Assembly: GCA_902776605.1 (NCBI GenBank)
Contig: CACYQQ010000001.1
Coordinates: 1-35,951, forward strand
Length of the DNA: 35,951 bases
Source: an uncultured Bacteroidales bacterium
Lineage (GTDB): Bacteria; Bacteroidota; Bacteroidia; Bacteroidales; UBA3663
Direction of reading: 5' to 3'
The translations under genes and the position numbers were made by a program. The notes under the pieces are model-generated. The model saw only the letters and a list, made by a program, of their open reading frames with translations. It did no database searches and was not told the DNA's origin. Of the stretch, positions 1 through 35,951 are shown piece after piece; the stretch's first letter is position 1; each line of letters begins with the position of its first letter.

Positions 1-136
1 CCACACAAACGACACCACATCCTACCAGCGCCAACGTGCTCCACCCACTCACCCATCCGTAGGAGAGCAATGCTCCCGACGCGATGAGCAAGAGGGCCAA
101 ACCCAGCATATAGAGGTGGTAATGGTGCTGTTTCAT
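1..136 (-). CDS. Partial membrane protein, probable sensor histidine kinase (N-terminus only)
   Basis: Only the first 45 codons lie in the window; the gene continues past the left edge. The ATG at 136 overlaps the TGA of the response-regulator gene in an ATGA arrangement, which suggests translational coupling. The visible protein begins MKQHHYHLYM and then shows two hydrophobic stretches (about residues 9-27 and 36-45) separated by a short polar turn, as in the membrane-anchored N-termini of NtrY-type sensor kinases. No kinase domain is in view, so the histidine kinase call rests on gene order (a receiver-domain regulator directly upstream) and on the membrane segments. Another membrane protein is possible. 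Confidence 0.6.
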   Translation of the reverse strand, partial: MKQHHYHLYMLGLALLLIASGALLSYGWVSGWSTLALVGCGVVCV

Positions 137-759
137 ACCAAAGTCCCGAATTTCTTGAGTTTGTTGTAGAGCGTCTGTCGTGATATACCCAGATGCTCGG
201 CAGCATTGACCAGATTGCCGTTTTCCTGTTCGATGACCTTCAGGATGTGCTTCTTTTCCAGTTCCTCGAGCGACAGTTGCTGGTCGGCAGCCAGCCGGTC
301 ATGCAGCGTTGCCGCCTCCGCCACCAACTGAGCCGTCTGTTGTTTGGCCCGATGTTGCTCAATGGCCCTCTCCAGTTTTTCGACCAACACCTCGTTGTTC
401 CACGGTTTGGTGATGAAGTCCTCCGCTCCTTGCTGCACGCTACGCACAGCCAGATCGATGTCGCCGAAGGCGGTAATCAGCACCACCGCCGGCGGATTTG
501 GCATCTCGTTGATGCGGTTGAGCCAAAAGAGACCCTCTTCGCCATCCAACTTCGAGGAGGGCAACACGTTACTGCTACCCACCTTGTCGAAGTTCATGTC
601 CAACAACACCACATCCACGTCCCCGGCTTGCAACAGGGCGGGAATGAGTTTGGGGTCGGGCACCGTCACCACGGTACGGAACACGCCGTTCAGCACCAGT
701 TTCAGGGCTCGGAGCACCGACTGGTTGTCATCGATAATCAGTATCTTATAGGGATTCAT
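133..759 (-). CDS. Response regulator, receiver domain plus Fis-type HTH, no AAA+ domain
   Basis: A 208-residue two-component response regulator. The receiver domain covers about residues 4-125, with the acidic pair D10-D11, the probable phospho-acceptor D54 (VVLLDMNF), T96 and K118 (TKPW). Residues about 165-208 form a Fis-family helix-turn-helix (NAAEHLGISRQTLYNKLKK). The sigma-54-interacting AAA+ domain that sits between these parts in NtrC proteins is absent, so the architecture is like RegA/PrrA/ActR. The loop after D54 is long. The start lies inside the 3' end of the GH3 gene (14-bp overlap) and the stop overlaps the next start, so the three genes are almost certainly one transcript. 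The regulon is unknown; the locus itself is a plausible target. Confidence 0.88.
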   Translation of the reverse strand: MNPYKILIIDDNQSVLRALKLVLNGVFRTVVTVPDPKLIPALLQAGDVDVVLLDMNFDKVGSSNVLPSSKLDGEEGLFWLNRINEMPNPPAVVLITAFGDIDLAVRSVQQGAEDFITKPWNNEVLVEKLERAIEQHRAKQQTAQLVAEAATLHDRLAADQQLSLEELEKKHILKVIEQENGNLVNAAEHLGISRQTLYNKLKKFGTLV

Positions 760-3097
760 TGAAAATCTCGCTGATGGAGAAATAGTGTTCGCGCAAAGGC
801 TGGCTGACCGGCTTGCCCGTCAGGCGGATAGTTTGGTGCAGACGCAGGTCGGCCGACGAGGCACCTATATGCAATGTATAGGCCCCTGGAGCAATGTTCC
901 ACTGGCGCTTGCCTTGGTTCGAATAGTAACCCAACTGCTCGGTGAAGAGACGGATGCGGACCGTGCGGGTCTGACCTGGTTTCAACGACACGCGGGCAAA
1001 GCCCTGCAACTGAATAGGACGAATCGGGAGCCCCTCCTCGGCAGGTGAGAGATAGAGCTGTGCCACCTCGTCCGCCGCGACCGAACCCGTGTTGGTGACT
1101 TGGAACGAGAGGTCAATTGCCTCCGTGTCGGTGCTGAAGACCGAATCCACCTGTAAGTTGCTGTAGTCGAAAGTGGTATAAGACAAACCATAACCGAAAG
1201 GCCAAGCCACACGCGGATCAGGCGTAGCCGAATAGTTGTAACAGAGAGGTTCATAGACCTCAGTGTTGGGATAAGAGACACTCAACTTGGCCGACGGAGC
1301 GACACGACCATACAGGATGTCGGCCACGGCGTTGCCACCCTCCTCACCTGGATACCAGGCCTGAATGACAGCGGCACAACGTTGTGCCAACCCCTCGATG
1401 ACCTGAGCACGACCACCGAAGACCACCAGCACCACTGGTTTGCCCGTAGCGATGAGCGACTCGACAAACTGCTCCTGACGACCCGGCAGACGCAGACCCG
1501 GACGGTCGCGGTTCTCGCCACACAACAGCACATTCTCACCCACGGCAGCGACAATGACGTCGGCCTGACGTGCCAAACGGAGCGCCTCCTTGGGGTCGGC
1601 CTTCTCGCCCGACTCCACACGACGCTGCAAGTTCTTGTACTGACGGGCACGCTGGTCGCCGTCCAGAGCAATCTTGGTCTCAATGCCTTCCGTCCAATCA
1701 CAACCGCGCGTATAGAGCAGCGAAGCCCCTTGCGGTTGACTCTTCTCCATGCCCTCACGCAAAGAAACAATGTGCGGGTGCTCGGCATCGACCTCTGCCT
1801 TCTTCCAGAAATAGAGCATGGCCGGGTAAGAATAGTCGCCACACATGGCCCACATCGAGTTGGCATTCGGACCCGTGAGCAACACCTTGGGCGTACCCTT
1901 CAGCGGCAATATGCCGTTGTTCTGAAGCAACACAACCGACTGAGTGGCAATATCATACGCCGTTTTTCGCTCTTCGGGCGAATCCAGTACGATAGGGTCG
2001 GTGCTATAGAGATAAGGATGCTCGTCCAACAAGCCCGACACATATTTGTGACGCAACACATTCTTGACCGCACGTTCCAACGTCTCGGGCTGAATCAACC
2101 CCTCGTCCAACGCCTGCTGTAGGTAGGCGTAGTTAGAACCACGCGGAAAATCGACGTCGTTGCCAGCCTGGATGGCAGCCACGGCTTTGTGCAGACGGTC
2201 CGGCTGGTCGGGCAACTGGTCTATGGAACCGTAGTCGCTCACCATCATTCCGTTGAAACCCACATAGTTGTGCAGAATATCCTGCATAATCTCCGAGTTG
2301 GCGACACACTTGGTGCCATGCACCGCATGGTAACCCGTCATCACCACCCGACTGCCTGCCAGACGAATCATTGCCTCGTGGGGCAACAGGATCTCCTCCA
2401 TCAGCTCCTTCTCGTCGGCATCACCGCCACCTCCGTAACCCAGGAAGTGCTTCGAGCAGGTCGCTACACCGCGTTTCAAGTCGCCCTGTTGCAAACCCTT
2501 GGCAAAGGCCACACCCATCACGGCCGAGAGGTAAGCATCCTCACCATACGACTCCTCCAGTCGGTTGAAACTGGGATTTCGGCACACATCAACCATCGGC
2601 GAGAGTGACAGCACGCCACCCATCCGGCGCATGTCGGTAGCCGTCTGCCAGGTCTTCCGTTCTGCCAGTTCGGGGTTGAACGAACCCGCCTGACCAATCT
2701 GTTGCGGATAGACCGTTGCGCCACGGGCATTGACGCCCGACAATACCTCCTCGTGGAAGAGGGCGGGAATGCCGTTCGGCGTATTCTCCATGAGCCATTT
2801 CTGCATCTTGACCACCTGGTCGCGCCACACGTTGGCATCCCACGGTTTCTGGGAGGCGAACTGTGAGAAATGACCAATGCCGTCGGCCAGTTCGGCACGG
2901 CACTTGGCCTCGTCCAAGTTCCCTTGTTCATCAAAGTACTCGTTCATATAACCGCTTCGCAACTGAGCAATGCGTTCGGCATTAGACATGTTCCGATAGA
3001 GTTGATCTATACGCTGTTCCATATCGTCGGAGCTCTTGGTTCCGCAACCTGCCATACATACGGCAAGCGAAAGAAGGGGGAATAGTTTGTTATTCAT
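746..3097 (-). CDS. Glycoside hydrolase family 3 lipoprotein (beta-glucosidase/beta-xylosidase type)
   Basis: A 783-residue GH3 enzyme that removes non-reducing terminal beta-linked sugars; the exact specificity (glucoside or xyloside) cannot be read from the sequence. The start is placed at 3097 because it gives a clean lipoprotein signal peptide (MNNKLFPLLSLAVCMAGC, Cys18) and lies just downstream of a good promoter; an upstream in-frame ATG at 3184 lies beyond that promoter. The (beta/alpha)8 domain carries a KHFLGYGGG segment, and the nucleophile is predicted as D288 in GMMVSDYGS. The alpha/beta sandwich domain follows, and the C-terminal fibronectin-III-like domain starts after PFGYGLSYTTF. 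It is probably anchored in the periplasm or outer membrane. The 3' end overlaps the regulator gene by 14 bp. Confidence 0.93.
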   Translation of the reverse strand: MNNKLFPLLSLAVCMAGCGTKSSDDMEQRIDQLYRNMSNAERIAQLRSGYMNEYFDEQGNLDEAKCRAELADGIGHFSQFASQKPWDANVWRDQVVKMQKWLMENTPNGIPALFHEEVLSGVNARGATVYPQQIGQAGSFNPELAERKTWQTATDMRRMGGVLSLSPMVDVCRNPSFNRLEESYGEDAYLSAVMGVAFAKGLQQGDLKRGVATCSKHFLGYGGGGDADEKELMEEILLPHEAMIRLAGSRVVMTGYHAVHGTKCVANSEIMQDILHNYVGFNGMMVSDYGSIDQLPDQPDRLHKAVAAIQAGNDVDFPRGSNYAYLQQALDEGLIQPETLERAVKNVLRHKYVSGLLDEHPYLYSTDPIVLDSPEERKTAYDIATQSVVLLQNNGILPLKGTPKVLLTGPNANSMWAMCGDYSYPAMLYFWKKAEVDAEHPHIVSLREGMEKSQPQGASLLYTRGCDWTEGIETKIALDGDQRARQYKNLQRRVESGEKADPKEALRLARQADVIVAAVGENVLLCGENRDRPGLRLPGRQEQFVESLIATGKPVVLVVFGGRAQVIEGLAQRCAAVIQAWYPGEEGGNAVADILYGRVAPSAKLSVSYPNTEVYEPLCYNYSATPDPRVAWPFGYGLSYTTFDYSNLQVDSVFSTDTEAIDLSFQVTNTGSVAADEVAQLYLSPAEEGLPIRPIQLQGFARVSLKPGQTRTVRIRLFTEQLGYYSNQGKRQWNIAPGAYTLHIGASSADLRLHQTIRLTGKPVSQPLREHYFSISEIFNESL

Positions 3098-3118
3098 AAA
3101 GAGTGAAATTGTCCATGC

Positions 3119-3150
3119 CAAAGGTACACTTTTTCCGACAATTATGCAAA
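3119..3150 (-). promoter_or_regulatory. Bacteroidota-type promoter for the GH3-regulator operon
   Basis: On the minus strand TTTG (3147-3150) is followed after exactly 20 bases by TACCTTTG (3119-3126), matching the Bacteroidota sigma-ABfr pattern TTTG-N19-21-TAnnTTTG. Transcription would begin about 15 bases before the ATG at 3097. Confidence 0.72.
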
Positions 3151-3252
3151 CAGAAGGGCCAAATATTGCACAAAATGCAAACATTGTGGTAAGATAATGT
3201 TATAAAATGTAAAATATCAGCCCGAAAAATGGGCATTTGCAAGAAAAATAAC

Positions 3253-3260
3253 TATCTTCG
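3253..3260 (+). promoter_or_regulatory. Possible -7 box for the GH51 gene
   Basis: TATCTTCG resembles TAnnTTTG and lies 48 bases before the GH51 start, but no -33 TTTG sits at the usual distance (the nearest ends 13 bases upstream). The promoter may need an activator; the divergently encoded regulator is one candidate. Confidence 0.35.
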
Positions 3261-3308
3261 CTGTCGCGCAATCGACATATCACACCTATTTATATATACA
3301 TTATTTCT

Positions 3309-5303
3309 ATGAAATCACTCTTGACATTATCTTTGGCGACGATGCTGGCAGTGCCCGCATTGGCGCAGAAAGTACCAGCTGGCGGCAAAGCCATCAGCCC
3401 AGACATGATTGGTATCTTCTTCGAGGACATCAGTTACTCGGCCGACGGTGGCTTGAACGCCGACCTTATCCAGAACGGTTCGTTCGAATACAACGGTGCC
3501 ATCCGCGACGAGTGGGGTGCCACTACGGCTTGGCGTCAACTCCGTCCCGGCCACTCACTCGGCACCTTCGAGGTGAAGGGCCAGTCTCCGCTCAACGAGA
3601 ACAATCCCAACTACTTGCACATCACCGTCGAGCGTGTAGGTCACTACTACGACTACAACGGTTGGACCGGTTACGGCCTCCGCAACGACGGCTGGGATGG
3701 CATCTCGGTCAAGGCTGGCGAGAAATATGACTTCTCCATGTTCGCCCGTCCTGCCAAGGGTCTCATGCAGGCCCGCGTCGTGCTGGTGGGCGAGAAAGAG
3801 GTAGAGGCCGAAGGTCCTCGTGGCAAGTACAAGCGCCGCGAACCTGTCATCCTGGCCGAAGACACCTTGAAACTCAATGCCGGCGCTACTTGGCAGAAGT
3901 ATGCTTGCACCCTGACTGCCAACCAGTCATGGCAGAAGGCTCACCTCGAAGTGCTCTTCCTCACCGTAGGCACCGTCGATGTCGATATGTTCGCCCTCGT
4001 GCCACAAGACACCTACAAGGGGCATGGCCTCCGCCGCGACCTCTGTGAGGCGCTGGCTGGCCTGCAACCTAAGTTCATGCGCTTCCCAGGCGGCTGTGTC
4101 GTACACGGCGGTGGCGACGGATTCTGGAACACCTATATGTGGAAGAACACCATCGGACCGAAAGAGGCACGCAAACAGATGAAGAACACCTGGGGCTACA
4201 ACCAGAGCTTCGGTTTGGGCTACTTCGAGTACTTCCAGTTGTGCGAGGACATGGGTTGCGAACCATTGCCTATCCTCCCTTGCGGCGTATCGTGCCAAGG
4301 CACCAACGGTGGCTGGGGCATGAAGGGTCAGGCACAGGATGTCTGCCCGATGGAAGACATGGAGCAGTGGACGCAGGATGCCCTCGACCTCATCGAGTGG
4401 GCCAACGGCGACGTTACCACCACCTGGGGCAAGAAGCGTGCCGAGGCTGGTCACCCCAAGCCCTTCAACCTCAAGTACCTGGGCATCGGCAACGAGGAGC
4501 GTATCTCGCCGGAGTTCACCGAGCGCTTTAAATATATGTACGAGCGCATCACCAAGGCCTACCCCGACATCATCATCGTGGGCACCGCCGGTCCAGGTTC
4601 ACATCCTAAGAACTGGGACTACGAGAACGGCTGGAAATTGGCCGACGAGATTGGTCTCCCCATCATGGACGAGCACTACTATGAGCCACGCGAATACTTC
4701 CAGACCAGCAAGCAGTACGACTCCTATCCACGCGACCGCAAGACCAAGGTCTATCTGGGCGAGTATGCTGCCAAGGACAAGAAACTCATCGATGCCCTCT
4801 CGGAGGCCCTCTACCTCATTCACGTAGAGCGCAACGGCGACGTTGTCTGCATGACCAGCTACGCCCCACTCTTTGCCAAGAAGGGTCACTACAGCGGGAA
4901 CCCCGACCTCATCTACTTCGACAACGACACCACCATCCTCACCTGCAGCTACTACGTACAGCAGCTGTTCGGTCAGCACTTCGGCGACTACTACTATGAC
5001 CCTGCCATCAGCAAGGACAACAAGAACGTCGATGCCAGCATCGTGCTCAACTCCAAGAAGAAGGAACTCTACATCAAGGTGGCCAACATCGGCGACAAGG
5101 CCGAGTCGCTCCAGTTCGACCTGAGCAAGTTCAGCGTCAAGAAGAACGCCACCCTCATCACCCTCACGGGCACCGACCCGATGGCCGAGAACAACTTCGA
5201 CGCTCAGCCTATCCAACCTCAGACCTCTGCCCTCACGGTCGGCAAGGCGCTGAAGTTCGAGGCAAAGCCTTATTCGTTCTCCGTCATCAAGATCAAGCTG
5301 TAA
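3309..5303 (+). CDS. Exported GH51 alpha-L-arabinofuranosidase
   Basis: A 664-residue enzyme that releases terminal alpha-L-arabinofuranose from arabinan, arabinoxylan or arabinogalactan. A signal peptide (MKSLLTLSLATMLAVPALA, cleaved before QKVP) sends it to the periplasm. The sequence begins with the family hallmark GIFFEDISYSADGGLNADLI, followed by a carbohydrate-binding-like beta-sandwich insert at about residues 75-225 and a TIM barrel. The predicted acid/base is E396 in LGIGNEER and the nucleophile is E485 in VYLGEYAA. The C-terminal beta-sandwich domain covers about residues 540-664. The length is normal for Bacteroidota GH51 proteins. The gene is divergent from the GH3 operon, and a strong terminator follows it, so it looks monocistronic. 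Confidence 0.94.
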   Translation: MKSLLTLSLATMLAVPALAQKVPAGGKAISPDMIGIFFEDISYSADGGLNADLIQNGSFEYNGAIRDEWGATTAWRQLRPGHSLGTFEVKGQSPLNENNPNYLHITVERVGHYYDYNGWTGYGLRNDGWDGISVKAGEKYDFSMFARPAKGLMQARVVLVGEKEVEAEGPRGKYKRREPVILAEDTLKLNAGATWQKYACTLTANQSWQKAHLEVLFLTVGTVDVDMFALVPQDTYKGHGLRRDLCEALAGLQPKFMRFPGGCVVHGGGDGFWNTYMWKNTIGPKEARKQMKNTWGYNQSFGLGYFEYFQLCEDMGCEPLPILPCGVSCQGTNGGWGMKGQAQDVCPMEDMEQWTQDALDLIEWANGDVTTTWGKKRAEAGHPKPFNLKYLGIGNEERISPEFTERFKYMYERITKAYPDIIIVGTAGPGSHPKNWDYENGWKLADEIGLPIMDEHYYEPREYFQTSKQYDSYPRDRKTKVYLGEYAAKDKKLIDALSEALYLIHVERNGDVVCMTSYAPLFAKKGHYSGNPDLIYFDNDTTILTCSYYVQQLFGQHFGDYYYDPAISKDNKNVDASIVLNSKKKELYIKVANIGDKAESLQFDLSKFSVKKNATLITLTGTDPMAENNFDAQPIQPQTSALTVGKALKFEAKPYSFSVIKIKL

Positions 5304-5338
5304 CGACACGGCTGTTCCCCGTTGGAACGAACCACTAC

Positions 5339-5377
5339 ACTCGCCTGCCTATCCCCCATAGGCAGGCGAGTTTTTTT
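5339..5377 (+). terminator. Rho-independent terminator after GH51
   Basis: A perfect 13-bp stem (5340-5352 with 5358-5370, extendable by one A-T pair), a CCCCC loop and a run of seven T. It lies 36 bases after the GH51 stop. Confidence 0.92.
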
Positions 5378-5411
5378 CCACCTCCAACCTCGCCCCACCC
5401 TTCATCCTCTC

Positions 5412-5540
5412 TCGCGGTAATGAAAGAGTCGCATTTGAATCGGAATTGGGTACGTATTTGCCTATTGTCGGGTATCACATTTTTTCAATCACCAATCGTT
5501 ACCCAATCGATACCCAATCGATACCCGACCCTCACCGCGA
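5412..5540. repeat. Nested inverted repeats and short iteron-like direct repeats
   Basis: This lies in the 726-bp gene-free stretch between GH51 and the TonB receptor. TCGCGGT (5412-5418) pairs with ACCGCGA (5534-5540), and GTCGGGTATC (5467-5476) with GATACCCGAC (5520-5529). ATTGGGTA (5445-5452) is the complement of TACCCAAT, which occurs twice (5500-5507 and 5511-5518) as part of an 11-bp direct repeat TACCCAATCGA. The different pairings exclude each other. I see no credible ORF here. The function is unknown: protein-binding site, structured RNA or decayed element. Confidence 0.6.
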
Positions 5541-5688
5541 TAGGGGGTCAAGGGTGGGGCAAGGGAGAATACAGTCCTGTCGCTACACGCTTGAAACATG
5601 GAAATAGCAAAATGATAGCGTGAAGGGGAATTAACGTTCAAAATAGAGAAAAAAACTATAGAAACAGAGGTTAGATGGAGAAATCATC

Positions 5689-5771
5689 TATCTTTGCACC
5701 TCCAAAAACATTTCAGTTGAAAAAGGAACTTCGGTTTGCAACCCATTTGCAAAACATAGATAGTATCTTTG
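5689..5771 (+). promoter_or_regulatory. Two -7-like boxes, TATCTTTGCACC, 75 bp apart
   Basis: The same 12-base string TATCTTTGCACC occurs at 5689-5700 and 5764-5775, each matching the TAnnTTTG -7 element. Neither has a TTTG at the ideal upstream distance: for the second, TTTG ends 14 or 25 bases upstream. Use of either would give the downstream TonB receptor mRNA a leader of at least 250 bases. Confidence 0.45.
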
Positions 5772-5939
5772 CACCGCGATACACTTCAAGGTGCGTCTAA
5801 AACTGGCTTTAATCAAAACAAAAACTTCTAACAATCGCCTTATTGTACGAAGTGAAGAAACCCTATTCCCCGACATGGCCATAAGGGGGAGGGATGAACC
5901 ACACTCGCCTCGGCGGTTTTAGAACCTTCGTTTTTTTAC

Positions 5940-5999
5940 AGACATTTTCTCGCCATAACATAAAGCAAGCTTTCTGTCTATGGCTTAACGAAAACGTTC
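5940..5999 (-). repeat. 60-bp dispersed intergenic repeat, copy in the TonB receptor leader
   Basis: Read on the minus strand, these 60 bases are identical to 17684-17743 within the tandem array near the HAD phosphatase. The flanking bases outside the 60 are only similar. The repeat contains self-complementary parts (GCCATA with TATGGC; AAAGC with GCTTT) and begins with ACGTTTTCGTT. It ends 30 bases before the TonB receptor start codon, so it would be in that mRNA's leader. Confidence 0.85.
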
Positions 6000-6029
6000 A
6001 AAATCAAAAACAATTACGAGCAACAAGAA

Positions 6030-8252
6030 ATGAGAAAATTATTGGCTTTATTGGGACTATTACTGATTTGCCACAACATCGAAGCAGCTAAAATTACTGG
6101 TGTCGTCAAGGACCGAAACGGAATGACTATTCCATTTGTATCGGTGGCAGAAAAAGGAACTACCAACGGTGCTATGTCCGATGCGGACGGCCGATTCGTC
6201 ATTAAGGTAAAGACATTGCCCACCACCCTGGCCTTCAACTGCGTCGGGTTCAACGACGTAGAGCAGTCGGTCTCCAAGAATGTAGAAAAGATTACGGTAG
6301 AGATGGAAGAAAAGACCTCTCTGCTGGACGAAGTGCAGATTGTATCCAAGTATGGACGCAGCCGCACCGACAACGTCATCATCGGCGTGGAGAACATCCA
6401 GATGGCCGAGATGGCCAAGATGCCTGCCCTAATGGGCGAAAGGGACATCATCAAGTCCATCCAGTTACTGCCCGGCATCAAGTCGGAGGGCGATGGTTCG
6501 TGCGGTTTTCAGGTGCGCGGCGGTACGGCAGCGCAGAACCTCATCCTGATTGACGATGCTCCGATCTATAATGCGGGTCACTTGATGGGTGTGTTCTCGA
6601 CCTTCAATGACGATGCCTTGACCAACGCCTCGCTCTACAAAGGTGCCATCCCGGCGCAGTTCGGCGATGCCTCGTCGTCGGTGTTCGACATCAAGACCCG
6701 CAACGGCGCCATGGACGAGTATTTCGGCAACGCCACCGTCGGACTCCTGTCGTCGAAGTTCACCTTGCACGGACCCATCGTCAAGGAGAAGGCTTCGTTC
6801 TTCCTCTCGGCCCGTCGCACCTATTTCGAGATCTTCCTGAAACCGACCGAGAAGTACCGCGACAAGGTGTTGAACTTCTACGACATCAACTCGAAAGTCA
6901 CCTACAAACCCACCAAGAACGGCACCCTGAACGTCATGTTCTTCCGTGGTCGTGACAACATGGACATGGGCAACCACATTGCCGAAATCCATTGGGGCAA
7001 CACGGCAGCCACGGCAGACTACAAACACAGCTTCAACCACACGGTGAGCGCCAAGACTTCGTTGATTTACAGCAAGTACGACTTCAAGGAGTCGATGGAC
7101 ATCCTGAAAATCAAAGAAAGTTTCGGCGGCAACCTCATCCACCATGCTGCCCGTGAGGAGGTGGTCGTCTCTCCTACGGACGGACTGAAGTTCAACGTTG
7201 GCGCTCAGTTTGACCACGTCAGCCTCACGTCGGGCGAGTTTGAATACAGTAATGGCCACAAGGAAAAGGAGCAGCGCAAGGGCGACGAGATCTCCTATTG
7301 GGCAGGAGGAGACTGGACCGCCGAGTGCGGATTGGAACTCTCGGCCAGTGTGCGAGGCATTGTGTTTAAGGCACTTAACGACGAGAGCAAGAAACAATAC
7401 GCCCTTTGGGAACCGCGCTTCAGCGTCAAGTACGCCTTGACCGACAACCAGAGCATCAAGGCGGGTTACTGTCGCACCTCGCAGTTCGTGCAGGCCATCA
7501 TGGACAACGGTATGTCGTCCCCCATCGGACGCTCCATCATGGCGGGCAAGAACATCAAACCGCAGGTGTCGGACCAAGTGAGCGCCGGTTTTGCCACCGA
7601 GATATTGGACCAGAAATATGAGTTCAGCATCGAGGGCTACTACAAGAAAATCGACAACGTCTATGACTACGTGGACGGCAAGACGCAGTTCTCGTCCATG
7701 TATATGGAGGAGTTGGTCACCAAGGGAATGGGCCGTGCCTATGGTGTGGAGTGCTTTGCCAAAAAGAACGCAGGAGACTTCTCTGGCTGGATTTCCTACA
7801 CCCTGTCGTGGTCGGAGAACAAAGTAAATGGCATCAGCAACAACCGCTGGTACACCGCTGCCAACGACCGCCGGCACGATGTCTCGATCGTCGCTATGTA
7901 CAAGTTGAACAAGACTTGGGACTTCTCAGCCACTTGGGTTTATACTTCGGGACAGGCTTTGACGGCACCGAGCGCGAAGTATGACCTCGACGAGTTCACA
8001 CACTATTATTATGCCGAGCGAAACGGATACCGCGCTCCTGCCTATCACCGCATGGACATCGGTGCCACCAATACCAAAGAGCGGCCTCGCTACACCCGCA
8101 TTTGGTCTTTCGGTATCTACAACCTCTACAATCACTATAATCCCTACGTCATCACCTTCGAGAACGATGACGAGAAAGCCACGGGCACCAAGACTACCCA
8201 GTACTCGCTGTTCGGTCTGATACCTTCGGTTTCCTATACAATAAAGTTTTAA
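6030..8252 (+). CDS. TonB-dependent outer-membrane receptor with carboxypeptidase-regulatory-like domain
   Basis: A 740-residue TonB-dependent transporter. It has a signal peptide (about 1-19), a CarboxypepD_reg-like beta-sandwich (about 21-95, beginning KITGVVKDRNG with the family pattern SDADGRF), a plug domain (about 115-235, with PGIKSEGDGSCGFQVRGG), and a 22-strand beta-barrel to the C-terminal Phe (SVSYTIKF). It is much shorter than SusC proteins and lacks their EVVVVGYG signature; it is closest to the receptor class paired with DUF4249 lipoproteins, and such a gene follows 169 bp downstream. The pair probably takes up one substrate, but which (peptide, siderophore, glycan) is not evident from sequence. 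Confidence 0.92.
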   Translation: MRKLLALLGLLLICHNIEAAKITGVVKDRNGMTIPFVSVAEKGTTNGAMSDADGRFVIKVKTLPTTLAFNCVGFNDVEQSVSKNVEKITVEMEEKTSLLDEVQIVSKYGRSRTDNVIIGVENIQMAEMAKMPALMGERDIIKSIQLLPGIKSEGDGSCGFQVRGGTAAQNLILIDDAPIYNAGHLMGVFSTFNDDALTNASLYKGAIPAQFGDASSSVFDIKTRNGAMDEYFGNATVGLLSSKFTLHGPIVKEKASFFLSARRTYFEIFLKPTEKYRDKVLNFYDINSKVTYKPTKNGTLNVMFFRGRDNMDMGNHIAEIHWGNTAATADYKHSFNHTVSAKTSLIYSKYDFKESMDILKIKESFGGNLIHHAAREEVVVSPTDGLKFNVGAQFDHVSLTSGEFEYSNGHKEKEQRKGDEISYWAGGDWTAECGLELSASVRGIVFKALNDESKKQYALWEPRFSVKYALTDNQSIKAGYCRTSQFVQAIMDNGMSSPIGRSIMAGKNIKPQVSDQVSAGFATEILDQKYEFSIEGYYKKIDNVYDYVDGKTQFSSMYMEELVTKGMGRAYGVECFAKKNAGDFSGWISYTLSWSENKVNGISNNRWYTAANDRRHDVSIVAMYKLNKTWDFSATWVYTSGQALTAPSAKYDLDEFTHYYYAERNGYRAPAYHRMDIGATNTKERPRYTRIWSFGIYNLYNHYNPYVITFENDDEKATGTKTTQYSLFGLIPSVSYTIKF

Positions 8253-8288
8253 GGTCGCTTCGCTGGTGAGGTTGCTTCGCTGGTAAGG
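8253..8288 (+). repeat. Two tandem 17-bp units containing GCTTCGC mini-hairpins
   Basis: Directly after the receptor stop, a unit of the form GGTyGCTTCGCTGGTrAGG is repeated with a 17-base period. Each unit holds GCTTCGC (8257-8263 and 8274-8280), the complement of GCGAAGC, a heptamer known to fold into an unusually stable DNA mini-hairpin. Confidence 0.7.
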
Positions 8289-8415
8289 TTTTAAGGTTAT
8301 GAGGATAGTTACATTAAGATGCCATATGCTGGTATAATACCTTATAACCTAATAACCTTAAAACCTTACAACCTCAATATAAACCTAATAACCTTAAAAC
8401 CTCAATATAAACCTA
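8283..8415. repeat. 18-bp inverted repeat and direct repeats rich in AACCTTAAAACC
   Basis: 8283-8300 is the perfect reverse complement of 8352-8369. A 19-base direct repeat (8348-8366 and 8384-8402) and a 13-base one (8375-8387 and 8403-8415) follow, all from the same low-complexity vocabulary. The block fills the gap between the receptor and the DUF4249 gene. It could form a long RNA hairpin that weakens read-through between the two genes. Confidence 0.75.
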
Positions 8416-8421
8416 AAAATT

Positions 8422-9216
8422 ATGAAAAAAATACTCTATATATCGCTACTGCTCAGCGCCTTGTGCAGTTGCACCAAGGAGATTGAGCTCGACTACCGAG
8501 ACATCGAACCGGTCCCCGTCATCGAGGGACTGCTGTCACCCGACTTGGCCGAGGTGAAGATTACCCACACCCGTAATATGAATGACTCCGTCAAGACACG
8601 CGGCCAGAAGGTCGATGAGGTCAAAGTGCTGTCGGACAAGGGTATAACCTACGACTTCGCCTACGACAAGGACGGTATCTACCGACCCACCACCACCATC
8701 AAGCCTCAGGAGGGCGAGACCTATACCCTCTACGTGACCATCGACGGCGTAGAGTATGTCGGCTCCTCCACCATGCAGACCACCATGCGTATCACCGAAC
8801 CCCAGTTTGTCTGGGCGGAGCTGATGGACTGGATGCAAGTCATGGAGTTCGAGTCGATCAATGTTCCTGACAACGAAGAGGTCTATGGGTGGGTGCGTAT
8901 CCACCGCAACAGGAAAATCTATTTCTCGGACGTAGGCAAGACCACAGGCAACTCGCCTTTCGACATTGGTCTGTACTACGACTCGGACGTAGAGATGGAT
9001 GACGAGATGATTCTCTACAACGGCGACACACTCCACCTGGAGGTGCGCACCATCGAAAAGAAAGTCTATGACTACCTCAGTGAGTACAACTCGGGGCACA
9101 TGAACCCCAAGCAGTTCTTCACACCGTCGGAGGAGGGCAAAGTTTGCTTAGGCTACTTTGCTGTTTATGGCAACGTGACCTACGAAACCATCTATGTAAA
9201 GACCCCTCATGAGTGA
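8422..9216 (+). CDS. DUF4249 family lipoprotein, partner of the upstream TonB receptor
   Basis: A 264-residue exported lipoprotein: the signal peptide ends in the lipobox LCSC (Cys17), so the mature N-terminus is lipid-anchored, probably in the outer membrane. The body fits DUF4249: an early VIEGLLSPDLAEVKITHTR segment, then Ig-like beta-rich sequence with GETYTLYVTIDG. DUF4249 genes regularly sit beside TonB receptors of the type found upstream, and the protein is thought to act with the receptor as a surface or periplasmic partner. It is slightly short for the family (often 270-400 residues). A terminator-like hairpin follows. Confidence 0.82.
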   Translation: MKKILYISLLLSALCSCTKEIELDYRDIEPVPVIEGLLSPDLAEVKITHTRNMNDSVKTRGQKVDEVKVLSDKGITYDFAYDKDGIYRPTTTIKPQEGETYTLYVTIDGVEYVGSSTMQTTMRITEPQFVWAELMDWMQVMEFESINVPDNEEVYGWVRIHRNRKIYFSDVGKTTGNSPFDIGLYYDSDVEMDDEMILYNGDTLHLEVRTIEKKVYDYLSEYNSGHMNPKQFFTPSEEGKVCLGYFAVYGNVTYETIYVKTPHE

Positions 9217-9246
9217 TACCGCTTGCCCAATTGGACAACCAATATT

Positions 9247-9284
9247 CCCCCTCAAGCCAAGGCGCAAAGCACGGCTTGAGGGGG
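9247..9284 (+). terminator. Terminator-like hairpin after the DUF4249 gene
   Basis: A perfect 12-bp stem (9247-9258 with 9273-9284) with a 14-base loop, 31 bases after the stop. Only a weak T-rich tail follows, so termination efficiency is uncertain. Confidence 0.6.
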
Positions 9285-9390
9285 TTAATAATGCCTGTTT
9301 TGCCAAACTCAGTTGACACACAATGGATTGCATTTCTACATTTTTACATCAAAAAAACAAATGGAAGGACATCGTTTGAACGCAATCCCT

Positions 9391-9398
9391 TACCTTTG
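9391..9398 (+). promoter_or_regulatory. Candidate -7 box of the SusC/SusD operon in a 456-bp gene-free stretch
   Basis: TACCTTTG followed by CATCC matches the Bacteroidota -7 element, but the nearest TTTG (9375-9378) is only 12 bases upstream. If used, the SusC mRNA has a leader of about 270 bases. The rest of 9285-9672 is AT-rich and shows no credible gene; the small ORF there has no recognisable protein character. Confidence 0.4.
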
Positions 9399-9672
9399 CA
9401 TCCAGAATAACCCAAATAGGCACAGCCGAAAAGAAAAACCAAATGATTATTGCTCGAACCTTACATTGTTTCAACAACTAAGAGTTTATAGATCATCCCG
9501 ATTGTTCTATTTGCCGCGTGCAATCATAGGACAAGTTTTTTTGTTGACTGTACAGAATCCAAACTACTTGGAAGGACAGACCCACCCAAAGTTTGCCATC
9601 TTTCGTTACGATTATTCTAAATTGGAAATCTGATAGTATTACAACCTGTTTCACTAAAAAATCTAAAAACTC

Positions 9673-12600
9673 ATGAATCAATCCCATTTACACATGAAAT
9701 GGTGTTTGGCTATCCCCTTGCTCCTTGCATCGCAATGGGCTATGGCACAGACACGCACCATCACAGGAAAGGTGACCGACTCGACGTCGGAACCATTGGC
9801 TGGAGTAAACGTCACTGTCAAGGGAACCTCACAAGGTACCATTACCGATGTGGACGGTAAGTTCACCTTGACCCTCCCGGACGGAAAGAAAGAACTGGAG
9901 GCATCCTACATTGGATTTGCCACCCAAACCATTGCCATTGGCACATCAAGCGACATCCGTATCAAGTTGACCGAAGAACTGTCGGACCTGGAAGAGGTGA
10001 TCGTGGTCGGTTACGGCACGATGCGCAAGAGTGACCTCACCGGAGCAGTAAAAGCCATCAGTTCGGACGACTTCAAGTTGGGCAGCAACCTGACCTCGCA
10101 GCAGTTGATGCAGGGACAGTTTGCCGGCGTGAACATCACCATGAACTCCGGAAAGCCAGGCGGCACCTCTTCTATCCGCGTTCGAGGAGGAACATCTATC
10201 CATGCCAGCAACAACCCACTCTACGTCGTGGACGGAGTGCCGTTGAATGCAGGTGCCGATGCCAGCCACACCAAATTATCGCAGGATGTGAGCACCGATG
10301 CCTTCGACCTGGAGGCAAGTGATCCGCTCTCGTTGATCGACCCCGAGGATATCGAGTCCATCAACGTGTTGAAAGATGCATCGGCCACCGCCATCTTCGG
10401 TTCGCGTGGTGCCAATGGTGTCATCATCATCACCACCAAGAAGGGCACTAAGGGCAAAAAACAGATTAACTACGGTTACAACATAGGTTGGAGCACCGTC
10501 GCCAAGAAGTTGGATGTGCTCAATGCCGACGAGTATCGCAAGGCCATTGCCGACATCAACTCGACCATCACCGACCCAACGAAGAAGATTACGTTGCTGG
10601 ACGGCGGCACCAACACCGATTGGCAAGACGAAATCATGCGTACGGGCATCTCGCAAAGCCACCATGTTTCGCTCTCCAACAGCACAGACAATGGCACCAA
10701 CTATCGCGCCTCGCTGTTCTACAAAGACCAAGAGGGTATTATCAAGAAGTCGGGCACCGAGAGTTATGGTGCACGTGTCAACCTAAGTCAGAAGGGGTTG
10801 AACGACCGACTGACCGTAAACCTCAACATTGCCTACAACGAACAACACGCCAGCCAGGCACCTATCTCGGGTACCGTCGGTTCGGAAATGGGTTCTTGTG
10901 CCCTCTACGAAGCGTATGTCTTCAATCCCACCTTGCCGGTACGTAAGGACGATGGAGACTTCTATGACGTGACACCAAATCGCGTCAATCCAGTCTCTTT
11001 CCTCGACGAGACCAAAGACAAACGTACCACGCGCAAGTTCATCGGCAACTTCTCGGCCGACTACAACTTCTGGGGACCATTGACAGCACATGTCAATCTG
11101 GGATACAACTATAACAACATGTACCGCTCGATGTACATCTCGAAGAACAACCTCTTCGGATTCAATATGGGAGGTTTCTCGGCGATGCAAAAATCCGAGG
11201 ACTACAACAAGTTGCTCGACCTCATCTTGAAGTACAAGCAGAGCATTGACCAACACCATATCGATGCCATGTTCGGTTACTCCAACGAGTACTTCAAGAA
11301 CAACGGTATGATAGTAAGTGCTCAAGGTTTCCGGTCCGACGTCTTTTCTTACACCTCCGAAGCAGGCGACAGTCACACCGCTCCTATCACCTACACCGAG
11401 AGTAACAAACTCATCTCTTTCTACGGTCGTGTGAACTACAACTACGCCAACCGTTACCTCATCACAGGCACCTTCCGTCGTGACGGTACAAGCCGCGTCG
11501 GCGAAGACAACAAGTGGGGTATCTTCCCATCGGCAGCAGCCTCTTGGCGCATCACACAGGAAGACTTCTGGAACCTGGACGTAATGAACGACTTCAAGGT
11601 GCGTTACAGCTGGGGTATCACCGGCAACCAGGAGATTGGCAACTACCTGGCGACCAACACCTTAGCCGCACTTAGGTCCGGTTATATCTTTGGCAAAAAG
11701 AAGATGATTATCATCCTGCCTAAGCAATATGGCAACTCCGACCTGAAATGGGAAGAGACCACCCAGAGCAATATCGGTATCGACTTCGGCTTCCTGGATA
11801 GCCGCATCCGAGGCAGTTTCGACTGGTACAAGAAGACAACCGATGACCTGCTGCTCCAGGTAGATGTGCCAGCGCCATCACTCATCAACAAGATGACCGC
11901 CAACGTCGGCTCGGTCGAGAACAAAGGCTTCGAATTAGAATTGGCAGGTGACATCATCCGCACAAACGACTGGACATGGGATATCTCATTCAATATCAGC
12001 CATAACACCAACAAGGTGAAGAGCCTGTCGAACAAGGACTGGACCGGCAATGACGTGCTCACCGCACCCTGTCAGGGTCAGGGACTGTCGGGTTCCTATG
12101 CTCAACGCATCAAGGAGGGATATTCCGTTGGTACCTTCTGGGGCCGAAAATTCACCGGCATCCAAGATGGCAAGGAGACTTACAAGAAGAATGCCGATGG
12201 CACCGACTGGATCGGTGAGATTGGTTGCGCCATGCCAGATGCCACTTACGGCATCAACTCGAACGTCCGCTACAAGAACTGGACGGCAGGCATCGTCCTG
12301 CGTGGTTCTATTGGCAACGAGGTCTATAACTGTACAGCCAACAACCTGATGTACACCGGCAACCTGCCTGGTCGCAACGTTCTGAAGGATGCTCTCACGT
12401 CGGGCATTGCCTACGGAGAACAGAAAGCCTTCTCTTCACGCTTTGTCGAGGATGCCTCCTTCCTGCGTCTGGACAACTTGAACGTAAGTTACAATTTCTC
12501 GATCAAGTCGCTCGGTATCAGTCATGCACGCGCTACCTTGTCGGCCCAGAATCTCTTTGTCATTACCGACTATTCGGGCCTTGATCCAGAAGTCAGCTCG

Positions 12601-12696
12601 GTCATTTCCAGCGATGGCAATGCCACCCTCGGCATGGACTACCTGAGCTATCCACGTGCACGTACCTTCTCTATTGGCATTAACTTAACCTTCTAA
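9673..12696 (+). CDS. SusC/RagA-type TonB-linked outer-membrane transporter
   Basis: A 1007-residue SusC-like protein, the outer-membrane channel of a glycan uptake system. The signal peptide ends near AMAQ; starting at the second Met (residue 8, MKWCLAIPLLL) would give a more ordinary signal peptide. A CarboxypepD_reg-like domain (about 29-105, with SEPLAGVNVTVKGTSQGTI) is followed by the SusC signature EEVIVVGYGTMRKSDLTGAV, a plug domain (to about 260, with ATAIFGSRGANGVIIITTK) and a large beta-barrel ending in SIGINLTF. The SusD gene starts 14 bases after its stop, so the two are co-transcribed. No sigma/anti-sigma pair is adjacent, so control is probably by another regulator or via the long leader. 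Confidence 0.96.
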   Translation: MNQSHLHMKWCLAIPLLLASQWAMAQTRTITGKVTDSTSEPLAGVNVTVKGTSQGTITDVDGKFTLTLPDGKKELEASYIGFATQTIAIGTSSDIRIKLTEELSDLEEVIVVGYGTMRKSDLTGAVKAISSDDFKLGSNLTSQQLMQGQFAGVNITMNSGKPGGTSSIRVRGGTSIHASNNPLYVVDGVPLNAGADASHTKLSQDVSTDAFDLEASDPLSLIDPEDIESINVLKDASATAIFGSRGANGVIIITTKKGTKGKKQINYGYNIGWSTVAKKLDVLNADEYRKAIADINSTITDPTKKITLLDGGTNTDWQDEIMRTGISQSHHVSLSNSTDNGTNYRASLFYKDQEGIIKKSGTESYGARVNLSQKGLNDRLTVNLNIAYNEQHASQAPISGTVGSEMGSCALYEAYVFNPTLPVRKDDGDFYDVTPNRVNPVSFLDETKDKRTTRKFIGNFSADYNFWGPLTAHVNLGYNYNNMYRSMYISKNNLFGFNMGGFSAMQKSEDYNKLLDLILKYKQSIDQHHIDAMFGYSNEYFKNNGMIVSAQGFRSDVFSYTSEAGDSHTAPITYTESNKLISFYGRVNYNYANRYLITGTFRRDGTSRVGEDNKWGIFPSAAASWRITQEDFWNLDVMNDFKVRYSWGITGNQEIGNYLATNTLAALRSGYIFGKKKMIIILPKQYGNSDLKWEETTQSNIGIDFGFLDSRIRGSFDWYKKTTDDLLLQVDVPAPSLINKMTANVGSVENKGFELELAGDIIRTNDWTWDISFNISHNTNKVKSLSNKDWTGNDVLTAPCQGQGLSGSYAQRIKEGYSVGTFWGRKFTGIQDGKETYKKNADGTDWIGEIGCAMPDATYGINSNVRYKNWTAGIVLRGSIGNEVYNCTANNLMYTGNLPGRNVLKDALTSGIAYGEQKAFSSRFVEDASFLRLDNLNVSYNFSIKSLGISHARATLSAQNLFVITDYSGLDPEVSSVISSDGNATLGMDYLSYPRARTFSIGINLTF

Positions 12697-12710
12697 AAGC
12701 ATCGTTTACA

Positions 12711-14270
12711 ATGAAACACAATATATTCTATAAAAGCCTGGCCATCGGTTCCTTAGGTACACTCATGTTGGCCACTGGCTGTACCAATCTGGACGAGGAG
12801 TTGTATGGTCAACTCACCCCTTCGTCGTACTACCAGAACGAGGAGGAAGCCCTGTCATCGTTGGCAGGTGTGTATGAAAAAATGACTCCCATGGTGATGG
12901 CTGCCAACGATGGTTGGCGCGTGGGCGAATACTCGACCGACGAGTTCTTCTGCCCTGGCCGTGGCGGTGGTTGGTGGGACGACAATCAAGATGAGATTGC
13001 CATGCACCAAGTCACTCCAACCAACGAACGTCTCTCCAACAGTTGGGCCAACCGTATCTTCCCCGCCATCGGTTGTGCCAATGCCGTCATCGAGTCGCTG
13101 AAGGCCTCGCCCAGGGCAAGTGAGTTCGACGCCCTGATTGCAGAATGTCGTGCAATCCGTGCCATTGAATACTTCTGGGCGATGGAGTATTGGGGCAATA
13201 TTCCGGTCTTTACAGGAGCTCGTGTCGATGCTAAAAATCTGCCCGAGCAGTGGCCTGTAGAGAAGGTCTATGCCTTCATCGAACAAGAACTCAAAGAGGC
13301 TGCCGAAGTGCTGCCATCGGCTACCACCGTCGGAGCAGAATACTATCCACGTCTCACCAAGGAGGCTGTCTTGTGCCGCTTGGCTCAACTCTACATCATG
13401 GGCGAATTCTATACGGGTCAAGCCCGTTGGGCAGAATGCGAAGCCACTTGTAATGCCATCATCAATACCAACGCTTTCGGACTGGAGGAACGCGTCGGCG
13501 ACTGCTTCCGTGAAGATATGGAAGGGAAGTCCAAAGAGGTGCTCTCGGCCGTGTCGGTGGATGCCAAACAAAACGTTGGTCAAGGTGGCAACGACTTCTG
13601 GCTCTACAGTCAGGGCGAATGGGACATGGTTAAATATGGTTGCTCGGTTTATGGCGCGCGAGGTTATTCCTTCAGCGACGAAGCCCTCAACCGTTATGAA
13701 AAGGGCGACGAACGCCTGGAACTCATTGAACATGGTCCTCAGTTTGATCTGGATGGCAACATGATTGACGAAAAGGGTGCCATTGTGACCGACCCTGCCA
13801 AGCAGTTGGTCATCAAGGGCATGACCAACAAACACGACTCGAAAGTGGATGAAGGCTACATCGTCTTGAAATACACCCCTGTGGGTGGTTCTTGGATTAA
13901 CAACAGTCTCAACAACGACTTCATCCTGGACCGATATTCGAATGTACTGCTCCTCAAGTGCGAAGCTTTGTTCCGTCAGAATAAAGACCTCTCGACAGCC
14001 CTTGAGTTGATTAACCAAGTGCGCCGCCGTTCGGAGTTGAGCGACCTCACAGCCGAGCAACTGAACGAGGATGCCATCGAGAAAGAACGTGCCAACGAGT
14101 TCATCTGGGAGGGCCAACGCCGCCGTGACATGCTGCGTTTCGGTTCGTTCTTCACCAACACCAACTGGTGGAAGACCACTCCCGATGCCGATCATCACAC
14201 ACAGTTCTTCCCTATCCCTGCTCAGCAATTGGCAGCCAATCCAAAACTGAAACAAAACCCTGGTTATTAA
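12711..14270 (+). CDS. SusD/RagB-family glycan-binding lipoprotein
   Basis: A 519-residue SusD-like surface lipoprotein that caps the SusC channel and binds the glycan. The lipobox is LATGC (Cys24), followed by the typical TNLDEELYGQLTPSSYYQNEEEA opening of SusD_N. The C-terminal SusD/RagB domain has ALELINQVRRRS, the DAIEKERANEFIWEGQRRRDMLRFG block and the terminal PIPAQQLAANPKLKQNPGY that are hallmarks of the family. It is co-transcribed with susC and followed by a 13-bp hairpin. Confidence 0.96.
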   Translation: MKHNIFYKSLAIGSLGTLMLATGCTNLDEELYGQLTPSSYYQNEEEALSSLAGVYEKMTPMVMAANDGWRVGEYSTDEFFCPGRGGGWWDDNQDEIAMHQVTPTNERLSNSWANRIFPAIGCANAVIESLKASPRASEFDALIAECRAIRAIEYFWAMEYWGNIPVFTGARVDAKNLPEQWPVEKVYAFIEQELKEAAEVLPSATTVGAEYYPRLTKEAVLCRLAQLYIMGEFYTGQARWAECEATCNAIINTNAFGLEERVGDCFREDMEGKSKEVLSAVSVDAKQNVGQGGNDFWLYSQGEWDMVKYGCSVYGARGYSFSDEALNRYEKGDERLELIEHGPQFDLDGNMIDEKGAIVTDPAKQLVIKGMTNKHDSKVDEGYIVLKYTPVGGSWINNSLNNDFILDRYSNVLLLKCEALFRQNKDLSTALELINQVRRRSELSDLTAEQLNEDAIEKERANEFIWEGQRRRDMLRFGSFFTNTNWWKTTPDADHHTQFFPIPAQQLAANPKLKQNPGY

Positions 14271-14284
14271 ACCAATACATCATT

Positions 14285-14325
14285 AGCAGCGGGCTACCCT
14301 TCCAACACAAGAGTAGTCCGCTGCT
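14285..14325 (+). terminator. Hairpin terminator after the SusD gene
   Basis: A 13-bp stem with one G-T wobble (14285-14297 with 14313-14325) and a 15-base loop; the T-run after it is poor. It separates the SusCD unit from the next promoter. Confidence 0.65.
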
Positions 14326-14377
14326 CTGATTTGAGAAAGAAAGCGAAAGTTGAAAAACCTTGCTTCCGATATTCTCT

Positions 14378-14395
14378 AGCGCCGAAGGCTATTAT
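14378..14395 (+). repeat. Single copy of an 18-bp mini-hairpin repeat
   Basis: TAGCGCCGAAGGCTATTA differs by one base from 18520-18537. It holds the small hairpin GCC-GAA-GGC and looks like a degraded relative of the hairpin cluster at 18.5 kb. Confidence 0.55.
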
Positions 14396-14463
14396 CGAGC
14401 AAATCACTTTCTGTGGTGCGAATACGTCCATTCGCTCTACTTTCTCAATTATTGGCTCTCACA

Positions 14464-14495
14464 TTTGGCAATATCATAAAAAAGCGTTATCTTTG
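14464..14495 (+). promoter_or_regulatory. Bacteroidota-type promoter of the DUF4419-esterase unit
   Basis: TTTG (14464-14467), a 20-base spacer and TATCTTTG (14488-14495) match the consensus exactly, 25 bases before the ATG at 14521. The fit also excludes the longer reading frame opening at 14413. Confidence 0.82.
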
Positions 14496-14520
14496 CCTCG
14501 ACTTAAAGATAAACATAACT

Positions 14521-15663
14521 ATGAAAAAATCCATCTTGATTACACTAGTCGTTTTTCTCTTCGCCTTGACGGTTCAAGCCCGAACGGCCAAGATTGTGCA
14601 GCAATCGGAAGGTAGCATCACCTTCGTAGTAGATAAAGGCCTCGAAGACAGAGCCTATAAAAGCAAACCGGTCGATAGCCAGAAATTGGCTAAAGCACTA
14701 TCTTCCCATTTGGAGGAGAAAAGTAAAAAGGTACTCGCCACCAGTTTTGCCCAAGACAAGCATCTGCTGAACTATGGTCAATATGCTTTCTTCTCCAGTC
14801 TGGTAGAGGCCTATGCCTGCCACCACTCCTTCACCATCTCGCCCGACATGATTTGGGTGCTCATCAGTCAGGGATTTGCCCGCTACGTCAATGCCCACCC
14901 CGAAGAGATGCGCGACAAATTGGTCTATCACCAGAAAAAAAAGGAGATTGCCATCAAGTTAAGTATGTATGCCGAAGACATGATGAAAGCAGACATGGAC
15001 TGGAATCCTATCATCCAAATGTATGTTGACTCCATCAAAGCGCATACAAAAGGCGATATCGCCGACATCATCTCTGCCGACTTCTCCACCACTGGGTTGG
15101 TCGAAAAACTGGCCTCACAAATCACATTGATGGAGAGTGTCAAAGCCTACTTTGACTTTATAGGGATAGCAACAGGTTGCGGATTTCCGACCATCACCAT
15201 AGAAGGCACTCCCCAAGACTGGCAACGCATTATTGAAAAGACCGAGCAACTGAGTCAATACGGCCTGTCTGAATGGCTGAAAGAATTGAAACCCCTATTG
15301 CAAGAATTTGTCCTGGCTGCCGAGGGAAAACCGAATCAATCTTTCTGGCGGACCATTGTCAAGAAAGATGCCATCCAGAACTTCAAACCTGGTGGCGGCT
15401 ACAAGAAGGCACCCACACAACTCGATGGTTGGATGCTCAAGTTCTACCCAGACAAAGACGGAAAGACCCGAAAACAAATTTCATATACCACCCGTCTTGA
15501 AAAAGAAATTGTCGAAGTGCCCTACACGCTCATAGATGCCGTAAAAGGGAAAACCTATTACCTGAATCTGTGTGCCGGCTTCGTCGGGGCTACCTTAGAC
15601 AGCGAGAACCGCTCCGTCAAACCCAAAATCGGCTGGTTCATGGTGTTGAAGGATAAAGAATAA
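14521..15663 (+). CDS. Exported DUF4419 domain protein
   Basis: A 380-residue protein with a signal peptide (MKKSILITLVVFLFALTVQA). The rest fits DUF4419, with the conserved YACHHSFTISPDMIWVLISQ block at about residues 97-116 and the later TTGLVEKLASQITLMESVKAYF and GIATGCGFPTITIEG segments. No biochemical function is established for this family as far as I know, although proteins of this type are frequent in Bacteroidota and fungi. It has its own promoter, and the esterase gene begins 31 bases after its stop, so the two are probably co-transcribed. Confidence 0.82.
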   Translation: MKKSILITLVVFLFALTVQARTAKIVQQSEGSITFVVDKGLEDRAYKSKPVDSQKLAKALSSHLEEKSKKVLATSFAQDKHLLNYGQYAFFSSLVEAYACHHSFTISPDMIWVLISQGFARYVNAHPEEMRDKLVYHQKKKEIAIKLSMYAEDMMKADMDWNPIIQMYVDSIKAHTKGDIADIISADFSTTGLVEKLASQITLMESVKAYFDFIGIATGCGFPTITIEGTPQDWQRIIEKTEQLSQYGLSEWLKELKPLLQEFVLAAEGKPNQSFWRTIVKKDAIQNFKPGGGYKKAPTQLDGWMLKFYPDKDGKTRKQISYTTRLEKEIVEVPYTLIDAVKGKTYYLNLCAGFVGATLDSENRSVKPKIGWFMVLKDKE

Positions 15664-15694
15664 ATAGGTATAAGGAACTATTCACAATACGATT

Positions 15695-16834
15695 ATGCGC
15701 ATCCTACCACTTCTTCTCCTCTTTAGCTTGATGGGCGCATCGGCCTCGGCGCAAGACTATACCAGCTACGGTTTCGAACGAGAGTTCCCCGCCTGCCTGG
15801 ACCAGATGCAAGCCACCTTGACCTACCCCCTGGCTTGGGGCAACAGTCCTATCCAACAGTTCGACCTCTGGCGCACCGAGGCCCGACACAAGGTGCTCGA
15901 TGCCATGCTTTTACCACCGCCTCCTGCCACCGACCGACAGACCGAACTGGTGGCTGTGGAGAAACGCAAGAACTACGAGGTGCGGAAACTGCGTTTCAAC
16001 CTGTCGGCCTTCACCCGCGCCGAAGCCTATTTCCTGGTTCCCGATGGCAAAGGTCCCTTCCCTACCGTAATCCTGTTGCACGACCACGGAGGATATTACT
16101 TGATTGGCAAGGAGAAGATGGTTCGCCCCTTCGACTGCTCGGACAACATCCGTAAGGCCGCCGAAGAGTGGTTACCCAAATGCTATGGAAACCAATACGT
16201 TGGCGATTATTTGGCCGAACAGGGCTATGCCGTCTTTGTCACCGATGCCCTCTACTGGGGCGAACGCGGCAGGAAAGAGGGGCGCGGCACCGACACCCAC
16301 ATGCGCATGGCGGGTAATCTGATGGAACTGGGTTACTGCTGGAGCGGCATCATCACCTACGATGACCTTTACACCGCCGACTATGTTGCTTCGCTTCCTG
16401 AAGTTGATGCCACGCGAATCGGGTGCCTGGGACACTCTATGGGTGGCTACAGGGCGTGGATGTTGACCGCCATGAGCGACCGCATCAAGGCAGGAGTAGC
16501 AATATGCTGGATGGTGACGACCGACGTACAATGTTCCTGGCAGTATGGCAACGAGTGGGGCGGTTTTGCCAACACGCTGCCAGGCCTGAAACGCTACTTG
16601 GACTATCCTCACACAGCAGCCATTGCCTGTCCCAAACCGATGTACTTCATCAACGGGCAACAGGACAAACTCTTCCACCCTTCGGGAGTCCAGAAGGCCT
16701 ACGACTATATGCACTCCGTATGGGACAGTCAAGGTGCGGGCAACAACCTGAAAACCGAACTCTGGGACATGTCCCATTGGTGTGGACCCGAAGTGCAACG
16801 TGCCGCCAAAACGTTTTTGGACGAGAAACTCTGA
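15695..16834 (+). CDS. Exported alpha/beta-hydrolase, dienelactone-hydrolase/acetyl-esterase-like
   Basis: A 379-residue alpha/beta-hydrolase with a signal peptide ending ASASAQ. The oxyanion-hole segment is LLHDHGG (128-133), the nucleophile elbow GHSMGG (Ser248), the acid probably the Asp in NGQQDKLFH (about 329), and the catalytic His in DMSHW near residue 360. Proteins of this layout in polysaccharide loci are usually carbohydrate esterases (acetyl or feruloyl removal). The position after SusCD and near GH105 suits de-esterification of a pectic or xylan side chain; the substrate is inferred only. Co-transcription with the DUF4419 gene is likely. Confidence 0.8.
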   Translation: MRILPLLLLFSLMGASASAQDYTSYGFEREFPACLDQMQATLTYPLAWGNSPIQQFDLWRTEARHKVLDAMLLPPPPATDRQTELVAVEKRKNYEVRKLRFNLSAFTRAEAYFLVPDGKGPFPTVILLHDHGGYYLIGKEKMVRPFDCSDNIRKAAEEWLPKCYGNQYVGDYLAEQGYAVFVTDALYWGERGRKEGRGTDTHMRMAGNLMELGYCWSGIITYDDLYTADYVASLPEVDATRIGCLGHSMGGYRAWMLTAMSDRIKAGVAICWMVTTDVQCSWQYGNEWGGFANTLPGLKRYLDYPHTAAIACPKPMYFINGQQDKLFHPSGVQKAYDYMHSVWDSQGAGNNLKTELWDMSHWCGPEVQRAAKTFLDEKL

Positions 16835-16894
16835 AAGAGGGGATTGTCGAGAGAGACGGCGGTGGGACGAAGGGACGTTTTCGAACCCTCTTTT
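16834..16894 (+). terminator. Weak candidate terminator after the esterase gene
   Basis: AAAGAGGG (16834-16841), overlapping the stop codon, pairs with CCCTCTTT (16886-16893), followed by a T. The loop is 44 bases, so this is doubtful. Confidence 0.3.
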
Positions 16895-16913
16895 CTCAAA
16901 ATACACACAGGTA

Positions 16914-16945
16914 TTTGGATATTTCTGAAAAACTATGTATCTTTG
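16914..16945 (+). promoter_or_regulatory. Bacteroidota-type promoter of the 210-residue unknown gene
   Basis: TTTG (16914-16917), a 20-base spacer and TATCTTTG (16938-16945), 30 bases before the ATG at 16976. The upstream in-frame start at 16844 lies before this promoter and is therefore unlikely. Confidence 0.82.
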
Positions 16946-16975
16946 CCGAACCAAAAAGGACTTTTTTGCTTCAAA

Positions 16976-17608
16976 ATGGGAATATTTGACAAACTCAAAG
17001 GGTGGTTCGCAAGCGACGAACAACTGGTAGGCGATATCGGACAAGCTACACCGACACAGCAGACGCCCTTTCAGGTACCGACGGAGTTCGATACGGAACA
17101 TATCTATGCGGCTCTGTTGGACTACGGCAAGGCTTCGGGATACCTTCGGGAACACCGTAAGCCGACGGACAGCGAGGCGCTGTTGGCATCGGTCAAGAAC
17201 CAGTCGGTGAAGATGCACGAGGAGATATTGAACTACTATGCCAAGAAGAAACTCTCGCCCGACGAGAAGTTGTTGAACCGCCTTACGGTCGAGAACATGT
17301 TCTACCTGGCGATGGGTACCGCCATCCTGGCCAAAGTGAAAAAGACCAACCTCATTGCGCAAGGATTCTTCGGGAAGATGCTCCGCAAGTCGGGGCCCGA
17401 ATACTTCTACCGCGAAGTGGCGCGCATGGCGGGTAACAAATATGGAGCAACCAACGTCGAGAACCTTCACCGTCATATACAGCGGGCCGTATTTCAGTTA
17501 TTGACCGCGACGGAGCAGAAACCGAATGCCCGCCCGCTGGTGATTGAATGCGCCAAAGCGCTTTATCTGTACGGATTGGCCGTAACGATAAAGGAAAAAG
17601 AGAAATAA
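16976..17608 (+). CDS. Conserved-looking cytoplasmic protein of unknown function
   Basis: A 210-residue protein, unrecognised. It opens with a short amphipathic segment (MGIFDKLKGWFASDEQ) of the kind that can touch membranes, then a Gln/Thr/Pro-rich linker (about 20-38) and a mostly helical body with several Lys/Glu-rich helices and a hydrophobic helix (ENMFYLAMGTAILAKV, about 105-120). It has no signal peptide and no catalytic motif that I can name. It has its own promoter, and the 70-bp tandem repeat starts a few bases after its stop codon. Confidence 0.7.
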   Translation: MGIFDKLKGWFASDEQLVGDIGQATPTQQTPFQVPTEFDTEHIYAALLDYGKASGYLREHRKPTDSEALLASVKNQSVKMHEEILNYYAKKKLSPDEKLLNRLTVENMFYLAMGTAILAKVKKTNLIAQGFFGKMLRKSGPEYFYREVARMAGNKYGATNVENLHRHIQRAVFQLLTATEQKPNARPLVIECAKALYLYGLAVTIKEKEK

Positions 17609-17612
17609 CATT

Positions 17613-17759
17613 CGAGCGTTTTCGTTAAGCCATAGACAGAAAGCTTGCTTTATGTTATGGCGAGAAAATGTCTATTGAAAAACGAACGTTTTCGTTAAGC
17701 CATAGACAGAAAGCTTGCTTTATGTTATGGCGAGAAAATGTCTATTGAAAAACGAACGT
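17613..17759 (+). repeat. 70-bp unit repeated twice in tandem (relative of the 5.9-kb copy)
   Basis: The unit at 17617-17686 is repeated without change at 17687-17756, and the match runs on to 17759, giving an exact 70-base period. Sixty bases of it (17684-17743) recur in inverted orientation at 5940-5999. Each unit begins with CGTTTTCGTT and ends with AAAAACGAACG, a rough inverted repeat, and holds two competing internal stems: ATAGACA with TGTCTAT, and GCCATA with TATGGC. The array ends four bases before the HAD gene's ATG, so it occupies that gene's leader. Confidence 0.93.
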
Positions 17760-17763
17760 ATTT

Positions 17764-18414
17764 ATGAAGAAAACAACAATCATCTGGGATCTGGACGGCA
17801 CGTTGATGGACACTTTGCAGGATTTGGCCAATGCGGTCAACCATGCGCTGAGGAAGTTTCACCTGCCGGAACATACCATCGAGGAGATACGTCAGTACGT
17901 GGGCAACGGTGTACGCCGCCTGATGATACTATCGGTTCCTCAAGGTGAACAGCATCCCCAGTTTGAAGAGATATTTGCTGAATTCAAAGCCTACTATGTG
18001 GTGCATTGCAAGGACAACACCAACCTCTATGCCGGCGTGGCCGAGATGCTCCGTGACCTGAAACAGAAAGGGTTCCGCATGGCGGTGGTGAGCAACAAAC
18101 TGCAATCGGGCGTCGATGAACTCTACGAGGAGTACTTCAAGGACACCATCGAGGTGGCGATTGGCGAACGCCCGAACGTGGCACGCAAACCTGCGCCCGA
18201 CATGGTCTATGCCGCACTCAAGAGTCTGGGTGTCAGCAAGGAAGAGGCTGTCTATGTGGGCGACTCGGATGTGGACCTCGCCACGGCACGCAATGCCGGA
18301 TTGCCTTGCATCTCGGTCCTGTGGGGCTTCCGTGACAAGGATTTCCTCCTGCAACACGGGGCTACGACGTTTGCCGAAAAACCGGAAGAGGTCGTGGCAC
18401 GAATTGAAAAGTGA
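17764..18414 (+). CDS. gph: HAD-superfamily phosphatase, phosphoglycolate-phosphatase-like
   Basis: A 216-residue cytoplasmic HAD hydrolase. Motif I is WDLDGTLMD (nucleophile D9, acid D11), motif II lies in MAVVSNK, the motif III lysine in ARKPAPDM, and motif IV in YVGDSDVDLATARNAG. A helical C1 cap occupies about residues 16-80. Close relatives are annotated as phosphoglycolate phosphatase, which removes 2-phosphoglycolate formed in DNA repair, but HAD substrate assignments from sequence are uncertain. The leader consists of the tandem 70-bp repeat. The stop codon lies inside a GAAAAT-type simple repeat, so the last residues may vary between strains. Confidence 0.85.
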   Translation: MKKTTIIWDLDGTLMDTLQDLANAVNHALRKFHLPEHTIEEIRQYVGNGVRRLMILSVPQGEQHPQFEEIFAEFKAYYVVHCKDNTNLYAGVAEMLRDLKQKGFRMAVVSNKLQSGVDELYEEYFKDTIEVAIGERPNVARKPAPDMVYAALKSLGVSKEEAVYVGDSDVDLATARNAGLPCISVLWGFRDKDFLLQHGATTFAEKPEEVVARIEK

Positions 18415-18491
18415 AAAATGAAAAATGAAAAATGGGAAATTGAAAATTGAAAATTGAAAATTGAAAAATGAAAAGTTAAAAGTGAAAAATG
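18405..18491 (+). repeat. Degenerate 7-8 base tandem array (TGAAAAT-like units)
   Basis: About a dozen units of the type TGAAAAT/TGAAAAAT/TGAAAATT follow each other with slight changes, beginning inside the last codons of the HAD gene. Such low-complexity arrays are common slippage-prone sequence in Bacteroidota intergenic regions; no function is evident. Confidence 0.8.
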
Positions 18492-18519
18492 GACATAAGT
18501 TAAAGACTATCAATGACTT

Positions 18520-18577
18520 TAGCGCCAAAGGCTATTAGCGTGCGAAGCACTTTTAGCGGCTCGAAGAGCCTTTTAGC
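18520..18577 (+). repeat. Cluster of three GAA-loop mini-hairpins separated by TTTTAGC
   Basis: GCC-AAA-GGC (18524-18532), GTGC-GAA-GCAC (18540-18550) and GGCTC-GAA-GAGCC (18558-18570) follow one another; the last two are each followed by TTTTAGC. The middle one contains the exact heptamer GCGAAGC. One relative sits at 14378-14395 and the complementary heptamer occurs twice at 8.26 kb. Confidence 0.75.
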
Positions 18578-18588
18578 CATTCCTTCAC

Positions 18589-18619
18589 TTTGGCTTCCCT
18601 TTATGCTATAATACCTTTA
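18589..18619 (+). promoter_or_regulatory. Promoter of the plug protein-GH105 unit
   Basis: TTTG (18589-18592), a 19-base spacer and TACCTTTA (18612-18619; one mismatch to TAnnTTTG), 16 bases before the ATG. Confidence 0.55.
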
Positions 18620-18635
18620 TATATCTACACGCCCT

Positions 18636-19325
18636 ATGAAAAAACATTTGTTCATTGCCCTGTTGTCCCTCCTTCCGTTGGGACTGATGGCACAAGAGAA
18701 TGAGGTCGTTCCCTTCAACGGAATAGTGACCGACCTGACGGGTACGCCGCTGCGTGGTGTGAAAATCTATGTGACGGATGCCAATTATGCTGCCAAGAGT
18801 GACCGAAAAGGCCGCTTCGGATTGTCGAACGTCAAGGGTACCGACACCCTGCATGTGGTCTTCCGCAAGTTGCACTACGACATCCCCGTGGCAGGACGCA
18901 AGGCCATCCGCATCCGATTGGCCGATCAGTCGGCGCCTCAGGCAGAGGAAGATGTGGCTTTGGCCGACATCGGGTACGGTTTTGTATCGCGTCGAGAACT
19001 GCTCACATCGAGCAACGGTATCTCGGGCGAGGTGATCCGCCGGACGGGCAAGACCAACTTACTGGAGGCCCTAACGGGTTTAGTACCAGGCTTGAACGTA
19101 CATTCTTCGGGCGTACCTGGAGGACCCGTCTCTTCCACCATCCGCGGCATTGGCAGTATCAACTTGAGCAACGAACCGCTCTACCTGGTCGATGGTGTCG
19201 AGGTCTCGACGTTGGACATGATTAACCTGAACGACGTGGAGAGTGTCGAAGTGATGAAAGACGGCACCATCTACGGTTCGCGAGGTGCCAACGGCATCAT
19301 CTCGGTGCACTTGAAGAAGCGATAA
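18636..19325 (+). CDS. Barrel-less SusC-like protein: carboxypeptidase-regulatory domain plus TonB plug
   Basis: A 229-residue exported protein. After the signal peptide (ending LMAQ) comes a CarboxypepD_reg-like domain (about 27-90, PFNGIVTDLTGTPLRGVKIYVTD) and then a complete SusC-type plug (about 105-229): GLVPGLNVHSSGVPGG, STIRGIGSINLSNEPLYLVD, GTIYGSRGANGIISVHL. It then stops, with no beta-barrel in any frame downstream; the next gene starts 21 bases later. It is therefore not a simple frameshifted receptor. Similar plug-only proteins exist in Bacteroidota but their role is not established; a periplasmic or outer-membrane scaffold is possible. It is probably co-transcribed with the GH105 gene. 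Confidence 0.88.
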   Translation: MKKHLFIALLSLLPLGLMAQENEVVPFNGIVTDLTGTPLRGVKIYVTDANYAAKSDRKGRFGLSNVKGTDTLHVVFRKLHYDIPVAGRKAIRIRLADQSAPQAEEDVALADIGYGFVSRRELLTSSNGISGEVIRRTGKTNLLEALTGLVPGLNVHSSGVPGGPVSSTIRGIGSINLSNEPLYLVDGVEVSTLDMINLNDVESVEVMKDGTIYGSRGANGIISVHLKKR

Positions 19326-19346
19326 ATAATAATACCAAATAGTTAA

Positions 19347-20960
19347 ATGAAGATTACTCACATGCAATTTCTCAGTCTGTCATCCCTCAGCATGGTCTTG
19401 ACATGCGGCCTTGTGTCTTGCTCGCAACAGATGGAAGCCGAAAACTATACAGACGTGCAGTTTGACAGCACACAACTGTATTCGCGCCTCATGATAGAGA
19501 GCCGCATCAACGACTTCTATGCCAACAAGAACCAGATGGGCTTCAATGTCTATGACGAACAGGGTAACTTGGTCAAGAAGAATGCCGGAGGGTCGAAACT
19601 GAAGTTCGACTATGTACCGGGGCTGGTGGCCAAAGCACTCATCGAGGGTGCTGCCTATTACAAGGATTCCACGTTTGCCCGCCCTTGGTTCTATACCGTC
19701 GAGAACTATGCCAACACCTACGTCGGTTCGGTTCCTACCACCGGCGAGAGTCTGGACAACCTCAATGCCGCCAAGATGTATGCCTACCTCTATGACCTGA
19801 CAGATGAAGGGGGAGCCTATGCCGCCATAGCGGATGCCTCGACACACAGCAATGCGTTGAAAGCCATGCAGAAAGCGCAGAAGGGACTGACTGATGCCAA
19901 CAACCGTTACGTCATCAAGGCCTCGGTCAAGGAGGATGCGGCTGGCGGCTGGTTCCACAAGAGCGGTTACCCCAACCAGATGTGGTGCGACGGTCAATAT
20001 ATGGGTCCTGCCCTGCTGGGATTGTTGCAGAAATACGACCTGCACATCGGAGACAATGATTGGGCCACCATCACCCGCCAGTTCGACATCACCTGGCATT
20101 ACCTCTGGGATGCCGACAAGGAGTTGTTGTGGCATGCCTTCTCGGCCGACCCAACCAGTTCGGAATCAGCCTGTTGGGCCGACCCGATGACGGGACGTTC
20201 GGCCGAATATTGGGGTCGCGCCTGTGGTTGGTACTTCCTGGCGTTGGTCGATCTGATCGAGATGATGCCTACTGACCAGGTCTATGTCCCGACTCAGAGT
20301 TCGTTGAGTGAATACAGTATCGACTGTCGCACCCGCCTCAAGCAATATCTGGAGCAGTTGGCAGCTGGATTGAAGAAACGTCAGGACCCCGAAACGGGTT
20401 GCTGGTATCAGCTGTTGGCCTACGACAGCACTTTCGTTGCCGACACCTACAAGGGCAAATCCTACTCCCCAAAGCGCAACTATCTGGAGAGTTCCGCCTC
20501 GGCCATATTCACAGCTACTTACCTCAAAGCCATACGGTTAGGTTATCTGCCGGCCGACGAGTATCTCCCCATGGCCAAGAAGGCGTACGAGGGTTTTGTC
20601 AACCAGTTTGTCAAGCAAAAGGAGGACGGTACGTTGACCCTGGTAAACAGTTGTGCTTCAGCTGGTTTGGGTGGCGGTGACAAACGTGACGGCTCGGCTG
20701 CCTACTACCTGTTGGGCAGTGACGTGACCCGCATCACCAACTACACCGAAGGCAAGGTGCTGGGTGCTTTCCTTTTGGCCGCTATCGAGTATGAACGACT
20801 GATGAATGAGACCCAAGCCGACGAGACAAACGGCATCGAAGAACAGACATTGGAGGACGCAAAGTCGGGCAATTCCGTCATCACTTCTCTGTCTGGCCGG
20901 AAGCCCTCAACGAACGAAATATTCCTCATTTTGAATAGGGAAATTGTCGTTCGTCGATAA
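19347..20960 (+). CDS. GH105/GH88-type unsaturated uronyl hydrolase lipoprotein
   Basis: A 537-residue glycosidase that removes the 4,5-unsaturated uronic acid left at the non-reducing end by polysaccharide lyases (typically on rhamnogalacturonan fragments). The lipobox is LVSC (Cys25), indicating a lipid-anchored protein. The (alpha/alpha)6 barrel shows MWCDGQYMGPALL, with D215 at the position of the family's catalytic Asp, and SAEYWGRACGWYFLALVDLIE, typical of GH105. The C-terminal tail after about residue 490 (Glu/Thr-rich, then RKPSTNEIFLILNREIVVRR) is an addition beyond the barrel. No lyase gene is in the window. It follows the plug gene by 21 bases. Confidence 0.87.
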   Translation: MKITHMQFLSLSSLSMVLTCGLVSCSQQMEAENYTDVQFDSTQLYSRLMIESRINDFYANKNQMGFNVYDEQGNLVKKNAGGSKLKFDYVPGLVAKALIEGAAYYKDSTFARPWFYTVENYANTYVGSVPTTGESLDNLNAAKMYAYLYDLTDEGGAYAAIADASTHSNALKAMQKAQKGLTDANNRYVIKASVKEDAAGGWFHKSGYPNQMWCDGQYMGPALLGLLQKYDLHIGDNDWATITRQFDITWHYLWDADKELLWHAFSADPTSSESACWADPMTGRSAEYWGRACGWYFLALVDLIEMMPTDQVYVPTQSSLSEYSIDCRTRLKQYLEQLAAGLKKRQDPETGCWYQLLAYDSTFVADTYKGKSYSPKRNYLESSASAIFTATYLKAIRLGYLPADEYLPMAKKAYEGFVNQFVKQKEDGTLTLVNSCASAGLGGGDKRDGSAAYYLLGSDVTRITNYTEGKVLGAFLLAAIEYERLMNETQADETNGIEEQTLEDAKSGNSVITSLSGRKPSTNEIFLILNREIVVRR

Positions 20961-20986
20961 AATCGTGTCGTTCGTCGATTTTTTTT
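20959..20986 (+). terminator. Terminator overlapping the GH105 stop
   Basis: AAAATCG (20959-20965) pairs with CGATTTT (20976-20982), with a 10-base loop and a T-run to 20986. The end of the T-run also supplies the -33 box of the next promoter. A 13-bp direct repeat (20946-20958 and 20967-20979) underlies the hairpin. Confidence 0.6.
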
Positions 20987-21015
20987 GGTCACTTACGACA
21001 GAATATCTATCTTTG
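20984..21015 (+). promoter_or_regulatory. Bacteroidota-type promoter with no ORF directly behind it
   Basis: TTTG (20984-20987), a 20-base spacer and TATCTTTG (21008-21015) match the consensus exactly. A terminator follows about 60 bases later, before any gene. Confidence 0.8.
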
Positions 21016-21019
21016 CACT

Positions 21020-21102
21020 GTCAAAAAAAGAAAATAACTTTTCAGAGACAGTTAATTTATTGGGATATAAAAAGAGAGCACCATCCGATGCCCTCTTTTT
21101 TT
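21020..21102 (+). ncRNA. Candidate small RNA or attenuated leader, about 83 nt
   Basis: It lies between a consensus promoter (-7 box ending at 21015) and a terminator: a 10-bp stem with one mismatch (21071-21080 with 21089-21098), an 8-base loop and T-run to 21102. ACTGTC (21017-21022) can pair with GACAGT (21047-21052), though the exact 5' end decides whether this stem is transcribed. There is no convincing ORF. A second promoter further on could serve the downstream gene, so this may be an independent transcript; an attenuator for the thioredoxin-fold genes is the main alternative. Confidence 0.45.
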
Positions 21103-21136
21103 ATTGTATTCCAATTGCAAAAAAGTGCATCATTCT

Positions 21137-21168
21137 CTTGGTTTTCTCATAAATATACCGTATATTTG
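21137..21168 (+). promoter_or_regulatory. Promoter of the thioredoxin-fold gene pair
   Basis: CTTG (21137-21140), a 20-base spacer and TATATTTG (21161-21168) followed by CACCC. The -7 box fits the consensus, and the -33 box has one mismatch. The leader would be about 100 bases. Confidence 0.6.
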
Positions 21169-21275
21169 CACCCGAAAAGAGACATTCAATACTTTCTTGT
21201 TTTCAACTCAACGAAAACATTCTAATCGACACTCTTCTTCGACATACACACATATCTTTTAACAATATAACTATC

Positions 21276-23126
21276 ATGAAACAAATCTTATCTATTCTGT
21301 TTCTGGCTTTTAGCTTGGCGGTTTGTCAAGCCAAAGAGGTTGTCTGGGAAGCTCCATATGCATTCATGGAAACCAGCAACACCAGATTCTCTATCAAAAA
21401 AGTCGAAATGACCAAGAAAGAAACCGTGCTTCACCTTACGGTGAGGGGTCGGCCACACAACTGGATTCGCTTTAGCAAACATTCGTTCCTGACTACGCCC
21501 GACGGAAAACAATATGCCATCACCAGTGGCATTCAGACCGACTCGACCGAGACCGAACTATTACTCGACTCCCTTTTCTGGATGCCCGAAAGCGGCAAGG
21601 CCAACATAGCCCTGCACTTTGCCCCAGTACCAACCAACACGAAGCAGATGGATTTCCTGGAAAGCTACAACAAAGGCGACTTCAAGTTCTGGAACATCTG
21701 CGACAAAAAGAACCAGCAAGAAATTGAACTGCCTGACGAATGGAAAAACTTGAAATATGAAGCCGATGAGGTCATTCCCGTCGCGAAAGTTAACAAGGGT
21801 ACGGCCACCATCAAGGTGAAAGTGCTGGGCTACAAGAAAGGAATGAACCTGGAGTTCTATGTAGGTCAATATATGCCATTGGGTGATAATAATTATTGCA
21901 ACAAGTTCTTCCCAATTAATGATGACGGCACCCTGACCGTCGAGATTCCCCTATGGTTGATGAGCGAAGCGGAAGTAGGCTTTTGGGGAATGCAATCAAA
22001 CATCATTATCGCCCCTGGACAAGTGACCGAGATTCTGATGAAGGTACCAAATGATTATCGTCCCTTCGTTGCATTCAAAGGCTTCATGGCCAAGACCAAC
22101 AAGGATCTGGAAACAGAAAGGGCTCTGTCCTTGGCCAGCGTTGATCTCCAACTTTATACCAAGGTCAAGGATTGCAAAACTAAGGAAGAACGAATGCAAT
22201 GTCTGAAAGATGTCTTTGACCAGCGAGTGACCGAAATCAGAGCCAAAGACTACACTACTGCGGCCAAAGACCTGCTCTGCATGACGGTTGAACACAAATA
22301 CGCCCAATGGATGTACAATTTTGCTCCCATATATTGCAAATACAGCACCAATAAAGATGGAACAATTAGGGTGTCTTCCAAATATTCTCATGAGAAATAC
22401 GAGGAGTGCAAGAATATGCTTGTTCTGACCGAAAAAGAAAGATTCGGGTTCTCATGGCAATATATAAATGAGCCTGGGGCATCTTGCCATCGTTGGTTCT
22501 GGGACGCCGAGTCCTATTTGAATTTGGACAAACATGCCTACGAGAAGAATCCTTTCAACTTCGATCTGTACCGCTTGAATAACATTCTATTAGCGGACGA
22601 AGCCAGCCGAGAAGAGCTCCCCGATCCAATAGACGAGTCATGCAAGGCCGTCATCCGTGAATTTGAAGCCGAACAGAAACGAACAGCCGAAGCTTTGGCC
22701 AACCAAGAAAACATCTTCTACAAGAAGTTGGACGACATCGCTCCCAAGGATATCCTTTCGACCATCCTGGACCGATACAAAGGCAAAGTCGTACTCATCG
22801 ACATCTGGGCCACTTGGTGTGGACCTTGCCGAGCCGGTCATCAGGCCATGAAGCCAATGAAGGAGGAGCTGAAGGACAAGGACATCCAGTTTGTCTATAT
22901 CACCTCCCCCTCTTCTCCTCTCTCCAAGTGGCAGGAGATGATTAAAGACATCGACGGCGACCACTACTACCTGACCAAAGAGCAGTACAACTACCTGTTT
23001 GAACATTATGAATCGAAAGGTATCCCTACCTACGTCATCTACGACCGCAATGCCAAACAGACCTATAAGGAAATCGGTTTTCCAGGAGTAGAACCAATCA
23101 AGAATGCAATTGAAGAGATACTATAA
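21276..23126 (+). CDS. Exported TlpA-like thiol-disulfide oxidoreductase with long N-terminal domain
   Basis: A 616-residue exported protein. The N-terminus MKQILSILFLAFSLAVC is either a lipobox-like site (LAVC, unusual Val before Cys17) or an ordinary signal peptide. Residues about 20-480 are an uncharacterised beta-rich then helical region. The C-terminal domain (about 480-616) is a TlpA/ResA-like thioredoxin fold with the redox motif WCGPC (C515, C518) and the cis-proline segment KGIPTYVIYD. It probably reduces or rearranges disulfides in the periplasm or at the envelope. A paralogue with the same architecture follows 73 bp downstream. Such TlpA-tailed proteins are frequent in Bacteroidota; the partner is unknown. 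Confidence 0.85.
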   Translation: MKQILSILFLAFSLAVCQAKEVVWEAPYAFMETSNTRFSIKKVEMTKKETVLHLTVRGRPHNWIRFSKHSFLTTPDGKQYAITSGIQTDSTETELLLDSLFWMPESGKANIALHFAPVPTNTKQMDFLESYNKGDFKFWNICDKKNQQEIELPDEWKNLKYEADEVIPVAKVNKGTATIKVKVLGYKKGMNLEFYVGQYMPLGDNNYCNKFFPINDDGTLTVEIPLWLMSEAEVGFWGMQSNIIIAPGQVTEILMKVPNDYRPFVAFKGFMAKTNKDLETERALSLASVDLQLYTKVKDCKTKEERMQCLKDVFDQRVTEIRAKDYTTAAKDLLCMTVEHKYAQWMYNFAPIYCKYSTNKDGTIRVSSKYSHEKYEECKNMLVLTEKERFGFSWQYINEPGASCHRWFWDAESYLNLDKHAYEKNPFNFDLYRLNNILLADEASREELPDPIDESCKAVIREFEAEQKRTAEALANQENIFYKKLDDIAPKDILSTILDRYKGKVVLIDIWATWCGPCRAGHQAMKPMKEELKDKDIQFVYITSPSSPLSKWQEMIKDIDGDHYYLTKEQYNYLFEHYESKGIPTYVIYDRNAKQTYKEIGFPGVEPIKNAIEEIL

Positions 23127-23135
23127 ATAAATGCC

Positions 23136-23165
23136 CTCTCCCAGCCTCCCCGTGGGGAGGGGGTG
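23136..23165 (+). other. GC-rich hairpin between the two thioredoxin-fold genes
   Basis: CCTCCCC (23145-23151) and GGGGAGG (23154-23160) form a tight stem, with further C-rich and G-rich flanks. There is no T-run, so it is more likely an mRNA-processing or stability hairpin, or an intergenic palindromic repeat, than a terminator. No promoter matching the consensus is visible before the second gene. Confidence 0.5.
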
Positions 23166-23199
23166 TAGGTAAAATACAAACTCTATACTAACGACTACT

Positions 23200-25068
23200 A
23201 TGAAACAAATTTTATTTACCTTCCTTATTACCTTGGGCTTGGTTTCATGCCAGCCTGAGCAAGTGGTAGTATGGGACAACCCATCTGCCGTCACTTCTGT
23301 ATATGGAGCATCCTTTTACAAGGTCCTCAAAGTCGAATTGAAAGAGTCAGAAACCATCATGCATCTGGAAATGGGCGATTTCTCTGGCTCTTGTCTCAAG
23401 TTTACTAAAGAGTCGGCACTTCTCTCCGACGACGGACAGGAGTATGCCCTCATGGGGTGTGTCAAGACTTGCGACGACGAAATGGACATACAACTTGATT
23501 CTTTGTTTCGAATACCAAGGAATCAATCCGGAAGAGTCGCTCTCCATTTTCAACCCTTGCCACTCGACACCCGCAAGATGCACTTCAGATTTAGAGGCGA
23601 TGACAGATCTCTCCAGTTAATGAATATCTGCGATGCCTCGAATTACGTCGAACCAGAGTGGCCCGACGATTGGAAAAGCATCCAATATGACAACAACGAG
23701 ACTTTGGAGCCAGTCAAGTTGACCATGGGTGAGGCTACCATAAAAGCCAAAGTTTTGGACTATCACCCAGATATGCATTGGAGCATAACCTTATCGGGGT
23801 TTCAGAAATTCAATTTTGAAGGATATGCCTTTCGACGCATTTACTTTGATGACGATGGAAATATCTCTGCCAAGATACCCATGGACATGACAAGCGAGGT
23901 CGAAGTGCGCATAAACAACAGGAATCACAACATAATGAACAATTTCATTGTCATGGCTCCAGGCAAAGAGACCGAAATCCTGCTCAAAGCCGTTGATGAT
24001 TCGACGGGATTCCTTGCCTTCAAGGGCTACATGGCCAAGACGAACACGGAACTGGTGCGCGAAGACAATAGTTATTCGGACGTCTTCTGGCGATACAATG
24101 TCATGGATAGTCTTGAGAATTGCGACACCCCCGAGGAACGCATCCAATGCCTCAAATCGGTGTTGGACAGGCGCATCGAAGACCTCCAATCGTCCGATTA
24201 TACTCCAGCGGCCAAAGAATTGCTATGCATCAACGCCGAGGCAGAATACTTGTCATGGTGCAGAGGCTTTGGTTATAGATACTTAGATTATCTAAGGAAG
24301 TCGGGGCGCATCAAATACAACAGTTCCTCGTGGAGCAAACTAAACTCAAGGAGCTACTGGCTACTGCCCGATCGCACTCCGAATCCTCACACTATCCAGT
24401 ATTTGGATAGAGCGACCGCCCCAATCTCCCACTGCTTCTGGTATAAAGTCTCCGACAGAGACAAATTATTTGACAAGACCAAGAGTCCCTACATCTGGGA
24501 GCTGTTGAAAACATCCGTAATTCTCTATCACAGGGATGTAACGCCACAGAAAATTGCCCAAGTCCAGGACAAGGAGTGCAAGAAGATTCTGCAAGATTAC
24601 GTTGCAATGAAGCAACGAATAAACGACCTTCTGCAACAACTTCCAAGTAATTTTCATTACAGGACCTACGACAATGTTGACTCCAGAGACATGTTTCAGG
24701 TTTTGCTCGGCAATTGCCATAGCAAAGCTATTGTCGTCTATCTTTGGAAATCCTATTATCGTTCTGGAGAGGAAAACATGAAAGCCCTCGCCTCCCTCAA
24801 TAAGCAGTTGAAGGACAAGGACGTCCAATTCATCTACGTCTCGGCACCCAGCGCCAAACCTGAAGAATGGTACGAAATCTCCAAAGAGATGCCTGGCGAA
24901 CACTATTATATCGATGAACTTCAGTTCAGATACCTCCTGAGGAAATATGACTCGGAAGAACTCCCCTTCTTGGTCATCTACGACAAGGAAGGCAACCGAG
25001 CCTACCAAAAAGTTGGCCAATTCGATTTGGATTCCGTCCAAAAAGCCTTAGAGGAGGTGCTTGAATAA
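23200..25068 (+). CDS. Lipoprotein paralogue of the TlpA-like protein, active-site cysteines lost
   Basis: A 622-residue lipoprotein (lipobox LVSC, Cys17) collinear with the preceding protein over its whole length; shared segments include a TPxERIQCLK-type motif (KEERMQCLK upstream), FKGYMAKTN and QLKDKDVQFIYVSAPS. In the C-terminal thioredoxin fold the active-site WCGPC is replaced: aligning without gaps on the shared Trp (W511 and W516), C515 corresponds to Y520 and C518 to G523. The cis-proline region is kept (EELPFLVIYDKEGN). The frame is intact, so this is a maintained protein without disulfide chemistry, perhaps a binding subunit or regulator of its partner. It arose by duplication followed by considerable divergence. 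Confidence 0.85.
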   Translation: MKQILFTFLITLGLVSCQPEQVVVWDNPSAVTSVYGASFYKVLKVELKESETIMHLEMGDFSGSCLKFTKESALLSDDGQEYALMGCVKTCDDEMDIQLDSLFRIPRNQSGRVALHFQPLPLDTRKMHFRFRGDDRSLQLMNICDASNYVEPEWPDDWKSIQYDNNETLEPVKLTMGEATIKAKVLDYHPDMHWSITLSGFQKFNFEGYAFRRIYFDDDGNISAKIPMDMTSEVEVRINNRNHNIMNNFIVMAPGKETEILLKAVDDSTGFLAFKGYMAKTNTELVREDNSYSDVFWRYNVMDSLENCDTPEERIQCLKSVLDRRIEDLQSSDYTPAAKELLCINAEAEYLSWCRGFGYRYLDYLRKSGRIKYNSSSWSKLNSRSYWLLPDRTPNPHTIQYLDRATAPISHCFWYKVSDRDKLFDKTKSPYIWELLKTSVILYHRDVTPQKIAQVQDKECKKILQDYVAMKQRINDLLQQLPSNFHYRTYDNVDSRDMFQVLLGNCHSKAIVVYLWKSYYRSGEENMKALASLNKQLKDKDVQFIYVSAPSAKPEEWYEISKEMPGEHYYIDELQFRYLLRKYDSEELPFLVIYDKEGNRAYQKVGQFDLDSVQKALEEVLE

Positions 25069-25070
25069 CC

Positions 25071-25119
25071 AATTATGGCTAAATCCAGAACATTCCAGAA
25101 CCTGGATTTAGCCATAATT
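25071..25119. terminator. Long perfect hairpin between convergent genes
   Basis: An 18-bp perfect stem (25071-25088 with 25102-25119) with a 13-base loop, directly after the stop of the second thioredoxin-fold gene and before the end of the leftward DUF418 gene. T-rich sequence follows on the plus strand; it can serve both directions. Confidence 0.8.
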
Positions 25120-25211
25120 TCTTTTCAACACGTTCGGTTTCTTTTCCATGTATCGGCAAGAATTAAGTCCCATAGTTTGGTCGTCTCGAAAATATATCTG
25201 CATTAAGTGCT

Positions 25212-26429
25212 TCAATTTCTCTCCTTGCGGATGGGAAAATACTTTCCATAGGTCAACATACGCCACAGCCATTCCAAGGGACCGAAGCGGAACGCACGGA
25301 ACCACAATCGACTACAGATAATCTGCAAGAAGAAAACGGCAATAGCGGTCAGTTCGACAGTAACCAATCCAAAGGTGGTACCCCATCCCAGTCCTATGCC
25401 ATAGAACAAGAGAATGCCGATGAGCGACTGCGAGATATAATTGGTCAAGGCCATACGGCCAGGGGCTGCCAACCAACCGAACGCCATAAAATGCTTGACT
25501 GAACATACCTGGTACAAGATACAGATACCCAACACGAAGGCGACAGCCAACGGGAAGACACTGACCGTATAGAGCAATGAATGGATCGTCAATCCCCAAG
25601 GATGACCCGAGGTAGCACTCCAGGCATAGAGCAACGAAGCAGGCAATCCCCAAACCGCCATCCAAGTACAATATCGCTTCAAGGGGAAGTCTCCCAGTCG
25701 GGCATACCATCTGTTTCGGCCAATCAGATAACCCAACATGAACAATGCCAAGACTTTAGGAAGACGATGTCCGCCAACGAACTCCCACAGACGTTCATGA
25801 GCTCCTTGAATCAAGAAAGCAAAAACATCTTGATAACTGTCGGCATCGCGCAACCAAGTGGCAAAATTCTCTTCTGTGATGCCCTGCGCCGTGGCACTGG
25901 TCCACCATGCGTCATAGAAAGGAGCCGCAAAGTCGATACCACCGAACTCCGTCATAGCATCCAGTCCGACAGGCAACAGGAGCAACCCGATGGCCCAACC
26001 AAGCAACACTTTGTCGGAGCATCGGACAAACAACGTCAGCAACAATCCACCCACGGCATAGAGCAACAGGATATCGCCGCTCCAGATGAACATCAAGTGC
26101 AAAGCTCCGATAATCAGCAATATAAGCATTCGACGCACAAACCTTCCTACGCTATGACGCGCCAGTATCAACGAGAAACCGACTCCGAAAAGCAAAGAGA
26201 AGATGGTGTAGAACTTGCCATCGACCAACAGATATTGCAGATAACGCACCACCGAATCCACCTCTGCCGTTGGCATAGCCGACTGCTCGGCCGACGTCAG
26301 GAACGTCCACAAGGCAAATTCCGGATAGTTGGCCAAGGCAATACCCAACAGGGCAAGCCCTCGCAACACGTCCAGTATGACGTGCCGCTCGCGCTCTGTC
26401 GTCGGGCCAGTATATATATTTGTACTCAC
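25212..26429 (-). CDS. DUF418 family polytopic membrane protein
   Basis: A 405-residue integral membrane protein with about ten hydrophobic segments. It opens with ILDVLRGLALLGIALANYPEF, the typical start of the DUF418 / heparan-alpha-glucosaminide acetyltransferase-like fold, and ends with the DUF418 pattern APGRMALTNYISQSL and GPLEWLWRMLTYG. Relatives are presumed membrane acyl- or transport-type proteins; no substrate is known. The frame starts with GTG at 26429; no in-frame ATG of comparable fit is seen. It lies 32 bp after the exported unknown gene, so it may be co-transcribed with it. Confidence 0.88.
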   Translation of the reverse strand: MSTNIYTGPTTERERHVILDVLRGLALLGIALANYPEFALWTFLTSAEQSAMPTAEVDSVVRYLQYLLVDGKFYTIFSLLFGVGFSLILARHSVGRFVRRMLILLIIGALHLMFIWSGDILLLYAVGGLLLTLFVRCSDKVLLGWAIGLLLLPVGLDAMTEFGGIDFAAPFYDAWWTSATAQGITEENFATWLRDADSYQDVFAFLIQGAHERLWEFVGGHRLPKVLALFMLGYLIGRNRWYARLGDFPLKRYCTWMAVWGLPASLLYAWSATSGHPWGLTIHSLLYTVSVFPLAVAFVLGICILYQVCSVKHFMAFGWLAAPGRMALTNYISQSLIGILLFYGIGLGWGTTFGLVTVELTAIAVFFLQIICSRLWFRAFRFGPLEWLWRMLTYGKYFPIRKERN

Positions 26430-26461
26430 TATAATTTCTTAAAAAGAGGGAACCACAATGG

Positions 26462-27046
26462 TCAAAAACCATTATACAAATCCTCTGGTTTTCGATTAAT
26501 CACTTTTTGAATAGCATCAAACTCTTTATTCAATAGCCATGAAAAGCGATCATCTTTTCCATTACCCCATGAAAAGAACATAACATCTGTATCTATACGA
26601 GCCTTTACTGCTCCTATAGAAAGAATCTTATCCAAATCAGATTTACTGATTGGATAAATCACACTTAAATCAAGAAGTGTAGTGGTTACGTAATTATCCT
26701 TCCACCCTACCCAACGAAAGGCATACATTCCATGAGTGGTTTTATCTTCAAATTTAGTCGAAGACAAAGTAATAATACTCCCATCTTTAAGTTTAATTAG
26801 CAACTTCCGACCCGGGCTTACCATAACTTTATCTTCCTTGAACTTAATTCTAATATAATAATTGACAATACCTGTTGAGTCTTTTTCATAGTCCAGACCG
26901 ACGTATATTTCGTCACTTAGTTCTGAAGTTTCGGAAATAATAATACCAATACCGTCGTCTTCGGATAGTTTTACGTACTCAAAATTCCAAGCTTTCAAAG
27001 TAAAAGCAAACACAGAAAAAAAGAATACAAACAAGAACTTTTTCAT
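26462..27046 (-). CDS. Exported protein of unknown function
   Basis: A 194-residue protein starting at 27046 (MKKFLFVFFFSVFAFTLKA, a clear signal peptide); an in-frame ATG ten codons earlier would spoil it. The mature part is rich in beta-strand-type segments with Lys/Asp/Ser and has one cluster of aromatic residues (MYAFRWVGWKDNY, about 117-129). I recognise no family. The composition is AT-rich compared with the polysaccharide genes to the left. It is 80 bp downstream of the GIY-YIG-like gene and 32 bp upstream of the DUF418 gene, all on one strand. Confidence 0.7.
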   Translation of the reverse strand: MKKFLFVFFFSVFAFTLKAWNFEYVKLSEDDGIGIIISETSELSDEIYVGLDYEKDSTGIVNYYIRIKFKEDKVMVSPGRKLLIKLKDGSIITLSSTKFEDKTTHGMYAFRWVGWKDNYVTTTLLDLSVIYPISKSDLDKILSIGAVKARIDTDVMFFSWGNGKDDRFSWLLNKEFDAIQKVINRKPEDLYNGF

Positions 27047-27126
27047 AGTTACAATAGATTTAGTATTGACAATCATTATAGTGGAACACGCAAAGAGGCA
27101 GCAACTGATTTCTATAACAAATTATT

Positions 27127-27801
27127 CTATATTTGTGCCTCCTTCTCCTCTCTTAATTTATACAAAGGCGTACCTTTATAACTGAAATACTTAGGGCCTT
27201 GATATGCTCCCGAGGTATTTTGTTTATCTGCAGGAAGGAAGGTTCCGACAAAAGCAGAGAGGCTATATAAACGTCCATCATACTCCACTTTGTCATCCGA
27301 AGCTACTTTAACATGTAGATTGAGTTCATCGAAAACAACTTCATCGCCGACAGAAATACCAACCATATGGAACTTAAATGGAGGTTTCTGCGTTCTTTTC
27401 TTTTTCTCTTCTGCCGAAGTCTGAATCCGTTTATCCTCTTCTTTACTCTTAGACACAACTGGTTTTCCGTCAACATATACATATAATGTTGCATCATCCA
27501 AAAGGTCAGCAAAATCACGCATGATATCAAGCGCTACATCTGGTGCTACGTTAAAGAATTCACGATTCTGCCGAATACGCAAATCTGTCAATCTATCAAT
27601 TTGCTTGTGTATCTGGCGTTCAATCAAGTCATACTTGGCTGTTTCGAGGGTTGCATAAATCTCGAACGGCAAAGGTACTGCAGTATTGTCCAGTTCCTTA
27701 GAACGGACATCTACAGGACGGGAACTTTTTCCAATTTTAACCCAGTCTTCTCTGAAACTGGGATTGGTTAAGATATATACAAATCCTTTTGACGTTTCCA
27801 T
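27127..27801 (-). CDS. GIY-YIG nuclease-superfamily protein, T5orf172-like
   Basis: A 224-residue cytoplasmic protein. The N-terminal half (about 6-100) shows the GIY-YIG layout: GFVYILTNPS, then WVKIGKSSRPVDVRSKELD, and later the helix with Glu in DLIERQIHKQI and the REFFNVAP strand. This matches the T5orf172 (phage-type) branch. A charged Lys/Glu-rich linker (about 120-142) leads to a small C-terminal domain (DGRLYSLSAFVGTFLP ... KYFSYKGTPLYKL) resembling DUF4357-type modules found with GIY-YIG nucleases. These proteins are thought to be DNA nucleases linked to mobile elements or restriction; activity here is inferred. It is AT-rich and likely horizontally acquired. Confidence 0.75.
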   Translation of the reverse strand: METSKGFVYILTNPSFREDWVKIGKSSRPVDVRSKELDNTAVPLPFEIYATLETAKYDLIERQIHKQIDRLTDLRIRQNREFFNVAPDVALDIMRDFADLLDDATLYVYVDGKPVVSKSKEEDKRIQTSAEEKKKRTQKPPFKFHMVGISVGDEVVFDELNLHVKVASDDKVEYDGRLYSLSAFVGTFLPADKQNTSGAYQGPKYFSYKGTPLYKLREEKEAQI

Positions 27802-27910
27802 AGTGTTAAAACGAATTAATTTTCCTTATAGGGACTCAACAAATAATCAAACCACGATATCACGAACTAGAATTAATAATAATTGCCCTTTTTTTCCATG
27901 TAGAACGGCA

Positions 27911-27942
27911 CAAAGATACAAAAAATCAAAGAGAAATGCAAG
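27911..27942 (-). promoter_or_regulatory. Promoter of the GIY-YIG-like gene
   Basis: On the minus strand CTTG (27939-27942), a 20-base spacer and TATCTTTG (27911-27918), giving a leader of about 100 bases. One transcript could cover this gene, the exported unknown and the DUF418 gene. The rest of the 516-bp gap 27802-28317 holds only the hairpin and vestige listed below. Confidence 0.65.
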
Positions 27943-28044
27943 TATTCTGCGCCAAATGTTATGATAATTGCAAAAATGTTCTTTTACTTTGCTTCTCGAC
28001 ACAACCATCGGAGAAAGATATAATCATAGGTGTAGCACAAAATT

Positions 28045-28089
28045 CAGCAACGAGATAAATCTGGGCTTTCCAAACTTATCTCGTTGCTG
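28045..28089 (-). terminator. 14-bp perfect hairpin, probable terminator of the ORF6N gene
   Basis: 28045-28058 pairs perfectly with 28076-28089 around a 17-base loop. On the minus strand the stem is followed by AATTTTG; on the plus strand by TTTGCTTTC. It lies about 230 bp after the ORF6N stop. Confidence 0.6.
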
Positions 28090-28119
28090 TTTGCTTTCGC
28101 GTATGAATGTATCCTAAAG

Positions 28120-28140
28120 TTAATACTCCTCCTCGTTGAA
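28120..28140 (-). pseudogene. Vestige of the 3' end of a DUF2795 gene
   Basis: Read on the minus strand this encodes FNEEEY then a stop, the same C-terminus as the intact DUF2795 gene at 32537-32758, with nearly identical bases (19 of 19 but one across the core). Just upstream in the same frame is a stop, so only the tail remains. It suggests a recombination scar. The match is short and could still be coincidence. Confidence 0.4.
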
Positions 28141-28317
28141 ATGGCTAAATCAAGTTTTAGTTTGATGATTATCAGTTAGATATTGATTTCTTAACGAATT
28201 TTAGCAAAATAAACCGCACCATCTGAGGCGATTAGGACAAAGAAAAGAGTTTTGGGGATAAAGAAACTCAGATTTGAATTTAGGGAAGGGTATCGCCACT
28301 AAACAAGCACATCTGAG

Positions 28318-29346
28318 TTAATGAAGAATAAGTGGCTGGTTAAGTAGAGTTGAATCTATCATAGACACGTATAAACTCATATCCTTAACTGGCTCTATAG
28401 ACATTATTCTCTTTCCTCCATCCTTTGATGATGCTCCACAATGATAGATTACCTCATCTGGAGTATTATGATCAAGGACAATATAGCGGTCATGGAACTT
28501 TCCGGCACCTACCTTCAATGTAATATTTAAATGAGGGTATTCCTGCAGTAGGTCATGGAACTCCGAAAGATGAAGCATTCCATGATTGTTATCAGAAATT
28601 ATTGTAATAGAAACTGTATCTGGAACATCTGACATCAAAGACAGCGTCTTTAGGTTTATATAGTTGTCAATAGCAATGATACTATGCTTTGCTTGCGCAT
28701 AAATCCGTTTATATGCTAAATCAGATTCTACGGGCTGTCCATTCAATATCAACCAACCTTGTTTTACAATTGGATCACCAAAATCCAACATTACATCTGC
28801 CAATTGAGATTTTGTCACAACTTCACCTAATGTACTGACAATAGATGCCACCTTATCATCAAGTGCAGACAAAGAACTTCGAACTTCCAGTAAATCTCTT
28901 GTATTTTCTGTTGTCTGAAGTGATAGACGGAGATAATCTCGCTGTCCAATGAGAGATTGATTATCAACAATAAAGTCCTTCATTTGCTTAAATGTGCGAA
29001 TCAAGGCTTTACTCTGACGTGATGCCAGTTCTCCCTTTAGCACAGTCATAAGCATGTAGATACCTTGTTCGGTAAAAACATAGGGTGCAGTTCTTCTTCC
29101 ACCCCAACTTGAGGTCAATTTTTTTGACCGCAAGATTTCTACCTCTTCAGAAGAGAGTTGAAACATAAAGTCCTCTTCAAACTTCTCTGCGTTATTCTTG
29201 ACTTGTTGATTGAAAGCTTTGGTTGTATATCCATATATAGCAGCCAAGTCCGAATCCAGCATCACCTGCTGACCTCGGAAGATGTAAATCATATCTTTGA
29301 ATGACTGAGCATCTATCTCTATCACACTTTCATTTTTCTTTGCCAT
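28318..29346 (-). CDS. ORF6N-domain DNA-binding protein with C-terminal phospholipase-D-like half
   Basis: A 342-residue protein. Residues about 12-100 form an ORF6N domain (IYIFRGQQVMLDSDLAAIYGY, FMFQLSSEEVEILRS, APYVFTEQGIYML), a DNA-binding module known from phage antirepressor-type proteins. A helical linker (about 110-190) follows. The C-terminal part resembles a single phospholipase-D/HKD half-site: KFHDRYIVLDHN gives His-x-Arg-x4-Asp (Arg in place of the usual Lys), followed by CGASSKDGG. ORF6N proteins with this tail are widespread in Bacteroidota accessory regions; their job is unclear (phage regulation or defence). The gene lies between an excisionase-like relic and the GIY-YIG gene. 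Confidence 0.82.
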   Translation of the reverse strand: MAKKNESVIEIDAQSFKDMIYIFRGQQVMLDSDLAAIYGYTTKAFNQQVKNNAEKFEEDFMFQLSSEEVEILRSKKLTSSWGGRRTAPYVFTEQGIYMLMTVLKGELASRQSKALIRTFKQMKDFIVDNQSLIGQRDYLRLSLQTTENTRDLLEVRSSLSALDDKVASIVSTLGEVVTKSQLADVMLDFGDPIVKQGWLILNGQPVESDLAYKRIYAQAKHSIIAIDNYINLKTLSLMSDVPDTVSITIISDNNHGMLHLSEFHDLLQEYPHLNITLKVGAGKFHDRYIVLDHNTPDEVIYHCGASSKDGGKRIMSIEPVKDMSLYVSMIDSTLLNQPLILH

Positions 29347-29370
29347 CGAATAAATATGATCTTGTTAAGA

Positions 29371-29420
29371 CAAAAAAGGCTTACCCTAAGCGAGCTGTTC
29401 TTGTGGGAAGCAGGGTAAGC
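29371..29420 (-). terminator. Rho-independent terminator, minus strand
   Basis: A 9-bp stem (29379-29387 with 29412-29420) followed on the minus strand by C and six T. It lies between the relic HTH gene and the ORF6N gene and would end any transcript coming from the relic. Confidence 0.75.
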
Positions 29421-29554
29421 ATGTTCTATAAAACGACCCACACTATTTAAGCATTGGGAAGAGGCTTGACGGGTTCTTGCGCTGCAAAAATAGGACATTT
29501 ATTTGGTTCTTCCTAATATTTCATCTAAAAAACTATATTTTCCGACTCTTTTCC

Positions 29555-29612
29555 TTCTGATAATACCAATTTCAGGTATTTCAAATTCAATTTTGTAATA
29601 GAATTATCAGAA
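29555..29612. other. Hairpin in the 314-bp gap before the relic HTH gene
   Basis: TTCTGATAAT (29555-29564) and its complement (29603-29612) flank a 38-base AT-rich loop. Apart from this, the terminator and a weak -7-like TATTTTTG on the minus strand near 29490, I see nothing in 29347-29660. Confidence 0.4.
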
Positions 29613-29660
29613 AGAGAAAGCAAGAAGTAGCATCCCAACAGAACACCACTTCTGAGCTAC

Positions 29661-29944
29661 TTACGCTTTAGGCAGATCCTTCTTGGTTGAGAAGGTCTCG
29701 AAGCAGTAATGGTCGTGCATGGCGATGATGTCACTACCTCGATACCAGTACTTGTCGCCTTCTCGCAAATGGCAAGGTAGCCATCGTCGTGCAACGTCTT
29801 CAGGTACTTGTCTTGAATATGAAGCAGCTGCTTGATGTAGCTGTTGTCATAAATTCCCATCAGATCCACGCTCAAAGCAGCTTTCTTGGTGCTGCGTACC
29901 CACTCCAGAATCTCCTCCACGATTTTGAGCAGCTGGGAGAACAA
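29661..29944 (-). pseudogene. Frameshifted and 5'-truncated excisionase-like (HTH_17) gene
   Basis: The open frame from 29944 (a TTG; no ATG follows the upstream in-frame stop) encodes a MerR/excisionase-like helix-turn-helix: YIKQLLHIQDKYLKTLHDDGYLAICEK. There the sensible sequence switches frame and continues GDKYWYRGSDIIAMHDHY...FSTKKDLPKA to a TAA at 29661-29663. Joining the frames gives the usual HTH_17 ending (dKYWYRgsDI), so a single base is missing near codon 63, about 29755. The N-terminal part of such proteins is also absent. It is probably a remnant of an integrated mobile element. A sequencing error is the alternative explanation for the frameshift but not for the missing start. 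Confidence 0.65.
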
Positions 29945-30043
29945 ATCAAGGATTGTTTTTTATTGTGCTTGTTTAGTTTTAGCGGACAGCAATAGATTTC
30001 TATTATAAACCAAAAGAGAAATACTAACTCGAAAACGTTTTTA

Positions 30044-30955
30044 TCACCGACGGAGCTGCAAAATCCTTTTCAAATCGCTGGCAAAAATAGAGGAATACAA
30101 CCTTGCACCCTCATCCCACAAATGGAAACAATCCTTGAAGTACTCTTGATGGTCAATAAACAACCCTGAGGTATGATAATCTAACAACGGGATATTGTGG
30201 GAATCAGCAAATGCATGTAATTGGGCATAATAAGATGGTTCCGCTATTCCATAAGCAGGAGAAATAACAAAACAGAGGGCAATGCCATTGGTTCGACACT
30301 CATCAACGAACATTTTCAAATATTGCACCTTAGTTTCATTAACGATGACTTCTTCCTCGCCCCAATGTGCTGGCGAAGGAAATACGACGGGTCGTTCCTT
30401 AGGCAGATATCCACTCTCATTTTGATACCAATGGCTTTTAACCTGACCTGTCAGATTGGCCAAAACTTTAGTATTAAATCGATATAAATGAGAAATCTGG
30501 TATAACCAATAGTCTCCTGATAAACGGAAGACATTGTCCGCCTTTTCGTTTAAGCCGAAATAAGGAGCGAAAAAACCTGTCGTACAAAATGCAGACTCCT
30601 CTTCTTCAATGAAACTATTCTGCACCTCCAGGCACAACACCTTAGGCTTATGTCTCTGCAACAGGTAACAAAGAGCCATATATTGAGCAAAGATATTGTC
30701 CGAACCATCTATTCCCGCATTATATGTAGTCATACCCAACGTGTCCTGCAAAATGGAGGGAACATAGTGACAGTTGCAACGTGACGTTCCCATCATAACG
30801 ACATCGGCATCTACGCTCTCCACAATTTCCCGAATCTTGGGACTGGTGGAATCCAATGAACGTTGATTGAGCCACCACATGGCAGTTCCTCCAATCCGAT
30901 CAAAGACGAACCACAGGCAAATGATGCAAAACAAGTATCCAACAAACTTTTTCAT
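30044..30955 (-). CDS. SGNH-like membrane-anchored protein, partner of the MBOAT acyltransferase
   Basis: A 303-residue protein with one N-terminal membrane segment (about 4-20), so the rest faces the periplasm. It has SGNH-hydrolase features: S58 in VVMMGTSRCNCHY (block I), Asn in YNAGIDGSDN, and a C-terminal D275-x-x-H278 (KDCFHLWDEGA). In alginate and exopolysaccharide O-acetylation systems (AlgJ/AlgX, PatB-like), such proteins take acetyl groups passed across the membrane by an MBOAT protein; the MBOAT gene ends 8 bp upstream of this start. The acetylated glycan (capsule, peptidoglycan or other) is not evident from the window. Confidence 0.8.
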   Translation of the reverse strand: MKKFVGYLFCIICLWFVFDRIGGTAMWWLNQRSLDSTSPKIREIVESVDADVVMMGTSRCNCHYVPSILQDTLGMTTYNAGIDGSDNIFAQYMALCYLLQRHKPKVLCLEVQNSFIEEEESAFCTTGFFAPYFGLNEKADNVFRLSGDYWLYQISHLYRFNTKVLANLTGQVKSHWYQNESGYLPKERPVVFPSPAHWGEEEVIVNETKVQYLKMFVDECRTNGIALCFVISPAYGIAEPSYYAQLHAFADSHNIPLLDYHTSGLFIDHQEYFKDCFHLWDEGARLYSSIFASDLKRILQLRR

Positions 30956-30963
30956 AGCCGAAC

Positions 30964-32385
30964 TTAAAACTGGAAATAGATGAACTGGTTACCTCCGAAT
31001 ACGCCAAACAAAGAAATAATGGCCAATAACAGAGCGATATAAGTACATTGCACCAATCGGCATACCCATCCATCGGCAGGGAAAGCGAACCATTGTTTCT
31101 CTGCGGCAATATCTTTTACCAACACAGCTCCGATAGCAGCGAAAGAGGCAATAAGCACACCCCATCCTACATCCTGCACGTATGGGAATCCTGCATTTGT
31201 CACTATGCCTTTGACTATCGTGATGAAATCAGTCAACGAATTGGCTCTAAACAACATCCACAAGACACAGATCAAGATAAATGTCCATATATTATGCAGA
31301 TATTTGTTAATGCCATGGTACACTTTTTTATGGCAGCCCAAAGCTCTTTCCAGACAGAGAATCATGCCATGCAAACATCCCCAGCAAAGAAATGTCCAGT
31401 TGGCGCCGTGCCACAAGCCACTTATTATAAAGGTCACCAACAGATTAAAATATGTGCGCCAACGACCGACTCTACTTCCTCCCAACGGGATGTAAACATA
31501 GTCCTTCAACCAAGTGGAAAGTGAGATGTGCCACCGATGCCAGAACTCTCCTACGGTGCAAGCCAAATAGGGTCGATGGAAATTCTCCATCAAAGAGAAT
31601 CCCAACACTCGTGCTACACCGATGGCTATCAATGAGTAACCGGCAAAATCTCCATATATTTGAAAGGTAAAGAGCAATGCAGCCACAAGAAAAGAACCAC
31701 CATTGTGCATCTCTACATTATTAAACACGGCATCTACATAGATACCACAACGGTCGGACAGCACCAACTTTAAGAAATACCCCCACATCATCCATTTCAA
31801 GCCAGTCATAACGGCCTCCACATCGAAATCGTGCTTCTGCCGGAATTGTGGCAACAGATTGTTGGAGCGTTCTATAGGACCAGCTACCAACTGTGGAAAG
31901 AAAGAAACGAACAAGGCATAAGTCCAAAAATCCTTCTCAACTTTCGCCACTCCCCGATACACATCTATGGAATAACCTAATGCCTGAAATGTATAAAAAG
32001 ATATACCGACAGGCAATAGCAGATGGAAATCTGGAATATCTATTCCAAGACCCGTTTTCTGCAAAACATGTTCGATATTGGAAGAAAAGAAATTATAATA
32101 CTTAAACAGGAACAGCAAGGCAAGATTGAATACGATGCCGCCGATTAAGCACATTTTCTTGTTTTCCAAACTCTTATAATGGTCCATGCCGAGTGCAGCC
32201 AAATAAGTCACAACGGTACTCGACAAGAGCAACAAGGCGTAAGCGGGTTGCCAGTTCATATAGAAATAGTAACTGGCAACAAGTAGCCACATATTCCTGA
32301 CCCGAATGCGAGTACTTGGAATGCAGAAATACACGGCACAGACTATTGGGAAGAACAGCAGGAAGGATTTTGAATTAAACAACAT
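30964..32385 (-). CDS. MBOAT family membrane-bound O-acyltransferase (AlgI/DltB-like)
   Basis: A 473-residue polytopic membrane protein with about eleven membrane segments. It carries the MBOAT signatures LLPVGISFYTFQALGYSID, GEFWHRWHISLSTWLKDYVYIPLGGS and the catalytic His326 in SGLWHGANWTF. Such enzymes move acyl (usually acetyl) groups from a cytoplasmic donor to the outside for O-acylation of a cell-surface polymer. With the SGNH-like protein 8 bp downstream it forms a two-gene O-acetylation cassette. No polysaccharide polymerase or glycosyltransferase genes are adjacent. No consensus promoter is obvious in 32386-32490, though the TTTG-rich segment there may contain one. Confidence 0.93.
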   Translation of the reverse strand: MLFNSKSFLLFFPIVCAVYFCIPSTRIRVRNMWLLVASYYFYMNWQPAYALLLLSSTVVTYLAALGMDHYKSLENKKMCLIGGIVFNLALLFLFKYYNFFSSNIEHVLQKTGLGIDIPDFHLLLPVGISFYTFQALGYSIDVYRGVAKVEKDFWTYALFVSFFPQLVAGPIERSNNLLPQFRQKHDFDVEAVMTGLKWMMWGYFLKLVLSDRCGIYVDAVFNNVEMHNGGSFLVAALLFTFQIYGDFAGYSLIAIGVARVLGFSLMENFHRPYLACTVGEFWHRWHISLSTWLKDYVYIPLGGSRVGRWRTYFNLLVTFIISGLWHGANWTFLCWGCLHGMILCLERALGCHKKVYHGINKYLHNIWTFILICVLWMLFRANSLTDFITIVKGIVTNAGFPYVQDVGWGVLIASFAAIGAVLVKDIAAEKQWFAFPADGWVCRLVQCTYIALLLAIISLFGVFGGNQFIYFQF

Positions 32386-32490
32386 ATATACCTTGGTTGA
32401 TGCAGGAGCTTCTAAATTATTGGCATAGAGAGATTACACAAGCTTTCAAGCATCCCGCGAAAGCAATATCCCAAACCGACTATCAAACAC

Positions 32491-32523
32491 AAAAAAAGTG
32501 ACATTATCTATGCCACCTTTTTT
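32491..32523 (-). terminator. Terminator after the DUF2795 gene
   Basis: An A-run, a GTGaCAT/ATGcCAC stem and a T-run form a hairpin with U-tracts in both directions. On the minus strand it follows the DUF2795 stop by 13 bases. Confidence 0.7.
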
Positions 32524-32536
32524 GTACTCCCAATAA

Positions 32537-32758
32537 TCAATACTCTTCCTCGTTGAAGAAGAAGTCCTCCTTGGAAGGATAGTCAGGCCAAAGGTCTTCG
32601 ATCGATTCATAAATCTCACCTTCGTCCTCCATCTCCTGCAAGTTCTCAATCACTTCGAGCGGAGCACCCGAGCGGTTGGCATAGTCGAGCAGTTCATCGC
32701 GAGTAGCTGGCCAAGGAGCATCCTCCAGTTTTGAGGCCAATTCAAGAGTCCAATACAT
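32537..32758 (-). CDS. Small acidic DUF2795 protein
   Basis: A 73-residue, strongly acidic cytoplasmic protein. The block WPATRDELLDYANRSGAPLE followed by IENLQEMEDEGEIYESIEDLWPDYP is the DUF2795 pattern, seen in small single-domain proteins of many bacteria and often highly expressed in Bacteroidota; the function is unknown. It ends in FFFNEEEY. It is transcribed alone, judging by the terminator after it and the 66-bp gap to the methyltransferase gene. A tail remnant of a second copy lies at 28120-28140. Confidence 0.88.
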   Translation of the reverse strand: MYWTLELASKLEDAPWPATRDELLDYANRSGAPLEVIENLQEMEDEGEIYESIEDLWPDYPSKEDFFFNEEEY

Positions 32759-32824
32759 AGTTAATAGATTTATTATTAAAAGATTGATTTATAATAACAG
32801 TATCATCAACCAGCACAGTGGAGG

Positions 32825-33508
32825 TCAGAAAGCGACCTGATAGTGCTGCTTGAAGAATCGGGGTTGGCGGATGGCCAATCCATAGTCGTACAGGTCCATG
32901 GTGACCTCAATATGGTCGCACTCACAGATCTCGTCCCAGTAACTCTCCATCTGGCGACCCGGCTGAATGCCACGCACAAAGAAGATGCCACGCTCACTGA
33001 GGTGCTGTTGCAACCAAGCGGCGAAATCGGCGGGTGACATCGAGGCCGGCGCGCCATTGACGACAATCATGTCGGCCACATAATCCTCGGGCAGCGCCTC
33101 GATGGAGTCAATAAAGGTGACACGTTCCGTAAATCCAGCAAAGAGAGAGAGATGTTGCAGGCAGCGGCGTTTCTGGTCCGCACCGGCTACCGAATGAATC
33201 ACGTTGCGCGAATCGACCATCAGCAACGGCATCTGCGAATAACCGGCATCGCAACCGATTTCCAAGATACGGCGGGCGCGGAACCGATTGGCCAGACGGA
33301 AGAGCAAAGTAGCTACCTTGAACTTCACGGGGCTGTCCTTGGGATATAGTTTCGACAACTTCTGATAAGCATAATAAGGGCATTTCTCTTCGATCACTTC
33401 CGTGATGACGGCATAGGCGAATGGAGAATGCACTCCATATCCCTTGCGATGCTTCAACTTGCGCACCCCCTTGCTTATGTAATCTTTCAGTTTCTTTTTG
33501 GTGCTCAT
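32825..33508 (-). CDS. Class I SAM-dependent methyltransferase-like protein
   Basis: A 227-residue cytoplasmic protein with a Rossmann-type SAM-binding motif I (RRILEIGCDAGYS, residues 79-91), motif II-like VIHSVAGADQ, and the acidic strand ADMIVVNGAPASM. The basic N-terminus KLKHRKGYGVHSPFAY is shared by many Bacteroidota proteins of this type, where it precedes the Rossmann fold. The substrate is unknown; it resembles O-methyltransferase-type folds. The gene starts only 5 bp after the stop of the ArgE-like gene, so the two are co-transcribed. Confidence 0.78.
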   Translation of the reverse strand: MSTKKKLKDYISKGVRKLKHRKGYGVHSPFAYAVITEVIEEKCPYYAYQKLSKLYPKDSPVKFKVATLLFRLANRFRARRILEIGCDAGYSQMPLLMVDSRNVIHSVAGADQKRRCLQHLSLFAGFTERVTFIDSIEALPEDYVADMIVVNGAPASMSPADFAAWLQQHLSERGIFFVRGIQPGRQMESYWDEICECDHIEVTMDLYDYGLAIRQPRFFKQHYQVAF

Positions 33509-33513
33509 GTTTA

Positions 33514-34647
33514 TTATAAGGTCAGTTTTAATAGTATCTCTTTGTACAAGCGGATTGCTTCACGAATTTCCTGTTTCTCGATGTATTCATCCGCTGTGTG
33601 CGAACGTGCCGAGTCGCCAGGACCCATCTTCACACTGGGGCACGACAGTAATGCCTGGTCGCTCAACGTGGGCGAACCGAACTGCACGGCATCGGGCACT
33701 ACCTCCAGGATGCGACGCAGGAGTGGGTGATCGGTTGCGATGTGCGATGGTTGCAACCTTGTGCTGCGTGGCACTAACTCGACAGGAGCGACAGCCTCTT
33801 GCAACTTGGCCGCTACCTCCTGGTTGCTATAGGCATCCGTGGTACGCACATCCACCACGAACGAGCATTTGTCGGGCACAACGTTATGTACGGTTCCTGC
33901 CTGAATCACCGTGGTCGTGACCTTGACCGGACCCAACGTAGGTGACTCTTTGTCAATACGGTAGTTCCTCAACGTCTGGATGGCATCCAGAGCCAAGTAG
34001 AGAGCATTGACACCCTCGTTGCGAGCAGCATGTCCCGACTTGCCATGAGCGGTACCGTCCAGCACCATAAGTCCCTTCTCGGCCACGGCGATGCGCACGC
34101 CCCCTTTCACGTTGGGATTCATGCCGGTAGGTTCGCCGACCCATGCCACATCCACCTTGGGCAGCAGGGGCAATACACTCGACAGACCGTTCTTGCCCGA
34201 CACCTCCTCCTCGCACGAGGCCAGGAACACAAGGTTGTAGTTCAATGGCTTGGGTTCGAAGGTTGGCAAATCGGCAAAAGCCGTTCCCGTCAGGTAGAGA
34301 AACACATGCAGCAACGAGACCAAGGATGCCCCGTCATCGTTGGCTCCCAGACCATAGATGCGGTCGCCCACCTCGGTGGCAGCGAAGGGCTCGTAGGTCC
34401 ACGACTCGACCGGTTTGACGGTGTCAATATGGGCATTGAGCAACAGCGTGGGTCGATGCTCGTCGTAGCCGGGTGCCACCATCCACAGGTTGTTTCCCGA
34501 ACGGTTGACTTTCAATGCACTGACCTGACCCAGATACTGCTCCAAGAGGTCTGCCACGGCCGATTCTTCACGACTCACAGAAGGAATCGCAAGCATCTTT
34601 TTCAGCAAACCGATTGCCGCATCAGAAATGTTCAGGTCAGTTATCAT
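33514..34647 (-). CDS. argE: M20 family N-acyl-ornithine deacylase (ArgE-like)
   Basis: A 377-residue zinc-dependent M20 peptidase-fold enzyme. It shows the metal-ligand motif NAHIDTVKP (H73, catalytic D75), LGANDDGAS (D104), the general-base ASCEEEVSGKNG (E146-E148), the dimerisation-lid segment AHGKSGHAARNEG and the C-terminal SARSHTADEY. Segment by segment it follows Bacteroidota acetylornithine deacetylases of arginine synthesis, which in Bacteroides act on N-succinylornithine. The start at 34647 is preferred over 34677 because the promoter lies between them. Other arginine genes are not in the window, so the assignment rests on sequence alone. Confidence 0.78.
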   Translation of the reverse strand: MITDLNISDAAIGLLKKMLAIPSVSREESAVADLLEQYLGQVSALKVNRSGNNLWMVAPGYDEHRPTLLLNAHIDTVKPVESWTYEPFAATEVGDRIYGLGANDDGASLVSLLHVFLYLTGTAFADLPTFEPKPLNYNLVFLASCEEEVSGKNGLSSVLPLLPKVDVAWVGEPTGMNPNVKGGVRIAVAEKGLMVLDGTAHGKSGHAARNEGVNALYLALDAIQTLRNYRIDKESPTLGPVKVTTTVIQAGTVHNVVPDKCSFVVDVRTTDAYSNQEVAAKLQEAVAPVELVPRSTRLQPSHIATDHPLLRRILEVVPDAVQFGSPTLSDQALLSCPSVKMGPGDSARSHTADEYIEKQEIREAIRLYKEILLKLTL

Positions 34648-34665
34648 TGTATTAAATTTTGGGCG

Positions 34666-34696
34666 CAAAGATAGCACATTTTAGTGAAAAAACAAG
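34666..34696 (-). promoter_or_regulatory. Promoter of the argE-methyltransferase unit
   Basis: On the minus strand CTTG (34693-34696), a 19-base spacer and TATCTTTG (34666-34673), followed by CGCCC. It is divergent from the next promoter and mirrored with it. Confidence 0.65.
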
Positions 34697-34712
34697 ATTA
34701 TAGCCAAAGAAT

Positions 34713-34744
34713 TTTGCAAAATTGACATAATTTGCCTATCTTTG
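34713..34744 (+). promoter_or_regulatory. Promoter of the prfB-derived reading frame
   Basis: TTTG (34713-34716), a 20-base spacer and TATCTTTG (34737-34744), a perfect consensus match. The -7 region 34736-34749 is the exact reverse complement of 34661-34674 in the divergent promoter. Confidence 0.82.
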
Positions 34745-34806
34745 CGCCCGAATTACATTAAATAGCCAATATTTATAAGGCGAAATCGTCTAAAAACTAC
34801 ATTTTC

Positions 34807-35787
34807 GTGATTACAATTGAGCAACTGAAGGCAACGCAAGATCGCCTTGCCGACTTGAAACGTTATCTCGACATCGACAACAAACTCATCCATACAGGTC
34901 TGGAACCCACTCCTGCCTATCTTCGCAAAATAAAGACTTCACTTTTTACCCTCTCACGACTAGACGAAAAGGTACAACAGCGAATCACCATATCAGCTTT
35001 TGCGCTGTTTATAAAGAAGTGTCGTCTTCAAGGCCTTGTAATCTGGCTCTTTAACGTTTTCGGCCATAAGATTAAGCAGAACCTGTTGCCCCCTCCTATT
35101 TTTAAAACAGACTTGATACTCACGAAAGATGAAGAAGGAAATGGTACGATACCATTCAGTAGTATAAGTTCGGGAGAAAGGCAAATAGCCTATACCATTA
35201 GTAACCTGATGTACCATCTTGTAAATGTTGATTCTGAGTGGAATGACAGTTATAGGAAGGACAAAGACCATCTGGAAGTTATCAAATATCGCTATATGAA
35301 CGTGATATTTGACGAGGTGGAACTCTACTATCACCCGGAGATGCAACGGCAGTTTACAAATATCATGATGAAAACACTGCGGAGCGTCCATTTTGCAAAT
35401 ATGCGGGGTATCAATATTATGATAGTGACCCATTCACCGTTTGTTCTTTCAGACATTCCTAATAGCAATGTTCTTTGCTTGGGGGATGGTGACAACCTTG
35501 AAGCGAAGACACTTGGTGGTAATATCATGGAGATGCTTGGAAACTCGTTCTTTATGAAGAACTCCATAGGAGATTTGATAAAAGAAGAGATTGCAGACAT
35601 TGTTGATATGTATAATCGGGTTGTTAGGGAAAGAAAAGATGTTGGAAATGAATTTGCCACTAAACGTGGACGGTTTAACTATATTTGTGAGAATATAGGG
35701 GATGATTTCTTGAAGCAAATGCTTCAAAGAATGGTTAATGAAATTTATGTGATGATAAAGAAAAACAGGGAGAATGTTCAGGTTTAA
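34807..35787 (+). CDS. Chimeric frame: release factor 2 N-terminus fused to a Walker-A-less AAA/ABC-type ATPase
   Basis: A 326-residue frame with a GTG start. Residues 1-28 (MITIEQLKATQDRLADLKRY, then LDIDNKLI) match the start of Bacteroidota peptide chain release factor 2. From about residue 30 the sequence is an ATPase C-terminal half: signature FSSISSGERQ (118-126), Walker B NVIFDEVELYYHP (165-177) and the H-loop region IVTHSPFVLSD (206-216), as in OLD/AbiEii/Septu-type SMC-like ATPases. The N-terminal half with Walker A is missing. Base composition turns AT-rich at the junction near 34890. It is either a recombination product driven by the prfB promoter or an assembly join. ATPase function is unlikely without Walker A unless supplied in trans. 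Confidence 0.75.
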   Translation: MITIEQLKATQDRLADLKRYLDIDNKLIHTGLEPTPAYLRKIKTSLFTLSRLDEKVQQRITISAFALFIKKCRLQGLVIWLFNVFGHKIKQNLLPPPIFKTDLILTKDEEGNGTIPFSSISSGERQIAYTISNLMYHLVNVDSEWNDSYRKDKDHLEVIKYRYMNVIFDEVELYYHPEMQRQFTNIMMKTLRSVHFANMRGINIMIVTHSPFVLSDIPNSNVLCLGDGDNLEAKTLGGNIMEMLGNSFFMKNSIGDLIKEEIADIVDMYNRVVRERKDVGNEFATKRGRFNYICENIGDDFLKQMLQRMVNEIYVMIKKNRENVQV

Positions 35788-35951
35788 ATCATCGGTAAAC
35801 CCTGTAGAGTTGAAGAGACGATACTTGAAAAAGTATAAAATGAAATCCCTTCAACGAAAGCTTAATGCCCTTTTGGCGGCTTATCCTGAAATTAAGGATG
35901 AGTTGCCAGATGATTGTGATGCAAAGAAACTACTTATTGGTGATTTCAAGT
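35774..35951 (+). CDS. Partial gene overlapping the ATPase, possible defence-system partner
   Basis: An open frame from the ATG at 35774, overlapping the ATPase stop by 14 bp and running off the window after 59 codons. It encodes a basic helical start (MFRFKSSVNPVELKRRYLKK) and then LAAYPEIKDELPDDCDAKKL. The overlap points to a two-gene operon with the ATPase. In many two-gene defence systems with SMC-like ATPases the second gene is an HNH or Toprim nuclease, but no such motif is visible in the part seen, so I assign no function. Confidence 0.55.
   Translation, partial: MFRFKSSVNPVELKRRYLKKYKMKSLQRKLNALLAAYPEIKDELPDDCDAKKLLIGDFK

Follow-up and report, generated by a model that had tools for sequence, protein, structure and literature searches.

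The open frame that appears to fuse the start of prfB (release factor 2, RF2) to a defence-type ATPase, at the end of the 35,951-bp contig that constitutes the whole window analysed here (C1), is almost certainly an assembly artefact in which fragments of three unrelated genes have been falsely joined near the contig tip. The frame is real as sequence: it lies on the forward strand, starts with GTG at 34807, stops at 35787 and runs uninterrupted for 326 codons. Matches to prfB, to a GT2-family glycosyltransferase and to the ATPase fall on successive segments, and the frame is therefore prfB, then GT2, then ATPase, pieces that are unrelated to one another and each cut internally at the junctions. 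They cover residues 1-29 of prfB, positions 205-283 of the 304 in the GT2 profile and residues 477-708 of a 708-residue ATPase, and the GC content falls stepwise along them (0.46, 0.43 and 0.37). Because the GT2 match extends up to 35088 and DNA similarity to the ATPase locus of another genome (L026) starts at 35070, there are two junctions, at ~34870-34893 and ~35071-35088. The only domain that Pfam finds in the frame is the ATPase end (AAA_21). The initial annotation, which described a prfB head fused in frame to a truncated ATPase, was thus right about the single open frame and about both of its ends, but wrong about a direct passage from one to the other; residues ~22-94 are the GT2 piece, which it had overlooked.

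The prfB head (34807-34893, forward strand), comprising the first ~29 codons, is genuine up to junction 1. Frame residues 1-29 share 90% amino acid identity with residues 1-29 of the prfB product in genome G010 and match the prfB profile with an E value of 2.5e-13. Upstream, a repeat search and the sequence itself delineate a divergent promoter region between an M20 peptidase gene and prfB (34658-34752). DNA resembling this region precedes intact prfB in relatives, in four of which (L005, L007, L009 and L010) the M20 peptidase gene lies directly across the promoter from prfB, and the resemblance indicates that 34658-34752 is the genuine prfB upstream region. The same interval holds two facing elements (TATCTTTGCGCC) that form a 17-nt imperfect, near-perfect inverted repeat; both are copies of TAnnTTTG, which we take to be the Bacteroidetes-type -7 element. 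A programmed +1 frameshift occurs in prfB of E. coli and many other bacteria. The prfB genes of this genus (34807-34893 and L098-L108) are single open frames without it, and several begin with GTG.

The middle piece (34870-35088, forward strand) is identified by both profile and genome matches as an internal stretch of ~73 residues from the C-terminal region of a GT2 glycosyltransferase. The GT2 profile aligns to frame residues 22-94 with an E value of 1.2e-16, and the piece lacks both the N-terminal domain and the last ~20 residues of the parent. When the 299 residues that follow prfB were compared with same-genus genomes, a 35% match was found in G014 over query residues 1-68, and the matching protein segment turned out to be the C-terminal part of a GT2 enzyme. 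The protein at L025 that matches the middle piece is a GT2 (Pfam PF00535), and across the order 20 other genomes have GT2 proteins matching frame residues ~20-95. A GT2 search of the genome itself recognised no parent of the piece; the other GT2 matches there look like separate, different genes.

The last piece (35071-35787, forward strand) comprises the final ~235 residues of an ATPase that is Septu-like (PDC-M62A), as judged from homology to L026, PADLOC families and Pfam AAA_21. Among the public genome contigs scanned there is one close relative, the L026 ATPase, which matches the 299-residue query only from its residue 62; by BLAST the match to L026 begins at frame residue 89, while similarity at the DNA level sets in abruptly from 35070. 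The piece shares 76% identity with residues 477-708 of the 708-amino-acid L026 protein and matches PDC-M62A with an E value of 1.5e-32 and PtuA with one of 3.7e-12. The signature, Walker B and H-loop motifs that had been assigned to it are indeed seen (SSGERQ, MNVIFDE and THSPF), and the Walker A motif, which the L026 protein carries (GRNGAGKS), is missing together with the rest of the N-terminal ~475 residues. This N-terminus, which the initial annotation had proposed to seek elsewhere in the genome, is absent from the assembly, and searches of phages, plasmids and viral contigs returned distant relatives of the ATPase or none. Overlapping the end of the ATPase is the start of a PDC-M62B/PtuB-like gene for an HNH-type partner (35774-35951, forward strand), cut after 59 codons by the contig end; it is 58% identical to the gene after the ATPase in L026, which matches PDC-M62B and PtuB. 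The pair thus resembles Septu (PtuA/PtuB) and the PADLOC candidate system PDC-M62 in having an HNH-type partner directly downstream of the ATPase, with the overlapping gene order of L026, but differs from them in that the ATPase in the window lacks its N-terminal part, and with it the full motif set, and in that its partner is incomplete. Though genuine, the pair is unremarkable, a truncated representative of a candidate defence family that is already known.

The fate of the rest of prfB also argues for false joins. The assembly has 280 contigs, totals 2.87 Mb and is 79.8% complete; this fragmentation and completeness suggest a metagenome origin for the genome. Junction 1 lies ~1.1 kb from the end of C1. 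A prfB search of this assembly found the head on C1, the tail on C207 and nothing between, so that the intact copy predicted to lie elsewhere did not appear; the assembly has a single PCRF domain, which belongs to RF1 on contig C27. Residues 221-367 of prfB are encoded, at 95% identity, at positions 447-887 of C207. There, too, the gene is chimeric: the contig starts with the AAA domain of an NtrC-type sigma-54 activator, which is continued in the same frame by the RF-1 domain from the C-terminus of prfB (L037, positions 3-890). Where a related activator continues ...YYRINTIHLALPPLRDR..., C207 has ...LLYRINTIEITIDPGRLTWDTF..., the final part of which is prfB. Among 14 same-genus genomes, prfB is full length in 11 and cut by a contig end in 1 more, and each relative has one prfB. 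Neither 15 same-genus genomes nor the scanned contigs of public genomes contained a similar fusion. Where UGA serves as a stop codon RF2 is essential, and two broken pieces of its gene, differently fused and with no intact copy, consequently point to false joins. The false assembly join that the initial annotation listed among its options is therefore supported by three truncated parents, the lack of an intact prfB and a second prfB chimera. Three features expected of an assembly chimera are present, namely unrelated truncated parts, relatives that have the intact gene and not the join, and an essential gene without an intact copy. In Pfam searches of 20 terminal frames from a sample of other short contigs, no obvious chimera was detected, a result that counts against the artefact reading; the fault thus seems to be local rather than general in the assembly, and widespread chimerism was rejected.

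Taken together, these observations suggest how the frame came about. It is almost certainly not a gene but a chimera that arose when the fragmented draft genome was assembled, or when the library was made. On this reading, a contig that ended in the conserved prfB was wrongly extended at codon ~22-29 into a GT2 fragment, probably through a short common stretch. A second wrong extension, at another short similar stretch near QNLL, would then have led from the GT2 fragment to the tail of a Septu-like ATPase/HNH operon and so to the present contig end. The remainder of prfB, its C-terminus, would have been assembled separately on C207 and joined in frame to the NtrC-type AAA domain. Library chimeras produced by template switching would be expected to have the same appearance.

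Both junctions contain residues that can be assigned to either parent. At junction 1 (34870-34893) the ambiguous stretch is LDIDNKLI, for which prfB has LDI[DE]NK[KIL]I and GT2 has HIDNP[VL][IL]H; at junction 2 (35071-35088) it is IKQNLL, for which GT2 has IVRNLLSNNP and the ATPase has IMQNLLPPPIF. The parent families at junction 1 share a mean of 3.1 identities per 8 residues, more than random position pairs would give (P for 3 or more, 0.0085), but in a stretch that was chosen post hoc, so that the support is weak. In the same test the C207 join was borderline, and the patterns available for junction 2 were poorly anchored. Profile alignments overlap by 8 residues at junction 1 and by 6 at junction 2 (GT2 profile plus BLAST), and 300 simulated random fusions gave overlaps as large or larger, with medians of 6 and 46 residues. 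The overlap is thus uninformative, and it was rejected as proof of shared sequence. Since the junction 1 stretch was selected after the fact and the overlap does not discriminate, the short similar stretches are a likely, rather than a demonstrated, cause of the joins. All three joins, two on C1 and one on C207, are in frame, which counts against the artefact reading, as this outcome is expected once in 27 times by chance if the joins were random, though an in-frame result would be favoured where joins fall at similar coding stretches.

Published work describes false paths in k-mer assembly and, for metagenomes, chimeras or local errors of assembly (PMC8172020, PMC7111523). The present case is like the chimeric joins and local errors reported in metagenome-assembled genomes (PMC7111523, PMC8172020) in that an unsupported-looking join of unrelated sequences affects a conserved gene near a contig end in a fragmented draft; it is unlike them in having two junctions 200 bp apart with the frame kept throughout, so that the result is gene-like. 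Its sole importance is one of caution: chimeras that keep the frame slip through gene callers as fused proteins. Fusions near the ends of draft contigs should accordingly be compared with relatives, and a search should be made for whatever half of the broken gene is missing from the fusion.

Several biological explanations must be weighed against these false joins. It is highly improbable that the fusion is real in the sense that the strain expresses a Septu-like ATPase without Walker A from the prfB promoter, with a linker derived from GT2 and an intact prfB that was not assembled. Slightly less credence still can be given to a genuine rearrangement that left a non-functional in-frame scar, with an intact copy of prfB among the 20% of the genome that the assembly lacks. 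The incompleteness of the assembly does leave room for a second prfB, but three independent illegitimate in-frame events, two on C1 and one on C207, would have been needed in or next to prfB copies, and the relatives have one prfB each.

Equally implausible is the insertion of a mobile or defence island at the 5' end of prfB, which would leave the prfB head at the island end to drive the ATPase. Elements of the SXT/R391 family are known to integrate into prfC, at its 5' end, and provide a precedent for insertion near the start of a release-factor gene, and in the window a prfB promoter and head do precede a defence-type operon in a single frame. Unlike the SXT/R391 case, the gene is prfB, and neither an integrase nor an att site accompanies the join in the visible 1.1 kb up to the contig end, nor is there a long repeat at the junction. 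The end of an element would bring a complete gene or an att site rather than internal pieces of a GT2 and an ATPase, no relative carries an insertion in prfB, and what precedes the remainder of prfB on C207 is a truncated NtrC-type gene, not the end of an element. The capture of the prfB promoter by an island, as proposed in the initial annotation, is thus not supported, given the lack of a recombinase and of any relative with the fusion, the GT2 piece between the two parts and the second fusion on C207. A DNA inversion (phase variation) that changes what follows the prfB head, also considered there, has next to no probability: invertible loci are common in Bacteroidales, but the sole inverted repeat bracketing the junction within 33000-35951 is 14 nt long with 93% identity (34713-34726 and 35386-35399), a size expected by chance, the 17-nt repeat belongs to the divergent promoter, no partner locus or recombinase was found and no relative has the fusion, the inversion would silence an essential gene, and the GT2 piece and C207 would be left unexplained.

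Other features of the contig were noted in passing. A response regulator with a Fis-type HTH and without an AAA domain is encoded at 133-759. Relatives carry orthologues of much the same length (82% identity in G002), which mark it as a normal protein and speak against a false join as the reason for the missing domain. A polysaccharide-utilisation region (746-20960) encodes a GH3 protein, an alpha-L-arabinofuranosidase, SusC/SusD-like proteins, a DUF4419 protein and a GH88 enzyme. A low-GC patch at 26462-29346, which is probably of phage origin, encodes a T5orf172 (GIY-YIG-like) protein and an ORF6N-domain protein.
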